Assembly: GCF_001975725.1 (NCBI RefSeq)
Contig: NZ_CP019434.1
Coordinates: 744,001 to 808,000, forward strand
Origin: Acidihalobacter ferrooxydans
GTDB lineage: Bacteria; Pseudomonadota; Gammaproteobacteria; DSM-5130; Acidihalobacteraceae
DNA: 64,000 bases
Direction of reading: 5' to 3'
Below, piece by piece: positions 1-64,000 of this stretch. The translations under genes were made by a program, and so were the position numbers. The notes beneath the pieces were generated by a model. The model saw only the letters and a list, made by a program, of their open reading frames with translations, searched no databases and was not told where the DNA came from. Position 1 is the first letter of the stretch. Each line of letters begins with the position of its first letter.

Positions 1-316
1 TTTGCGTACTGGCGATTGGCACGGCGCGTTTGATCAGGCCGTCGCTGATCAGCAGGTCTATCGGACCGGGTGTGATCGAAATGAATACATCCGCACGCAT
101 CTGTTTGCCGGCCAGCAAGCGCGCCAGCCCCCAGGCGCCACGCCCGATACCTTGATAAGTGACGTCGTTTGTCCTGGCGAATGCCGGACCGAGCGCGCGA
201 TCCATGACGACGCCCATCGACCCGGCATAGGCGATGGTCAAGGTGTCTTTGGCATATGCAGTTACGCTGAGGCCAACGAGCAAAGTGGCGAGAAGAGCGG
301 TAAGGGGTTTGCGCAT
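1..316 (-). CDS. Molybdate/tungstate-type ABC transporter periplasmic binding protein (5' part only)
   Basis: The reverse strand reads from an ATG at 316 for 105 codons to the window edge without a stop. The product begins with a Sec-type signal peptide (MRKPLTALLATLLVGLSVTA, probable cleavage after AYA). It continues with AYAGSMG, then GIGRGAWGLARLLAGKQ and RADVFIS. This is the usual N-terminal layout of ModA/WtpA-like oxyanion-binding proteins: beta-strand, AGS anion loop, then G-x-ADVFIS. Molybdate or tungstate is the likely ligand because the next gene upstream on this strand is ModE-like, but sulfate or another oxyanion cannot be excluded from a third of the protein. The permease and ATPase genes would lie beyond the left edge. 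Roughly 520 bp of repeats separates it from the ModE-like gene. Confidence 0.75.
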   Translation of the reverse strand, partial: MRKPLTALLATLLVGLSVTAYAKDTLTIAYAGSMGVVMDRALGPAFARTNDVTYQGIGRGAWGLARLLAGKQMRADVFISITPGPIDLLISDGLIKRAVPIASTQ

Positions 317-511
317 GGGATCGTCTGTCGATTCGTGAAGTGTTGTGTATGGACTGGCATAACGACACGTAATATATCACCGGATATAACGGGTTGTCTG
401 TGGGCGGGCGTTCTGATGCTGTTGTGCGGTGTTCGCGGGTTCGGTGATCTGCCGAACACGCTATCCGGGTTTGGGGTGGGCCAATGAGTCGGGGATGACA
501 GTCCTGTCTGC

Positions 512-616
512 TTAATCCGGCTCATCCAGTTAGAAGAGGCGCTCTTGCGTGATCGTTGAACCCACGGTCGCTTCTCCGCTCGGGCATGGCGGAACAATGC
601 CGTTCACGGAAGAAAA
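512..616 (+). repeat. Family A dispersed repeat, copy A1 (3' truncated)
   Basis: This copy begins with a degenerate terminal motif (TAATCCGGCTCATCCAG) and the block AGAAGAGGCGCTCTTG. It continues through GATCGTTGAACCCA and the palindromic core around CGCTCGGGCATGG and AATGCCGTTC. The same order of blocks recurs near 54690 and 63505. It lies in the 317-836 gap between the binding-protein and ModE-like genes. Nothing else recognisable is in that gap apart from repeat B1. Confidence 0.75.
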
Positions 617-667
617 CATCCTTTTAATACAAGTATTTGTGCTGTCATCACCGCGCCTGATGAATGA

Positions 668-832
668 ACCCGAATGGTGCACAAATTCCCACCGATCTCA
701 CCGGTCTCTTGATTCCACAAGGGATATTTTCTCAGTCAGCCGTCATCACCGGTACGCCGCTCCTTCGGTGTCTTTTGTGAAACTCAGATCCGGCGCAATG
801 TCGGCACTCGTGATGAAACACCCGGGTTAACG
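668..832 (+). repeat. Family B dispersed repeat, copy B1
   Basis: Blocks in order are a degenerate AACCCGAATGGTGCAC end, CCACCGATCTC, TTGATTCCACAAGGGATA, TCTCAGTCAGCCGTCATCAC, a TACGCCGCTCCTTCGG block, and the end GATGAAACACCCGGGTTA. The copies near 58730 and 10185 share this order. The ModE-like stop codon (837) starts about 5 bp after the element ends. Confidence 0.75.
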
Positions 833-836
833 GGGT

Positions 837-1193
837 TCAATGATCAACCGAATCCACCAGAAATTCGCCGAATTCGCTGATTTCATCGGCAATGGCCAGC
901 TGCGCTCTGGTTTCCATTTTGCGATACCGCGCCAGCATATCGCGCCCGAACTCGGTCACGTTTGCACCACCACCGCCTTTCCCGCCCGCCGCGGTCGTCA
1001 CCAGAGGTTCGCGGAAGCTCTGGTTCATGGTGTCGACGAGCAGCCATGCGCGGCGGTAGGACATATTCATCCGCCGCGCCGCGGCGGAGATTGATCCGGT
1101 TTGCTGGATGGCGTCGAGCAGGTCGGCCTTGCCTGGCCCCATCGCGATGATGGAGCCGAGCAGAATACGGATGCGTGGCTCGGTTCTGCCCAC
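837..1193 (-). CDS. modE: ModE-type N-terminal winged-helix regulator (DNA-binding domain only)
   Basis: This is a 118-residue protein matching the DNA-binding half of ModE, the molybdate-responsive regulator. It shows the helix-turn-helix stretch GSISAAARRMNMSYRRAW (about 33-50), then the ModE hallmark TTAAGGKGGGGANVTEFG (about 66-83), where the glycine-rich wing precedes a dimerisation helix. The C-terminal MOP/TOBE molybdate-binding domains of full ModE (about 260 residues) are absent, so molybdate would have to be sensed differently. It starts 5 bp downstream of argF and is probably co-transcribed with argD-argF. It precedes the oxyanion-binding protein on the same strand, a plausible target. 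Short ModE-like proteins occur widely, so truncation by mutation is not implied. Confidence 0.85.
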   Translation of the reverse strand: MGRTEPRIRILLGSIIAMGPGKADLLDAIQQTGSISAAARRMNMSYRRAWLLVDTMNQSFREPLVTTAAGGKGGGGANVTEFGRDMLARYRKMETRAQLAIADEISEFGEFLVDSVDH

Positions 1194-1198
1194 GGGGT

Positions 1199-2110
1199 TC
1201 AGCGGTATGCGTCGAGCAGAAATTCGAGCAGCGCTTTTTGTGCGTGCAGGCGGTTTTCAGCCTCATCCCAGACGACGCTTTGCGGCCCGTCGATGACCTC
1301 GGCGGAGACTTCTTCACCGCGGTGCGCCGGCAGGCAATGCATGAACACGGCATCCTTGGATGCCTTGGCCATCAGGGTGGCATCGACCTGATAGTCGGCG
1401 AAGGCGGCGGCGCGTTTGGCTTGTTCGTCCTCTTGCCCCATGCTCGCCCACACGTCGGTCGTGATAAGGTCGGCATCCGTCGCGGCGGCGAGTCGATCCC
1501 GGACGATTTCGACGTGACCGGCGGCGGCTTCGACAAAGCGTGCGTCCGGGTCGTAGCCTTCGGGGCAGGCCACACGCAGCTTGAAGTCGAGCTGCGCGGC
1601 GGCATTGATCCAGGAGTGGCACATGTTGTTGCCGTCACCGATCCAGGCCACGGTGCGGCCACGGATGTCGCCGCGATGTTCCTGATAGGTCTGTAGGTCG
1701 GCGAGTAGTTGGCAGGGGTGGATGTCGTCACTCAGGCCGTTGATCACGGGCACCCTAGAGTGTGCGGCAAATCGCTCCAGCGTGGTATGCGCGAAGGTGC
1801 GAATCATGACCGCGTCGACCATGCGTGAGAGCACGCGCGCGGTGTCCTCGATCGGTTCGCCGCGCCCGAGTTGGGTGTCGCGCGGCGAAAGGAATAGCGC
1901 GTGACCGCCGAGCTGGGCCATGCCGACCTCAAAGGATACGCGCGTGCGGGTCGAGGATTTCTCGAAGATCATGCCGAGGGTTTTGCCTGGCAGCGGAGTA
2001 TGACGGTCACCACGATGCTGGATGGCTTTGAGTTCACTGGCACGGCTGATGATCCGGCGCAGTTCGTCACCGTTCAGGTCGTGCAGGCTCAGGAAATGGC
2101 GTACGGACAT
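1199..2110 (-). CDS. argF: Ornithine carbamoyltransferase
   Basis: A cytoplasmic arginine-pathway enzyme converting ornithine and carbamoyl phosphate to citrulline. The 303-residue product carries the carbamoyl-phosphate motif STRTR (about 53-57), HPCQ (about 131-134) and the ornithine-binding [11 protein letters not shown] (about 258-268). All are typical of anabolic ArgF, whose short form is about 305 residues. The ATG at 2110 is preferred to an in-frame TTG two codons upstream, because it matches the family N-terminus and sits 2 bp after the argD stop. Gene order argD-argF on one strand, with ModE-like downstream, indicates a small arginine operon. The deacetylase argE is at 34.6 kb. Confidence 0.96.
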
Positions 2111-2112
2111 GG

Positions 2113-3300
2113 TCAACCCTCCGGGGTGCTGGACAGGAACTCGCGGACCAGCGCGACGACGCCGTCGACGATGGCTTGCGCCTGTGCGTCGTCGATGATC
2201 AGTGGCGGTAGCAGGCGGATGACGTTGCCGGCGGTGACGTTGATGAGCAGGCCCTGCTCGCGGGCACGCTCGACCAGCTCCGCGCAGGGGCGGTCGAGTT
2301 CGATGCCGAGCAGCAGGCCAAGGCCGCGAATATCCGTCACGCCGCTGCGGCCGCTCAGGCCGTCATGCAGACCGGCGAGCATGCGCTGGCCCAGCGCGGC
2401 GGCCCGTTCGACCAGCCCGTTGGACTCGATGGCGTCGATCACCGCCAGTGCCGTGCGGCAGGCCAGCGGATTGCCGCCGAAGGTGGAGCCGTGATTGCCC
2501 GGCGCAAAGGTCCGGGCGGCTTCGCCGCACGCCAGGCAGGCGCCGATGGGCATGCCGTTGCCGAGGGCCTTGGCGAGCGTCATGACGTCCGGGCGAATGC
2601 CGTTGAGCTGGTGCGCGAACCAGCGTCCGGCGCGACCCATGCCGCTCTGGATTTCATCCAGCATCAGCAGCCAGCCGTGTTCGTCGCACAGGCTGCGCAG
2701 GCCATTGAGATAGTCGTCCGGCGGGATGCAGATGCCCCCTTCGCCCTGCACCGGTTCGACCAGCACGGCAACCACGTTGGGGCGATTGGCGGCGATCTGA
2801 CGGACTGCCTCGATGTCACCGTAGGGCGCACGCACGAAACCACGCACCAGCGGCTCGAAGCCGGCCTGAACCTTGCGGTTGCCCGTGGCGCTCAGCGTCG
2901 CCAGGGTGCGGCCGTGGAAGCTGTGTTCCATGACGACGATTTCAGGCTCGGCGATGTGATGATTGTGGCCATAGAGGCGTGCGATTTTGATGGCCGCTTC
3001 ATTGGCCTCGGCACCTGAGTTGCTGAAGAAGGCCGCATCCATGCCGGCGAGGGTACACAGACGCTGACCGAGTCTTGACTGTGTTTCGACCTGATAGAGG
3101 TTGGAGGTATGCATCAGCGTACGTGCCTGCTCGCAGACTGCATCGCTCACGGCAGGGTGGGCGTGGCCGAGGCCGCATACGGCGATGCCGGAGATGGCAT
3201 CGAGATAGCGCCGATCATTGTCATCGTATAGCCAGGGGCCTTCGCCACGGACGAATGTGATGGGTTGGCGGGCGTAGGTATGCATGAGGTAATCGCTCAC
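2113..3300 (-). CDS. argD: Acetylornithine aminotransferase
   Basis: A PLP-dependent aminotransferase that makes N-acetylornithine from N-acetylglutamate semialdehyde and glutamate; many ArgD enzymes also serve in lysine synthesis. The 395 residues contain SGAEANEAA (about 95-103), HSFHGRT (about 126-132), DEIQSGMGR (about 215-223) and the Schiff-base lysine K244 in [11 protein letters not shown]. Translation probably starts at GTG 3300. A downstream ATG five codons in is possible and neither has a strong Shine-Dalgarno. A terminator-like hairpin with a T-run lies only 35 bp upstream (see 3335-3365), so expression may involve read-through or attenuation. It is followed immediately by argF. 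Confidence 0.96.
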
Positions 3301-3334
3301 GGCTGTTTCTCTGTCAAGTGGCTGCGTGATCTGG

Positions 3335-3365
3335 AAAATAAAAACGGCAGCGCTGCGGGCTGCCG
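3335..3365 (-). terminator. Intrinsic terminator between sodB and argD (or argD leader attenuator)
   Basis: Read on the minus strand, a 7-bp perfect stem (CGGCAGC / GCTGCCG, 3365-3359 and 3351-3345) is followed by TTTTTATTTT. This is a textbook Rho-independent terminator placed 35 bp before the argD GTG and 170 bp after the sodB stop. A 6-4-6 inverted repeat (AATCTA/TAGATT, 3376-3391) lies just upstream of it. Confidence 0.75.
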
Positions 3366-3533
3366 GTCTGATTTCAATCTAAGCATAGATTTGCCGCGGT
3401 TTTCCAGGGAAAAACGGCAAAAAAGAGGTTTTTGGATGGTTTTGTTCGAGAAATGCGGGCCAAAATCGACCCTGGGCGGTGGCCCCAAGGGGTGATACCT
3501 GCCGACGCGGGGCGCGCCGGCAGGTGCGCGGGC

Positions 3534-4118
3534 TCAGGCGCCGAAGTTGGTGGCGACGAAGTCCCAGTTGACAACGTTCCAGAAGGCTTCGAGGTATTTC
3601 GGACGCGCATTGCGGTAGTCGATGTAGTAGGCGTGTTCCCATACGTCGACGGTCAGCAGCGGGGTGAGGCCGTCCCGCAGCGGGTTGGCGGCGTTGCTGG
3701 TGTTGACGATTTCGAGGTCGCCGGAGCTGTTCTTGACCAGCCAGGTCCAGCCTGAACCGAAGTTGCCGGCGCCGGAGGCGGCAAATTTTTCCTTGAATTC
3801 GGCGAAGCTGCCGAAGGTTTTGTCGATGGCTGCGGCCAGTTCGCCGGTCGGTGCGCCACCGGCGTTCGGACCCATGCAGGCAAAATAGAAGGTGTGGTTC
3901 CAGACCTGGGCGCCGTTGTTGAAGATGCCGCCGGCCGGGGCCTTGCGAATGATGTCTTCCAGGCTGGCGCTCTCGAACTCAGTGCCCGGCACGAGCTTGT
4001 TCAGGTTGGCGACGTAGGTTGCGTGGTGCTTGCCGTGATGGAACTCCAGGGTTTCTGCGGAAACGTGTGGTTCCAGAGCGGTTTTTTCATAGGGTAAAGG
4101 GGGTAGTTCGAAGGCCAT
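3534..4118 (-). CDS. sodB: Iron-type superoxide dismutase
   Basis: A cytoplasmic enzyme dismutating superoxide to oxygen and hydrogen peroxide. The 194-residue length and the metal ligands H27 (FHHGKHH), H75 (WNHTFY), D158 and H162 ([13 protein letters not shown]) are those of the Fe/Mn SOD family. Q71 in AQVWNHTFY is the second-sphere glutamine position typical of the iron form. A strong Shine-Dalgarno (AAAGGAGT) precedes the ATG at 4118. It is monocistronic in appearance, with repeats upstream and a terminator downstream before argD. Confidence 0.96.
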
Positions 4119-4537
4119 GGAGTCACTCCTTTGAGATTGATGGGGGTGTGCCGTGTGCGGGTCCGAACGGGCAAGCCTGGTCGGAAGCGGTTGTCACAAG
4201 ACGGACGCGAAAACGACACGCGACGCCTTCTAAAATAGGCCAGACGGGTTGGACATGCAATAATTGCGGCGCATTCAGCGGGGATTTTCTACCCGGCTTT
4301 GTGCGCCGTTCTGGCGGTTGGGTTGTGCCGCGGCGGCGTTGATCGGCTTGCCGATCACGGCGCGATCGGCCACGATTCGCGTCTTGGCCCGTCGCCTTTC
4401 ATGTCGGCTGTTCGTGCGCCCGGGTTCGAAACGCCGATTCCTTCGTGGTTATCCGGTTCATTCGACCCGCCTGACTCAGGGCAGTGAGGCGTTATATGAA
4501 GACGCTGGCTTTGCAGTCATGCCTATTGTCGCGTGGC
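4119..4537. other. Non-coding stretch upstream of sodB
   Basis: I see no gene in this 420-bp stretch. It should hold the sodB promoter on the minus strand. No clear Fur-box or sigma-70 pair stood out by eye. Repeat fragments begin at about 4540. Confidence 0.5.
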
Positions 4538-4574
4538 GGAGTGTCTCGCCTCATGGAAGATTCGGGTTCAAACT

Positions 4575-4730
4575 CATGCGATGTTCTATGGATTGCGTTG
4601 ATCGCGCGCCGGATATGGCCTGTTCGAAGGGGCCGCCGAAGCAACGGCGCAGCGGTGGAGGTGGCCGACCGGTGAGCTATTCCTCGTGGAATCATAAAAT
4701 CCATGGGGTCGGTCGGAATTTGTGAAACAT
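4575..4730 (-). repeat. Family B dispersed repeat, copy B2 (diverged)
   Basis: Read on the minus strand this copy has GAATGTTTCACAAATTCC, CGACCGACCCC, TGATTCCACGAGGAATAG, a GCGCCGTTGCTTCGGC block and CATATCCGGCGCGC. This is the family B block order. A short family A end (CCTCATGGAAGATTCGGGTT, 4550-4569) abuts it on the left and an A fragment abuts it on the right. Confidence 0.6.
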
Positions 4731-4734
4731 TCGG

Positions 4735-4780
4735 GCAGGCAAGAGTGCCTCTTCTAATGGATGATCTGGGTTAAACGTTG
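4735..4780 (-). repeat. Family A repeat end fragment, directly upstream of the amidotransferase gene
   Basis: The block GCAAGAGTGCCTCTTCTAAT followed by GGATGATCTGGGTTAAAC is the reverse complement of the A1 left end. It ends 8 bp before the start-proximal sequence of the gene at 4789. Confidence 0.7.
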
Positions 4781-4788
4781 GAGTTGTT

Positions 4789-6576
4789 ATGTGTGGTATT
4801 GCGGGTGAGCTGCGTCTGGATGGAACCGGGCCGCAAGAGCGCACGATGCGCTCGATGCTGGATTGTCTGCGGCGGCGCGGCCCGGATAGCGAAGGTGTGT
4901 TCACGGATGGCGGGCTGGCGCTCGGCCATCGTCGGTTGTCGATCATCGATCTTTCCACCGCGGCCGATCAACCGATGCAGGATGCGGGAAATGGCCTGAA
5001 CATCGTATTCAATGGCACGATTTACAATTATCCCGACCTGCGCCGCGAGTTGCAGGGATTGGGGCACAGTTTTCGTTCCACTGGCGACACCGAGGTCATT
5101 CTCAAGGCGTATGCACAGTGGGGGGAGCGGTGTGTCGAGCGTCTGATCGGCATGTTTGCCTTCGGCATTTGGGATAGTCGCAGACGCAGGCTGTTCCTGG
5201 CGCGTGACCGCATGGGCATCAAGCCGCTGTACTACAGTGAGTCGCCCCAGGCGTTTCGCTTCGCTTCCAACACGCAGGCGCTGCTCGCCGCGGGTGTCGA
5301 CACTGACATTGATCCGCTGGCCCTGCACCATCACATGAGCTTGCATGCGGTGGTGCCCGCGCCACGAACCCTGCTCAAGGGTATACGCAAGCTGCCCCCC
5401 GCGCATACGCTGAGTATCGGTGAGGATGGACGCATGACCGTGCGTCGTTACTGGTCTCTGAACGCGACACGCCCCGCCGCGGCGCGCAGCGAAGGCGAGT
5501 GGATCGAGGCGGTGCATGAGGCGCTGCGCGTGGCGGTCGAGCGGCGCTTGCGCATTGCCGACGTGCCGGTCGGCGTGCTGCTTTCCGGCGGTCTGGATTC
5601 CAGTCTGCTGGTCGCGTTGCTGGCCGAGTCCGGCGCGCAGGGGCTGAAAACGTTCACTGTCGGTTTCGAGGATCAACCGGAAGAAAAAGGAAGCGAGTTC
5701 GAGTACTCAGACCCGGTGGCCGAGCGTTACGCGACCGAACACTATAAGTTCGAGATCCCCAACAGCGAGGTGCTGACGCGTCTGCCCGAGGCTATCGATC
5801 TGATGTCGGAACCGATGGTAGCGCAGGATGCGGTGGCCTTTTATCTGCTGTCCGAGCAGGTGTCGAGGCACGTCAAGGCCGTGCAGTCGGGACAGGGCGC
5901 GGACGAAGTCTTCGGTGGGTATTTCTGGTACCCGCAGATGGCGGCGGCGCAGGGCGCGCCCATCGACCGTTTCCGTTCGCGTTATTTCGATCGTGATCAT
6001 GCCGAGTACCTGCGTACGGTCGCGCCGGCTTATGCGACCGATGACGTGACCTCGGCGTACATCGCCGAACGGCTGAACGAGCCTGATGCGGATGCGTTCA
6101 TCGATCAGGTGTTGCGCCTCGACGTGACTACGCTGATCGTCGACGATCCGGTCAAACGGGTGGACAACATGACCATGGCGTGGGGGCTGGAGGCGCGCGT
6201 ACCTTTCCTGGATCACGAGCTGGTCGAGCTGGCAGCGCGTATGCCACCCGAGCTGAAACTCGCCAGCGGCGGCAAGCATGTGCTCAAGCAGATCGCCCGC
6301 GGACGGATTCCGGATGCGGTGATCGACCGCAAGAAAGGCTATTTCCCGGTGCCAGCGCTGAAATACGTGCGCGGCGAGGCGTACGACTTCATGGCGGACG
6401 TTCTCAATGCGCGCGCCTGTCGCGAACGCGGACTGTATCGACGGGATTATGTCGATGCGCTGCTCGCCAATCCTGAGGGAGATCAGGCGTTCACGGCCAT
6501 TCGCGGCAACAAGCTTTGGCATCTGGCCTTGCTGGAGCTTTGGCTGCAACGCAATGTCGACGGCAAGTCTGTCTGA
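4789..6576 (+). CDS. asnO: Asparagine-synthase-family amidotransferase, N-acetylglutaminylglutamine (AsnO) type
   Basis: A glutamine-hydrolysing amidotransferase. Cys2 is the N-terminal nucleophile (MCGIAGELRL). The class II glutaminase domain runs to about 195, with RRGPDSEG and NGTIYNYPDL. The C-terminal synthetase domain has the pyrophosphate loop LLSGGLDSS (about 264-272) and GQGADEVFGGY. The 595-residue length and the region SEPMVAQDAVAFYLLSEQVS resemble the family amidating N-acetylglutaminylglutamine to the osmolyte NAGGN, rather than plain AsnB (about 554 residues). In the known locus it is accompanied by a GNAT/ATP-grasp dipeptide synthetase and an M42-like peptidase. Neither is adjacent here. 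Plain asparagine synthesis remains an alternative. Confidence 0.75.
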   Translation: MCGIAGELRLDGTGPQERTMRSMLDCLRRRGPDSEGVFTDGGLALGHRRLSIIDLSTAADQPMQDAGNGLNIVFNGTIYNYPDLRRELQGLGHSFRSTGDTEVILKAYAQWGERCVERLIGMFAFGIWDSRRRRLFLARDRMGIKPLYYSESPQAFRFASNTQALLAAGVDTDIDPLALHHHMSLHAVVPAPRTLLKGIRKLPPAHTLSIGEDGRMTVRRYWSLNATRPAAARSEGEWIEAVHEALRVAVERRLRIADVPVGVLLSGGLDSSLLVALLAESGAQGLKTFTVGFEDQPEEKGSEFEYSDPVAERYATEHYKFEIPNSEVLTRLPEAIDLMSEPMVAQDAVAFYLLSEQVSRHVKAVQSGQGADEVFGGYFWYPQMAAAQGAPIDRFRSRYFDRDHAEYLRTVAPAYATDDVTSAYIAERLNEPDADAFIDQVLRLDVTTLIVDDPVKRVDNMTMAWGLEARVPFLDHELVELAARMPPELKLASGGKHVLKQIARGRIPDAVIDRKKGYFPVPALKYVRGEAYDFMADVLNARACRERGLYRRDYVDALLANPEGDQAFTAIRGNKLWHLALLELWLQRNVDGKSV

Positions 6577-6729
6577 CAGTGAATGACATAAAATCAAACA
6601 TTACAATGTATTGAATCGTCTTCCTTAGAAGTTGCCTAAGCTTTTTTTCGGGCGTATTCTCAGTCTGCGCGGCGCGTCTGCCGCGCGACCCGACTCGGCA
6701 TGAGGCTGATATGGACTGGGAGGACTGAA

Positions 6730-7602
6730 GTGGACACATTTGATCGCCGTCGTTTTCTTCTTGGATCGCTGGGCCTTCTTGGAGGCGTGGCGATGTCCCG
6801 CGCGCAGGCGCATACACTCAAACCCGTGATTACCGCGACTCAGGCGCGCCCCTGGCGCCTGCGCGACGCGGTCGTGTGCATCGATCCGGGCCATGGCGGA
6901 CTCGATCCGGGCGCGATCGGGCACCATGGCACCTATGAAAAAAATGTCGTGCTCGATATCGCGCACCGTCTGCGCCGGCTGGTGGAGGCCGAAACGGGCA
7001 TGCAGCCGATCATGACGCGCAGCGGCGACGAGTACGTGACGCTGGAGAAACGAGTGTTCTACGCGCAGAAAAATCGCGCGGATCTTTTCGTAGCCATTCA
7101 TGCGGATGCCTCACCCTACAGCGAACCGCACGGCTCTTCGGTGTACGTGTTCACTCGTCATGGCGCCAGCAGTGAGTCGGCGCATGTTCTGGCCGAAAGC
7201 CAGAATAGACTCGATCGCACCGTCGGCCTCGGCGGACAGGGTCATTCGCTGTTGAGCGAAACCCTGTTCGACCTTGAAAGTCATGCCGTACTTGCCGAAA
7301 GCCTGATATTTGGCAAGCATGTGATGGATAACATCACGCATGTCGATAAATACCGCTATAGCGGCGTGCAGCGTGCAGCATTTGTCGTGCTCGCCGCGCC
7401 GAGTTTTCCCTCCACATTGGTCGAAACCGCATTCATTTCAAATCCCGAGCAGGAGCGCATGCTGCGCAGTCCGGCATTCCGGCAGCGCATGGCCGAGTCG
7501 CTGCTGGCCGGAATCAAGGGGTATTTCCGCGAGCATGCGCCGCCGGGAACCCTGCTAGCGGCGCGCAGCGATGCCTTGCAGTCGATGCACACCCACACTT
7601 GA
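6730..7602 (+). CDS. amiC: N-acetylmuramoyl-L-alanine amidase, AmiC-like, Tat-exported
   Basis: A periplasmic zinc amidase (Amidase_3 family) cutting peptide stems from murein, mainly at the septum. The GTG at 6730 is chosen because a GGGAGG Shine-Dalgarno ends 6 bp upstream. An ATG at 6700 lacks one. The product (290 residues) starts with a twin-arginine signal (FDRRRFLLGSLGLLGG), as in AmiA/AmiC. Zinc-site motifs are IDPGHGGLDPGA, YEKNVVLDIA, VAIHADAS and the catalytic-glutamate motif LVETAFISNP. It lacks the AMIN septum-targeting domain of E. coli AmiC, being shorter (AmiC is about 417), so it is closer in architecture to AmiA. Confidence 0.88.
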   Translation: MDTFDRRRFLLGSLGLLGGVAMSRAQAHTLKPVITATQARPWRLRDAVVCIDPGHGGLDPGAIGHHGTYEKNVVLDIAHRLRRLVEAETGMQPIMTRSGDEYVTLEKRVFYAQKNRADLFVAIHADASPYSEPHGSSVYVFTRHGASSESAHVLAESQNRLDRTVGLGGQGHSLLSETLFDLESHAVLAESLIFGKHVMDNITHVDKYRYSGVQRAAFVVLAAPSFPSTLVETAFISNPEQERMLRSPAFRQRMAESLLAGIKGYFREHAPPGTLLAARSDALQSMHTHT

Positions 7603-7705
7603 GTGCGTGCCGGCCCGATCTGCGATGGGTCGCTCATTGGTGATATTTAATACGACTTAAACGGGTCGTTTTGAATTATTGATACCTCTTCATGGTGGGC
7701 CTATC

Positions 7706-7742
7706 GTCATCTTCCCGCAGCACGTCGCTGCGGGAAGATGAC
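7706..7742 (+). promoter_or_regulatory. Perfect 16-bp stem-loop immediately before the MFS ribosome binding site
   Basis: Positions 7706-7721 pair perfectly with 7727-7742 around a 5-base loop (ACGTC). The Shine-Dalgarno GGAGG of the MFS gene begins at the base of the stem (7743) and the ATG is at 7754. There is no T-run after the stem, so it is not a standard terminator. It may be a translational or mRNA-stability element, or an operator as DNA. Confidence 0.7.
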
Positions 7743-7753
7743 GGAGGTTTATC

Positions 7754-8998
7754 ATGCGTTCCGATACGCTGCACAGCGATGTCGACGAGGCGCCTGCATC
7801 GGCTTATATCGAGCATGGTAGCGCGTCGTTCAAGCGGACTATTCTCGCGTTATTCGCCGCGGGGTTCGCAACATTCGCCCTGCTGTATTGCGTGCAGCCC
7901 TTGATGCCTGAATTCTCGCGCAACTTTGCGCTCAGCGCGGCGCAAAGCAGCCTGTCGCTGTCCGCGACCACCGGTGTGTTGGCGTTCGCCATGTTGATCG
8001 CGGGCGCGTTTTCGGACGCCTACGGGCGCAAGCCGGTGATGGTCGTCTCGCTGCTTGCATCGAGTCTGCTGACAGCCGGTTTGGCGCTGACCCGGGATTG
8101 GCAGGAAGTATTGATCATGCGCGCGCTCATGGGACTGACCTTGAGCGGTTTGCCCGCGATCGCCATGGCCTATCTCAGCGAGGAAATGGCGGCGCGATCG
8201 ATCGGTTTGGCAATGGGCCTGTTCATCGGCGGTTCGGCGCTTGGCGGCATGAGCGGGCGGCTGCTCGCGGGCGTGTTCACGGAGTGGCAATCGTGGCGCT
8301 TCGCGCTGGGCGTGATCGGTTTCACCGGCCTGATCTGCGGGTTGATTTTCTGGCGGGCGTTGCCGCCCTCACGTCATTTCGAGCCACGCCCGCTGCGCTT
8401 GCATGAATTGGCCGCTCCGGCGCGTCGCCTGCTGCGCGATCCGGGCTTGCCGTGGCTGTTTTTCGCCGGCTTCCTGCTTATGGGTGTTTTTGTAACACTC
8501 TATAATTACATTGCCTATCGCCTTTCGGGTGCGCCGTACGATCTTGGGCAGGGTGCGGTTGGTGCGATCTTCGGCGTGTATCTGGTCGGCATCTTCAGTT
8601 CGGCCTGGATGGGGCATCTGGCCGGTAAACTGGGTCGCCGTAAAGTATTCTGGAGTGCGTTCGTATTGATCCTGGTCGGCATCGGACTGACGCTACTGCA
8701 ACCGCTTGCGCTGGTGATTCTGGGCCTGGCAGTGCTGACCTTCGGGTTCTTTGGCGGACATTCCATCGTCAGCAGTTGGGTTGGGCGCAGGGCTGGCGGG
8801 GCGAAAGCTCAGGCATCGTCGCTGTATCTGTTCTCCTATTACATGGGGTCGAGTATCGCCGGCTATTGCGGCGGGTTTTTCTGGGATCGCTTCGGCTGGG
8901 TTGGCGTGGTGGGATTCACCGGTGCGTTGGCAACGCTGGGTGTGGGCGTGGCGTTACGCCTGCAAGGCTTGCAGCCAATAACCCCGGAAACCCATTAG
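7754..8998 (+). CDS. Major facilitator superfamily exporter, YnfM-like
   Basis: A 12-helix inner-membrane transporter of 414 residues. After a polar N-terminus of about 27 residues come evenly spaced hydrophobic segments. The MFS signature between TM2 and TM3 reads GAFSDAYGRKPVM, with its second-half counterpart GHLAGKLGRRKVF. Overall it resembles the YnfM group of DHA1 proton antiporters (sugar or drug efflux); the substrate cannot be told. The start is supported by GGAGGTTTATC-ATG. In enterobacteria ynfM sits next to a LysR gene; here a LysR gene also follows, but convergently with a family A repeat between them. The stop codon at 8998 is directly followed by that repeat. Confidence 0.85.
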   Translation: MRSDTLHSDVDEAPASAYIEHGSASFKRTILALFAAGFATFALLYCVQPLMPEFSRNFALSAAQSSLSLSATTGVLAFAMLIAGAFSDAYGRKPVMVVSLLASSLLTAGLALTRDWQEVLIMRALMGLTLSGLPAIAMAYLSEEMAARSIGLAMGLFIGGSALGGMSGRLLAGVFTEWQSWRFALGVIGFTGLICGLIFWRALPPSRHFEPRPLRLHELAAPARRLLRDPGLPWLFFAGFLLMGVFVTLYNYIAYRLSGAPYDLGQGAVGAIFGVYLVGIFSSAWMGHLAGKLGRRKVFWSAFVLILVGIGLTLLQPLALVILGLAVLTFGFFGGHSIVSSWVGRRAGGAKAQASSLYLFSYYMGSSIAGYCGGFFWDRFGWVGVVGFTGALATLGVGVALRLQGLQPITPETH

Positions 8999-9142
8999 CA
9001 GGGGTGCTTTTGCCCGATCCTTAGAATCCACGGATTGTTTCTTCGCTCAAAACATAACGATGTCGCTCGCTGAGAATTACCCTGTGAATTTTGCTTCCTG
9101 CGCAACGATTGCTTCGCCTCATGGATTATCCGGGCAGAAAGT
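8999..9142 (+). repeat. Family A dispersed repeat, copy A3
   Basis: It shows GAATCCACGGATTG, TTTCTTCGCTC, CGATGTCGCTCGCTGAGAA, CCTGTGAATTTTG, TGCGCAACGATTGCTTCGCC and the end CATGGATTATCCGGG. It starts immediately after the MFS stop codon. Confidence 0.75.
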
Positions 9143-9190
9143 ATCAGCCGGTGACGACACGGCGGATGCTCCGGCCTGATTTGTCCGGGC

Positions 9191-10096
9191 TTAACGCCGA
9201 GCTTCGGCCAGCAGGAGTCTGGCGAATGCATCGACCAGTGGTGAGTGATCGTCGCGCCGGCGGACCATGCGTATACCCGATTCGGCGCCCGGGTCCTGTA
9301 ATGGCACGTAGCTGACGCCTTCGATGTGGATGTGCTCATACGATGCCGGCAGAACGGACACGCCCATACCGGCGGCGACCAGGCCGATGATGGTTGACGG
9401 CTCGGCCGCTTCCTGGCTGATGCGCGGGTTGAAACCGGCAGCGACGCATAGCGCGACGACTTGATCACGGATGCCGGTGCCGGCGCCATGGCTGAATACC
9501 ACGAACGGCTCATCGGCCAGCGCATTCAGCGGCAACCGATACGCCCTGTCGAGTTGCCGCAGATGCGCATGTTCGCTGGGCATGACGGCGACCAGGGGGT
9601 CGCTGAACAGCGCCTGGGCTTCAAGTGTTGGCGGTAATACGGCTGGCCGCATGATGCCCAAGTGCAAGCGTCGCCCCAGCAGGGCATCAATCTGTTGGAG
9701 CGTAGGCAGTTCCTCCAATTGCAGATGCACGTCCGGGCGTTCACGGCGGAACGCCGAGATCGTACGTGGGATATGTCGGCTCAATGGTGTGGAGGCGGTG
9801 AAGCCAATGCGCAACTCCCCGGCTTCTCCGCGTGCGACGCGTCTGGCGAGTTCCACCGCGTGTTCGCTGTGCCGCAGGATGGCGCGCGCTTCGGTCACGA
9901 AGGCGCGACCGGCCTCGGTGAGTTCGACGCGGCGGTTGCTGCGGCATAACAGCGGTGTGCCGATGGTGTCTTCGAGTTGGCGGATCTGCTGGCTGAGTGG
10001 CGGTTGTGAGATACCGAGGCGCTCGGCGGCACGACTGAAATGCAATTCGTTGGCGACAGCGATGAAATAACGCAAGTGGCGCAGTTCGATGGGCAT
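9191..10096 (-). CDS. LysR-family transcriptional regulator
   Basis: A 301-residue regulator with the standard N-terminal winged helix (MPIELRHLRYFIAVANELHF, then HFSRAAERLGISQPPLSQQI and the wing at LTEAGRAF). It has a C-terminal substrate-binding fold of about 200 residues for a co-inducer. Start 10096 is chosen because residue 1 of the canonical LysR domain falls there. The longer in-frame extension to 10216 runs into a family B repeat and is unlikely to be coding. The target could be the convergent MFS gene, by analogy with the ynfL-ynfM pair, but the arrangement here is tail-to-tail, so this is only a guess. Confidence 0.88.
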   Translation of the reverse strand: MPIELRHLRYFIAVANELHFSRAAERLGISQPPLSQQIRQLEDTIGTPLLCRSNRRVELTEAGRAFVTEARAILRHSEHAVELARRVARGEAGELRIGFTASTPLSRHIPRTISAFRRERPDVHLQLEELPTLQQIDALLGRRLHLGIMRPAVLPPTLEAQALFSDPLVAVMPSEHAHLRQLDRAYRLPLNALADEPFVVFSHGAGTGIRDQVVALCVAAGFNPRISQEAAEPSTIIGLVAAGMGVSVLPASYEHIHIEGVSYVPLQDPGAESGIRMVRRRDDHSPLVDAFARLLLAEARR

Positions 10097-10184
10097 GACA
10101 GTGTGACGATAAAGACGGGGCTCCCAACTATAGCGCGTTACCCGGCACTCTTCGGCGCTGTACATCCGTCGAGTTTCTAGCTCG

Positions 10185-10335
10185 GCGTGTTTCATGCCTG
10201 TGTGCTGATATTGCATTGGATCTGGATTTCACGAGGGAGTTCGAAGTGAGAGGGGTGTCGCCGATGACGGCCGGCTGAGGAACAGTTCGTTGTGGAATCA
10301 AAATCACAGCGAGATCGGCGGGGCTTTGTGAAGCA
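10185..10335 (-). repeat. Family B dispersed repeat, copy B3
   Basis: On the minus strand the block order is CAATGCTTCACAAAG, CGCCGATCTCGCTG, TTTTGATTCCACAACG, CTCAGCCGGCCGTCATCGGC, CTCGTGAAATCCAGATCC and GGCATGAAACACG. This matches B1 along its length. It fills the space upstream of the LysR gene. Confidence 0.7.
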
Positions 10336-10407
10336 TTGCCGCTCACTGAAGACTGTTCCCGGTCAATCCATATCTCTGCGCAATCATCGCCTCGACTAAC
10401 TAGGCCG
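10336..10407 (+). repeat. Family A dispersed repeat, partial copy A4
   Basis: Contains CCGCTCACTGAAGA, CAATCCATATCTCTGCGC and AATCATCGCCTCGACT, the right half of family A, joined directly to B3. The remainder of the gap to uvrB (10408-10719) shows no gene. It holds one small stem-loop motif, TTGCGCTCGCCTGAGCGA at 10506-10523, repeated at 44303-44320. No LexA-type CTG-N10-CAG box was found before uvrB. Confidence 0.6.
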
Positions 10408-10719
10408 GTGTTGTCTGCTCCTGCGGCACGCCAGGGCGTCAAAATCGGGCTTTTGTGCCCATTTACGCTCTGTAAACAGCGCTTTTCCGCCAGACAATCT
10501 TTTTCTTGCGCTCGCCTGAGCGACAATAACAGTTGCTGTTTAGGCCGCATGGACTTTCAGGGTGGGCGAGAAAATCGGTTACAGTGAGTCTGTAAGATGG
10601 CCCGATAGGGGGCTGCCCGGCGCAAGGCCGGCATCTATCAGGCAGCCGATGAGGCGGCTTTCAGATTCATCTTTTGTGCGGTGTGTTTTCGGATGGGATC
10701 GCAGTGTAATGGCAATAAT

Positions 10720-12735
10720 ATGAACGCCGGGTTTCAGCTTGAAACGGACTATGCACCGGCGGGTGACCAGCCCACGGCCATCAATGAGTTGGTGGATGGG
10801 CTTGAAGCGGGTCTGGCACACCAAACCCTGTTAGGCGTGACAGGCTCGGGCAAAACGTTCACGATTGCCAATGTGATTGCGCGAGTGCAGCGCCCAACCG
10901 TGGTGATGGCGCCCAACAAGACGCTTGCCGCGCAGCTCTATGGGGAGATGCGGGAGTTCTTTCCGCATAATGCGGTTGAGTACTTCGTGTCTTACTACGA
11001 TTACTACCAGCCTGAAGCGTATGTGCCGGCCAGCGATACGTTCATCGAAAAAGATGCATCGGTCAATGAACATATCGAGCAGATGCGTTTGTCCGCGACG
11101 AAGGCTCTGATGGAACGGCGCGATGCCATTATCGTTGCGACAGTTTCGGCGATCTATGGTTTGGGCGACCCGGAGTCGTATCTGCGGATGGTGCTGCACC
11201 TCGATCGAGGTGACCGCGTCGACCAGCGTGAGTTGCTTCGGCGTCTGGCTGAATTGCAGTACAAACGCAATGATATCGACCTTCAACGCGGGACGTACCG
11301 TGTGCGCGGCGAGGTGATCGATGTCCGTCCGGCTGAATCCGATGACGAAGCCGTGCGGGTGGAGTTGTTTGACGATGAAATCGAAGCGCTGTCTTATTTC
11401 GATCCATTGACCGGGGAAGTACTGCGCCGTGTGCCGCGGCTGACGATTTATCCGAAAACCCACTATGTGACGCCGCGCTCGACATTGCTGGAGGCGGTAG
11501 AAAGGATAAAAGACGAACTGCAACTGCGGCTTGCCGAGTTGCGCGATCAGCAACGTCTGGTGGAGGCCCAGCGGCTGGAGCAGCGCACGCGTTTCGATAT
11601 CGAGATGATCGTTGAGCTGGGTTATTGCTCGGGCATCGAAAACTATTCGCGTTATCTTTCCGGGCGTGCGCCGGGCGAGCCGCCGCCGTGTTTGCTGGAC
11701 TACCTGCCGCCGGATGCGCTCATGGTGCTGGATGAAAGCCATGTCACGGTGCCGCAGATAGGGGCGATGTACAAGGGCGATCGTTCGCGCAAGGAAACGT
11801 TGGTCGAATACGGCTTCCGCCTGCCATCGGCATTGGATAACCGCCCGCTTCGGTTCGATGAATTCGAGCGGATTGCGCCGCAGATGATTTATGTGTCAGC
11901 CACACCGGGGCCTTACGAATTCGAACATTCCGGGGCGGTGGTCGAACAGGTGGTGCGCCCGACAGGTCTGGTCGATCCGGTCGTCGAAATACGGCCGGTC
12001 GCCGGGCAAGTCGATGACGTGATGTCGGAAATTACTGCCCGTGCCGCACGTAATGAGCGCGTTTTGGTGACGACGCTGACCAAGCGCATGGCAGAAGATT
12101 TGACTGAATATCTGCATGAACACGGGGTGCGCGTGCGGTATCTGCATTCCGATATTGATACGGTCGAACGCGTTGAGATTATCCGTGATCTCAGGCTGGG
12201 CGAATTCGATGCGTTGATCGGGATCAATCTCTTGCGTGAGGGTCTGGATATGCCGGAAGTGTCTCTGGTGGCGATTCTGGACGCCGATAAAGAGGGTTTC
12301 TTGCGCTCCGAGCGTTCGTTAATACAGACCATCGGGCGCGCGGCCCGGAATCTGCGCGGCAGGGCGATTCTGTACGCGGATAGCGTGACGGGGTCCATGC
12401 GGCGCGCACTTGAGGAAACGGATCGAAGACGTGCCCGTCAGCAGGCATTCAATGCGCAGCATGGCATCACGCCGAAGGGCGTTGAAAAGCGCGTCGCCGA
12501 CATCATGCAGGGTGGGTATGGCGGGGATGCCGGAGGGAGTTCGAGTCGCCGAAGGAATGTAGCGGAGGCGTCGACCGATTACACAGCGGTCGATACCGCG
12601 ACAGCATCCAGGCGCATCGAGCAGTTGGAAAAACAGATGCTTGAGCATGCGCGCAATCTGGAGTTCGAAGAGGCAGCGCGCTTGCGTGACGAGGCGCATC
12701 GTCTGCGCACGCAAGCATTTGGCGGTGGGGGCTGA
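10720..12735 (+). CDS. uvrB: Excinuclease ABC subunit B
   Basis: The damage-verifying helicase-like subunit of nucleotide excision repair, acting with UvrA and UvrC. The 671-residue product has Walker A GVTGSGKT (39-46), the beta-hairpin region [12 protein letters not shown], the DESH-type Walker B ([11 protein letters not shown]), and helicase motifs V-VI ([19 protein letters not shown]). The C-terminal UVR motif for UvrC contact includes [20 protein letters not shown]. The ATG at 10720 gives the family N-terminus ([21 protein letters not shown]). An in-frame ATG at 10693 would add nine residues. It stands alone between repeats and tRNA-Val. Confidence 0.97.
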
Positions 12736-12879
12736 GTGTACGGTATCGGTCTGTGGTAAGCGCCACGTATCCGCGTGCAAAAGTCCATGCGTCCGCTGGG
12801 GGCAATGCGCTGTGATGACGGCTTTGTTCACGAGCATCGGGGCGAGTATTTGAGGTGGATCGTGCAGGGCATTCGATGC

Positions 12880-12908
12880 TTGCTGTTTTTGGTGGGCTCG
12901 GATAGTAT
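12880..12908 (+). promoter_or_regulatory. Candidate sigma-70 promoter of tRNA-Val
   Basis: TTGCTG (12880-12885) and TAGTAT (12903-12908) are separated by 17 bp, and the tRNA begins 13 bp after the -10 element. Matches to consensus are moderate (3/6 and 4/6). Confidence 0.45.
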
Positions 12909-12920
12909 GCGCGCTTCTTC

Positions 12921-12997
12921 AGGCGCGTAGCTCAGCTGGTTAGAGCACCACCTTGACATGGTGGGGGTCGTTGGTTCGAGTCCAATCGCGCCTACCA
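12921..12997 (+). tRNA. tRNA-Val (GAC)
   Basis: A complete cloverleaf. The acceptor arm AGGCGCG pairs with CGCGCCT. The D-arm is GCTC-AGCTGGTTA-GAGC. The anticodon arm CCACC-TTGACAT-GGTGG has anticodon GAC. The T-arm is GTTGG-TTCGAGT-CCAAT. The 3' ACCA is genomically encoded. The 77-nt gene lies between uvrB and thrS. Confidence 0.96.
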
Positions 12998-13103
12998 ACA
13001 CATATCGAAGGCTGTCGGTATCAGGGGTGTCATGCCCGGTGATGCCGCAGCCTTTTCAATTTGTGGCTTGTGGCCCCTCGTATAGGCCACCATGGAGAAT
13101 GCC

Positions 13104-15020
13104 ATGCCTGTGATTACCCTGCCCGATGGCAGTGAGCGCCGCTTCGATCACGCGGTTTCTGTTGGCGAGGTCGCCGCCGATATTGGCCCCGGGCTGGCCA
13201 GGGCGGCGTTGGCCGGGCGCGTCGACGGGCGTCTGGTCGACGTATCTTATACGCTCGATGCCGATGCCCATGTTGCGATCGTGACGGCAAAAGACCCGGA
13301 CGGTCTCGAGGTGTTGCGGCATTCGACGGCGCATTTGTTGGGGCAGGCGGTGAAGGTGCTCTTCCCGGATGCTCAGGTTACCATCGGCCCCGTGGTTGAG
13401 AACGGCTTCTATTACGACTTCGCCTATTCGCGCTCGTTTACGCCCGATGATCTTGAGGCGATAGAGGCAAAAATGCACGAGCTGGCCGAGCAGGACATTC
13501 CGGTTGTGCGCAGTGAAATGGCGCGCGATGAAGCGGTCGGGTTCTTTCGGCAGATGGGCGAAAAATACAAGGCGCTTATTATCCAGGACATTCCATCCGA
13601 TGAAACTCTCTCGCTGTATCGGCAGGGGGATTTCATTGATCTGTGTCGCGGGCCGCACGTGCCCAGCACGGGTAAACTGGGCGCATTCAAGCTGACGAAA
13701 GTGGCCGGGGCTTATTGGCGGGGCGATTCAAACAACGAGATGCTGCAACGTATCTACGGCACCGCCTGGCCGGATAATAAGTCGCTCAAGTATTATCTGC
13801 GCCAGCTTGAGGAGGCCGAGAAACGTGATCATCGGCGCATCGGCAAGCAACTTGACTTGTTCCATGTCCAGGAGGAGGCGCCCGGCATGGTGTTCTGGCA
13901 TGCCAAGGGCTGGAGCATCTGGAATACGGTCGAGCACTATATGCGCCGTGTCTATGTGGAGTGCGGCTATCAGGAAGTGCGCAGCCCGCAGGTGGTCGAT
14001 GTGTCGCTATGGAAGCGTTCCGGCCATTGGGGAAACTATAAGCAGAACATGTTTTTTACGGAGTCGGAAAAGCGCGAATATGCACTCAAGCCGATGAATT
14101 GCCCGGGGCATGTTCAGATTTTCAATCATGCGCTGCGCAGTTACCGTGATCTGCCGCTGCGCTACGGTGAGTTCGGGGCTTGCCATCGCAATGAGCCCTC
14201 AGGTGCGCTGCACGGCATTATGCGAGTGCGCGGGTTCACTCAGGACGATGGCCATATTTTTTGCACCGAGGAGCAGATTGAGCAGGAAGTCGCCGCATTT
14301 CATGCGCAGGCGATGCGGGTCTATGCCGATTTTGGCTTCGGTGCGGATAGCGTGTCGGTCAAGATCGCCTTGCGCCCGGATACGCGCATGGGCTCCGATG
14401 AGGACTGGGACAAGGCAGAGAATACGCTGCGCAACGCGCTGCGCGCCTGCGGCGTGGAATGGGAAGAACTGCCCGGCGAGGGTGCGTTCTATAGCCCGAA
14501 GGTCGAGTACCACCTCAAGGATGCCATCGGCCGCGAGTGGCAAGTCGGTACGATACAGGCTGATTATCATATGCCCGTGAACCTTGGTGCCGAATATGTC
14601 GATGAACATTCCGAGCGTCAGACTCCGGTCATGTTGCACCGCGCGATCCTGGGGTCGCTGGAGCGCTTCATCGGCATTCTGATTGAACACCATGAGGGAC
14701 GGTTCCCGCTGTGGCTGGCGCCGGTACAGATGGCGGTCATGAATATCACCGACCGTCAGGCCGACTACGCGGATTCGGTGCAGCATGCTCTGTTAAAACA
14801 GGGGTTTCGGGCCATTGTCGACTTGAGAAACGAGAAGATTGGCTTTAAGATTCGCGAGCATACGCTTCAGCGCGTTCCTTTCCTTCTGGTGGTCGGGGAC
14901 AGAGAAGCGGAAAATCAAACGGTTGCCGTGCGGACACGTGCAGGGGATGATCTCGGTTCGATGAGTCTCGAAGCGTTTTTCGAGCGACTTGCTGAGGAGC
15001 CCGTGCCGTCTGCGTTTTAA
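13104..15020 (+). CDS. thrS: Threonyl-tRNA synthetase
   Basis: Class II synthetase charging tRNA-Thr. The 638 residues comprise the N-terminal TGS domain ([12 protein letters not shown]), the editing domain with [10 protein letters not shown] (about 75), the catalytic core with the zinc cysteine in [12 protein letters not shown] and motif 2 around [15 protein letters not shown], and the anticodon-binding domain at the end. Start 13104 is preferred to an ATG four codons upstream, because GGAG at 13094-13097 is correctly spaced and MPVITLPDG matches the family. It heads the thrS-infC-rpmI-rplT-pheST-ihfA gene string; infC follows 21 bp after the stop. In E. coli ThrS represses its own mRNA via a tRNA-like operator; no such structure was verified in the short leader here. 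Confidence 0.97.
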
Positions 15021-15041
15021 TTATTTCTGGAGGGTAGCGTA

Positions 15042-15560
15042 ATCAGCGCTCAGAAGAATGTTCGCCTGAATGACGAGATTGCCGTCAGGCAGGTTCGGTT
15101 GATCGACGCCGAAGGCGAGAACCGCGGTGTCGTTTCGATCGAGGACGCTTTGGCATTGGCCGAAGAAGCGAATTTGGACTTGGTCGAAATCGTACCTACC
15201 TCGCAGCCACCGGTTTGCCGGATCATGGATTACGGCAAGTTCAAGTTCGAGCAGAGCAAGAAAGCATCGATTGCTCGCAAGAAGCAGAAGCAGATCCAGG
15301 TCAAGGAAGTGAAGTTCCGGCCTGGTACTGATATCGGGGATTACCAGGTGAAGATGCGTAACCTGACCCGGTTCCTCGAAGACGGGGATAAAGCGAAAAT
15401 CACGATTCGTTTTCGCGGTCGTGAGATGGCGCATCAGGAAAGAGGCATACAACTGTTGCAGAGGATCGAGGCGGATCTGGGCGATCTTGTCACGGTCGAG
15501 CAACGGCCTAAAATGGAGGGGCGTCAGATGGTGATGGTCGTCGCCCCGAAGAAAAAGTGA
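15042..15560 (+). CDS. infC: Translation initiation factor IF-3, with AUC start codon
   Basis: IF-3 binds the 30S subunit, discriminates against wrong start codons and prevents subunit association. The reading frame begins at ATC 15042, seven bases after a GGAGGG Shine-Dalgarno. It encodes (M)[21 protein letters not shown] and then canonical IF-3, including the [17 protein letters not shown] and [12 protein letters not shown] regions; 172 residues. No ATG or GTG in frame near the Shine-Dalgarno could give the conserved N-terminus; the first TTG (15099) would delete it. E. coli infC uses AUU and IF-3 represses its own translation through that codon. AUC suggests the same autoregulation here. 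Confidence 0.95.
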
Positions 15561-15605
15561 ATCGTGTAGCCCCGGTGGGTACACAAGCTGTAGTGGAGTT
15601 AATCA

Positions 15606-15803
15606 ATGCCTAAGTTGAAGACCAATCGCGGCGCTGCCAAGCGCTTTGCGAAGACGGCCTCGGGCCGTTACAAGCGCGCTCAGTCGCACCTGAATCATAT
15701 TCTGACCAAGAAGAGCACCAAGCGTAAGCGCCATTTGCGTGCGCCTGGCCTTGTGGCCGAGTGCGATACGCCGGCCATCAAGCGTATGCTCCCCTACAGC
15801 TGA
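15606..15803 (+). CDS. rpmI: 50S ribosomal protein L35
   Basis: A 65-residue basic ribosomal protein ([17 protein letters not shown], ending in KRMLPYS), exactly the family length. It lies 45 bp after infC and 22 bp before rplT, in the conserved infC-rpmI-rplT order. In E. coli L20 represses rpmI-rplT translation via pseudoknot structures in the infC-rpmI region. Equivalent structures may exist between 15561 and 15605 but were not resolved by eye. Confidence 0.97.
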
Positions 15804-15825
15804 GTCGGATAGAGAGGATTAAGTC

Positions 15826-16185
15826 ATGCCCAGAGTGAAACGTGGTGTAACCGCGCATGCGCGCCACAAAAAAGTCCTGAAGAAGGCCAAGGGTTATTAC
15901 GGTGCACGCAAGAACGTTTATCGTGTCGCCAAGCAGGCGGTTACGCGTGCCGGCCAGTACGCCTATCGCGACCGCCGTCAGCGTAAACGTCAGTTTCGTG
16001 CGCTGTGGATCGTGCGCATCAACGCGGCTGCGCGTCAGTTCGGCCTGTCCTATAGCCGCCTGATCGATGGTATGAACAAGGCCGGTATCGAATTGGATCG
16101 CAAGGTGCTGGCGGATTTGGCCGTGTGCGATATCGATGCGTTCGGCAGTATCGCGGAGAAGGCCAAAGCCGCGTTGTCCGCCTGA
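15826..16185 (+). CDS. rplT: 50S ribosomal protein L20
   Basis: A 119-residue rRNA-binding assembly protein ([20 protein letters not shown], with [17 protein letters not shown]), of standard length and order after rpmI. The N-terminal arginine/lysine-rich tail threads 23S rRNA, and the C-terminal globular half mediates autoregulation in E. coli. A GAGAGGATTA ribosome-binding region precedes the ATG. A terminator follows 48 bp after the stop. Confidence 0.97.
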
Positions 16186-16232
16186 AACAGGCCTGACGGC
16201 TTGCGTTTTTGCCACAGTCGTTTGTTGAAGAG

Positions 16233-16257
16233 GGGAAAGGTGGGCCTTTCCCTTTTT
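16233..16257 (+). terminator. Rho-independent terminator between rplT and pheS
   Basis: An 8-bp perfect stem (GGGAAAGG 16233-16240, CCTTTCCC 16245-16252, loop TGGG) is followed by TTTTT. It lies 62 bp before the pheS GTG, the position where E. coli has the pheM attenuator. I could not find a Phe-rich leader peptide upstream. Confidence 0.85.
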
Positions 16258-16297
16258 CGTTTCTGAAGCACAGGATTGTCGAGTGGTTGAGCTCTGA

Positions 16298-17335
<1,038 letters not shown>

Positions 17336-17359
17336 ACGATCACCTAAAGAGTCACAGAC

Positions 17360-19735
17360 ATGCGAATCAGTCGATCCTGGCTAGCCGAGTGGTTGCCCGA
17401 ACTTGAATTGGATGCCCAGGCGTTGGGCGACCGTCTGACTATGGCCGGTTTGGAACTGGATGCGCTGGAAACAGCGGCACCGCCATGTACGGGCGTCGTC
17501 GTCGGGCGCGTGCTGTCTGTTGAACAGCATCCCGATGCCGATCGTCTGCGTGTGTGCCGGGTCGATGACGGTTCGGATAGGCCGCAGCAAGTGGTTTGCG
17601 GCGCACCGAATGTGTTTGCCGGCATGTTGGCCCCGTACGCGCGCTTGGGTGCGGTATTGCCCGGCGGCTTGAAGATCAAGAAGGCCAAATTACGCGGGAT
17701 GGAGTCGTACGGAATGCTGTGTTCAGAAGCCGAATTGGGGCTGGCTGAAAGCAGTGATGGCTTGATGCAGTTGCCGGAAGAAGCGCCCATTGGTCAGGAC
17801 ATCCGTGAATATCTGGGGCTGGACGATGCGGTGCTGGAACTCGATCTGACGCCCAATCGTGCGGACTGTCTCAGTATGCTGGGTGTAGCGCGAGAGTCTG
17901 CCTTGCTGACAGGGAGCAAACTGGTGTCGCGCGAGATCGATGCGGTGCAGCCGCAGTGCGATGAAATATTTCCGGTGGTGGTCGATGCAGTGGACGCGTG
18001 TCCGCGTTATGCCGGGCGTGTGGTGCGAGGCGTGCGGGCCGGCGCGCGCGCGCCATTGTGGATGCGCGAACGCTTGCGCCGCGCCGGTGTGCGCAGTATC
18101 AGCGCGCCGGTCGATGTGACGAACTATGTGATGCTCGAACTGGGGCAGCCCATGCATGCCTTCGATCTGGCGAAGCTGTCGGAGGGAATTCGGGTGAGGG
18201 TGGCCGAGGATGGCGAGCGTCTGGTGCTGATCGACGGGCAGGAGGTCACTGTGAGTGGCGGGACGCTGTTGATCACCGACGCATCGGGTCCGCTGGCAAT
18301 TGCCGGCATTATGGGCGGGGCGGCGAGTGCCGTTTCGGACGCGACCACAGACCTCTTTCTGGAAAGTGCTTACTTCGATCCGCAGACCATCAGCGGACGC
18401 GCCCGAACCTTAGGGCTGCATACGGATTCCTCTCATCGCTACGAGCGTGGTGTCGATCCGTCGCTTCAGTTGACGGCACTCGAACGCGCTACCGAGCTGC
18501 TCACGCAGATTGCCGGCGGCCATCCGGGCCCGATCACCGAAGTCTGCGCAAATGCGCGCATGCCGCGGCGCGAAGCCGTTTTGTTGCGCCGCGAGCGCAT
18601 CGCGCATCTGCTCGGTCTGGCGTTCGAGGATGCCCAGGTGTCCACGATTCTGAGTGGTCTGGGCTGCGCGGTTGAAGCGGTGGAAATCGGTTGGCGCGTG
18701 GTGCCGCCTGCGCATCGGTTCGATCTGTCCATCGAAGCGGATCTGATCGAAGAACTGGCTCGGGTACGCGGATACGAAACGATCCCGGAGCGGCGCGTAG
18801 CGGTCCGCTCGGCGATCGAGCGCCGCAGTGAGGCGCAACTGGCAACGTCACGGTTGCGTGAAACGCTCCGTGTACTCGAATACCAGGAAGCGATTACCTA
18901 CAGTTTCATCAGCGCGGACTCGGCACGGCTGTTTGCGCCGCAGGCAGTGCCGATCGAACTGGCAAATCCATTGTCTGCCGAGTTGGCGGTGATGCGTCCG
19001 TCCTTATGGCCGGGGCTGATCGCGGCACTGAATCATAATCGTAAGCGGCAGTCGCCAAGAGGTCGTCTGTTCGAAACCGGGCTCAGTTTTCTGCATGCCG
19101 CAGATGAATTGCTGCAACAGCGGATGCTCGCCGGGGCAGCGTATGGCAACGCGTATCCTGAACAATGGGGTTTACAGGGCCGGGCATTGGATTTTTTCGA
19201 TATCAAGGGCGATGTCGAGGCGGTGTTGAAGCGTGCCGGTGTGCAGGCCGACTTTGTCGCGCACGAGCATCCTGCGCTGCATCCGGGTCAGAGCGCTCGC
19301 GTGATCGTCGATGATAAGCCGGTCGGCTGGATTGGCATGTTGCATCCCGAACTGGAGGGGCGTCTGGGCCTGGGCTGCGCCGTCGGCTTGTTCGAACTGG
19401 AATTGGCGGCGATCACACGGGGACGCGTGCCCGTTTTCGAGCCAGTGTCCCGCTTCCCGGCGTTGCGCCGCGACCTCGCGCTCATTGTGGCGGATGATGT
19501 TCAGGCCGGTGAGGTCATGCGTGCGATGAGGGCCTTGGAGATCCCGGAGATGCAGGACGTGCATCTGTTCGACGTGTACGTTGGAAAAGGGGTGGACGAG
19601 GGATATAAAAGCCTTGCTTTCGGATTGATTTTTCAGGGCTTTTCAAGCAGTCTTACGGATCGGGAAGTAGAGGCTATACTCAGTCGGATCATGGACGAAC
19701 TCGATCGGCGATTTGGCGCCAGGCCAAGGGGGTAA
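17360..19735 (+). CDS. pheT: Phenylalanyl-tRNA synthetase beta subunit
   Basis: The large subunit of PheRS, of normal length at 791 residues. Domains in order are the N-terminal SWL-EWLPEL segment; the tRNA-binding EMAP-II-like domain (about 40-150, [16 protein letters not shown]); the B3/B4 editing domain (about 210-385, containing [20 protein letters not shown]); the B5 domain (about 400-475); the catalytic-like core (ETGLSF); and the C-terminal ferredoxin-fold anticodon-binding domain ([12 protein letters not shown]). The stop overlaps the sequence preceding ihfA, so pheS-pheT-ihfA are co-transcribed, as in E. coli. Confidence 0.97.
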
Positions 19736-19740
19736 TGAAA

Positions 19741-20037
19741 ATGGCATTGACGAAAGCGGATATGGCAGAGCGCCTGTTTGAAGAAATGGGTCTTAACAAA
19801 CGTGAGGCCAAGGATTTCATCGAGCTTTTCTTTGAAACTTTGGGCGAAGCGCTGGGGCGTGGCGAAGAGATCAAACTGTCCGGTTTTGGCAATTTCACGC
19901 TGCGCAGTAAAAATGAACGCCCAGGCAGAAACCCGAAGACGGGCGAGGAAATACCGATCACGGCGCGGCGTGTCGTCACGTTTCGTCCGGGGCCAAAGCT
20001 GAAAGCCAGAGTGGAAGCCTATGCTGGAAGCGAGTAA
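19741..20037 (+). CDS. ihfA: Integration host factor alpha subunit
   Basis: A 98-residue nucleoid protein which with IhfB binds and sharply bends specific DNA sites in recombination, replication and transcription. [18 protein letters not shown] and [20 protein letters not shown] contain the dimerisation helices and the beta-arm with the conserved proline that intercalates in DNA. Start 19741 is chosen over an ATG two codons upstream, because AAGGGGG is spaced eight bases from it and the family begins MALTK. The ribosome-binding sequence lies within the end of pheT. The MerR-like gene overlaps its 3' end by 17 bp. Confidence 0.96.
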
Positions 20038-20380
20038 CAACAGCGAACTGCCGCCGATTCCGACCAAGCGCTATTTTACAATTGGCGAAGTCAGCGAGTT
20101 GTGCGATGTGCGCCCGCATGTGCTGCGCTATTGGGAGCAGGAGTTCTCGGCTCTCAAACCGGTCAAGCGACGCGGTAATCGTCGTTATTACCAGCGTCAG
20201 GATGTCATCCTCATTCGCCAGATCCGTAGCCTGCTGTACGAGCAGGGTTATACGATCGGTGGCGCTCGGCTGAAGCTGGACAGCGCCGAATCCCATGCGG
20301 ACAGCGTACAAAGCCAGCAGATCGTGCGGCAATTGCGCATGGAGTTGGAAGAGCTGCTTCATGACCTGCGCCGGACCTGA
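20021..20380 (+). CDS. MerR-family regulator linked to ihfA
   Basis: A 119-residue protein with an N-terminal MerR winged helix. It has [26 protein letters not shown] (two-helix HTH), then [19 protein letters not shown] (wing) and a dimerising coiled coil ([17 protein letters not shown]). No cysteine or effector domain follows, so the inducer is unknown. This small MerR gene directly after ihfA is conserved in pseudomonads and related gammaproteobacteria, where a tRNA-Pro usually follows. Here repeats C1 and A5 follow instead. The 17-bp overlap with ihfA suggests translational coupling. Confidence 0.9.
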
Positions 20381-20390
20381 CGGTTTAACC

Positions 20391-20554
20391 TGGGAGCCTG
20401 TCGACTTGGAAAGAATCGGCTGCGGCGGTGGGATAATGGGCCCACGACACGCTCTTTTTCGTCGAATAGAACCACTCGACCTCAAAAGAGTGAGAAACTG
20501 GCCTCCATTCCCCACTCGCCTCGCGACGATCCTCCAAGTCCGACAGGCTCCTGG
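20391..20554 (-). repeat. Family C palindromic repeat, long form, copy C1
   Basis: A 164-bp element bounded by GAGCCTGTCGACTTGGAAAG on the left and TCCAAGTCCGACAGGCTCC on the right, so its ends are inverted repeats. The centre holds the about 65-bp insert of the long form (GCTCTTTTTCGTCGAATAGA, GAAACTGGCCTCCATTCCCC). It is inverted relative to C2 and C3. It begins 11 bp after the MerR gene stop. Confidence 0.85.
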
Positions 20555-20675
20555 ATATTCCATGAGGCGATGTGATGATTGCGCAGCGATGTGGATTCAC
20601 AGGGAAGAAGCAATCTGTGGATGCTAAAGATCAAGCAAGGGCGTCCCTCCGAATGGGTGATCTGTGTTCAGATCG
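20555..20675 (-). repeat. Family A dispersed repeat, copy A5
   Basis: Reverse orientation, with ATATTCCATGAGGCGATG, TGATTGCGCAGCGATGTGG, ATTCACAGGGAAGAAG and GATCAAGCAAGGGCGTCC. It is joined directly to C1. The palindromic core seen in full copies is missing. Confidence 0.7.
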
Positions 20676-20784
20676 AATCTCAACTCAAATCAGGCGTGTC
20701 AAATCAGGTGGTGCGCTGTCTTGTAGCTCGTGCTAGAATCCGCGCCTTTTCAAGCACAATCGTTTTCCTCTGTGGGAGTCTTAG

Positions 20785-21054
20785 ATGTCTTTGTCCGCTG
20801 AAGACAAGTCCAATATTGTTGGCAAATTCCAGCGCGCCCCGTCCGACACGGGCTCGCCTGAAGTGCAGGTTGCGTTACTGACTGCGCGTATCACTTATCT
20901 GACCGACCATTTCAACACGCACAAGCACGACCATCATTCGCGCCGCGGGCTGTTGAAGCTGGTCAATCAGCGCCGCAAGCTGCTTGACTATCTGCGTGGC
21001 AAAGATCAGCAGCGTTACCAGACGTTGATTGGCACGCTGGGTCTGCGCCGCTAA
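20785..21054 (+). CDS. rpsO: 30S ribosomal protein S15
   Basis: An 89-residue ribosomal protein binding 16S rRNA helices 20-22 ([53 protein letters not shown]), at exactly the family length. It is followed by pnp, the conserved rpsO-pnp order. The -10/-35 region could lie near 20720-20760, just after repeat A5. A hairpin with T-run between it and pnp should terminate part of the transcripts. Confidence 0.97.
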
Positions 21055-21117
21055 GGCGTGCAGGATGTGTTGTCACATCGCGCGGTAGCGATCAGCATCC
21101 GCGCAGATGATTTCAAA

Positions 21118-21169
21118 CGCGAAGGAGCCCGCGCTGTTCAGGCAGCGCGCGCCCTTCGTTGTTGTTTTT
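21118..21169 (+). terminator. rpsO terminator / pnp leader hairpin
   Basis: Nested stems CGAAGG (21120-21125) with CCTTCG (21153-21158), and an inner GCGCTG/CAGCGC pairing, are followed by TTGTTGTTTTT. A second 7-bp stem GACCGCC/GGCGGTC (21202-21220) lies 22 bp before the pnp start. In E. coli the pnp leader is an RNase III substrate used for PNPase autocontrol; the same is likely here. Confidence 0.75.
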
Positions 21170-21241
21170 ACGGATTCGAAATTTATCGGCTCAAAAATCG
21201 CGACCGCCATCGGGGCGGTCCAACCAGTCAGGGATAGGAAC

Positions 21242-23329
21242 GTGTCAACTTTCAAAAAGACCTTTCAGTACGGTGAGCACACCGTCAGCTTTGAAACCGG
21301 TGAAATTGCCCGCCAGGCCGATGCCGCGGTCATCGTGACTATGAACGATACCGTGGTTCTGGTCACCGCGGTCGCGCAGAAGCAGGTGGCGCCGGGACGC
21401 GACTTCTTTCCTCTGACGGTCAACTATCAGGAGCGGACCTACGCGGCGGGGCGGATTCCCGGCGGGTTCTTCAAGCGCGAAGGTCGCCCGAGCGAAAAGG
21501 AAACGCTGACCTCCCGACTGATTGATCGTCCGCTGCGTCCTCTGTTTCCCAAGGGCTTTCTGAACGAGGTGCAGGTCATCGCCACAGTGATGTCGGTGAA
21601 CCCGGAAGTCGATCCCGACGTGCCGGCCATGCTCGGCGCGTCGGCGGCATTGACGCTCTCGGGGATGCCTTTCAGCGGCCCCATTGGTTGCGCGCGCGTC
21701 GGCTACAAGGACGGCGCCTATCTGTTGAACCCTTCGATGACGGCGTTGCGGGACTCACAGCTCGATCTGGTCGTTGCGGGCACCGAACAGGCCGTCTTGA
21801 TGGTTGAATCCGAAGCCCATGAGTTGCCGGAAGACGTCATGCTGGGCGCGGTCATGTATGGTCATGAACAGATGCAGGCTGCCATCCAGGCCATCAGAGA
21901 GCTGGCGGCCGAGGTCGGTAAACCTGCCTGGGACTGGCAGGCGACGGCCACGGATGAGGCGCTGGTCGGCGCGGTTCGCGCACGCTGCGAGGCCGATCTG
22001 GCTGCGGCGTATCAGATTCAGGAAAAGCTGACTCGCCAGAGTCGCGTCAGCGAACTGCGCGAACAGATGATCGCCGAGTTCGCTACGGATGCCGAGGATG
22101 CGCCGAGCGCGGATGCCGTCGGCGCCGTGTTCGGCAAAATCGAAAAGGCGTTGGTACGCGGTCGCATCATCGCCGGCGAACCGCGCATTGATGGGCGTGA
22201 TACACGCACCGTGCGTCCGATTACGGTGCGTACCGGGGTGATGCCGCGTACCCACGGTTCCGCGCTGTTTACACGCGGCGAGACGCAGGCCCTGGTTGTC
22301 GCCACGCTGGGCACCGAGCGTGACTCGCAGATTATCGATGCGCTCGAGGGCGAGCGCCGGGACCGCTTTATGCTGCATTACAACTTCCCGCCGTACTGTG
22401 TCGGTGAGACGGGTTTCGTCGGCTCGCCTAAGCGCCGTGAAATCGGTCATGGACGCCTGGCCAAGCGCGGTATCCAGGCCGTGATGCCAGATGAAGCCTC
22501 TTTCCCCTACGTGATCCGGGTGGTTTCCGAAATCACCGAATCCAACGGTTCGAGTTCGATGGCGTCCGTCTGCGGCACGAGTCTCGCGTTGATGGATGCC
22601 GGCGTGCCGCTGAAGGCGCCGGTCGCGGGTATTGCCATGGGTCTGATCAAGGAGGAGACGGGCTTCGCCGTGCTCAGCGACATTCTCGGTGACGAGGATC
22701 ATCTGGGTGACATGGATTTCAAGGTGGCCGGTACTGCCGCTGGAGTGACTGCGCTGCAGATGGACATCAAAATCGATGGCATCACACGCGAAATCATGGA
22801 ACAAGCGCTATCGCAGGCGCGTGAGGGTCGCATGCATATTCTCGGCAAGATGGCCGAGACGATTGCTCTGCCGCGCACCGAAATGTCGGTCTATGCGCCG
22901 CGATACGTCACTATCCGCATCAATCCGGACAAGATTCGTGATGTGATCGGCAAGGGCGGCGCAACTATCCGCGCGCTGACCGAGGAAACCGGCGCGACTA
23001 TCGATATTAATGATGACGGCACCGTGCGCATTGCTTCGGTAGACAAGGCGGCTGGCGAAGAGGCGCGCCGGCGCATCGAGGAGATTACTGCTGATGTCGA
23101 AGTCGGGCGTATTTACGAAGGTCGTGTGGCCAAGATCATGGACTTCGGTGCGTTCGTGACCATACTGCCGGGCCGTGATGGACTGGTACACATCTCGCAG
23201 ATATCCGACGAGCGGGTCGAGAATGTTTCCGACAAGCTCAGCGAGGGTGAGAGTGTGCGCGTGAAAGTGCTCGAAGTGGACAAGCAGGGGCGTATCCGCC
23301 TGAGCATCAAGGCGGTCGAGGCCGCCTGA
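21242..23329 (+). CDS. pnp: Polyribonucleotide nucleotidyltransferase (PNPase)
   Basis: A phosphorolytic 3'-5' exoribonuclease and degradosome component. The 695 residues consist of two RNase PH domains (first with [22 protein letters not shown]; second with [16 protein letters not shown]) and an alpha-helical linker. They continue into the KH domain ([20 protein letters not shown], about 560-580) and the S1 domain (about 620-690, [21 protein letters not shown]). The start is GTG 21242 ([11 protein letters not shown]) after AGGGATAGGAAC. Longer in-frame extension would run through the leader hairpins. A strong terminator follows. Confidence 0.97.
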
Positions 23330-23337
23330 CGGCTGCA

Positions 23338-23373
23338 ACGAACGCGGGGCCCGCAATGGCCCCGCGTTCGTTT
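23338..23373 (+). terminator. pnp terminator
   Basis: A 14-bp perfect stem (23338-23351 with 23358-23371, loop CGCAAT) begins 9 bp after the pnp stop and ends in TTT. The T-tail is short but the stem is very GC-rich. Confidence 0.8.
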
Positions 23374-23409
23374 CGGGCTCTTGGGTCAGTTCTTTAGAGT
23401 CACTCTGTC

Positions 23410-23523
23410 AACCGGATTCTCCATTAGGCGAGGTGATGATTGCGTAGAGATTTGGATTCACAGGGAAGATTCTGAGCGAGCGGCATCGTGGCGCTATGCC
23501 CGAGCGAGGAAACGCTCTGTGGG
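23410..23523 (-). repeat. Family A dispersed repeat, copy A6
   Basis: Reverse orientation, with GGATTCTCCATTAGGCGAGG, TGATGATTGCGTAGAGATT, TGGATTCACAGGGAAGA and CTGAGCGAGCGGCATCGTGG. The 190 bp from 23524 to 23713 hold nothing I recognise. Confidence 0.75.
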
Positions 23524-23713
23524 GTCTATCCGAAATGGCCAGACCATTCAGAGTCGTGCGGAAGTGCAAGACCTCATTTTTGCGTTGCGCGCATTTCAGT
23601 CTCGTGTTCCGGCAGCATTTCGGGATGAGCCCGATGCGTTGTCGTGCCGCGTCCGTCAGCGTTTGAAGGCATCGCTTCCCGATGGCGAGACGGCACCGTC
23701 TTGTGCATGATTG

Positions 23714-23759
23714 CATGACCAGACCCCGTGTCCACTCATGACCAGACCCCGTGTCCACT
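23714..23759 (+). repeat. Perfect tandem duplication of a 23-bp unit
   Basis: 23714-23736 and 23737-23759 are identical (each contains GACCAGACCCCGTGTCCACT). The second unit overlaps the stop codon of the DMT transporter gene on the minus strand. It marks the junction between the pnp region and the transporter-ada cassette. The origin is unknown. Confidence 0.9.
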
Positions 23760-24672
23760 AATCAGATGGAATTTTGTCTGAGATTTTGTTTGGCATAATT
23801 ACCAGCCACAGCGCGACACCGATGATTACCCCTCCCAGGGCGTAACCGAGAGACAGACGTTCGCCGAGTAGTAGCCAACCCCACAACACGCCGAACACGG
23901 GGACCAGGAACGTAACGCCCATGGCCTTTAGCGGACCGACATCGTTGATTAACTGAAAATACAGCAGATAGGCGAACGAGGTGCACACCAGTCCCAGGCC
24001 GAGCATTGAAGCCCAGACAGCCGTGCTTACCTGGGCCCAGGCGATTGGGGCGAAAATGCTGTGCCAAGCCATGACAGGCGCCAGTAACAGCACTGCTCCA
24101 GCTTGGCTTCCGAACGCAACGACCCGGTTATCGATACCGCGTCCCGTGATCCAGAGTTTGGTCAGATACCCCGCAAATCCGTAACAGATGGTAGCCACAA
24201 GACAGGCAATGATACCCAGGATAGTGGCGGTGCTCATAGTCGTCGGCCCCGTTTCGGTCAACACCCACACGCCGAATAACCCGGCAGTGACTCCGCCCAA
24301 TTTCTTAATCGTGACCGCCTCGCCGAAGAAGGAGGCGCCGATAATGACCCCCATCAGCGGAGTCATCGAGTTGATGATTGCGCTGTAGCCGGCGGGCAGC
24401 ACTTCGGCCGCTAGCGAGAACATCAGAAAGGGCAAGCCCGAATTGATGGCACCAATGGCCAGAACGAATTTGATTCGACCGCCAAACGTCAAGGGAATCC
24501 GCATCCCTATCAATAGAACAATCAGCCCGAGAGCACCGAATAGAACCCGTCCGAAAGCCGTTGGAACGGCACCCAGCACAGGGGCACAGATGCGCATAAA
24601 AAGAAAGCTTCCGCCCCATATCGCGGCTAGCGACAGAAGCTGCACGAGGCTCTTGGAGTTCATTTGCATCAC
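23758..24672 (-). CDS. EamA/DMT-family membrane transporter
   Basis: A predicted inner-membrane metabolite exporter of 304 residues with ten hydrophobic segments in two EamA repeats (about 10-145 and 160-295). The second repeat contains GLGLVCTSFAYLLYFQLI and LLGERLSLGYALGG, typical of RhaT/RarD-type permeases. The substrate is unknown. The start is ambiguous among GTG 24672, ATG 24669 and ATG 24663, which are all within ten bases. It is divergent from ada across 204 bp. Its stop codon lies in the tandem 23-bp repeat, so the 3' boundary coincides with a rearrangement point. Confidence 0.88.
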   Translation of the reverse strand: MMQMNSKSLVQLLSLAAIWGGSFLFMRICAPVLGAVPTAFGRVLFGALGLIVLLIGMRIPLTFGGRIKFVLAIGAINSGLPFLMFSLAAEVLPAGYSAIINSMTPLMGVIIGASFFGEAVTIKKLGGVTAGLFGVWVLTETGPTTMSTATILGIIACLVATICYGFAGYLTKLWITGRGIDNRVVAFGSQAGAVLLLAPVMAWHSIFAPIAWAQVSTAVWASMLGLGLVCTSFAYLLYFQLINDVGPLKAMGVTFLVPVFGVLWGWLLLGERLSLGYALGGVIIGVALWLVIMPNKISDKIPSD

Positions 24673-24876
24673 CCGTTACGAAATGTATTCGCATACTTGC
24701 GCGCAAACCGAACGTATTCACTCCGTTTCCTACTTTTAAATTCAGCAACGGCAATGCCATATCGACAAAAATGGTCACACGTTGCTGTCCTGTTTCTTTA
24801 AGAGTAAGAACCGGAGTGCACTAGCTTCAACAAGCGTGGCAAGCTCATCCTCGTTCAGTGAGGAAGGTGCAAAGAC

Positions 24877-25962
24877 ATGGCTCTCAATAAAACGCTTCCA
24901 TCGGCACAGTCACCATGCTCCGTTACCGGCGATCCGCGCTGGGCGCGCATCGTTGCCCGGGACCGCACAGCCGACGGGCAATTCTGGTTCTCGGTTGCCA
25001 CTACCGGTATCTACTGTCGCCCATCCTGCCCGTCGCGTCATGCCAAACCCGAGAACGTCCGTATCCACGAGACCGTGGCAGAAGCCCAAGCGGCGGGATT
25101 CCGCCCCTGCAAGCGGTGTAATCCTGATGGTATCTCGAACGTCGCAGTAAACGCCGCTCTGATTATAAGGGCCTGTCGCATGATGGAGGAAAGCACGCGA
25201 GAGCCTTCACTCTCCGATCTCGCCGCCGCTGTCGACCTGAGCCCCAGCTATTTCCACCGCATCTTCAAGGCAGCGATGGGCGTCACACCGAAGCGTTACG
25301 CGGTGGGCCTAAGGGCGAAGCGCGTACGTGACGGACTCGACAAGTCCGCTACGGTCACCGAGGCGGTTTACGGCGCTGGCTTCAATTCGAGTGGTCGATT
25401 CTACGAGAAGGCGAAGGATCTGTTGGGCATGACGCCAAGAACCTATCGCACAGGAGGCGAGCGAGAGGAGATTCGTTTTGCCGTGGGCGAGACGTCTCTA
25501 GGCTCGATTTTGGTTGCTTCGAGCCCAAAGGGCATCGTCTCCATTCTAATCGGAGACGATCCGGATGTGCTCCTGCGTGATCTTCAGGACCGTTTCCCGC
25601 GTGCCAAACTGATCGGCGCTGACGCCGACTACGAAGCACTGGTCGCCCGTGTCGTCGGTCTGGTCGATACTCCCACGTTGGGCTTAGACCTGCCGCTCGA
25701 TATCCGCGGTACCGCCTTTCAACAGCGGGTCTGGCAAGCACTGCGAGAGATACCCCCTGGAAGGACAGTATCCTATTCCGAGATTGCCGAGAAAATTGGC
25801 GCACCCACCGCGGTCCGGGCTGTTGCGGGCGCCTGTGCCGCGAACAACATCGCGGTTGCCATTCCTTGCCACCGGGTCGTGCGCAGCGATGGTTCGATCT
25901 CGGGATATGCATGGGGTGTCGAGAGCAAGCGCGCACTTCTTGCGAAAGAGACGAATGCATGA
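24877..25962 (+). CDS. ada: Bifunctional Ada: methyl-DNA acceptor and transcriptional activator
   Basis: A suicide repair protein for alkylated DNA. N-terminal zinc domain: C47, C51, C78 and C81 form the Cys4 site (GIYCRPSCPSRHAKPENVR, FRPCKRCNPDG), with C47 the likely methylphosphotriester acceptor. Middle: an AraC-type double HTH (LAAAVDLSPSYFHRIFKAAM, FNSSGRFYEKAKDLLGMTP). C-terminus: O6-methylguanine methyltransferase with IPCHRVV (C331) and the GYAWG loop. The 361 residues fit full-length Ada. The next gene overlaps its stop by ATGA, forming a repair operon. Methylated Ada would be expected to activate its own divergent promoter region (24673-24876), where I could not define an Ada box. 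Confidence 0.95.
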   Translation: MALNKTLPSAQSPCSVTGDPRWARIVARDRTADGQFWFSVATTGIYCRPSCPSRHAKPENVRIHETVAEAQAAGFRPCKRCNPDGISNVAVNAALIIRACRMMEESTREPSLSDLAAAVDLSPSYFHRIFKAAMGVTPKRYAVGLRAKRVRDGLDKSATVTEAVYGAGFNSSGRFYEKAKDLLGMTPRTYRTGGEREEIRFAVGETSLGSILVASSPKGIVSILIGDDPDVLLRDLQDRFPRAKLIGADADYEALVARVVGLVDTPTLGLDLPLDIRGTAFQQRVWQALREIPPGRTVSYSEIAEKIGAPTAVRAVAGACAANNIAVAIPCHRVVRSDGSISGYAWGVESKRALLAKETNA

Positions 25963-26690
25963 ACGCTGAAGCTATCCCACATGACTCCGTAACAGATCAA
26001 CTGACTGGACATGACTGGTCGGCACTCGCCGGCGAATTGAACGGTTATGGATACGCGGTATTGAAAGAACTCCTACCGCCGGATATTTGCCGGGCAATCG
26101 CATCGCTCTATACCGAAGAAAGGCACTTCCGGAGCCGTGTTCACATGGTGAGACATGGCTTCGGTATAGGCGAATACCGTTATTTCCGCTATCCATTTCC
26201 CGCCTTTCTCGAGGACATGCGATCGGTGCTCTACGCGTATTTGGCGCCCATCGCAAATGAGTGGAACGAGCGTATGGGCATCGAACGCCGCTATCCGGAA
26301 GACCATGGGGAGTTTCTCAAGAAATGCCACACAGCGGGACAGAAGCGGCCAACACCACTGCTGCTCAAATACGGGGCAGGCGACTACAATTGTCTGCATC
26401 AGGACGTCTACGGTGATCTTGTCTTCCCGTTACAGGCCGCAATCCTGCTTTCCCAGCCAGGAGTCGATTACGAAGGGGGAGAGTTCGTGCTGACGGAGCA
26501 GCGCCCCCGCATGCAGAGCCGAGTCGAGGTCGTGTCCCTGCGGCAGGGTGATGCCGTTGTGTTCGCGGTACAAAACCGGCCGGTACACGGCACGCGCGGC
26601 GACTACCGCATCAACATGCGCCACGGTGTCAGCCGGGTTCGTTCCGGCCAACGTTACATGCTCGGTCTCATCTTTCACGACGCGACATAA
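25959..26690 (+). CDS. 2-oxoglutarate/Fe(II) oxygenase of the Ada-linked (Oxygenase-NA) family
   Basis: A 243-residue dioxygenase overlapping the ada stop by four bases (ATGA), so translationally coupled. Iron ligands are visible as H147-x-D149 (CLHQDVYGD) and H210 (RPVHGTRG), with an arginine-rich segment after it for 2-oxoglutarate (INMRHGVSR). The family (Pfam Oxygenase-NA) is proposed to act on damaged DNA because it is regularly adjacent or fused to Ada-like proteins. It is distinct in sequence from AlkB. Direct demethylase activity here is inferred from context. An IS-end remnant starts 8 bp after its stop. Confidence 0.88.
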   Translation: MNAEAIPHDSVTDQLTGHDWSALAGELNGYGYAVLKELLPPDICRAIASLYTEERHFRSRVHMVRHGFGIGEYRYFRYPFPAFLEDMRSVLYAYLAPIANEWNERMGIERRYPEDHGEFLKKCHTAGQKRPTPLLLKYGAGDYNCLHQDVYGDLVFPLQAAILLSQPGVDYEGGEFVLTEQRPRMQSRVEVVSLRQGDAVVFAVQNRPVHGTRGDYRINMRHGVSRVRSGQRYMLGLIFHDAT

Positions 26691-26697
26691 ACTCAGC

Positions 26698-26715
26698 TGA
26701 ACCGCCCCGGTTTTT
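26698..26715 (+). mobile_element. Remnant of an IS3-type terminal inverted repeat
   Basis: TGAACCGCCCCGG followed by a T-run is identical over 13 bp to the terminal inverted repeat of the IS at 41435-42743. No transposase sequence follows, so only the tip remains. Confidence 0.55.
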
Positions 26716-26734
26716 GAACATCATGGGGTCAAAG

Positions 26735-26778
26735 CTTAAAGCAGGGGCGCCTCTTCTGATGAGTGATCCGGGTTTAAT
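26735..26778 (-). repeat. Family A repeat end fragment
   Basis: CTTAAAGCAGGGGCGCCTCTTCTGATGAGTGATCCGGGTTTAA-like end (26735-26778), matching A1 and the 4735 fragment. It stops 1-2 bp before the yheT stop codon. Confidence 0.7.
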
Positions 26779-26779
26779 A

Positions 26780-27742
26780 TCAGCCCTTCAGGTGGTGCGC
26801 CAACCAGTGCGCGGCGTAGGCGCCGAGCCAGTCACGGGCCAGGCCCGGTATACGGCCGCTGGCGAAGCCGACATGGCCGCCTTGTTCCGTCAGCAGGAGT
26901 TCGACGTTATTCGGTAGTTCGTGGGCTGTGGGGATCACGTTCCGGTTCAGAAACGGATCGTCCGCCGCATGCACGATCAGTGTCTTGCGGGCGATTTTCG
27001 GCAACCATTGGCGACAACTGGACTGGGCATAGTAATCGTTGGCATCGCGAAAACCGTGCATCGGTGCGGTGAAGCGATCATCGAAGCCGCGCATGTCGCG
27101 GGCGGCGGCGAGTTCAGCGCGCGGATCGGGGAAGCCGCGCAGCGCGTGCTTGCGCGTAACAGTGCGCCGCAGAGAGCGTAGCAGCGAATGCTGATAGATG
27201 CGCGAAAAGCCGGTTTCCAGACGATCCGCCGCCGCATGCAATTCGAACGGGACCGAAACGGCAACGCCACCGCGCAGTGGATTCGCGCGGCCGGTTTCGC
27301 CCAGCCACTTGAGTAGCGCGTTCGCGCCCAGCGAATAGCCGATGGCGGCTAGTGGGCGTTGCGGGAAACGCAGGAGCAACTGGCGCGCCACATAGTCGAT
27401 ATCAGCCGTGTCGCCCGCGTGGTAGCCGCGTTGCAGGCGGTTTGGCTCACCGCTGCAACCGCGAAAATGCATGACCACGGCTTGCAGGCCGTGACGCTCG
27501 AGCTGGCGTAGCAGGCGCTGCACGTAGGCGGATTGGCTGGAGCCTTCAAGTCCGTGAATGACCAGTACGAGTCCGGGGTGTCGGCTCTGCGTCGACCAGT
27601 CCAGGTCGATGAAGTCACCGTCTGGCAATTCGAGCCGCTCGCGCTGCAGTGGTACTGAACGAAGCGGGCGAAACACGTATGGCCAGACGGTTTGCGCGTG
27701 TGGGCCGGGCAGCCACCAGGCGGGACGGAACGATTGGCGCAC
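26780..27742 (-). CDS. yheT: YheT-family alpha/beta hydrolase
   Basis: A 320-residue cytoplasmic hydrolase. The nucleophile elbow GYSLGAN gives Ser137. The oxyanion region is VIHGLEGSS (about 61-69), the acid is in VHAADDPFLN, and the catalytic His is in TEQGGHVGF near the end. The N-terminus WWLPGPHAQTVWP is diagnostic for the YheT/COG0429 family, whose substrate is not established. The gene is preceded by a 95-residue unknown gene 5 bp away and probably co-transcribed with it. Its stop lies at the very edge of a family A repeat end. Confidence 0.92.
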   Translation of the reverse strand: MRQSFRPAWWLPGPHAQTVWPYVFRPLRSVPLQRERLELPDGDFIDLDWSTQSRHPGLVLVIHGLEGSSQSAYVQRLLRQLERHGLQAVVMHFRGCSGEPNRLQRGYHAGDTADIDYVARQLLLRFPQRPLAAIGYSLGANALLKWLGETGRANPLRGGVAVSVPFELHAAADRLETGFSRIYQHSLLRSLRRTVTRKHALRGFPDPRAELAAARDMRGFDDRFTAPMHGFRDANDYYAQSSCRQWLPKIARKTLIVHAADDPFLNRNVIPTAHELPNNVELLLTEQGGHVGFASGRIPGLARDWLGAYAAHWLAHHLKG

Positions 27743-27747
27743 GCGAG

Positions 27748-28035
27748 TCAGCGTGGTGTGAACAGCGGGAGTTCGTGGCGGCGCGCGTTGGCGGTCAAGA
27801 ACGCAGCGCGCCCCGGATTGCGTTGATCGAGCGTTGTGGCTTCTGTGGAGGGTTCGTTCAACAGGGCCGCAAAGAATACTTCGAGTTCCTGGGCATCCAC
27901 GCGCAGGGTTTCAAACGGGTCGGTACCGTCCTTGTCGGCGCGCCAGAACAGGCGCGGCGCCCAACCGATCCGCACTATTTCCGGTCGCTTGTACCACTCG
28001 TGCAGCCTCTGTTCTAGCGTTTTGTCTTGGGCCAT
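27748..28035 (-). CDS. Small acidic-basic protein of unknown function, upstream of yheT
   Basis: A 95-residue soluble protein with no signal peptide or membrane helix. The N-terminus MAQDKTLEQRLHEWYKRPEIVRIGWAPRLFWRADKDGTDPF is rich in W and charged residues. The C-terminal half (ALLNEPSTEATTLDQRNPGRAAFLTANARRHELPLF) looks less structured. The 5-bp spacing to yheT and shared strand indicate an operon. I do not recognise the family; it does not resemble enterobacterial YheU. Coding is supported by codon periodicity and by clean spacing, not by homology. Confidence 0.6.
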   Translation of the reverse strand: MAQDKTLEQRLHEWYKRPEIVRIGWAPRLFWRADKDGTDPFETLRVDAQELEVFFAALLNEPSTEATTLDQRNPGRAAFLTANARRHELPLFTPR

Positions 28036-28286
28036 CTACGCGTTCCATTGAGCCGCGCATTTACAAGCGGCGCGGTGAAAAGGTCTTTTCGTGGACGTCG
28101 GTACGCAGCAAGTCGTGCAGGCCGCGGTGCGTATGTCACCCGTTTGCTCTATGACGGTTGCGTGACTTGAGCAGCGCACAGAAGGAGTATGCCGGGACGG
28201 CTTATTCCAGGCAAACCCCGCGAGTCGCGCGCCATGGGGCTATCCAGAACGCTGTAACGTTACTGACTTCAGCCCGAACGGCTGTT

Positions 28287-28390
28287 CCCCGGAATCTGCC
28301 GGACTTGGAAAGCAGCGAACGTCGCGATGGAATAATGGACCCATTGCCCATTCGCTGCGTCACGATCCTCCAGGTCCGGCAGGCTCCCGG
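28287..28390 (-). repeat. Family C palindromic repeat, short form, copy C7
   Basis: Bounded by TCTGCCGGACTTGGAAAGCA and TCCTCCAGGTCCGGCAGGCT, about 104 bp. It ends on the base before the acs stop codon. The remaining gap to the small gene (28036-28286) shows nothing I recognise. Confidence 0.8.
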
Positions 28391-30352
28391 TCAGGCTTTG
28401 CCCTGCAATTGGAGAATGACGGATTCATTTTCCAGCGTTGATGTGTCGGATGTGATCGTCTCGCCTTTGGCGATGGAGCGCAGCAGGCGGCGCATGATCT
28501 TGCCTGATCGGGTCTTTGGTAGGCCCTCGGAGAAGCGTATTTCGTCCGGTTTGGCGATCGGGCCGATTTCTTCGGCAACCCACTCGCGCAGCGTGTTGAC
28601 CATCGCCTCGGCATCGGCTCCGGTCGGGCGTTCGCCTCTGAGGATGACGTACGCAACGATGGCCTCGCCCTTAACCTCGTGTGGACGCCCGACTACGGCA
28701 GCTTCGGCGACCAGCTCGTGCGCGACCAGTGCGGACTCGACTTCCATGGTGCCGAGACGGTGGCCTGCGACGTTCAGTACATCGTCGATGCGGCCCATGA
28801 TCCAGAAGTAGCCATCGGCGTCCTTACGGGCGCTGTCGCCAGCCAGATAGTAACGGCCGTCGAACATGCCCCAGTAGGTTTTGCGGTAGCGTTCGGCATC
28901 GCCCCACACGGTGCGTAGCATCGAAGGCCAGGGTTGCTTGACGACCAGGTAACCGCCACGGTCTGGATCGGTGATCGGTTTGCCGTCCTCGTCGACAACG
29001 TCAGCCATGATGCCGGGCAGAGGGAGCGTGCAGGAACCGGGTTTGGTGGCGACAGCGCCGGGCAGTGGGGCGATCATGTGACTGCCGGTCTCGGTTTGCC
29101 ACCAGGTGTCGACGATCGGGCAGCGCTCGGCGCCAATGACGCGGTGGTACCACATCCAGGCTTCCGGATTGATCGGCTCGCCGACTGTGCCGAGCAGGCG
29201 CAGTCTGGACAGATCGTAGGCGTTGGGGAAGGCGTCGCCGAGTTTCATCAAGGCGCGAATGGCGGTCGGTGCGGTGTAGAAAACGCTGACGTTGTGTTCG
29301 GCAGCGAGTTTCCAGAACCGGCCACCGTCGGGAACGGTTGGCGCGCCTTCGTACATCAGTTGGGTCGCGCCGACGGCGAGCGGGCCATAGGCGACATAGG
29401 TGTGTCCGGTGATCCAGCCGACATCGGCGGTGCACCAGAACACGTCGTCGTCGCGCAGGTCAAACACCCATTTGTTCGTCAGGATGGCGGTCAGCAAATA
29501 ACCCGCGGAGGAATGCTGGATGCCTTTGGGCTTGCCGGTCGAACCGGAAGTGTAGAGCAGGAACAACGGGTGTTCCGAGTCGACCCATTCGGGTTCGCAG
29601 TCGCTGGACTGGCCGGCGATGGCATCAGCCCAGCTGAGGTCGCGGCCCTCGATCATGGGCACGCCGTGCTGCGTGCGCTCGAACACGATGACCCGCTCAA
29701 TACTGGGTGTGCCGTGCTCGATGGCCTTGTCTACCGCTGCCTTGAGCGGGACGATCTTGCCGCCGCGATGGCCGCCGTCCGCAGTAATGATCATGCGCGC
29801 TTCGGCGTCGTTGACGCGATCTTTGAGCGCTTCGGCGGAAAAGCCCCCGAAAACGACGGAATGGATGGCGCCGATGCGGGCGCAGGCCTGCATAGCGATG
29901 ACTGCCTCGGGGATCATCGGCATATAAATGACGACGCGGTCGCCGCGGCGGATGCCTTGTGCCTTGAGCGCGTTGGCGAATTGGCTGACGGCCGCATGCA
30001 GTTCGCGGTAGGTGTAGGTCTGCGTATCGCCGGGTTCACCCTCGAACACGATGGCGGTTTTGTCGCCGCGTTCGGCCAGATGGCGGTCGAGGCAGTTGTA
30101 GCTGACGTTCATGTGACCGTCAGCGAACCAGCGAAAATGCGGTGCCTTGCTGCGATCGAGCGTTTCGGTGAACGGCTTGTGCCAGAGAATTTCTTCGCGG
30201 GCACGTTCAGCCCAGAAGCCTTCGTAGTCATCGGCGGCCTGTCGATGCAGTTCCTTCAGGCGTTCGGGGTTGATACGCGCCTGACTGACGAAGGCTTCAT
30301 CCGGCTGGAAAAGGCGGTTTTCGTGCAGTACCGATTCGATGTTCTCGCTCAT
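28391..30352 (-). CDS. acs: Acetyl-CoA synthetase
   Basis: An AMP-forming ligase activating acetate to acetyl-CoA, for acetate assimilation at low concentration. The 653 residues match the family length. The P-loop-like motif is [16 protein letters not shown], followed by WWQTETGSH, the hinge [18 protein letters not shown], and the acetylatable lysine in [12 protein letters not shown] near the C-terminus, the usual site of Pat/CobB control. It stands alone, with a family C element touching its stop. The acetate transporter satP lies at 48.5 kb, so uptake and activation are unlinked. Confidence 0.96.
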
Positions 30353-30501
30353 ATGCGCTGTGTCCTTTTGCGGTTTCTGTAATTCGGTCGATCCTCAGTC
30401 GATAAGCGTAGCAAAAAGTCAGCGCGACGTTTGCCGATGATCGCTGTCAGCTTGATGGATACGCTGCGCCTAAACAGCCATTGTTAATGGATGATCTTGG
30501 T

Positions 30502-31482
30502 TTAACTCCGTGCCGGGGTGTCGGATACAGGCGTATCGGTTATCGGGATGTTGATGCGTCGGGGAATTGCCGCAGGGTTCCAATGCTGTCGGGCCCAGTC
30601 AAGGAGTTCCTGCGGTTGCGCAGGGAGCAGCTCCCGGGGCGGTTCGTGACCGAGAAACGCGAGCGCGCGCCCGAGGTTGGCCGTCGGATCGCGGTTGTCG
30701 AGCGCCAGGGCATGCGTGGTCTTGCTGAGTTTTTCGCCGTTCCCGTTGACGGCGATCGGCAAGTGCAGATACCGCGGTGTTGGCAATGCCAGCAAGTGTT
30801 GCAAATGGATCTGGCGGGCGGTGGAGTCAAGCAGATCGGCACCGCGTACGATGTCGGTGATCCCCTGTGCGGCATCGTCCACGACGACGGCGAGCTGGTA
30901 GGCATAAAGGCCATCCGCACGGCGTACGACGAAGTCGCCACACACGTCCGCGAGGATTTGACGCTGCACGCCCTGTAATGCGTCAGTGAAGCCGATCGGC
31001 CGGTCGTCGGTTCGTACGCGGAGTGCGGTTTGGCGTTCCGGCTCACGCGGGCCGTTGCGGCAGGTGTTGGGATAGATCGGTCCGCATGGCCCTAGTGTGC
31101 CGCGCCGGGCGATTTCGCTGCGGGTGCAGCTGCATTCGTAGAGCCATCCATCAGTCCGCAAGGCCGCGAGGGCCTGCTCGTAGGCATCGCTACGCTGGCT
31201 CTGGTAGAGCACGGGGCCGTCCCATTCGAGGCCGTGATGTGCCAGCGTCCGCAGGATGGCGCCGGCGGCTGCGGGCCGTTCGCGCGGCGGGTCGAGGTCT
31301 TCGATGCGCAGCAGCCATTCGCCGTGTGCCTGACGTGCGCACAGAAAACTGCCCAGGGCGGCGATCAAGGAGCCGAAATGGAGTGAACCGGTGGGGGAGG
31401 GGGCGAAGCGCCCGCGATAGCTACGAGGGGTGGCGGGCACTTCGAGCGAAGCGCCCGCCGGCCTGCGCGAGGCGGCGCTCAC
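30502..31482 (-). CDS. gluQ: Glutamyl-Q tRNA(Asp) synthetase
   Basis: A truncated GluRS paralogue that attaches glutamate to queuosine at position 34 of tRNA-Asp. The HIGH-like signature is FAPSPTGSLHFGSLIAALG, the KMSKS-like loop is GEKLSKTTHA, and the zinc cysteines are C-S-C (YECSCTRSE) and PIYPNTC. The anticodon domain is absent, as expected (326 residues). Start GTG 31482 overlaps the dksA stop (GTGA), giving the conserved dksA-gluQ operon. An upstream in-frame ATG would lie inside dksA. The stop codon lies in a family A-like end (GGATGATCTTGGTTTAA, 30489-30505). Confidence 0.93.
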   Translation of the reverse strand: MSAASRRPAGASLEVPATPRSYRGRFAPSPTGSLHFGSLIAALGSFLCARQAHGEWLLRIEDLDPPRERPAAAGAILRTLAHHGLEWDGPVLYQSQRSDAYEQALAALRTDGWLYECSCTRSEIARRGTLGPCGPIYPNTCRNGPREPERQTALRVRTDDRPIGFTDALQGVQRQILADVCGDFVVRRADGLYAYQLAVVVDDAAQGITDIVRGADLLDSTARQIHLQHLLALPTPRYLHLPIAVNGNGEKLSKTTHALALDNRDPTANLGRALAFLGHEPPRELLPAQPQELLDWARQHWNPAAIPRRINIPITDTPVSDTPARS

Positions 31483-31928
31483 GCCATCTGTTTTTCCTTG
31501 ATTTCCTGCAGCGTTTTGCATTCGATGCACAGCGTCGCGGTCGGGCGGGCCTCCAGGCGGCGAATGCCGATTTCGGCACCGCAGGACTTGCAGAAACCGT
31601 AATCGCCGTTGTCGATGTCGGTCAGCGCTTCGGCGATTTTCTTCAGCAATTTGCGTTCCCGGTCGCGGGTGCGAAGTTCGAGGCTGAATTCCTCTTCCTG
31701 CGTGGCGCGGTCGGCCGGGTCGGCGAAGTTGGCAGCGTCGTTTTTCATGTGTTCGACGGTGCGATCGACTTCTTCCATCAATTCTTTACGCCAAGCCAAG
31801 AGGATTTCGCGGAAATGCTCAAGCTGAGCATCGCTCATGTACTCTTCGCCCTTTTTCAGCGTGTAGGGCGCAATGCCGGCGACAGGGGAGCGTATCGGGG
31901 TCTTGGCACTCTGTTCGCTCGTTGCCAT
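31479..31928 (-). CDS. dksA: RNA polymerase-binding transcription factor DksA
   Basis: The ppGpp cofactor that enters the RNA polymerase secondary channel. The 149 residues include the long coiled coil (LEHFREILLAWRKELMEEVD to RKLLKKIAEAL). The tip sequence DPADRAT carries the functional aspartates, and the four-cysteine zinc finger is CKSCGAEIGIRRLEARPTATLCIEC. It overlaps gluQ by four bases. The 553-bp divergent gap to the phosphatase gene contains repeats C2 and B4; dksA's own promoter should lie in 31929-32120. Confidence 0.97.
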   Translation of the reverse strand: MATSEQSAKTPIRSPVAGIAPYTLKKGEEYMSDAQLEHFREILLAWRKELMEEVDRTVEHMKNDAANFADPADRATQEEEFSLELRTRDRERKLLKKIAEALTDIDNGDYGFCKSCGAEIGIRRLEARPTATLCIECKTLQEIKEKQMA

Positions 31929-32120
31929 GGTGGTCTCTCCAGCTGGGTGATTTCGTTGTCGCGACGATTCGGTCGGATCCGGTCAAAGGGCGCATTAATT
32001 AACAGAAGGCGCCTCGCTGTGCAAGGATTAACTTCGGGATTTGCTTCAGATCTGCCTGTTTCACCCGTGGGAATCGATTGTTCAGGAATCGGAGTTTGAC
32101 ATCGTGAGTCCCTGGTTTGT

Positions 32121-32290
32121 CCAGGAGCCTGTCGGACTTGGAGGATCGAAGCGAGGCGAGTGGGGAATGGAGGCCAGTTTCACGGTCTTTTGAGGACAAT
32201 AGTGGTTCTATTCGACGAAAAAGAGCGTGGAAATGGGCCCATTATCCCATCGCCGCAGCCGATTCTTTCCAAGTCCGACAGGCTCCTAGG
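32121..32290 (+). repeat. Family C palindromic repeat, long form, copy C2
   Basis: The best-preserved long copy (170 bp). It starts CCAGGAGCCTGTCGGACTTG and ends AAGTCCGACAGGCTCCTAGG. The arms continue as GGATCGAAGCGAGGCGAGTG and CATCGCCGCAGCCGATTCTT, which are themselves partly complementary. The central insert runs about 32167-32230. Confidence 0.9.
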
Positions 32291-32324
32291 CCCGGATTTC
32301 GCCGCTCTTCACCGATCTGGCGGG

Positions 32325-32452
32325 GCTCCTGATTCTACTGGGGATCGTCTCTCAGTCGCCCGTTATCACCCCGGCGCAGTGTCTTCGAGGTTCCCTTGCG
32401 AGCCGGTGTGGCGCGATCGCAGCGCAAATTGATGACGTATCCGGGTTAGGAT
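32325..32452 (+). repeat. Family B dispersed repeat, copy B4
   Basis: Blocks are CTGATTCTACTGGGGATCG, TCTCAGTCGCCCGTTATCAC, TGTCTTCGAGGTTCCCTTGC and an end ATGACGTATCCGGGTTAGG. The right end is 30 bp from the phosphatase start. Confidence 0.65.
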
Positions 32453-32481
32453 GCGCGACCAAAACCTAAATGGAGATATTC

Positions 32482-33249
32482 ATGTCCTTGCAGGCACTGC
32501 TTTTTGATGTTGACGGAACGCTGGCCGATACCGAACGCGACGGGCACCGGGTTGCCTTCAATCAGGCCTTTGCCGAGGCAGGTCTGGATTGGGAATGGTC
32601 GGTGGCGCTGTATGGCGAGTTGCTCGCCGTTACGGGTGGCAAGGAGCGTATCCGCTTCTATCTACAACGCCATCGCCCGGACTTTGCGCGCGCCGCAGGC
32701 GATGACCTCGATACGTTTATCGCCGGGCTGCATCGCAGCAAGACCCGGCATTATCTGGCCTTGCTGGAACGCGGCGAGATACCGCTGCGCCCCGGCGTGC
32801 GCCGTCTGCTCGATGAGGCGCGCGTGGAAGGCTTGCGACTGGCGATCGTGACGACCACGACGCCTGAAAACGTTGATGTGTTGCTGCGGACCACGCTGGG
32901 CGAGGACGCGCTGGGATGGTTCGAGGTGATCGCTGCGGGCGATGTCGTGCCGGCGAAAAAGCCTGCGCCGGATATTTATCAGTATGCGCTGGAGGCGATG
33001 GGGCTGGGGCCGGAGGTTTGTCTGGCGCTGGAGGATTCCGAGAACGGCCTGCGTTCGGCTGCGGCCGCCGGGTGCCGCACGCTGGTAACGGTCAACGAGT
33101 ACACGTGTCAGCAGGACTTTAGCGGCGCGTGGCTGGTCGTCGATCAGTTCGGCGAGGCGGCTGCGCCGGCGACCGTGCTGCAGGGCGCGGCGTTGCGTGG
33201 ACCGTGTGTCGACGTGGCGTTCTTGCGCGCTGCGTTCGCGGCGCCTTAG
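32482..33249 (+). CDS. HAD-superfamily phosphatase, CbbY/GPH type
   Basis: A 255-residue haloacid-dehalogenase hydrolase. Motif I is LLFDVDGTLADTE (nucleophile and acid-base Asp), motif II is AIVTTTT, the lysine is in PAKKPAPDIYQ, and motif III is ALEDSENGL. A helical cap domain follows motif I, which is typical of subfamily IA sugar-phosphate phosphatases and phosphoglycolate/xylulose-bisphosphate (CbbY) enzymes. The substrate cannot be set from sequence; no Calvin-cycle gene is adjacent. Start 32482 follows GGAGATATTC; an in-frame ATG four codons upstream is less likely. It converges on the DUF1537 kinase with a gap of six bases. Confidence 0.88.
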   Translation: MSLQALLFDVDGTLADTERDGHRVAFNQAFAEAGLDWEWSVALYGELLAVTGGKERIRFYLQRHRPDFARAAGDDLDTFIAGLHRSKTRHYLALLERGEIPLRPGVRRLLDEARVEGLRLAIVTTTTPENVDVLLRTTLGEDALGWFEVIAAGDVVPAKKPAPDIYQYALEAMGLGPEVCLALEDSENGLRSAAAAGCRTLVTVNEYTCQQDFSGAWLVVDQFGEAAAPATVLQGAALRGPCVDVAFLRAAFAAP

Positions 33250-33255
33250 CCAGAC

Positions 33256-34587
33256 TTAGCCAGAACCTGCTGAACGGGTCAGGCGCGTGTAGACCTCTGC
33301 CAGAGCCTGCGCATCGCCGACGTTGCCGGGGAAGATGATGACGGGCAGGTTGGGGAAGCGGGGATGATCGGCCGGGCAGCGCACCACGGAACAGCCGGTG
33401 AGAATCTGTCCGAGCACCCGCGCGGTGCGCAGCGCGAGGCCGCTGGAGAGCACGTCGTTCGAGGTGATGCCGCCTTTGCTGATCAGAAAGCCGAGAGACG
33501 GTGGCAGGCCGCGCACCACGTCCATGAGGAAGGCGGACACGCGCTCGCCGAAGGCCAGTCGCGTCTGCTGGTCGGGGAAGCTCAGTTCCGTGCGGCTGGT
33601 GTAGATGACCGGGGTGAGGTGTTGCGCGTGCGCCCGGGTGGTCTGTGCGAGGGTGTCCGCCAGCAGCGCCGCGCGTTCCGGATCGATCCGGGCGACATCG
33701 ATTTCAATGGCGACGGTGCCGGGCTGTTTGAGCAGTTCAGCGAGCTGTTCGGTGGTCTTGCGCACATGCGAACCGACGATCACGGCTCCGGCGCGATGCG
33801 CGCGCACGTAGTCGGACATGGCCTCTGCCGGCACAGGTTGTGGCGGCAGCGCGGCCAGTGCGGTGATGATGCTGGCCGCGCTGCGCAGTAAAAAACGTTT
33901 GCCCTGCGCGACAACACTCAGCAACTGGCCCGCGAAACCTTCCAGGTCGGCCTGGGTTACGGCGTCCACCACGCAGCAGGTGTTGTCGTGCAGCGCGCTC
34001 AGGCGCGGCTGGAGATCGGTTTTGAGGTCGGCCAGCGTGAAGCGTTCGACTTCGGCTGCGCGAATGCGGCCACGGGTTTTTTCCTCGACGTAGTCCGGCA
34101 GGTAGCTGTGTGCATAGCCGAACACCGAGTCGCGTGCGAACTCGGTTTCGTGAACCGGTACAGGCGTTGCGTCCACGATCAGGTAGTGCACGCTGTCGCG
34201 GGTGATGCGGCCGGCTTCGACGAAGGCGGGCACGATGAAGTGCGCATCGAACGGCCCCAGTTCCGCGGCAATGACATCGGTCTCGACCGGGTAATGCCCG
34301 CGCAGGGTGGAGTCCGACCGGCTGATCAGCAACGGATTGATTGCGTGGCCGGCAGCGGCGAGTTTGGCGAGCGCACGGTTGAGGTTGCGACACACGTCGC
34401 GCGTGACTGCGGCGGCCTGCGCGCCGTCCATGCCGCGCGTGTTGGTGAGGATGAAAAACAGCGGCGAAGCATCGGTCAGCGCTGTTTTGAGCGTGTCCGT
34501 ATCCCAGCGGGTCAGCAACAGACAGCCGTGGACGGTCTGCGAGCCGGTCGGGTCGTCGTCGAGTACGATGATCCTGGTTTCTGCCAT
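33256..34587 (-). CDS. Four-carbon acid sugar kinase family protein (DUF1537)
   Basis: A 443-residue kinase of the OtnK/DtnK family. The N-terminal substrate domain has LDDDPTGSQTVHGCLLLT and SRSDSTLRGHYPVE; the C-terminal nucleotide domain has FLISKGGITSNDVLSSGL and VIIFPGNVGD. Characterised members phosphorylate threonate, erythronate or related acids and are normally linked to a PdxA-like dehydrogenase and a decarboxylase. Neither is here. The convergent HAD phosphatase is the only sugar-phosphate neighbour. A 10-bp tandem repeat (CTTAGCCAGA, 33245-33264) spans both stop codons. Confidence 0.85.
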   Translation of the reverse strand: MAETRIIVLDDDPTGSQTVHGCLLLTRWDTDTLKTALTDASPLFFILTNTRGMDGAQAAAVTRDVCRNLNRALAKLAAAGHAINPLLISRSDSTLRGHYPVETDVIAAELGPFDAHFIVPAFVEAGRITRDSVHYLIVDATPVPVHETEFARDSVFGYAHSYLPDYVEEKTRGRIRAAEVERFTLADLKTDLQPRLSALHDNTCCVVDAVTQADLEGFAGQLLSVVAQGKRFLLRSAASIITALAALPPQPVPAEAMSDYVRAHRAGAVIVGSHVRKTTEQLAELLKQPGTVAIEIDVARIDPERAALLADTLAQTTRAHAQHLTPVIYTSRTELSFPDQQTRLAFGERVSAFLMDVVRGLPPSLGFLISKGGITSNDVLSSGLALRTARVLGQILTGCSVVRCPADHPRFPNLPVIIFPGNVGDAQALAEVYTRLTRSAGSG

Positions 34588-34636
34588 GGTCGTGAGTGTC
34601 CGGGTAGGGTGAGTGCGCTGCGTGGCGAGTGATCGA

Positions 34637-35788
34637 TCACGCCTCGATGCACAGTGTCCTGATCAGTGTGCGGAGGATGGCGATGGTCTGCGCAAGCGCC
34701 GCGTGTTCGATGAATTCATTCGGCTGATGCGCCTGATCGATGCTGCCGGGGCCGAAGATGACGGTCTCGATGCCAAGCCGGGCATAGAACGGCGCTTCGG
34801 TGCCGAAGGCTACGGAGCGCGGCGGCTTGCCGCTCAGCTCGGCGAGCAGGTCGACCACGCGCGCCGCCGGCGGACTCTGGAACGCCTCGATGCCGGGAAA
34901 CAGCGCAAAGGTCTCGAAGCTCAGTTCGCTGCCACGCAATGCCTGATCGACCTGTGCATGCAGTTCGCTGCGCAGCGTGTCGAGCGACATGCCGGGCAGC
35001 GGGCGCAGATCGAAGTGCACTTCGCAGCTCGGGCAGATCCGGTTGGGGTTGTCGCCGCCGTGGATGTGGCCCAGGTTCAGCGTTGGGTAGGGCACGGCGA
35101 AGGCATCGTTGCGGTAACGACGCGTCAGATCTTCGCGCCAGTCGAGCAGCGCGCCGAGCACGCGGTGCATGCCATCCAGCGCATTACGCCCGCGGGCGGG
35201 ATCGCTGGAGTGGCCGCTGCGCCCGGTGATGCGCACCGCCTCCATGGCGATGCCTTTGTGCATATGCACCGGTTTCAGGTCGGTCGGCTCGCCGATCACG
35301 CAGTGTCTGGCGCGCGGCCGGCCAAGCTGGGTGAGCAGGCGCGCGCCGTCCATGCTGCTTTCCTCATCGGCCGTGCCGACGATGATCAGCGGGTGGCGCA
35401 GTTGCGCCGGGTCGAGGCCGCGGGCGGCCTCGATGGCCAGCGCGAGAAAACTTTTCATGTCGGCCGAGCCGAGGCCGTACAGCCGGCCGGCATCGGGGGT
35501 GAGCTTGAACGGATCGTGCCGCCACAGGCCATCGTCCCAGGGCACGGTGTCGGTGTGGCCGGAGAGAATCAGTCCGTCTTCGCCGGTGCCGAGTGTGGCG
35601 ATGAAATTGGCTTTGTTGGGGAAGTTCGTCAGCGGAATCACTTCGACGCGGAAGCCGGCGCTTTCCAGCCAACCGGCGACGCGGTCGACGAGGTCGCGGT
35701 TGCCCATGTCGAAGTCGGGCGAAACACTGCTGACTGTTGGCAGGGCGATCAGTTCGGCAAGCATCTGGTCGAGTGGCGGTGCTGGCAT
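34637..35788 (-). CDS. argE: Acetylornithine deacetylase
   Basis: An M20-family zinc hydrolase releasing ornithine from N-acetylornithine. The metal and catalytic motifs are SGHTDTVPWD (first His/Asp), GLGSADMKSFLAL (bridging Asp), TADEESSMDGA (catalytic and metal Glu), and HQPNEFIE with the last His. Start 35788 gives 383 residues, the same length as E. coli ArgE. A longer in-frame reading to 35884 would translate family C repeat sequence and is rejected. It is 33 kb from argD-argF, and transcribed alone or with the DUF1537 gene (49-bp gap). Confidence 0.95.
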   Translation of the reverse strand: MPAPPLDQMLAELIALPTVSSVSPDFDMGNRDLVDRVAGWLESAGFRVEVIPLTNFPNKANFIATLGTGEDGLILSGHTDTVPWDDGLWRHDPFKLTPDAGRLYGLGSADMKSFLALAIEAARGLDPAQLRHPLIIVGTADEESSMDGARLLTQLGRPRARHCVIGEPTDLKPVHMHKGIAMEAVRITGRSGHSSDPARGRNALDGMHRVLGALLDWREDLTRRYRNDAFAVPYPTLNLGHIHGGDNPNRICPSCEVHFDLRPLPGMSLDTLRSELHAQVDQALRGSELSFETFALFPGIEAFQSPPAARVVDLLAELSGKPPRSVAFGTEAPFYARLGIETVIFGPGSIDQAHQPNEFIEHAALAQTIAILRTLIRTLCIEA

Positions 35789-35821
35789 GGCGGCGTGTCG
35801 TGGGTTGATGAGTGAAGTTGT

Positions 35822-35986
35822 CTGGGAGCCTGTCGGACTTGGAGGATCGAAGCGAGGCGAGTGGGGAATGGAGGCCAGTTTCACGGTCTTTTGATGATGA
35901 GTGATTCTATTCGGACGAAAAAGAGCGGGGGGGACCCCTTATCCCATCGCCGCAGCCGGTTCTTTCCAAGTCTGACAGGCCCCTAG
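35822..35986 (+). repeat. Family C palindromic repeat, long form, copy C3
   Basis: It starts CTGGGAGCCTGTCGGACTTG and ends AAGTCTGACAGGCCCCTAG, with the long-form central insert (GGAGGCCAGTTTCACGGTCT, GGACGAAAAAGAGCG). One oddity is a GGGGGGGACCCC run at 35928-35939 in place of TGGAAATGGGCCC. Confidence 0.88.
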
Positions 35987-36091
35987 CATAGGCGCCAAAG
36001 ACGAAGGCGGAAAGAGGCGCATGTGCGCCGGGCGGTATGGGCGTAGCGCATTGTGTGGCAAAGGGCGCAGAATGCCGGGTTTGATGCACGT

Positions 36092-36209
36092 CCAGGTGCC
36101 TTCGGGCTTGCTGGCGGACTTGGATGAGCGTGGCGAGGCGAGTGCGGGCAGTGAGCCCATTGGCCGCTTGCTGCTGTCGATGTTTCCCAGGCCCGACAGG
36201 CCCCTGGCA
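36092..36209 (+). repeat. Family C palindromic repeat, short diverged form, copy C4
   Basis: Left end CCAGGTGCCTTCGGGCTTGC with GGCGGACTTGGATGAGCG; right end CCCAGGCCCGACAGGCCCCT. The element ends 19 bp before the GNAT/C39 gene, so it supplies that gene's 5' leader. Confidence 0.75.
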
Positions 36210-36227
36210 GGTCGATGATGATTGCCG

Positions 36228-37334
36228 ATGATCCGTTCAGCCACACTCGATGATGTCGACGCCTTGCTCGCGCTGGAGCAGGTATGCTTCGAGACCGATC
36301 AACTGACCCGCCGCCAGTTCCGCTACATGCTGACCAGGGCGCACGCCAGTCTGCTCGTGTATGAAAACGCGGGCGCGCCGGGCGCATACGTGCTGATCCT
36401 GTTCAATCGGGGCACGTCGATGGCGCGCATCTATTCGATTGCAGTGAGTCCGATCCTGCGCGGTCAGGGCGTTGGCCGGGCGCTGGTCGAGGCGGCCGAG
36501 ACTGCGGCGCGTGAAGAAGGGCGGATCAGCCTGCGTCTGGAAATCCGCCGCGACAACGTCGCCTCGCAGGCGCTGTTCCGGAGTCTGGGTTACCGCCAGT
36601 TCGGCGCTGTGGACGATTATTACGAAGATCATATGGAAGCGCTGCGCTTCGAGAAACGCCTGACGCCGACCCTGAACGTCGATCAGGTGCCGGTGCCGTT
36701 TTACGAGCAGACGCTGGACTTCACCTGCGGGCCGTCCTCGCTGATGATGGCGATGAAAACACTGCGCCCGGCGCTGGCACTCGACCGCACGCTGGAACTG
36801 CGTATCTGGCGCGAAGCGACGACCATTTTCATGACCTCCGGGCATGGCGGCTGTGGGCCGTTCGGGCTTGCCCTGTCAGCCTGGCACCGCGGTTTCGATG
36901 TGGAAGTGTTCGTCAACGAGGAGGCCGGGTTCTTTACCGATTCGGTGCGCAGCCGGATCAAGAAAGACGTGATCCGCCTGGTGCAGGAGGACTTTCTCGC
37001 CGAACTGCGCGAGCAGGGTGTGCCGTTACATCTTGAACCGCTGGATACGGCTGAACTGCGCGCGCGTTTCGAGGCCGGCGGTGTGCCCGTCGTGCTGATC
37101 AGTTCCTGGCGCATCTATGGCGAGAAATTCCCGCACTGGGTGGTGGTCACCGGCTTCGACGAGCGCTTCGTGTACGTGCACGACCCGTTCGTGGATTACG
37201 CGGCCGGCAAGACGCCGCTCGATTCGCTCAACATGCCCATCCTGCTGGAGGAGTTCGCCCACATGACCCGTTACGGACGCGCCGGCCTCAAAGCCGTGCT
37301 GATCGTCAGCCGCCGAGAGACTGCGCATGGCTGA
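36228..37334 (+). CDS. GNAT acetyltransferase fused to a C39-like cysteine peptidase
   Basis: A two-domain protein of 368 residues. Residues about 1-145 are a GNAT fold with the acetyl-CoA loop SPILRGQGVGRAL. Residues about 155-365 are a C39-like papain-fold domain with Cys167 (FTCGPSSLMM), His303 (KFPHWVVVTGF) and Asp319 (YVHDPFVD). It overlaps the RimK-like ligase gene by eight bases. The same pair is recurrent in proteobacteria and has been predicted from comparative genomics to make or trim an acetylated peptide. No product is known to me. ATG 36228 gives the GNAT N-terminus (MIRSATLDDVDAL); a TTG two codons earlier is possible. Confidence 0.88.
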   Translation: MIRSATLDDVDALLALEQVCFETDQLTRRQFRYMLTRAHASLLVYENAGAPGAYVLILFNRGTSMARIYSIAVSPILRGQGVGRALVEAAETAAREEGRISLRLEIRRDNVASQALFRSLGYRQFGAVDDYYEDHMEALRFEKRLTPTLNVDQVPVPFYEQTLDFTCGPSSLMMAMKTLRPALALDRTLELRIWREATTIFMTSGHGGCGPFGLALSAWHRGFDVEVFVNEEAGFFTDSVRSRIKKDVIRLVQEDFLAELREQGVPLHLEPLDTAELRARFEAGGVPVVLISSWRIYGEKFPHWVVVTGFDERFVYVHDPFVDYAAGKTPLDSLNMPILLEEFAHMTRYGRAGLKAVLIVSRRETAHG

Positions 37335-38796
37335 ACCACTCGTTATCGTCGAAAACCCCGGCGACTGGAAGGATGCCTATCCCGCGTTGCGGGTGGTGAC
37401 TGCGCGCGACTACCTTGCCGGTGCGGTGGAGGATCTCGACCGGGATCTGCGCGTCATCAACCTGGCGCGCGACTACAGCTACCTCAGCGTCGGGTATTAC
37501 ATCTCGCTGCTCGCCGAAGCGCGCGGGCATCGCGTCATTCCCAGCGTGCGCACGATGCAGGACTTGAGCCGCAAGTCGATCTATACGCTCGATACCGAAG
37601 AGCTGGAGCGTATCGCGCGCAAGACCGTCGGGCGCGCCCAGCCGGACGTGATCGTCAACGGCATCGAGCTGATGATCTATTTTGGCGAATCCGCCGCGCC
37701 GGCGTGGCAGGAGCTGGCGCGGCAACTGTTCGACGCCTTCCGCTGCCCGGTGCTGCGCGTCGAGCTGCGCCGCCAGGGCGAGTGGCGCATCAGCGCCATC
37801 CAGGCCATGCATCCGCATGCGCTGGATGCCGCGCAGCAGGCTTCGTTCGCCGAGGCTCTCAGCGTCTATGTCACGCGGCGCTGGAACAAACCGCGCTCGC
37901 GCACCCGCTACCGTTATGACCTGGCCATCCTGCACGATGCGGACGAACAACTGCCGCCGTCGGACCGCGGCGCGTTGAAGAAAATGATCCGCGCTGGCAA
38001 GGCGCTGGGCGTGGATGTGGATCTGATTACGCGTAAGGACTATGGGCGTCTGGCCGAGTACGATGCGCTGTTTATCCGTGAGACCACCAACATAGACCAC
38101 TACACCTATCGCTTCGCCAAAAAGGCCGAAAGCGAGGGCATGGTGGTCATCGACGATCCCGACTCGATCCTGCGCTGCACTAACAAAGTCTATCTGGCCG
38201 AATTGCTCAAGGCGCACCGCATTCCGCGGCCAAAGACGGTCATCGTCAGCCGCGAGAACGTCAAGAATCTGGCCGACGAACTGGGCTTCCCGCTGGTGCT
38301 CAAGATTCCGGACGGCTCGTTTTCGCGCGGCGTGGTCAAGGCCGAGAACCCGGCTGAGCTGAAAAAAGTATCAGCGCAGTTCTTCCGCGATTCCGACCTG
38401 ATTCTGGCGCAGGAATTCATGTATACCGACTTCGACTGGCGCGTTGGCATTCTCAATCGCAAACCGCTGTTCGTCTGCCAGTATTTCATGTCCAAGAAAC
38501 ACTGGCAGATCGTCAATCACGCGACCAAGGGCGCGCCGCAGTCCGGCGGGTTCAAGACCTTCAGCATCGAGGACGCGCCGCCGAAGGTCGTGAAAACCGC
38601 CTTGCGCGCCGCGAATCTGGTCGGCGACGGTCTCTATGGCGTCGACATGAAACAGATCGGCGACCGTGTGGTGGTTATCGAGGTCAACGACAATCCGAAT
38701 ATTGACTCCGGCGTCGAGGATCTGGTTCTTGGCGACGCACTGTATACCGCGTTGATGGCCGAGTTCGTGCGCCGCATCGAGGGGCAGCAGGCCTGA
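37327..38796 (+). CDS. RLAN-domain RimK-like ATP-grasp ligase
   Basis: A 489-residue amide-forming ligase. The N-terminal about 185 residues match the RLAN domain (RimK-like ATP-grasp N-terminal; DLRVINLARDYSYLSVGYY). The C-terminal ATP-grasp module has PLVLKIPDGSFSRGVVK for ATP and VVIEVNDNPNIDSG for Mg2+. RimK relatives add amino acids, often glutamate, to carboxyl groups of proteins or small molecules; the substrate here is unknown. Translational overlap with the GNAT/C39 gene implies one pathway: ligation, N-acetylation, and proteolytic trimming or release. E. coli RimK itself is about 300 residues and lacks RLAN. Confidence 0.88.
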   Translation: MAEPLVIVENPGDWKDAYPALRVVTARDYLAGAVEDLDRDLRVINLARDYSYLSVGYYISLLAEARGHRVIPSVRTMQDLSRKSIYTLDTEELERIARKTVGRAQPDVIVNGIELMIYFGESAAPAWQELARQLFDAFRCPVLRVELRRQGEWRISAIQAMHPHALDAAQQASFAEALSVYVTRRWNKPRSRTRYRYDLAILHDADEQLPPSDRGALKKMIRAGKALGVDVDLITRKDYGRLAEYDALFIRETTNIDHYTYRFAKKAESEGMVVIDDPDSILRCTNKVYLAELLKAHRIPRPKTVIVSRENVKNLADELGFPLVLKIPDGSFSRGVVKAENPAELKKVSAQFFRDSDLILAQEFMYTDFDWRVGILNRKPLFVCQYFMSKKHWQIVNHATKGAPQSGGFKTFSIEDAPPKVVKTALRAANLVGDGLYGVDMKQIGDRVVVIEVNDNPNIDSGVEDLVLGDALYTALMAEFVRRIEGQQA

Positions 38797-38813
38797 AGCC
38801 GCGGGCCGCGGGG

Positions 38814-39494
38814 TCAGGCCACCAGCGATTGCGGGTTGGCACCAAGTTCTTCCAGCTGGTGCGACACGCTTTTGGTAAATGGCGGCGGTCCGCAGACGTA
38901 GAACGTCTCACCGAAATCGTCGATGGTTTCGGCGAGTAGCGTGCGGTCGACACGGCCCGCGCGGAAATCCGAGCTTGGGTCGTGTTCTGCCAGAAACACG
39001 GCGTTTTCTCCGAAATCGCGGCGCAGCTCGGCTTCGCTGATCACGTCGCGCGGACTTTTATTGGCGAAAATGAGCCGATGCCCGGCCAATGCGCCTTGCA
39101 TGCGCAAGCTCCGGATGATCGCCAGAAAGGGTGTGATGCCGGTCCCTGCAGCGACGAAGGTTCCGCGCCCTTTGTAGCCGATGTGGCCTCTCGGTGCGGA
39201 CATCAGCAGACGCTGGCCCGACTGGATTTCGCTGATGTGGCGAGTCATGCCGTCGGGATGATCCGGGTAGCGCTTGATCAGAAATTCGAGCACGCCGTCG
39301 GCATTCAACGAAACCGGCGTGAACGATCGTGCCCGCTCGCGCAGCTCCGGGCTATCGATGGCCAGCTTCACGTGCCGCCCGGGTTCCAGATGGAACCCAG
39401 AGGGTTTGTTGACGATCAAACGATAGACATCGTGAGTCTCCAATTCCTTCAGCAACAGGGTGACTTCGTGGTCCATGGATACGCGTTTGTGCAT
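38814..39494 (-). CDS. Ferredoxin/flavodoxin reductase-type FAD-NAD(P) oxidoreductase
   Basis: A 226-residue flavoprotein with the two-domain FNR fold. The FAD site is RSFTPVS (about 57-63), a GTGITPFLAII NAD(P)-binding loop follows, and the C-terminus has FYVCGPPPF. There is no 2Fe-2S domain, so an external ferredoxin, flavodoxin or other carrier is expected. ATG 39494 has AAGGAACTGTC upstream. Extending to 39566 would add 24 residues of unconserved sequence. It converges with the RimK-like gene and is divergent from the VIT gene across an AT-rich gap. Confidence 0.86.
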   Translation of the reverse strand: MHKRVSMDHEVTLLLKELETHDVYRLIVNKPSGFHLEPGRHVKLAIDSPELRERARSFTPVSLNADGVLEFLIKRYPDHPDGMTRHISEIQSGQRLLMSAPRGHIGYKGRGTFVAAGTGITPFLAIIRSLRMQGALAGHRLIFANKSPRDVISEAELRRDFGENAVFLAEHDPSSDFRAGRVDRTLLAETIDDFGETFYVCGPPPFTKSVSHQLEELGANPQSLVA

Positions 39495-39980
39495 GACAGT
39501 TCCTTGGTCAATTCGACCTTTTGTGTGCATCAATTGCGACAGTCGATTCTCCGGAACGTTCGGCATGCTTACGATTTCGCAATCTCTGTTTTGGATCTAT
39601 CTGCCAATCTGGATGTCTCACGATATTTTGTTGAAATCGCATAAAATATTGATTTTATGTTAATATTTGAAAGTGAATGGCTTGCCGGTGATTGCGACTG
39701 ACTGAAAAATATTCAATTTTAAATCAGAGACTACAGTGAGACAGGTAGAGATTTATGAAATATACGAGCTAAGGTTAATAAACCTGATGTTCTCCGGTTC
39801 GTGCGAGAAATAACGGGTCAGGATTTGGTTTAAAACAGCGGATCGCGTCTGTCTATCAAGTACATTATTAACCGTGAATTTGCTCTGTGGTGTGTCTTGG
39901 CGTCACTATATAGATACGTACACCGCGCGCAAAATCGACTTATTAACAACACGCTGCGCCGCAAATATAAGGAGTGTTAA
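39495..39980. other. AT-rich divergent intergenic region
   Basis: This 486-bp gap is clearly richer in A+T than the rest of the window and has no repeat of families A-C and no gene. It should carry the promoters of the reductase and the VIT gene, and contains the palindrome at 39640-39659. Confidence 0.7.
39640..39659. promoter_or_regulatory. Perfect 8-4-8 inverted repeat, candidate operator
   Basis: CATAAAAT-ATTG-ATTTTATG lies 146 bp upstream of the reductase start and 322 bp upstream of the VIT start. Symmetry and position suggest a dimeric regulator site; the regulator is unknown. Confidence 0.45.
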
Positions 39981-40673
39981 ATGTCCTCTCAGCATCATGA
40001 AAAGCATCGTTCCGAACGTGCCGGCTGGCTTCGCGCGGCCGTGTTGGGGGCTAATGACGGGTTGGTATCGGTCGGCGCGCTGGTTCTGGGTGTCGCCGCG
40101 GCGAAGGCCTCGCATAACGGCGTACTGGTGGCTGGCGTGTCTGCCTGGATCGCTGGCGCACTGTCCATGGCGGCTGGCGAGTATGTGTCTGTCAGTTCGC
40201 AGTCCGATATCGAAAAAGCGGACCTAGCTATCGAAAAACGCGAGATCGAGCGCCATCCCGAACGAGAGCGGGAAGAGCTGGCATCGATCTATGTCGAGCG
40301 TGGGCTGGAGCGCGAACTCGCCGATCAGGTTGCCGAGCAACTGATGGCGCACGACGCGCTGGAAGCACATGCGCGCGACGAGATCGGCATCTCCAAGACA
40401 GTTAGCGCCAATCCGATCCAGGCCGCCTGGGCATCGGCGTCGAGCTTCACTGTGGGCGTGATTCCGCCGCTGCTGGCCATCTGGCTGGTGCCGTCGTCCT
40501 GGCTGGTGCCCGTGGTTTTCGTCATCAGCCTCATCGCCCTCGCAGTGCTTGGCGCACTCGGCGCCTGGACCGGCGGGGCGGACATTCGCAAGGGTACGCT
40601 GCGTGTGTTTTTCTGGGGCGCACTGGCGATGGTGGTTACCGGTGGGATCGGGGCCCTGTTAGGGGGCGGTTAA
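39981..40673 (+). CDS. VIT/CCC1-family divalent metal (iron/manganese) transporter
   Basis: A 230-residue membrane protein of the vacuolar iron transporter family, moving Fe2+ or Mn2+ out of the cytoplasm. The N-terminal pair of helices contains LRAAVLGANDGLVSVGALVLGVAAA and the SMAAGEYVSVSSQSDIEKAD signature. A charged cytoplasmic metal-binding loop follows (EIERHPEREREELASIYVERG, with several Glu). Three C-terminal helices complete the fold. The start has AAGGAGTGTTAA immediately upstream. Bacterial members protect against iron overload; the facing flavin reductase is a possible Fe(III) reductase partner, but that is conjecture. Confidence 0.92.
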   Translation: MSSQHHEKHRSERAGWLRAAVLGANDGLVSVGALVLGVAAAKASHNGVLVAGVSAWIAGALSMAAGEYVSVSSQSDIEKADLAIEKREIERHPEREREELASIYVERGLERELADQVAEQLMAHDALEAHARDEIGISKTVSANPIQAAWASASSFTVGVIPPLLAIWLVPSSWLVPVVFVISLIALAVLGALGAWTGGADIRKGTLRVFFWGALAMVVTGGIGALLGGG

Positions 40674-40709
40674 CGGATTGGCAAAACGGACTTAAAAAAC
40701 CAAGTTGAA

Positions 40710-41027
40710 TCACTGCTGCTGCGCTGCGGACCATCGACGCATTTCCTCTTCGATGAAATGCGTGACCAGATCACGATAGAGTTTTTCGATGGCATCCGCG
40801 TTCAGGCCTTCCTCGACGGCCCACTCGCGGCGCATCTCCAGCATGGTCGCGAACCGTTCTTTCGCGCGCACGCTGTCTGCCGAGGTCTTGAATTTGGCTG
40901 CGGCGAGAACATAGCGATACCGTTGGCCGAGCAACTCGACAATTGCGCGGTCGAGCCGATCAATCTCGGCGCGAATGTCCGCCATGCTCGTACAGGCGGC
41001 AGGGTCGAGGGTGTTACGCTCGTGCAT
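40710..41027 (-). CDS. AroQ-fold chorismate mutase / isochorismate pyruvate-lyase (PchB-like)
   Basis: A 105-residue all-helical enzyme. The sequence CTSMADIRAEIDRLD, then LLGQRYRYVLAAAKFK and MRREWAVEEGLNADAIEKLY, follows PchB of the pyochelin pathway more closely than the AroQ domain of PheA. The active-site arginines (R19-equivalent in IRAEIDRLD, R36 in GQRYRY) and lysine (AAAKFK) are present. PchB makes salicylate from isochorismate with weak mutase activity. No isochorismate synthase or siderophore gene is nearby, so a monofunctional chorismate mutase is equally possible. It converges with the VIT gene. Confidence 0.82.
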   Translation of the reverse strand: MHERNTLDPAACTSMADIRAEIDRLDRAIVELLGQRYRYVLAAAKFKTSADSVRAKERFATMLEMRREWAVEEGLNADAIEKLYRDLVTHFIEEEMRRWSAAQQQ

Positions 41028-41259
41028 ACGTCTGAGCTCCCTTTGTCACGATGTACCGGTTGCCAGGACGCGGTTTCTCGCGAACCGCGCGCGTAGCCGG
41101 CACCCGGCGATACTGCGCCAGCGTTTCGATGATTGTCCCCGGCCCACCCTGTGGTCTGTATTGAACAGGGCTGGCTATTTGGAGAATAGCTTTCAGGCAC
41201 GGAAGCGGCAACGCGGGACTGCGGGTATCAACCTGTATGTTCACGAATTGGCACTGATC

Positions 41260-41400
41260 TCGGCGAATTCTCGATTTCACAGGGTGTCATTCCTTCGTCG
41301 GTCGTCATTGCCGGTATGCCGTTCCTTCAGACGCTCGCCTGTGACGCCCCCTATCCAGCCGACTCTCGGCACAAGTTCATGAAACATCCTTACCACGGTC
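41260..41400 (+). repeat. Family B dispersed repeat, copy B5 (diverged)
   Basis: Contains TCTCGATTTCACAGGGTGTC, CGGTCGTCATTGCCGGTATG, CCGTTCCTTCAGACGCTCGC and TTCATGAAACATCC. The block order is that of family B. The rest of 41028-41434 holds nothing I recognise. Confidence 0.6.
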
Positions 41401-41473
41401 GGGCCGCATGGGTTGAGTTCATCAACCGGCCCTCTGAACCGCCCCGGGTATTCCGGAGACTGTTTTGTTTGAG

Positions 41474-42693
<1,220 letters not shown>

Positions 42694-42782
42694 GACTCTA
42701 TCCTCTCAAGAAATAGAGTCTCCGGGAAACCCGGGGCGGTTCACGCCATATGGCGAGAATCGGGTATCCTTTTGCACCATCC

Positions 42783-43110
42783 TCGAATCCGGATAGTCGA
42801 TCAGGCGAGGCGGTGACTGCGCAGAGATATGGATTTACAGGAAGTTTTTCAGTGAACGGCATTGTCGCTCGATGGCCGAACGAAGAAGCAACCTGTCAGT
42901 TCAACCCGGATATTCCATCGGATGAGGTGATGATTGTGCAGAGATTTGGATTCACAGGGGGTTTTCTGAGCGAACGGCATCGTTGCACGATGCCCTGGCG
43001 AAGAAGATTTGCGGTGGATTCAAAGATCAAGCAAGCGCGCCTTTCCTGATGGATTTTCCGGAGTCAATGATCAAGCAAGCGCGCCCCGCCCGATGGAGTA
43101 TCCGGATGAA
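42783..43110 (-). repeat. Tandem array of family A repeats (about two and a half copies) upstream of galE
   Basis: Copy 1 (about 42783-42900): AATCCGGATAGTCGATCAGG, GTGACTGCGCAGAGATATGG, GAACGGCATTGTCGCTCG, AACCTGTCAGTTCAACCC. Copy 2 (about 42901-43060): GGATATTCCATCGGATGAGG, TGATTGTGCAGAGATTTGG, GAACGGCATCGTTGCACG, GATCAAGCAAGCGCGCCTTT. Copy 3 (43063-43110) has only the GATCAAGCAAGCGCGCC end and ATGGAGTATCCGGATGA. Adjacent copies share one terminal motif. The array fills the whole gap between the IS and galE. Confidence 0.85.
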
Positions 43111-43140
43111 TTTCCCGCATGAACGTTTCAGGAGGCGCAC

Positions 43141-44115
43141 GTGAAGGTTTTGGTCACCGGCGGTGCCGGTTATATCGGTTCACACGTGGTCCGGCAGCTC
43201 GGAGAAGCCGGTCACGATGTCGTGGTGTTCGACAATTTATCGTGCGGGCATCGCTGGGCCGTTTTGAACGGCACGCTGGTCGTCGGCGATCTGGCTGATG
43301 ACGCCGCGCTCGATGCCCTGTTCGCAGCGCACCAATTCGATGCGATCCTGCATTTCGCGGCATCCATTCTGGTCCCGGAATCGGTGACCCAGCCATTAGC
43401 GTATTACGCGAACAACACCCGCAACACGCTGGCTCTTCTGGAGCGCGTACAGCGTCATGGGGTACGGCATTTCGTGTTCTCGTCCACGGCCGCCGTTTAC
43501 GGCATGCCGGAACGGGAATTGATCGACGAGGCGACCCCTCTGGCACCGATCAACCCGTACGGCGCCGCCAAGATGATGAGCGAAAGAATGCTGATCGATC
43601 TCGGCGCAGTCGAGCCTGTGAACTATGTATCGCTGCGGTATTTCAACGTTGCCGGCGCGGATCCCCAGGCGCGGATCGGGCAGGCCCGACCCGAAGCGAC
43701 ACATCTGGTCAATGTCGCCTGCCAGGTCGCGCTGGGTCTGCGGGACCGGTTGCAGATTTTCGGTACGGATTACCCCACGCCCGATGGCACCTGTGTCCGT
43801 GATTACATCCATGTCGAAGACCTGGCGAGAGCGCATCTTGACGCCTTGAACTATCTCGTCGCAGGCGGTGATTCGCAGGTTCTGAACTGCGGATACGGGC
43901 ATGGCTACAGCGTGCGCGAAGTCGTTCAGGCCGCGCAGCGCGTGACCGGCGATTTCCATGTGGACGAGGCGCCGCGACGGGCCGGTGATCCGCCTGTTCT
44001 GGTCGCGGACAGTAGCCGCATACGCCAAGTGCTTGGCTGGCAACCCCGCTTCGACGACCTGGAGCAGATCATCACCGACGCATGGCGCTGGGAGCAGGTT
44101 TTGGCCTCAAGATAA
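43141..44115 (+). CDS. galE: UDP-glucose 4-epimerase
   Basis: An extended short-chain dehydrogenase interconverting UDP-glucose and UDP-galactose, supplying galactose for LPS or exopolysaccharide. The NAD loop GGAGYIGSHV (7-16) and the catalytic S/T-Y-x3-K (SSTAAVYG and NPYGAAKMMSE) are present. VKVLVTGGAG begins the protein at GTG 43141, with AGGAGGCGCAC upstream. The 324-residue length is normal. The ribosome binding site is immediately downstream of the family A array, so a promoter must lie in or beyond the repeats. Confidence 0.94.
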   Translation: MKVLVTGGAGYIGSHVVRQLGEAGHDVVVFDNLSCGHRWAVLNGTLVVGDLADDAALDALFAAHQFDAILHFAASILVPESVTQPLAYYANNTRNTLALLERVQRHGVRHFVFSSTAAVYGMPERELIDEATPLAPINPYGAAKMMSERMLIDLGAVEPVNYVSLRYFNVAGADPQARIGQARPEATHLVNVACQVALGLRDRLQIFGTDYPTPDGTCVRDYIHVEDLARAHLDALNYLVAGGDSQVLNCGYGHGYSVREVVQAAQRVTGDFHVDEAPRRAGDPPVLVADSSRIRQVLGWQPRFDDLEQIITDAWRWEQVLASR

Positions 44116-44453
44116 AAGCAGCCCGCGGTTTCGCTCAGCAATTCGACTGCGGAACCCGTCTCATGACAGCAGGAGCGCCACAAGCCTGCTGTCATCTCCT
44201 CATGCAGCCGCGCGATGGCGCGTCAAATCGAGTTCGCAAGGTCTCATTGAGGCCGCTTATTTACGCCAGGTAACAGCGGTTACACGTTCGGGTTTTACTT
44301 TTTTGCGCTCGCCTGAGCGAAGGTCAGCAGTTTTGCGAAATGAGCCGATGCGCTTTTGGCTGCGCCCTGAATGCACTGCCTACGCGGTGAGGCGGTCAGG
44401 GTTGGCGTGTTTTTTGCTGGTCTACTATCGGACGGGCCAGGCAGGAAGCAACC
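44116..44453. other. Intergenic region after galE with a long stem-loop
   Basis: No gene is seen. An 11-bp perfect inverted repeat (44163-44173 with 44185-44195, loop of 11) lies 48 bp after galE. It may end galE transcription, though no T-run follows. The 18-bp motif TTGCGCTCGCCTGAGCGA at 44303-44320 is identical to one at 10506-10523. Confidence 0.6.
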
Positions 44454-45389
44454 ATGAGCGACATGAGCTATCTCAGCATTATCGAGCGTTATCATGAACA
44501 TCGCGAGGCCATCCGGGAATTGCTGGCCTCGATCGCGGTCGGAGTTGCGGATGCGTCGCTGCTCGAAAATGAAGCGGCGGTCGAGCGCGCATTTACCACC
44601 CTGCGGGATCTGTACCCATTTGTGGAACGACTGTATACCCTCGATGTTGCGGGGCGGAGGGGGTATGTCGGCGCCACCGGCAATGACAGACTCGCCGTGC
44701 GCAATGATTGCAGCCAGAGACCTTTCTATCTGATGGCCAAGGGCTCGCAGAAAGTGGAAGTGACCGAGCCCTATCTTTCCAGCGCCAGTCGCGGTCTGGG
44801 CCTGTCCGCCGGGGTTGGCATCGATGCCGGTGGAGAATCGCGAGGCTTCATCGTCATCGATGTCGGCCTGGACAAGGTGGTCGAGCTGTTGATGGGCGAC
44901 ACGCTGCGGCGCCGGTTTCAGAAAGGTTTTCGGCTGGTCTATTCACTGATTGTGAGCGGGTTGATGGCCGTAGTCGCCGTGCTTCTGTTCAGCAGCGGGC
45001 AGGAGTTCTATACGATGTTCCGCAGCGGCGGCAACGATCTGCGTTTGCGGCCTTTCGGCATCATCATTTTTCTGACGCTCGGGCTGGCCGTGTTCGATCT
45101 GGCCAAGACCATTCTTGAGGAGGAGGTGCTGATGCACAAGGACATCTATCGGCACAGTGCGACCCGGCGCACGATCACGCGTTTCATGTCGGCCATTTTG
45201 ATTGCGGTTTCGATCGAGGCTTTGTTGCTGCTGTTCAAGGCGGCCTTGGGGGAAGGCACGAATTTCATGGCCGCGGTGTGGATGTTGCTGGCCGCGGTTG
45301 CTTTGCTGGCAGGTCTGGGGGTTTATGTGTTTCTGGGGGCTCGAGCCGAAGCATTGCTGATCGACATACGCCGCAAGCACCGGCGATGA
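44454..45389 (+). CDS. Cache/PDC-like sensor domain joined to four membrane helices, no output domain
   Basis: A 311-residue protein. Residues about 1-150 resemble a Cache/PDC small-molecule sensor (RNDCSQRPFYLMAKGS, EPYLSSASRGLGLSAGVGI, GFIVIDVGLDKVVELL). No signal peptide or first helix precedes it. Four hydrophobic segments follow (about 160-182, 200-222, 243-265, 272-297), with a cytoplasm-like charged loop (AKTILEEEVLMHKDIYRHSATRRTITR). No kinase, GGDEF, HAMP or methyl-accepting domain is present. It could be a sensor subunit acting through a partner. The family is known to me only as domain-level similarity. Confidence 0.7.
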   Translation: MSDMSYLSIIERYHEHREAIRELLASIAVGVADASLLENEAAVERAFTTLRDLYPFVERLYTLDVAGRRGYVGATGNDRLAVRNDCSQRPFYLMAKGSQKVEVTEPYLSSASRGLGLSAGVGIDAGGESRGFIVIDVGLDKVVELLMGDTLRRRFQKGFRLVYSLIVSGLMAVVAVLLFSSGQEFYTMFRSGGNDLRLRPFGIIIFLTLGLAVFDLAKTILEEEVLMHKDIYRHSATRRTITRFMSAILIAVSIEALLLLFKAALGEGTNFMAAVWMLLAAVALLAGLGVYVFLGARAEALLIDIRRKHRR

Positions 45390-45469
45390 CGCACAATGCT
45401 GAGCCTGGATCTTCCATTGGACGGGATATTGCCTGAGTTGAAAAGGCGGGGTCTGGCCCGTTTTCCGGG

Positions 45470-46360
45470 CTATGGGGTTGGCGTTGCTTTGCTCCAGTCA
45501 CGATTGAATTGTCGGCGCAGCACGCTCAGCGCCCGGCCACGCAGGATGATGCCGATTTCGCGGTTGTGGTGCAGGCTGACCCAACTGATGTTCTGCGAGC
45601 CGATAAAGCCGAGCGTGTCGCCGACGATCATTTTCGCATGCGGGTGCGGTGAGCCGAGATAACGAACGCCGACGCCGGCCCGTTGCAGCGGCCTGAGATT
45701 GCCGCGATCGTAGCGGCTCAGGTTGGTCGGCACGATGATGCGCACCTGTTTGCCTTTGCGTTCGAGCGCTGCACTGATACGGGGCACGTCGCCTAATTCC
45801 TCGCTCTCCATGGCGACCGGCCCGGGTTGCTGGAGCACCTTGAGCAAGGCCCGCTCGCCGCCGGGCGAGATGACCAGCGAGCGCGCTGCGCGTGGGCCCG
45901 CGCCGACGTGCTGCCGGGTCCAGTCCGCTTCGAATACGCCAGCCAGTGCATGGGTGATCGTCGTGTTCGTGGTGGTCCAGAGGTATTCGCGATTGCGGTG
46001 AAATGCGGAGTAGGTGAAGTTTGCAGTGCCGATCAGCGCGCGGCCTTTACCGGCGTCGTCGACAATGTATTTGGCGTGATCGTAGGCATAGCGATGGGCG
46101 AAGCGCGACGGCGCCCAGCGCACTTCGGCGCCCGCGTTGATCAGCATCTGAAATTCATGCTGCACCCAGGAGGCGTGAACGTGGTACGGGCGGCTTTCCA
46201 GCAGTACCTGAACGACGACGCCGCGCTGCGTGTCGGCGTGGATGGCGGCGAGAATGCGGCGGTCGTCGATCAGGTAAGCGTTGATGAACACGCTCTGGTG
46301 GGCGGCCTGAATGAGATGCACCACCGGCTGCACGCCAGCATGGGGTTCGACGTAGATCAT
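45470..46360 (-). CDS. Phospholipase D-like (HKD) family protein
   Basis: A 296-residue protein with two PLD active-site motifs: HAKYIVDDAGKGRALIGTANFT (about 114) and HAKMIVGDTLGFIGSQNIS (about 241), each giving the His-Lys pair and downstream Ser/Asn. No signal peptide is evident. The family includes cardiolipin synthases (which have N-terminal helices, absent here), Nuc-type nucleases and small phosphodiesterases. The compact size and lack of membrane helices favour a nuclease or phosphodiesterase. It converges with the Cache-like gene; upstream lies repeat C5. Confidence 0.85.
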   Translation of the reverse strand: MIYVEPHAGVQPVVHLIQAAHQSVFINAYLIDDRRILAAIHADTQRGVVVQVLLESRPYHVHASWVQHEFQMLINAGAEVRWAPSRFAHRYAYDHAKYIVDDAGKGRALIGTANFTYSAFHRNREYLWTTTNTTITHALAGVFEADWTRQHVGAGPRAARSLVISPGGERALLKVLQQPGPVAMESEELGDVPRISAALERKGKQVRIIVPTNLSRYDRGNLRPLQRAGVGVRYLGSPHPHAKMIVGDTLGFIGSQNISWVSLHHNREIGIILRGRALSVLRRQFNRDWSKATPTP

Positions 46361-46426
46361 CTGCGCGTTCCTGGCCTCGGTCGTTGTGTTTCAGACCGCC
46401 GGCGGTTGCCGAGGTTCCCGCCTGGG

Positions 46427-46523
46427 CGCCTGGGACTGTCGGACTTGAAGGAACGTGATAAGGCGAGTGATGCTCTCTTGTCCCATCGCCGCAGCCGATG
46501 CCTCTCAAGTCCGACAGTGACGC
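46427..46523 (+). repeat. Family C palindromic repeat, short form, copy C5
   Basis: Bounded by CCTGGGACTGTCGGACTTGA and CTCAAGTCCGACAGTGACGC (97 bp), with the conserved right arm CCCATCGCCGCAGCCGATG. It ends directly against the stop codon of the DUF815 ATPase gene. Confidence 0.85.
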
Positions 46524-47372
46524 CTATAGCCCATTGCGCCCAACCCAGTCCCGCGCGAATTGCGCGGCGACGCGGCCGCTGCGCGAGCCGCGCTCCAGAG
46601 CGAAACGCAGGGCGTCCGGGCGCACAGTTTCGGCGTCGAAGGCGATGCCCATGCGTTCGAGGGTGTGGAACACGATGTCGAGATAGTCATCCTGGCCGAA
46701 GGGGTGAAAGGCCAGCCAGAGCCCGAAGCGTTCGGACAGGGATATTTTTTCCTCGACGGCTTCGCCGTGATGGATTTCACCGTCCACCGCGCGCGTGTCC
46801 TGATTGTCGCGCTGGTACTCGGGCAGCAGATGGCGGCGGTTGGAGGTGGCGTAGATCAACACGTTGTCAGGCGCCGCGGCCACCGAGCCATCCAGCGTGG
46901 CCTTGAGGGCTTTGTAGCTTGGGTCGTCGGCCTCAAAGGAGAGGTCGTCGGAGAACACGATAAAACGCTCTTCGCGTGCGTACAGCGGCTCGACAATGTC
47001 CGGCAGGTCAGCCAGATCACGGCGCTCGACCTCGATCAGGCGCAGGCCCCGGTCCGCGAACTGGTCGAGCATGGCGCGGATCAGCGAGGATTTGCCGGTG
47101 CCGCGCGAGCCCCAGAGCAGGGCGTTATTGGCCGGCAGACCGCGCACGAACTGTTCGGTGTTGCGCGCCAGCAGGTCTTTCTGGCGCTCGACGCCGAGGA
47201 GCGCATCCGATTCGATGAGTTGCGGGTGTTTGACGGCCTGCAGATAGCCGGGGCGACGCCAGCGGAAGGCGATGGCATCCCAGTCGGATTGTGGGCGGGC
47301 GGGAGGCAGCAGTGGCTCGATGCGATCTATCAGTGCGTCGAGGCGGTTGAGCAATCGTTCGATATCGGTCAT
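46524..47372 (-). CDS. DUF815 family P-loop ATPase
   Basis: A 282-residue AAA-like ATPase. Walker A is LLWGSRGTGKSSLIRAM, Walker B is FIVFSDDLSFE, and a sensor-1-like YATSNRRHLLPEY segment follows. The fold and SERFGLWLAFHPFGQDDYL are diagnostic of DUF815 (COG2607). Its function is not established. Start ATG 47372 (MTDIERLLNRLDALIDRI) agrees with the family; the in-frame upstream extension to 47528 is proline/arginine-rich and unlikely to be coding. Confidence 0.9.
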   Translation of the reverse strand: MTDIERLLNRLDALIDRIEPLLPPARPQSDWDAIAFRWRRPGYLQAVKHPQLIESDALLGVERQKDLLARNTEQFVRGLPANNALLWGSRGTGKSSLIRAMLDQFADRGLRLIEVERRDLADLPDIVEPLYAREERFIVFSDDLSFEADDPSYKALKATLDGSVAAAPDNVLIYATSNRRHLLPEYQRDNQDTRAVDGEIHHGEAVEEKISLSERFGLWLAFHPFGQDDYLDIVFHTLERMGIAFDAETVRPDALRFALERGSRSGRVAAQFARDWVGRNGL

Positions 47373-47626
47373 GGCAATGGGGATGTGTGGTGAAAGTGGG
47401 GGCGTTATTCTACGCGAGCGGCGCGGGTAGTCGGGCAGGGGCCTGTCGCTCTTTCTCTGCGGTAGCGGTCGTATCGTGCCGGGCTTGTCCAGCCGCCGGG
47501 TATCCTCGGGATCGGCAAGGGAGCGCACCTGTCATCCATGAATGCTTCCATGCGCTGACGGTACAACCTGTGGCCGAAAGTGCCTGCCTCGTGGAAAAAC
47601 ATTGGTGACCGGTTTTCCAAAGCCCG

Positions 47627-48016
47627 CTATGTGCGGCTTCGGAACAGTTTTTTCTTTAAACGCTGCCAAAAGCCCACGTCAGTTTTGGGGCTCCGTGGCG
47701 GCTCGGACGCTTGTTTGCTTTCAGGCTGTGCCGAAATTTTTAGCCTGGCATCGGTGGCGCCCCATCCGCTGCGATCATTTGCGGATCCGTAAGCGATTAC
47801 GCGGGGATCAGCGGCGAGGATGTCCTGCACGATTTTCCGCAGCACGCCTTTGCCTTTGCCGTGAATGATGCGTATTTCGCTGATGCCGAGACGGTCGCAT
47901 TCGCGTAAATATTCGCGCACAAGATCCGGGACTTCCGACGGTTTGAAGTGATGCAGATCGAGGGTATCGGTGATCTCAAGGCGAACGATTTTCCCTTTGG
48001 CGTGTTTGTTGGCCAT
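47627..48016 (-). CDS. Smr-domain protein
   Basis: A 129-residue protein with one Smr domain: LDLHHFKPSEV (the LDLH motif) and IRIIHGKGKGVLRKIVQDIL (the HGxG motif). These are implicated in nicking or RNA/DNA cleavage in MutS2-C and YdaL-type proteins. A basic C-terminal tail (FWQRLKKKLFRS) may bind nucleic acid. No MutS domain is attached. Stand-alone Smr proteins of this size are widespread in proteobacteria and may act in ribosome rescue or repair; the role here is unproven. Confidence 0.88.
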   Translation of the reverse strand: MANKHAKGKIVRLEITDTLDLHHFKPSEVPDLVREYLRECDRLGISEIRIIHGKGKGVLRKIVQDILAADPRVIAYGSANDRSGWGATDARLKISAQPESKQASEPPRSPKTDVGFWQRLKKKLFRSRT

Positions 48017-48476
48017 GCGTATCCGAGCGGTGAGGGTGCCTGCAGTATAGTGCGTAAGGCGTGCAGCGCTACAGGGCAGCCGATCAGACGATAGCGCGAC
48101 ACACCATACGTTCCAATCATGCTGGAGGAAGGTAGTCCTTGGCGCCGATGAATGGGTGAGTCGGTCACGGAGCTGACACCCCGGCGCGTTTCATCAAGCG
48201 CATTTCATGGCAGGTTGCGCGGCTATCCTGATGGAGTGTGCGGCGCCTGAGCGAGTGGGTGTTGCGTGGCGGCATGGATTGAACTTTCGGTATTTGTCAG
48301 GCATTAATAGCAAGGCTTTGCGCGGCTTCTACGGCAAGGTCAAATGCACATGACGGGGTTTGGCCGGGGCGGGTAGGCAACTTTAACCGACCGGCATCCG
48401 GCTGCTTCACGTCGCCATGTTGCCAATAAAAAATTCCGCGTCATTCGATTAGGCGGAGATTGGAGGAGGATGTCAG
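48017..48476. other. Intergenic region upstream of satP
   Basis: No gene, no A/B/C repeat and no tRNA are visible in these 460 bp. The satP ribosome binding site (GGAGGAGGATG, 48463-48473) is strong. A sigma-54 type GG-N10-GC promoter was looked for and not found. Confidence 0.5.
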
Positions 48477-49034
48477 ATGAAATTAGCCAATCCTGCCCCG
48501 TTGGGGCTGGCAGGTTTCGCGTTCACGACCTGGATGCTGAGCATGCACAACGCCGGGTGGTTCGCCGGCGATGCGGTGCCTATGGTGTTGGCCCTGGCCT
48601 ATGCCTATGGCGGAACGGCACAGGTTCTTGCGGGCTTGCTCGAATTTCCGCGTGGCAACACGTTTGGTTTCGTGGCGTTTACGAGTTACGGCGCCTTCTG
48701 GTGGTCGTTTGCCCTGTTTGTGCAGTTCTTCGCCGCCAAGGTGCCGGCCGGTTTCATCGCTTGGTACCTTTTCGTGTGGGGTGTTTTTACTTTCTACATG
48801 TGGATTGCGACGTTTCGCGCCAATCGGGCGGTACAGCTCGTTTTTCTGGCACTCTGGATTACTTTTGTGTTGCTGGCTTTCGGTATCTGGTTTGCGCCGG
48901 TACTGACCCTGGTGGGTGGCTACGTTGGCCTTGTCACGGCAGTGCTGGCTTTCTATCTGTCGGCCGCAGAAGTCATCAACGAGGCTTACGGGCGTACGGT
49001 ACTGCCCATCGGGCCTTATCAGCAGGCTGCTTGA
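48477..49034 (+). CDS. satP: Acetate uptake transporter, SatP/YaaH family
   Basis: A six-helix inner-membrane channel or transporter of 185 residues for acetate and succinate. The family signature NPAPLGLAGFAFTTW is at the N-terminus, followed by regularly spaced hydrophobic segments and the FFAAKVPAGF loop. A GGAGGAGG Shine-Dalgarno precedes the ATG. Together with acs at 28-30 kb this gives uptake plus activation of acetate. A DUF2892 gene follows 143 bp downstream on the same strand. Confidence 0.92.
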   Translation: MKLANPAPLGLAGFAFTTWMLSMHNAGWFAGDAVPMVLALAYAYGGTAQVLAGLLEFPRGNTFGFVAFTSYGAFWWSFALFVQFFAAKVPAGFIAWYLFVWGVFTFYMWIATFRANRAVQLVFLALWITFVLLAFGIWFAPVLTLVGGYVGLVTAVLAFYLSAAEVINEAYGRTVLPIGPYQQAA

Positions 49035-49177
49035 ACCATCGGGTTGGGCGGCGTTCGGGCGTCACGGCCCGAACGCCGTCGAATATTGCCGGTACTTGAT
49101 CCAGGTCAGTACGCGCCCGTGCTCCAGTCGCTATGCTTCGGCAATCGTCGACTAGCGCTTAGCGAGGGATAAGGGGT

Positions 49178-49387
49178 ATGAGTATTCCGAAAAACATGCA
49201 GGCGGCCGAGCGTTGGATGCGCCTCTATTTTGGGGCTGTGCTTTTCGCGATCTATTTCGTCAATCCATTTCCCTACCGCGAGTGGACGTTCGTCGGCTTG
49301 TTGGTTCTGGCGACCGGAGCGGTCGGCTACTGTCCGCTCTATTCGCTGTTTGCCCGTTTGCGCAGCGTCGACGACGAAAGCGACTGA
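49178..49387 (+). CDS. DUF2892 family small membrane protein
   Basis: A 69-residue protein with two hydrophobic stretches (LYFGAVLFAIYFVNPF and FVGLLVLATGAVGYCPLYSLF). The GYCPLY signature near the end is that of the YgaP transmembrane/DUF2892 family, often fused to rhodanese domains in sulfur metabolism; no rhodanese is attached here. GCGAGGGATAAGGGG lies before the ATG. It converges with spoVR across 13 bp. Confidence 0.85.
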   Translation: MSIPKNMQAAERWMRLYFGAVLFAIYFVNPFPYREWTFVGLLVLATGAVGYCPLYSLFARLRSVDDESD

Positions 49388-49400
49388 GTTTCCCGCGGGC

Positions 49401-50900
49401 TCAGCGTGTTGCGCGGCATTCGTGGGTGAGTTCCACGCGGTTATCCTCGAACACGGTTTCCAGACGCACGTCGAAGCCCCAGAGCCGCGCAACGTGCCTG
49501 AGTACTTCGTCGGCGCTGTCGTCCAGTGTGCGCCGCGCGTGCTGCGTGTGGCGCAGGGTGAGCGAGCGGTCGCCGTGGCGGGCGACGTTATAGACCTGGA
49601 TGTCCGGTTCGCGGTTGCCGAGATTGTATTGTTCGGCCAGGGCGCGGCGTACGCGGCGGTAGCCTGAGTCGTCGTGGATCGCGGCGATCTCGATCTGGTC
49701 GCGGGCGTCGTCGTCGAGTACCGAAAACAGTTTCAGTTCGCGGATCAGATGCGGCGAGAGGTATTGCGCGATGAAACTTTCGTCCTTGAAGTTGCGCATG
49801 GCGAAGTCGAGCGACTTGAGCCAGTCGCTGTCGGCCAGTTCGGGGAACCAGCGGCGGTCTTCCGGGGTCGCATCCTCGCAGATGCGGCGAATGTCGCGCA
49901 TCATCGCGAAGCCCAGTGCATAGGGGTTGATGCCGGAGAAGCGCGGATCATCGTAGGCGGGCTGGAACACGACGTTGGTGTGCGACTGCAGGAATTCGAA
50001 CATGAACGTATCGCTGAGCCGGCCTTCGTCGTAGAGGTGATTGAGCAGGGTGTAGTGCCAGAAAGTGGCCCAGCCCTCGTTCATGACCTGGGTCTGGCGC
50101 TGGGGGAAGAAATACTGGGCGATCTTGCGCACGATGCGCACGATTTCGCGCTGCCACGGTTCGAGCAGCGGCGCGTTTTTTTCGATGAAGTACAGCAGGT
50201 TTTCCTGCGGTTCGGCCGGGAAACGGGCACTTGCCTGTTCGGCTTCGGCGGCCTGGCGCAGCGGCACGGTATGCCACAGTTCATTGATTTGTGATTGCAG
50301 ATAGATTTCGCGCTCTTCCTGGCGCTGGCGTTCCTGACGCGCGGACAGGCGCGCGGGGCGCTTGTAACGATCCACGCCGTAGTTCATCAACGCGTGGCAG
50401 GAGTCGAGCAGCAGTTCGACGGCTTCTTCGCCGTGGCGTTCCTCGCATTGGGCAATGTAGTGCCGGGCGAACAGCAGATAGTCGATGATGGCGTCGGCGT
50501 TGGTCCAGGTGCGGAATAAGTAGTTGTTTTTGAAGAAGGAATTGTGGCCGTAGGCGGCATGAGCGATCACCAGTGCCTGCATGGTCATGGTGTTCTCTTC
50601 CATGAGATAGGCGATGCAGGGGTCGGAGTTGATGACGATCTCGTAGGCCAGCCCCATCTGCCCGCGTCTGTAACGCTGCTCGACGGCGATGAACTGCTTG
50701 CCGTAGGTCCAGTGATGGTAGCCGACCGGCATGCCGGACGAGGAATACGCATCCATCATCTGTTCGGCGCTGATGACTTCGATCTGGTTGGGATAGGTGT
50801 CGAGGCCGTAGTGCGCGGCGACGCGGGCGATTTCGCGGTCGTAGCGCTGGATCAGTTCGAAATTCCAGTCCGAGCCTTCCGAGAGAATGGTGCGGCTCAT
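49401..50900 (-). CDS. spoVR: SpoVR/YcgB family stress protein
   Basis: A 499-residue cytoplasmic protein, last gene of prkA-yeaH-spoVR. MSRTILSEGSDWNFELIQRY begins the family consensus. Further hallmarks are HHWTYGKQF, VINSDPCIAYLMEENTMTMQ, VMNEGWATFWHYT and the C-terminal domain. SpoVR was first described in Bacillus spore cortex formation; in Gram-negative bacteria it is linked to stationary-phase and nutrient stress and its chemistry is unknown. ATG 50900 overlaps the yeaH stop by four bases. Extension to 51104 only translates yeaH out of frame. Confidence 0.94.
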   Translation of the reverse strand: MSRTILSEGSDWNFELIQRYDREIARVAAHYGLDTYPNQIEVISAEQMMDAYSSSGMPVGYHHWTYGKQFIAVEQRYRRGQMGLAYEIVINSDPCIAYLMEENTMTMQALVIAHAAYGHNSFFKNNYLFRTWTNADAIIDYLLFARHYIAQCEERHGEEAVELLLDSCHALMNYGVDRYKRPARLSARQERQRQEEREIYLQSQINELWHTVPLRQAAEAEQASARFPAEPQENLLYFIEKNAPLLEPWQREIVRIVRKIAQYFFPQRQTQVMNEGWATFWHYTLLNHLYDEGRLSDTFMFEFLQSHTNVVFQPAYDDPRFSGINPYALGFAMMRDIRRICEDATPEDRRWFPELADSDWLKSLDFAMRNFKDESFIAQYLSPHLIRELKLFSVLDDDARDQIEIAAIHDDSGYRRVRRALAEQYNLGNREPDIQVYNVARHGDRSLTLRHTQHARRTLDDSADEVLRHVARLWGFDVRLETVFEDNRVELTHECRATR

Positions 50901-52159
50901 GCGGCCTGCTTCCGGCTGAAGAGTTCGCGGAACACGCCGTAGATGTCCTGCGCGGTCTTGATGCGCTGCATGGCGAAGTGGCTGTGTGCGGCTTGCACGC
51001 GTGCATACTCGCGCCAGAGGTTTTGCGGGGTGTCGGCACCGATCTCGACGTAGGCGTAGTACTGCACGCAGGGCATGAGTTTGTCGGTCAGCAGCTTGCG
51101 GCACAACGGGGAGTCGTCGTCCCAGTTGTCGCCGTCGGAGGCCTGGGCGACGTAGATATTCCAGTCGGCGGTGGGATAGCGGCGGCGAATGATGTCGTGG
51201 GTGAGTTCCAGCGCGCTGGAGACCACGGTGCCGCCGGTTTCCCGCGCGTAGAAGAAATCGTGTTCGTCGACTTCCATTGCGGTGGTGTGGTGGCGGATGA
51301 AGACGACTTCGATGCGTTCGTAATTGCGCGACAGGAACAGATACAGCAGGATGAAAAATCGCTTGGCGATGTCCTTGCGCGCGGCGTCCATCGAGCCGGA
51401 AACGTCCATCAGGCAGAACATCACGGCCTGCGTTGCCGGTTTGGGCTGCGGCACGTGATTGCGATAGCGCAGGTCGAAGGTATCGATGAAGGGGATGCGG
51501 GCCAGGCGACGCTCCAGGTCGGCGACTTCGGCTTCCAGGGCCGTGCGCCGTTGCGGTACGTCGTCGTCTGTGCCGGACAGCTCGGCAAGTTCGGCTTCCA
51601 ACTGGCGCAGTCGGCGCCGCAGAGGCCCGCCGATGGCGGTCCGCCGGGCTTGTGCGCCCCTGAGCGAACGGATCACGTCGATGTTGGTCGGTACGCCGCT
51701 GGGGGTGTGGCCGGCGCGCACCGGCTTGTGCTCGGTGATGCGCGCGAGCTGCGTCTTGACCAGATCGGGCAGGGCGAGATCCTCGAAAAAGAAATCCAGG
51801 AATTCGGCCTGTGAGATGCTGAAGGTGAAATCGTCCTGGCCGCCTTCGTTGCGGCTGGCGCCGCTGCCCTTGCCGTCGCCCGACGGCGGGCGGTCGATGC
51901 GGTCGCCGGCGGTGTAGTCGCGGTTGCCGGGGTAGACCCGCTCACGCCGGCCGCCGGTGCCGTGGCCGAAGACCGGTTCGGAAATGTCGCGGGCGGGGAT
52001 GCTGACTTCCTCGCCCTTGTCCATGTCCGTGATGTTGCGTCCGGCCACGGCGTCGCTCACCGCGCGTTTGATCTGGCTGCGGTAGCGGCGCAGGAAGCGC
52101 TGGCGATTCACGGCGTTTTTGTGCTTGCCGTTCAGGCGTCTGTCGATGAGTTGGCTCAT
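50897..52159 (-). CDS. yeaH: DUF444 / YeaH von Willebrand A-domain protein
   Basis: A 420-residue protein, middle gene of the PrkA operon. The N-terminal half is charged (RRLNGKHKNAVNRQRFLRRY, then a coiled coil about 170-215). The C-terminal vWA domain has the MIDAS motif DVSGSMD and a TGGTVVSSALEL threonine site. It is required with YeaG in enterobacterial nitrogen-starvation and stationary responses, and may be a PrkA partner. It lies 12 bp from prkA and overlaps spoVR by ATGA, so the three are one operon. Confidence 0.95.
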   Translation of the reverse strand: MSQLIDRRLNGKHKNAVNRQRFLRRYRSQIKRAVSDAVAGRNITDMDKGEEVSIPARDISEPVFGHGTGGRRERVYPGNRDYTAGDRIDRPPSGDGKGSGASRNEGGQDDFTFSISQAEFLDFFFEDLALPDLVKTQLARITEHKPVRAGHTPSGVPTNIDVIRSLRGAQARRTAIGGPLRRRLRQLEAELAELSGTDDDVPQRRTALEAEVADLERRLARIPFIDTFDLRYRNHVPQPKPATQAVMFCLMDVSGSMDAARKDIAKRFFILLYLFLSRNYERIEVVFIRHHTTAMEVDEHDFFYARETGGTVVSSALELTHDIIRRRYPTADWNIYVAQASDGDNWDDDSPLCRKLLTDKLMPCVQYYAYVEIGADTPQNLWREYARVQAAHSHFAMQRIKTAQDIYGVFRELFSRKQAA

Positions 52160-52171
52160 GGGCGCGGGTCC

Positions 52172-54094
52172 TCAAGAGGCCTTGCGCACGCGCAGGTACC
52201 ATTCGGCCAGCAGGCGCACCTGTTTCTCGGTGTAGCCCTTGTCGATCATGCGCTCGATGAAGTCCTGATGCTTGCGCTGATCCTCGGTCGAGGCCTTGGC
52301 GTTGAATGAGATGACCGGCAGCAGATCCTCGGTGCTGGAGAACATTTTCTTTTCGATCACGTCGCGCAGTTTTTCGTAGGTCGTCCAGGCAGGGTTCTTG
52401 CCCTGATGGTTGGCCCGCGCGCGCAACACGAAGTTCACGATCTCGTTGCGGAAGTCCTTGGGGTTGCTGATGCCGGCGGGTTTCTCGATCTTTTCCAGTT
52501 CCTCGTTCAGCGCCGCGCGATTGAGAATTTCGCCGGTGTCGGGGTCGCGGTATTCCTCGTCCTGAATCCAGTAGTCGGCGAAGGTGACGTAGCGGTCGAA
52601 AATGTTCTGCCCGTACTCGGAGTAGGACTCCAGATAGGCGGTCTGGATTTCCTTGCCGATGAATTCGGCGTAGCGCGGCGCGATGTATTCCTTGAGGTAG
52701 CCGATGTAGGCGTCGTGCGTTTCAGGCGGGTACTGTTCCTGTTCGATCTGTTGTTCGAGCACGTGCAGCAGATGCACCGGGTTGGCCGCCGTTTCCTGAT
52801 GGTCGTAGTTGAATACCTTGGACAGAATCTTGAACGCGAAGCGGGTGGACAGGCCGTTCATGCCCTCGTCGACACCACCGTATTCGCGGTATTCCTGATA
52901 GGACTTCGCCTTCGGGTCGGTGTCCTTGAGGTTCTGTCCGTCGTAGACGCGCATCTTGGAATAGATGTTGGAGTTCTCGGGTTGCGCAAGACGCGAGAGA
53001 ATGGCGAACTGCGCCATCATATCCAGCGTGTGTGGTGCGCATGGCGCGGCGCAAAGCGAGCTCTCGCGCAGCAGTTTTTCGTAAATTTTCACTTCTTCCG
53101 ATACGCGCAGGCAGTACGGCACCTTGACGATGTAGATGCGGTCGAGGAACGCTTCGTTGTTGCGGTTGTTCTTGAACGACTGCCATTCGGATTCGTTCGA
53201 GTGCGCCAGGATCAGGCCTTCGAACGGAAGCGCCGACAGACCCTCGGTGCCCATGTAGTTGCCTTCCTGAGTGGCGGTCAGCAGCGGGTGCAGCACCTTG
53301 ATCGGCGCCTTGAACATCTCGACGAATTCGAGCATGCCCTGATTGGCCAGGCATAGCCCGCCGGAGTAGGAATAGGCGTCGGGGTCGTCCTGCGAGAACT
53401 GCTCCAGCTTGCGGATGTCGACCTTGCCGACCAGCGCGGAGATATCCTGATTGTTCTCGTCGCCCGGCTCGGTCTTGGCGATGCCGATCTGCTGCAGCAC
53501 TGACGGGCGCAGCTTCACGACCTTGAATCGGGAGATGTCGCCGTGGAACTCATGCAGACGCTTTACCGCCCAGGGCGACATGATGCCCTTGAGGTAGCGG
53601 CGCGGGATGCCGTAGTCCTCTTCCAGAATTGTCGCGTCCTCGGCCGGGGAGAACAGGCCCAGCGGCGATTCGTTCACCGGCGAGTCCTTGATGGCATAGA
53701 AGCTGGTCTTTTCCATCAGCGACTTGAGCTTTTCGGCCAGTGAGGACTTGCCGCCGCCGACCGGTCCGAGCAGGTAGAGAATCTGCTTGCGCTCCTCCAG
53801 TCCCTGCGCCGCGTGACGGAAGTAAGCGACGATCTGCTCGATAGTTTCCTCCATCCCGTAGAACTCGCGGAAGGCGGGATAGATCTTGATGATCTTGTTC
53901 GAGAAGATGCGGCTGAGGCGTGGATCGTGGCGGGTATCGACGAGTTCCGGCTCGCCGATGGCCATCAGCATGCGCTCGGCGGCGCCGGCATAGGTGGCGG
54001 GTTCCTGTTTGCACAGCTCCAGGTATTCCTGAAGCGTGAGTTCTTCCTCACGGTTTTCTTCATACCGGGACTGATACTGCTTGAAAATCGACAT
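52172..54094 (-). CDS. prkA: PrkA (YeaG) AAA-type serine protein kinase
   Basis: A 640-residue protein with an AAA ATPase module (Walker A LLGPVGGGKSSLAEK at about 110-124) and the C-terminal PrkA domain. The N-terminus MSIFKQYQSRYEENREEELTLQEYLEL aligns with YeaG. Start 54094 is eight codons inside the longest reading frame and follows GAGGGTTTGTCC. PrkA proteins are reported as serine kinases, and some as Lon-like proteases, acting in stress survival; which applies here is open. It heads the operon; its promoter lies in 54095-54254 next to a family A repeat. Confidence 0.95.
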   Translation of the reverse strand: MSIFKQYQSRYEENREEELTLQEYLELCKQEPATYAGAAERMLMAIGEPELVDTRHDPRLSRIFSNKIIKIYPAFREFYGMEETIEQIVAYFRHAAQGLEERKQILYLLGPVGGGKSSLAEKLKSLMEKTSFYAIKDSPVNESPLGLFSPAEDATILEEDYGIPRRYLKGIMSPWAVKRLHEFHGDISRFKVVKLRPSVLQQIGIAKTEPGDENNQDISALVGKVDIRKLEQFSQDDPDAYSYSGGLCLANQGMLEFVEMFKAPIKVLHPLLTATQEGNYMGTEGLSALPFEGLILAHSNESEWQSFKNNRNNEAFLDRIYIVKVPYCLRVSEEVKIYEKLLRESSLCAAPCAPHTLDMMAQFAILSRLAQPENSNIYSKMRVYDGQNLKDTDPKAKSYQEYREYGGVDEGMNGLSTRFAFKILSKVFNYDHQETAANPVHLLHVLEQQIEQEQYPPETHDAYIGYLKEYIAPRYAEFIGKEIQTAYLESYSEYGQNIFDRYVTFADYWIQDEEYRDPDTGEILNRAALNEELEKIEKPAGISNPKDFRNEIVNFVLRARANHQGKNPAWTTYEKLRDVIEKKMFSSTEDLLPVISFNAKASTEDQRKHQDFIERMIDKGYTEKQVRLLAEWYLRVRKAS

Positions 54095-54254
54095 GGACAA
54101 ACCCTCTCTCGAAACCAATCTGTTTCAGATACGGGCGTTCATCTGGACTCGTACAGGCGCGTTACTTGTTTTTTTCGGCTCGGCGCGGACCAACAACGGA
54201 CGCCTCCGACAAAAAGTGTTGCAATTGTGATGCCAGCATAGCGCATAGCGAGAC

Positions 54255-54424
54255 GAGTTTGAACCCGGATAATCCACTGGCAGCCGGGTTCCTGTATGAA
54301 CGTTGAATTCAAAGGAAATATTGTTCCACCAGGCATGGCGCAATGAGGCCGCTCGCTGATGAGGCTTCCTGTGACCCCAGAGCGCTGCGCCATCACCGCT
54401 TCGCCGCATGGATTCTCCGGGTTG
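54255..54424 (+). repeat. Family A dispersed repeat, copy A9
   Basis: A full-length copy with both ends: TTGAACCCGGATAATCCACT at the left and CATGGATTCTCCGGGTTGA at the right, inverted relative to each other. Between them are GAACGTTGAATTCAAAGG, CAGGCATGGCGCAATGAGG and GCTGCGCCATCACCGCTTC. Confidence 0.85.
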
Positions 54425-54689
54425 AGCGGGCAGACCGGACGTGCTGGCGTGCCCGTTGGCGCTCGATCAGGCATCGTGCTGTATCGGTACGGTGCGACGG
54501 CGGGTTGGGCCGGCTCAGCCAACCCGTGTTTTCTATGGTGAGCCTGTACGTTTCTGGCAGCGAGAGTTCGTTGATGACGCACGCATGCCCGGTTTGCCTC
54601 ATATTGGTGCAAAACTGCCCGGATCTGGCTTCGTTGCCGTGTGCGGCAGGTAATGGTTTCTTCGATGTTGCATCCATTGTTATAATTAA

Positions 54690-54852
54690 AAAGTTTCCAT
54701 CAGGAGAGGCGCTCCTGTTTGATCGTTGAATCCACTCAAAAATCTTCTTCGCTCGGGTGCCGCGCAACGATGCCGCTCGCCGAAGAAACAACCTGTGAAT
54801 CCAAATCTCTGCGCCATCATCACCCCGCCTGATGGATTATCTGGGATAATCC
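54690..54852 (+). repeat. Family A dispersed repeat, copy A10, forming the miaB leader
   Basis: A clear copy: CATCAGGAGAGGCGCTCCTG, TTTGATCGTTGAATCCAC, TTCTTCGCTCGGGTGCCGCG, CGATGCCGCTCGCCGAAGAA, CAAATCTCTGCGCCATCATC and GCCTGATGGATTATCTGGG. It ends five or six bases before the miaB ATG, so the repeat supplies the ribosome-binding region. Between A9 and A10 (54425-54689) I see no gene. Confidence 0.88.
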
Positions 54853-54857
54853 AAACG

Positions 54858-56201
54858 ATGAATGCAAAAGTCTATATCCAAACCCAGGGTTGTCAGATGA
54901 ACGAGTACGATTCCAGCAAGATGCTGGACGTACTCCATGCCGCCGAAGGCAGCATTGCTGCGGCCACGCCCGCCGATGCCGACATCCTGCTGGTCAATAC
55001 CTGTTCCATTCGTGAAAAGGCACAGGAAAAGGTCTTTTCCCTGCTCGGCACCTGGCGCGAACTCAAGGAGCAGAATCCTGATCTGATTATTGGCGTCGGC
55101 GGCTGCGTGGCCAGTCAGGAAGGCGCGGCGCTGCGCGAGCGTGCGCCGTATGTCGATATCGTGTTCGGGCCGCAGACTCTGCACCGCCTGCCGGAGATGG
55201 TCGCCGAGGTGCGCCGGGCGCGGGCGCCGGTGGTGGATATTTCCTTCCCCGAAATCGAAAAATTCGATCGCCTGCCCGATCCGCGCGCGGAAGGGCCGAG
55301 TGCGTTCGTGTCGATCATGGAGGGATGCAGCAAATATTGCACGTTCTGCGTGGTTCCGTACACGCGCGGCGAGGAAGTCAGCCGACCGTTCGATGATGTG
55401 TTGGCCGAGGTCGCGCTGCTCGCCGGGCAGGGCGTACGCGAGGTCAATCTGCTGGGCCAGAACGTGAACGCCTATCGCGGCCGCATGCATGACGGAGAGA
55501 TCGCCGATCTGGCGCTGCTGGTGAACTACCTTGCGGCAGTGGACGGCATCGGCCGCATCCGTTACACGACCTCGCATCCGGTGGAATTCTCGGACGCGCT
55601 GATCCAGGCCTATGCCGATGTACCGCAGCTGGTGAACCACCTGCACCTGCCGGTACAGAGCGGTTCGGACCGTATCCTGGCCGCGATGAAGCGCAAGCAC
55701 ACCGTGCTTGAATACAAAGCAAAGATACGCAAACTGCGCGCCATCCGCCCTGATATCAGCTTGTCATCAGACTTTATCGTCGGCTTTCCGGGTGAGACCG
55801 ATGCCGATTTCGAAGCGACCATGCAGTTGATCGAGGACGTCGGTTTCGATACCTCGTATAGCTTTATCTACAGTCCTCGCCCCGGTACGCCGGCCGCCTC
55901 GCTGCCGGATGATGTGCCGATGGGGGTCAAGAAGGCTCGTCTGGCACGCTTGCAGGCGCGGATTATTGACATGGCGAACGCCATCAGCGCCGGGATGGTC
56001 GGCACGCGGCAGACTGTGCTGGTCACGCGGCCTTCGCGCAAGAACGCGAGCCAATTGGCGGGGCGCACCGAGAACAACCGCGTGGTCAACTTCGATGGCG
56101 ATAGCGCCTTGATCGGTCAGTTCGTGGACCTGCGTATCACCGAAGCGCTGCCCAATTCCTTGCGCGGCGAGCTACTGGAGCCCCTGCGGCAGGCGAGCTG
56201 A
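54858..56201 (+). CDS. miaB: tRNA-2-methylthio-N6-dimethylallyladenosine synthase MiaB
   Basis: A radical-SAM methylthiotransferase modifying A37 of tRNAs reading UNN codons. The 447 residues carry an N-terminal UPF0004 domain with C12, C49 and C83 binding one cluster. The radical-SAM C157-x3-C161-x2-C164 (CSKYCTFC) binds the other, and a C-terminal TRAM domain ([13 protein letters not shown] onward) follows. ATG 54858 gives the canonical [19 protein letters not shown]. No ordinary Shine-Dalgarno is visible because the preceding sequence is the end of repeat A10. phoL starts directly after its stop. Confidence 0.96.
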
Positions 56202-57200
56202 ATGGATCACGTACGCGCATCCGGCGTTTCCGAACACCCCGCACACCGTCAATTGACTCTGGAGCCGGCCAGCGCCGAGCGCCTGGCCAGCCTGTGCGGT
56301 CAGTTCGACGAGCACCTGCGTCAGATCGAGCGGCGTTTCGGCGTCGAGATCAATAATCGCGGCGGGCATTTCAATCTGATCGGCGAGGCGGCTGCGCTGG
56401 ATGCGGCCGAGGCCGTGTTGCGGCGTTTGTACCATGTGGCCGGCGAGCAAACCATCACCCCCGCGCAGGTGCACCTGTTGATTCAGGAAGCCGGCGCCAA
56501 CGCGCTGCCGGAACCGGACGCGGAATCCGTGCAGCACGTCGAACTGCGCACGCGCCGCGGCGTGATTCGTGGCCGCGGGCCGCGCCAGATGCGCTATTTG
56601 CATCAGATTCAAACCCATGACCTTGCCTTTGGCATCGGCCCGGCCGGCACCGGCAAGACCTATCTGGCGGTCGCCAGCGCGGTTGACGCGCTGGAGCGCG
56701 AAGCGGTGCGCCGCCTGGTGTTGGTGCGCCCGGCGGTGGAGGCGGGCGAGCGGCTCGGTTTTCTGCCGGGCGATCTGGCGCAGAAAGTCGATCCCTATCT
56801 GCGGCCGATTTACGACGCGCTCTACGAAATGCTCGGTTTCGAACGGGTCGGCAAGCTGCTCGAGCGTAACGTGATCGAGGTCGCGCCGCTGGCCTATATG
56901 CGCGGGCGCACCTTGAACGACGCTTTCGTGATCCTCGACGAAGCGCAGAACACCACCGTCGAACAGATGAAAATGTTCCTGACCCGCATCGGCTTCGGTT
57001 CGACGGCGGTGGTGACCGGCGATGTGAGCCAGATCGACCTGCCGCACCACGTCACGTCCGGCCTGCGGCAGGTCAGCGAGGTGTTGCGCGACGTGGACGG
57101 CGTGAGTTTCACCTTTTTCAACGCGGCCGACGTGGTGCGCCATCCGCTGGTGCAGCGTATCGTTCGCGCATACGAGGCTTTCGACGCAGGCAGCGCATGA
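56202..57200 (+). CDS. phoL: PhoH-like ATPase (YbeZ/PhoL)
   Basis: A 332-residue ATPase of the PhoH family. An N-terminal KH-like region (about 20-90) precedes Walker A IGPAGTGKTYLAVA and Walker B FVILDEAQNTTVEQMKMFLTR. Family members are RNA helicase-like and co-operate with YbeY in rRNA processing or quality control. It begins immediately at the miaB stop and overlaps ybeY by four bases (ATGA), the conserved miaB-phoL-ybeY-corC-lnt order. Confidence 0.95.
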   Translation: MDHVRASGVSEHPAHRQLTLEPASAERLASLCGQFDEHLRQIERRFGVEINNRGGHFNLIGEAAALDAAEAVLRRLYHVAGEQTITPAQVHLLIQEAGANALPEPDAESVQHVELRTRRGVIRGRGPRQMRYLHQIQTHDLAFGIGPAGTGKTYLAVASAVDALEREAVRRLVLVRPAVEAGERLGFLPGDLAQKVDPYLRPIYDALYEMLGFERVGKLLERNVIEVAPLAYMRGRTLNDAFVILDEAQNTTVEQMKMFLTRIGFGSTAVVTGDVSQIDLPHHVTSGLRQVSEVLRDVDGVSFTFFNAADVVRHPLVQRIVRAYEAFDAGSA

Positions 57201-57628
57201 TCGAGGTGCAACGCGAGACCGCTGCGTGGACGCCGGACGATGCGTTATTGGCGCGCTGGACCTCGGCCGTGGTGGTCGATCCGGCGCAGGAAGTCGTACT
57301 GCGGTTTGTCGATGCCCGGGAGTCGCAGGCACTGAATCGCGATTACCGCGGAAAAGATAGCCCCACCAATGTGTTGTCGTTCACCTTCGAGTCGCCGCCG
57401 GGGATGGCGTTGCCGCTGCTCGGCGATCTGGTGATCTGCGCGGAGGTGGTCGAGCGCGAGGCGAGGGAACAACGCAAGACATGCGAGGCGCATTTCGCGC
57501 ACATCGTGATTCACGGCTTGCTGCATCTGCAAGGGCATGATCACGAGGCCGAGACAGACGCGCAACGCATGGAAGCGCTTGAAATCGAAATTCTACGCCG
57601 GTTAGGCTATGACAACCCTTATGCGTGA
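57197..57628 (+). CDS. ybeY: Endoribonuclease YbeY
   Basis: A single-strand endoribonuclease needed for 16S rRNA 3'-end maturation and ribosome quality control. The zinc-binding H3xH5xH motif is HGLLHLQGHDH (H106, H110, H116), and the conserved arginine-loop region is NRDYRGKDSPTNVLSF. The 143 residues are typical. Translation is coupled to phoL; corC follows 89 bp later. Confidence 0.96.
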   Translation: MIEVQRETAAWTPDDALLARWTSAVVVDPAQEVVLRFVDARESQALNRDYRGKDSPTNVLSFTFESPPGMALPLLGDLVICAEVVEREAREQRKTCEAHFAHIVIHGLLHLQGHDHEAETDAQRMEALEIEILRRLGYDNPYA

Positions 57629-57717
57629 AGGGTTGGAGAGGTGAGCCGCAGGCAGTGCCGATGAATTGCGAATCGGACCCGACTGCCTGCCGCTGACCGC
57701 CCCACATCAGGACATCA

Positions 57718-58602
57718 ATGGACGATCGACCGAGTACGCGCTCCAGTCAGCCGGGCTGGCTGGAGCGCATTAGCCGCGCCCTGCTGGGCGAACCTCAGGA
57801 CCGCGAAGAGCTCGTCGAGCTCTTGCGCAGCGCACACGAACGCCAGTTGCTCGATGTCGACGCTTTGGCCATGATCGAAGGCGTTTTCGAAGTGGCTGAT
57901 ATGCGCGCCCGCGATATCATGGTGCCGCGTGCGCAGATGGAAGTGATCAGCCGCGATGACGGTCTGGAGCAGATCCTGGAGTTTGTGCTCGCCACCGGTC
58001 ACTCCCGCTATCCCGTGGTCGGCGACAATCGCGATGCCGTGATCGGCGTCTTGCTCGCCAAGGATCTGCTGCGGTTCTGCTACGTCAGTGAAGAAAATTC
58101 GAGCTTCGATTTACAGGATTTTCTGCGCCCGCCGGTGTTCGTGCCGGAAAGTAAACGGCTCAACGTGTTGCTGAAAGACTTCCGCCGCACTCGCAATCAC
58201 ATGGCCATTGTTGCCAACGAGTATGGTGGCGTTGCCGGTCTAGTCACGATCGAGGACGTGCTCGAACAGATCGTCGGTGACATCGACGACGAGCACGACG
58301 AGCAGGACGATGCCAGCCAGATTCTCCCCCATGAAGATGGCCACTATACGGTGAAGGCATTGACCCCGATTGAGGATTTCAATGACTATTTCCACGCCCA
58401 GTACAGCGACGAGGAGTTCGATACGATCGGCGGTTTGTTGATCAATCGCATCGGCCGGGTGCCCAAGCGCGGCGAAAGCGTCAATCTGGATCGCTTTCGT
58501 TTTCGTGTGCTGCGTGCGGACACGCGCCGTGTTCATCTGCTTGAATTGCGCGTGGACTCTGAAGGCGGCGAGGTATCGAAAAAACCCCCTGAATCCGCCT
58601 GA
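57718..58602 (+). CDS. corC: CorC/YbeX CBS-domain transporter-associated protein
   Basis: A 294-residue soluble protein with two CBS domains (about 65-190; ARDIMVPRAQMEVI, GVAGLVTIEDVLEQIVGDIDDE) and a C-terminal CorC_HlyC domain (about 205-285; DTIGGLLINRIGRVPKRGE). It has been linked to CorA-dependent magnesium/cobalt efflux and, in recent work, to ribosome assembly. It lacks the DUF21 membrane domain. The conserved neighbour lnt follows, but a family B repeat of about 210 bp separates them here. Confidence 0.94.
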   Translation: MDDRPSTRSSQPGWLERISRALLGEPQDREELVELLRSAHERQLLDVDALAMIEGVFEVADMRARDIMVPRAQMEVISRDDGLEQILEFVLATGHSRYPVVGDNRDAVIGVLLAKDLLRFCYVSEENSSFDLQDFLRPPVFVPESKRLNVLLKDFRRTRNHMAIVANEYGGVAGLVTIEDVLEQIVGDIDDEHDEQDDASQILPHEDGHYTVKALTPIEDFNDYFHAQYSDEEFDTIGGLLINRIGRVPKRGESVNLDRFRFRVLRADTRRVHLLELRVDSEGGEVSKKPPESA

Positions 58603-58726
58603 TGCGGTGCTTGCGCCGCCGCTGCGTCCGGTAGCCGGGCACTGTTGCGCGGCCGTGTCGTTCCTCAACAAGGATCACCCCGCATCTGTTATTGAGCGCT
58701 GTGCATCGCTGATTCGTCATGCTCGG

Positions 58727-58940
58727 CTGATATCCTGGATGTTTTACAGCTACCACCGATTTCGCAGCCAATTGATTCCGCAGGGGAGTTGATTCCAGAA
58801 GGGGTATTTCCTCAGTCGACCGTTATTACCGATACGCCGTTCCTTCGGGAATTCCCTTGTGAACAGCCCCTTGTGAACAGCCCCTTGTGAATACCCGATC
58901 CGGGGCGATAGCGGCACTCGTTGTAAAACATCCGGGTTAT
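58727..58940 (+). repeat. Family B dispersed repeat, copy B6, with an internal 14-bp tandem triplication
   Basis: Left end ATATCCTGGATGTTTTACAG and right end TGTAAAACATCCGGGTTATG are inverted repeats, which defines the family termini. Blocks CCACCGATTTCGCAG, TTGATTCCAGAAGGGGTA, TCCTCAGTCGACCGTTATTA and CGCCGTTCCTTCGG follow. At 58853-58892 the unit CCCCTTGTGAACAG occurs about 2.8 times in tandem. It ends 11 bp before the lnt start. Confidence 0.85.
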
Positions 58941-58951
58941 GATTCGTTTTT

Positions 58952-60496
58952 ATGACTTTGACTTTTTCTGTTTCTGACGCGCTGCGTCGCCACCCCGTGC
59001 TGACCGATCTGTTGGCCCTGGCCGCCGGTATGCTCACCGTGGTCGCATTCGCGCCTTACAGCATTGCGCCACTGGCGTTGGTTGGTCCCGGGTTGCTGTT
59101 CCTGAGCTGGCTGAGTGCCACGAGCGCAAAGCGCATGGTGCTGCGCGGCTACCTGTTCGGGCTCGGTCTGTTCGGTTTCGGCGTCTCCTGGGTGTATCAC
59201 AGCCTGCGCTTGTTCGGCGAAGCGTTCGCGCCGCTCGCGTTGCCGGCGACGGCGGTATTCGTGGGCGTGCTGGCGCTTTATCCCGCAGTCATGGGCTGGG
59301 CGGCGAGTGCTTTTCGGACGCTGCCTCGGGGTTTGCGTCTGGTGCTGGCCTGGCCTGCGCTATGGGTGTTGTTCGAGTGGCTGCGCAGCACACTGTTCAC
59401 CGGTTTCCCGTGGCTGCTGCTGGGCGATTCCCAGGTTGGCTTCACACCGGGATGGCTGGCGCCGGTGACCGGCACCTACGGGGTCAGTTGGCTGTTGGCG
59501 ATGCTCGGTGGTCTGCTGGCCTGGGCGGCGGTGCAAAGCAGTCTGCCGCGGCGGTTGTTGACTGCGCTGCTGATTCCCGTGCTGTGGTACGCGCCGGGGT
59601 TGTTGCGGACCGTCCAGTGGACCGTGCCGGACGGCAAGCCAATGCGCGCGACGATGATTCAGGGCAACATCGCACAGGCGACCAAGTTCAGCCAGTCGAC
59701 CTACGACAAAACCCTGCGCCGCTACCTCGACATGACCCGCGCCCACTGGGACAGCCAGCTGATTGTCTGGCCGGAGACGGCTCTGCCGACCCTCTACCGC
59801 TACGTGGCCAAGGATTATCTGGCGCCGTTGGCCGCGGAAGCCGCACGCCACAACTCGACGGTGGTTGTGGGCCTGTTCCGCAAAAAAGGCCCGCATATTT
59901 ACGATGCCGCCGTCAGCATCGGCAAGAATGCCCCGGAATTCTATCTGAAGCATCATCTGGTGCCATTCGGTGAGTACATGCCTTTGCGCGGTCTGTTCGG
60001 CTGGCTGTACGCGCGGATGGATGTGCCGATGTCGAACCTCAGCGCGAGCCACGGCACGTATGTCATTCACGCCGCCGGCATCCCGGTCGGGGTGTCGATC
60101 TGCTATGAAATCGCCTTCGGTCGAGACGTTATCCGCGCATTACCGCAAGCCAAATTGCTCATCAACATGAGCAATGACGCCTGGTTTGGCGACTCGCTTG
60201 AGCCGAATCAGCAGTTGCAGATGGCGCGCATGCGCGCGCTGGAGACGGGGCGTTATATGCTGGTGGCGACCAATTCGGGAATTTCCGCCGCGGTTGCGCC
60301 CGACGGGCGCATTCTCGGGCTTGGCGGCTGGGACAAGACGATTGCGGTCACGGCCGAAGTTCGGCCAATGCGTGGGGCAACGCCTTACGTGCTTATGGGC
60401 AGCGAGCCGGTTCTATGGGGAATTGGCGGGGGGCTGTTTGTTTCTGGTTTGCTGGTGCTGCGCTATCGGCGCCGGCAGCGTCTCGAGGAGAGCTGA
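58952..60496 (+). CDS. lnt: Apolipoprotein N-acyltransferase
   Basis: An inner-membrane enzyme adding the third acyl chain to lipoproteins. The 514 residues have about seven N-terminal membrane segments, a periplasmic nitrilase-like catalytic domain (about 235-480) and a C-terminal helix. The catalytic triad positions are E275 (WPETALP), K333 (YLKHHLVPFGEY) and C384 (SICYEIAFG), equivalent to E. coli E267/K335/C387. The Shine-Dalgarno is not obvious; repeat B6 ends 11 bp upstream. The mannose-phosphate gene begins right after its stop. Confidence 0.95.
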   Translation: MTLTFSVSDALRRHPVLTDLLALAAGMLTVVAFAPYSIAPLALVGPGLLFLSWLSATSAKRMVLRGYLFGLGLFGFGVSWVYHSLRLFGEAFAPLALPATAVFVGVLALYPAVMGWAASAFRTLPRGLRLVLAWPALWVLFEWLRSTLFTGFPWLLLGDSQVGFTPGWLAPVTGTYGVSWLLAMLGGLLAWAAVQSSLPRRLLTALLIPVLWYAPGLLRTVQWTVPDGKPMRATMIQGNIAQATKFSQSTYDKTLRRYLDMTRAHWDSQLIVWPETALPTLYRYVAKDYLAPLAAEAARHNSTVVVGLFRKKGPHIYDAAVSIGKNAPEFYLKHHLVPFGEYMPLRGLFGWLYARMDVPMSNLSASHGTYVIHAAGIPVGVSICYEIAFGRDVIRALPQAKLLINMSNDAWFGDSLEPNQQLQMARMRALETGRYMLVATNSGISAAVAPDGRILGLGGWDKTIAVTAEVRPMRGATPYVLMGSEPVLWGIGGGLFVSGLLVLRYRRRQRLEES

Positions 60497-60497
60497 T

Positions 60498-61913
60498 ATG
60501 TCATCGCTTGTGCCGGTCATATTGTCCGGGGGGTCCGGAACCAGGCTCTGGCCGTTGTCACGGCACGCCTATCCCAAACAGTTCATTCCGCTGGTCGGCG
60601 AGCTGAGTCTGTTTCAGGCTACGGTGCAGCGGCTTGGCGGTCTGGCCGATGTGGGCGCGCCTTGCGTGGTCAGTAACGAAGAGCAGCGCTTTATGGTTGC
60701 CGAGCAGCTTCAGGCGCTGGGTGTGCGCGGGCGGATTATCCTCGAACCGGTCGGGCGCAACACCGCGCCGGCGATTGCGGCGGCCGCGCTGGACATTGCC
60801 GCAACCGATCCGCAGGCCGTGATGCTGGTGCTGCCGGCCGATCATCTGATTGCCGACGAAGCGGCGTTCCATACGGCGGTTGCCATCGGTGCGCAGGCGG
60901 CGCGGGAGGGGCGCCTGGTGACTTTCGGTGTGCTGCCCGATCGTCCCGAGACGGGCTACGGCTATATCGAGGCGGGCGTGGCCTATGGTTCGGGCGGCGC
61001 ATGCGAGGTGGCCCGGTTTGTGGAAAAGCCGGATCTGGCGACCGCTGAAACGTATCTCGCCGGAGGCCGTCACTGGTGGAACAGCGGCATGTTCATGTTT
61101 ACTGCCGAGCGCTATCTGGCGGCGTTGCAACACTATGCGCCGGCGATGCTCGAAGCGGTGCGTCTGGCCCACGGGCAGGCACGTGAAGATCTGGATTTCC
61201 TGCGCCTCGATACGGATGCGTTCGCGGCCTGCCCGGCGGATTCCATCGACTACGCAGTGATGGAGCGGGCGCAAGGCGACGCCGTGGCGATTCCGCTGGA
61301 CGCCGGCTGGAGCGACGTGGGTTCCTGGCATGCGTTGTGGGACGCCGGCCAGCGCGACGCTGCCGACAATCGGCTGGAGGGCGATGTCATCGCGGTGGAC
61401 TGTCACGGCACCTACGTGCACGCCGGTTCCCGCCTGGTCGCGGCACTGGGGTTGAACGACGTGGTGGTGGCGGAGACGGCGGATGCCGTGCTGGTCGCAT
61501 CCCGCGATCGCGTGCAGGACGTCAAGGCAGTGGTCGAACAAATCAAGCGCGAGAAGCGCGGTGAGTGGCAGGTGCACCGTCAGGTATTCCGGCCCTGGGG
61601 CAGTTACGAGGGGATCTCCCTCGGCGAACGCTTTCAGGTCAAGCGAATCGCGGTCAAGCCCGGCGCGAGCCTGTCGCTGCAGAAGCATTTTCACCGCGCC
61701 GAGCATTGGGTGGTGGTCCGGGGCACCGCGCGCGTCACACGCGGCGATGAGGTGTTCACGCTGGGCGAGAACGAATCGACCTACATACCGCTCGGCATCG
61801 TGCATCGGCTCGAAAATCCGGGGCGGATCCCGCTGGAAATCATCGAGGTGCAGTCCGGCGCATATCTGGGCGAGGACGATATCGTGCGGCTTGAGGACAA
61901 CTACGGGCGCTAG
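60498..61913 (+). CDS. algA: Mannose-1-phosphate guanylyltransferase / mannose-6-phosphate isomerase
   Basis: A bifunctional 471-residue enzyme for GDP-mannose supply to polysaccharide. The nucleotidyltransferase domain starts PVILSGGSGTRLWPLSRHAYPKQF and contains FVEKPD and GMFMF. The C-terminal type II PMI cupin domain (about 340-471) has RPWGSYEGISLGERFQVKRI and QKHFHRAEHWVVVRGTA, with zinc ligands in the H-x-H/E region. GAGGAGAGCTGAT precedes the ATG, one base after the lnt stop. Known names are AlgA, ManC and CpsB. The stop touches repeat C6. No capsule or alginate cluster is adjacent. Confidence 0.93.
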   Translation: MSSLVPVILSGGSGTRLWPLSRHAYPKQFIPLVGELSLFQATVQRLGGLADVGAPCVVSNEEQRFMVAEQLQALGVRGRIILEPVGRNTAPAIAAAALDIAATDPQAVMLVLPADHLIADEAAFHTAVAIGAQAAREGRLVTFGVLPDRPETGYGYIEAGVAYGSGGACEVARFVEKPDLATAETYLAGGRHWWNSGMFMFTAERYLAALQHYAPAMLEAVRLAHGQAREDLDFLRLDTDAFAACPADSIDYAVMERAQGDAVAIPLDAGWSDVGSWHALWDAGQRDAADNRLEGDVIAVDCHGTYVHAGSRLVAALGLNDVVVAETADAVLVASRDRVQDVKAVVEQIKREKRGEWQVHRQVFRPWGSYEGISLGERFQVKRIAVKPGASLSLQKHFHRAEHWVVVRGTARVTRGDEVFTLGENESTYIPLGIVHRLENPGRIPLEIIEVQSGAYLGEDDIVRLEDNYGR

Positions 61914-62012
61914 GCGCCTGTCGGACCAGGAGGATCGAAGCGAGGCGAGCGGGTTGTGGGTCCATTATCCCATCGCCGCAGCGGATTCTTTCCAGGTCCG
62001 ACAGGCTCCTAG
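61914..62012 (+). repeat. Family C palindromic repeat, short form, copy C6
   Basis: Bounded by GCGCCTGTCGGACCAGGAGG and CCAGGTCCGACAGGCTCCTA (99 bp). Inner arms GATCGAAGCGAGGCGAG and CCATCGCCGCAGCGGATTC match C2. It lies between the convergent algA and molybdopterin-oxidoreductase genes and begins at the algA stop, where it could act as a bidirectional terminator-like structure. Confidence 0.88.
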
Positions 62013-62031
62013 CCCCCGCGCGTGCGCGTCC

Positions 62032-63291
62032 TCAGGCCGGTTTTTCCCCATTGATCCAGGCGTTGTCGGGATAGCCCCAGCGTTCCCAGGTGCCGACCAC
62101 GCCTTTGTCGGCCACGATGATCCGATCCACCCACTTGACGGATTTGTAGCCATACATCGGCGGCACGATAAGCCTCAGCGGATAGCCGCCCTTGCGCGGC
62201 AAGGGCACGTCGTCGATCCGGTAGGCGAGCAAGACACCGGGGAGGCGCGCCTGATCGATGCTGAGCTGATCGACATAGACGCCGTCCGCAGAGTGGAAAA
62301 TCAGATGCGTGCCCGTGGCATGTGCGCCCGCCAGTTTAAGCAATGTCTCCGGTCGCACGCCGGTCCACACGACATTCGGCACGCTCCAGCCGGTGACGCA
62401 CTGAAAGGTGCGCTGTTCGCGCACCGCATCCATCGCTTCGAGTTGCGCCAGTGTCAGTTCCAGCGGATGGTCGACGAGCCCGTCGATGCGCAGTCTGAAC
62501 GCTGTCGGGTCGATATCGGGATAGCGATTGGTGTAGGTGTAATAGGCCGGGAAGAGCGGCGCGCGACTGGCGCCGTTCGCCGCAGCCGTTGCGTTCGCGC
62601 CGCCGGCACCCGGTGCAGCGTCAGCCAGTGATGCAGCACTCTCGCGCAGACGCATGCCGCCAAGCACGCTGAGCGTTCCGGCCGATAGCGCGCCGAGCCC
62701 CAGCGCGCCCCGCAATCCGGCGCGGCGGTTGTAGTCGAAGCGGGCATTGAGCGGATGTTGCCGTTGAAAGGAGAACAGCCGCATCAGAACATGCAGGGCA
62801 ATCCAGCCGAGCCAGATGTACGAGGCTACGCCATGTATGCCGAACGCGACCGCATCCCAACTGGCCGGGAACCGGCCCGGTAGCCACAGGGCGAAGCCGG
62901 TCAGCATGACCAATGCGGTGAGCAGACCGGTAATCAGCCAGTCGATGCGTCGGGCGGCGCGTGGCGGTTTGGCGAAGACGGCCAGCGCAGCGGCCAGCAG
63001 CAGCACTGAAAACGCGATGCCCAGCCAGACATGCACCGTTTCGATGGGGCGTAGCCAGGCAATCAGCGGGCCATGCCAGAGCGGATAGTACAGCGCTACG
63101 CCGGTCACCATCAGCACTGGGAATCCCAGAATGAAAAAGCCATGGACAAGTGCATAGGCGCGTGGCCAGCGCCCGTGGCGCAGTACCGTGCCCAGCGCCG
63201 GCCAGCGGCGCAGCAAGGGCCCGCGCGCAAACAGCAGCAGGCCGGCAGCGAGGATCGGGATCAGTGCGAAAAGCCAGATGGGTGAGGGCAT
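62032..63291 (-). CDS. Membrane cytochrome b fused to a sulfite-oxidase-type molybdopterin domain
   Basis: A 419-residue predicted oxidoreductase. Residues 1-175 are a four-to-five-helix cytochrome b561-like module with candidate haem histidines H50, H87, H153 and H167. Residues 188-212 (NRRAGLRGALGLGALSAG and onward) form another hydrophobic segment led by RR and resembling an internal twin-arginine signal. Residues about 245-419 form the molybdopterin domain with the Mo-ligand candidate C298 (TFQCVTGWSVPNVVW), PRKGGYPLRLIVP and GYKSVKWV. The fusion would put electrons between quinol and a periplasmic substrate in one chain, like a fused MsrQP or YedYZ. The substrate is unknown. Confidence 0.85.
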   Translation of the reverse strand: MPSPIWLFALIPILAAGLLLFARGPLLRRWPALGTVLRHGRWPRAYALVHGFFILGFPVLMVTGVALYYPLWHGPLIAWLRPIETVHVWLGIAFSVLLLAAALAVFAKPPRAARRIDWLITGLLTALVMLTGFALWLPGRFPASWDAVAFGIHGVASYIWLGWIALHVLMRLFSFQRQHPLNARFDYNRRAGLRGALGLGALSAGTLSVLGGMRLRESAASLADAAPGAGGANATAAANGASRAPLFPAYYTYTNRYPDIDPTAFRLRIDGLVDHPLELTLAQLEAMDAVREQRTFQCVTGWSVPNVVWTGVRPETLLKLAGAHATGTHLIFHSADGVYVDQLSIDQARLPGVLLAYRIDDVPLPRKGGYPLRLIVPPMYGYKSVKWVDRIIVADKGVVGTWERWGYPDNAWINGEKPA

Positions 63292-63498
63292 GGTTGCCTC
63301 CGGTCGTTAGGGTGCCAATGCATCGATGACAAGGCAAACGAGTCTGCCGGGAAAGGCCCGCGACACGACGCCGCACGGCGGCCATGCGCGCAGGTTCTGC
63401 CAACCTGATGCCGGGTCGGCAGGCTCAGCGTCCCGCAACGCGTTGCCTGCGCACATTTCATTTCTGTGTCGATTCATTTTGTTTCGATCCATTGTTGA

Positions 63499-63660
63499 GT
63501 TCAGATTATCCATTGGGAAAAGCGTTCTTGTTTGATCTTTGAATTCACAGTGTGCTTCTTCGCTCTGGCATGGCGCAACGATGCCGCTCGCTGAAGAAAA
63601 TTCCCTGTAAGTTCATTTGTCTGTGCAATCATTACCGTGTCTGACGGCGGATCCGGGTTG
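63499..63660 (+). repeat. Family A dispersed repeat, copy A11
   Basis: A near full-length copy: CAGATTATCCATTGGGAAAA, TTGTTTGATCTTTGAATTCA, TTCTTCGCTCTGGCATGGCG, CGATGCCGCTCGCTGAAGAA, TCTGTGCAATCATTACCGTG and GCGGATCCGGGTTGA. 63292-63498, upstream of the molybdopterin gene, should carry its promoter; no gene is seen there. Confidence 0.85.
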
Positions 63661-63792
63661 AAGTCCAATAGTGCTGCAAGCAGTTCTTGCTCCTGTACTC
63701 AGTCGTGCGTTGGGGGCATGTGCTTACGCCAAGGCCACACGAACGATCAATCCCCAACGCGTTGCCGCAAGCGTCACGGTCGGTCAGGCGTC

Positions 63793-63889
63793 AGCAGTCT
63801 GCCGGACTTGGAGCGGCGACGAATCGAGTGGGGGCCATGCGCTGGCTCAGCGTCGCAGTCGATTCTGCTCAGGCCCGACTGGCACCTGG
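63793..63889 (+). repeat. Family C palindromic repeat, short diverged form, copy C8
   Basis: Bounded by GTCTGCCGGACTTGGAGCGG and CTCAGGCCCGACTGGCACCT, with the right arm CAGCGTCGCAGTCGATTC. The last 110 bp of the window (63890-64000) show no feature I can support. Confidence 0.75.
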
Positions 63890-64000
63890 ACGGTGTTGAT
63901 CACCTTGGCGCCCTTGTCTGACCGGCCCGGCGCGGTTACCGATACGAGTGAGCGTTCTCATCCGCGCAGGGTTCACTGTTTGATTATTCGCGCCGCACGT

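Follow-up and report, generated by a model that had tools for sequence, protein, structure and literature searches.

The analyzed window, a 64,000-nucleotide stretch of the Acidihalobacter ferrooxydans genome (NZ_CP019434.1, positions 744,001 to 808,000), contains a further instance of a widespread and already catalogued gene unit, in which a GNAT-DUF3335 fusion is paired with an RLAN-ATP-grasp ligase. At about an even chance, we interpret this pair as a synthetase of two enzymes whose product is a small peptide or amino-acid amide with an N-acyl, probably an N-acetyl, group. The first gene (36228..37334, forward strand), an ORF with PF00583 and PF11814 matches, starts with ATG and codes for the fusion of a GNAT with a C39-like papain-fold DUF3335 domain (368 aa, beginning MIRSATL). 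The second (37327..38796, forward strand), an ORF recognized by its Pfam domains, codes for the RLAN-RimK-type ATP-grasp ligase (489 aa). The two genes are co-directional and, as an earlier note on this DNA had stated, overlap by 8 bp (37327-37334). Each occurs in one copy in the genome, and the AlphaFold pLDDT is 90.9 for the fusion and 81.7 for the ligase. The same note held the pair to be known from comparative genomics and to have no characterized product; it is indeed catalogued, and our search turned up no characterized product. The known pairs (PF11814, PF14401) show the same domains and co-occurrence, with no difference in kind, but the present genes have a co-directional 8-bp overlap whereas they are divergent in many gammaproteobacteria. 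Neighborhoods of ATP-grasp/GNAT amidoligases were reportedly described by Iyer et al. in 2009.

Domain architecture and active sites

The RimI/Ard1-like GNAT domain (36228..36677, forward strand) is matched by the Acetyltransf_1 profile (PF00583; fusion residues 17-122, E 7e-15) and by the RimI profile TIGR01575, the latter at 70.4 bits against a cut-off of 86.4. It displays the acetyl-CoA-binding RGQG loop (R78-G79-Q80-G81) and two further conserved residues, E105 (111/111 GNATs) and Y132 (110/111), which occupy the places of the catalytic Glu103 and Tyr115 of RimI. The closest folds to the GNAT model are Ard1 (4pv6; Z 22.6, 145 residues, rmsd 1.5) and RimI (2cnm; Z 22.1, 143 residues, rmsd 1.6), and these matches support an N-alpha-acetyltransferase type of fold for the predicted structure. 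The domain thus shares the GNAT fold and the catalytic Glu/Tyr with RimI, the S18 N-alpha-acetyltransferase, but is distinguished from it by its score below the family cut-off, its different partner genes and the presence of a true RimI elsewhere in the genome (C1:494103, 122.6 bits with TIGR01575).

The C39-like domain (36693..37307, forward strand) is a clear member of the DUF3335 family (PF11814; residues 156-360, E 6e-85, 284 bits against a cut-off of 25). The residues Cys167, His303 and Asp319 were correctly numbered in the earlier note (codons 36726-36728, 37134-37136 and 37182-37184, all on the forward strand). Q161, C167 and H303 are each retained in 77/77 C39 domains, while position 319 shows 71 D and 6 E; a second cysteine, C209, which lies in a GHGGC loop, is kept in 75 of the 77. 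The papain-like Gln-Cys-His-Asp arrangement is common to these domains and the C39 peptidases of bacteriocin/RiPP ABC transporters. However, DUF3335 is a separate Pfam family, fused to a GNAT and lacking a transporter domain, with a near-invariant GHGGC loop. Sequence comparison with solved structures gave only weak C39-like matches (E 0.6-1), and the fusion of DUF3335 to a GNAT has one mention in the literature searched (PMC10318531). Two other versions were seen in other genomes. A stand-alone DUF3335 protein of 233 aa (locus L143 of genome G008, 7120-7821) does not have Cys at the C209 position, and its neighbors look like lpd and genes for the 2-oxoglutarate dehydrogenase complex. In locus L141 (G197:C15:25000-44500, 7716-15397), an apparent operon for a peptide-type ABC transporter and a gene resembling AstE/AspA precede a DUF3335 gene in whose product Pfam detects no GNAT; a second DUF3335 copy is nearby.

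The ligase begins with the RLAN domain (37402..37857, forward strand; PF14401, residues 26-177, E 4e-48, 163 bits against a cut-off of 25), in which N45, Y52, G56-Y57-Y58, S60, R66, P72, F119 and P141 are near-invariant. The pre-ATP-grasp and ATP-grasp domains follow (residues 197-486; 37915..38784, forward strand), with the Pfam RimK match (PF08443) spanning residues 286-460. K287, K326, D440, E452 and N454 are kept in 114/114 RLAN enzymes, and R372 of the ATP-grasp domain is likewise invariant. The protein hence has the makeup of the RLAN-ATP-grasp family, namely RLAN followed by a RimK-like ATP-grasp with the Lys and Mg-binding residues. In the fold search, its ATP-grasp part matched RimK (7qys; Z 28.4, 271 residues, 2.5 A), LysX (3vpd; Z 28.1) and ArgX (3vpb; Z 27.9), supporting a predicted amide-ligase fold closest to these three structures; the matches are dominated by the GNAT and ATP-grasp parts, and the RLAN and C39 folds are barely sampled by them. 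A search by sequence for solved relatives of the RLAN domain gave none that was convincing, and no functional paper on RLAN was found in the literature searched. The best profile families for the ligase are rimK_fam and LysX. It has in common with RimK, LysX and ArgX the ATP-grasp fold and the Lys/Mg residues, but it adds the N-terminal RLAN domain, has a motif of its own (EVNDNPNIDxGVED) and falls below the rimK_fam cut-off (TIGR00768; 84.7 against 143.4 bits). A search of the genome with the RimK-family profile gave no match above cut-off. Given this and the true RimI encoded elsewhere, the pair is a separate system.

The claim that the acetyl-CoA loop and the key residues of the C39 and ATP-grasp domains are all present is thus borne out, and the C39 and ATP-grasp residues are also conserved in the homolog alignments. 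The loss of catalytic residues in homologs, which the earlier note proposed to look for, was not encountered among 77 C39 domains and 114 ligases.

Linkage of the GNAT and the RLAN ligase across genomes

The bulk of the evidence for a common role of these proteins comes from gene linkage and conservation. Of the 299 genomes sampled from the phylum, 56 carry RLAN and 47 carry DUF3335; the two occur together in 46, out of 57 with either family (Fisher p ~4e-43, a value that ignores phylogeny and overstates independence, as do the other p-values, since the sampled genomes are related). This association is not a matter of chance. For 44 of the 59 RLAN genes, a DUF3335 domain is encoded no more than 6 kb away. 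A GNAT of the same subfamily adjoins RLAN in 76/80 named loci, 47 of them with the C39 domain and 29 without it; in three of the other four loci the stretch covered contains no match, and the fourth is cut at a contig end. The arrangement varies between co-directional and divergent, the latter being that of Pseudomonas and Rhodanobacteraceae. The evolutionary distances of the GNAT and RLAN proteins are also correlated (r 0.77, n 108, against a permutation maximum of 0.12), with shared species history contributing to the value. Together, these observations support a functional link between the GNAT and RLAN proteins. As RLAN is present in about a fifth of the sampled genomes, the metabolite or protein modification that it generates would be widespread; the carriers include tractable Pseudomonas and Azospirillum.

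The C39 domain shows a different pattern. A tree of 111 GNAT domains requires three shifts of the C39 label, each imposed by supported branches. One of these corresponds to a large clade of stand-alone GNATs paired with RLAN, and the other two are losses within the fusion clade, in a Pseudomonas fluorescens-type lineage and in a mixed lineage of genomes from families f11 and f31. Hence, the C39 domain was lost at least twice, and the GNAT-RLAN pairing outlasts every change of the label. In one genome (G247, L158:6553-8514), the GNAT, RLAN and ATP-grasp are combined in a single 653-aa ORF, and GNAT-C39 is encoded by a distinct gene convergent to this ORF; in another (G006), GNAT and RLAN are paired at one site and GNAT-C39 is encoded at another. 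The persistence of the pairing after C39 loss, the natural fusion and the split genes point to the GNAT and the ligase as the core and to the C39 domain as an accessory. The minimal unit for experiments is accordingly the GNAT plus RLAN. The earlier note had deduced amide-bond formation, N-acetylation and proteolytic trimming in one pathway. The first two, with acetylation broadened to N-acylation, are still the best reading of the pair, but trimming does not hold up as an obligatory step, because C39 is absent in 29 of the 80 loci and was repeatedly lost while the GNAT and RLAN were kept.

Neighboring genes

Two further uncharacterized families, DUF2817 and DUF155, are tied to the GNAT and RLAN unit. 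DUF2817, with a weak likeness to AstE/AspA, is presumably an M14-type amidohydrolase. Of the 80 named loci, 9 (from Methylophaga, HdN1 and others) have it between or beside the two genes, and in 14 sampled genomes, mostly of one family (f33), it is no more than 6 kb from RLAN. DUF155, the RMND1 family, is encoded close to RLAN or to GNAT-C39 in 13 sampled genomes (f33, f3 and f34) as well as in Sedimenticola and HdN1; among 31 sampled genomes that encode DUF155, 19 contain RLAN as well (p 2e-8, ignoring phylogeny). Across several lineages, DUF155 genes were repeatedly seen beside the GNAT-C39/RLAN pair (L189, L190, L067, L123 and L187). Human RMND1 is linked to mitochondrial translation. A description of the wider GNAT-C39/RLAN/DUF2817/DUF155 association was not found in the literature searched. 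We tentatively raise the possibility, which we consider rather unlikely, that all four belong to one modular pathway whose product is either a protein tag or an N-acyl peptide metabolite; if so, bacterial relatives of a human mitochondrial disease protein would participate in it. Both families are absent from the A. ferrooxydans genome, and its pair is hence a minimal form.

Other neighbors were set aside as partners. A divergent gene for an M20 (ArgE-like) deacetylase (window 34637-35884) adjoins the pair, but of 97 loci checked a single one (L062, a Thiocapsa MAG) has a homolog, likewise next to the pair; the remaining neighbors in the window are not conserved. A CorA-like gene (c7) and a shikimate dehydrogenase gene (c5, assigned by eye) beside RLAN occur only in Pseudomonas and Rhodanobacteraceae neighborhoods and were put down to synteny. 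Scans for sigma-70 promoters and terminators gave nothing above chance.

Possible functions of the pair

The closest functional precedent is Ngg, the N-acetylglutaminylglutamine (NAGG) synthetase. This enzyme carries out the N-acetylation of one glutamine as well as the ligation of another, and a peptidase gene belongs to its operon (PMC8070244). In Ngg (TIGR03103), with its AsnO and peptidase, a GNAT and an ATP-grasp cooperate with a peptidase alongside, as in the present pair, and the RLAN relative in G247 has an Ngg-like layout of both enzymes in one chain. However, the GNAT and ATP-grasp of the pair come from other branches of their superfamilies, there is an extra RLAN domain, and an asparagine synthase is missing. 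The pair is no NAGG synthetase by profile (21.3 against 569 bits, the GNAT part only); the ATP-grasp part has no closeness to that enzyme detectable by BLASTP, and a true Ngg is encoded elsewhere in this genome (C1:173015-174643, 845 bits). A link between RLAN and NAGG synthetase was rejected, their presence being independent across genomes (p 0.2). In G006 (L187, G006:C1:232000-251500, 5796-16809), a NAGG operon of AsnO, Ngg and then an M42 peptidase, with a divergent MarR-like gene, is followed ~2 kb further on and in the same direction by GNAT-C39, DUF2817 and DUF155, possibly by coincidence. As a hand estimate over eight genomes with both systems gives ~2% for such coincidence at ~5 kb from Ngg, we do not rely on this proximity.

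The pair would thus follow the logic of NAGG synthetase with enzymes drawn from different branches of the GNAT and ATP-grasp superfamilies. Acetylation by the RimI-type GNAT would take place on the alpha-amino group of either an amino acid or a short peptide, and the RLAN-ATP-grasp would activate a carboxylate as an acyl-phosphate and couple it to a second amine. The fused C39/DUF3335 domain might be an optional hydrolase or transacylase acting on that product in turnover, trimming or exchange, and in other bacteria the DUF2817 amidohydrolase and the DUF155 protein may join the pair. We infer the chemistry, the order of the steps and the small size of the product, the last being favored because of the Ngg precedent. 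Synthesis of a small peptide is further suggested by the linkage, the correlated divergence, the intact active sites, the G247 fusion, the optional C39 domain, the recurrent and weakly AstE/AspA-like DUF2817 neighbor and the failure to find a conserved precursor beside the pair; the optional C39 and the DUF2817/DUF155 links sharpen this hypothesis.

What speaks against a small product is the kinship of the enzymes. RimI, Ard1 and Naa10 are protein N-alpha-acetyltransferases, and RimK, LysX and ArgX act on proteins or carrier proteins. With the GNAT nearest the former (best family RimI, 70 bits; best folds Ard1, RimI and Naa10) and the ligase nearest the latter by both profile and fold, a protein substrate is possible. 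In this main rival account, which we regard as less likely, the target would be a specific host or carrier protein whose gene is elsewhere. The GNAT would cap its N-terminus, which C39 may first have exposed by cleavage, and the RLAN-ATP-grasp would extend its C-terminus by one or more amino acids, comparable to RimI and RimK acting on the ribosomal proteins S18 and S6. The genome's own RimI, without a RimK above cut-off, and the recurrent DUF155 neighbors in relatives are consistent with such a separate modification system. However, no conserved substrate gene is found near the pair, and the hydrolases encoded next to it in relatives (DUF2817, AstE-like) look like amidohydrolases of small molecules. 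These hydrolases also bring up degradation or salvage, with C39, DUF2817 and the ligase recycling imported N-acyl peptides and the GNAT acting on released amines. DUF2817 adjoins the pair in several lineages, and the transporter-associated DUF3335 gene of G197 (L141) would suit this proposal, but we think it improbable, as an ATP-consuming ligase that stays with the GNAT after C39 loss argues for synthesis. A RiPP pathway, in which the ATP-grasp and the GNAT would modify a ribosomal precursor and C39 would remove its leader, appears very improbable. All three kinds of enzyme occur in RiPP clusters. C39 peptidases cleave double-glycine leaders in many RiPPs (PMC8939145). Yet the C39 domain is dispensable here, no conserved transporter adjoins the pair, and a search of 80 loci, with 753 small ORFs near the pair, gave no family kept across lineages, the apparent candidates being genus-level artefacts and antisense ORFs. 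The loci therefore do not classify as RiPP or graspetide clusters with a linked precursor gene, although an unlinked one is conceivable.

Family C repeats upstream of the pair

The pair was described in the earlier note as bordered by family C repeats, which is true of its upstream side only, the nearest downstream piece being at ~46.4 kb. Upstream, a full copy with 22-nt terminal inverted repeats (35822..35992) is followed by a degenerate second copy or half (36111..36204), which ends ~24 bp before the ATG of the fusion gene; further copies in the window lie at 32124-32289 and 20390-20551. The repeat is dispersed, with matches at no fewer than 40 sites of the 3.45-Mb genome (86-91% identity; 40 of 173 candidates scored); a role for it in the pair was therefore rejected, its position here being coincidental. 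The element is ~165-170 bp long and strongly foldable (z -4.8), and has the appearance of a MITE- or REPIN-like family.
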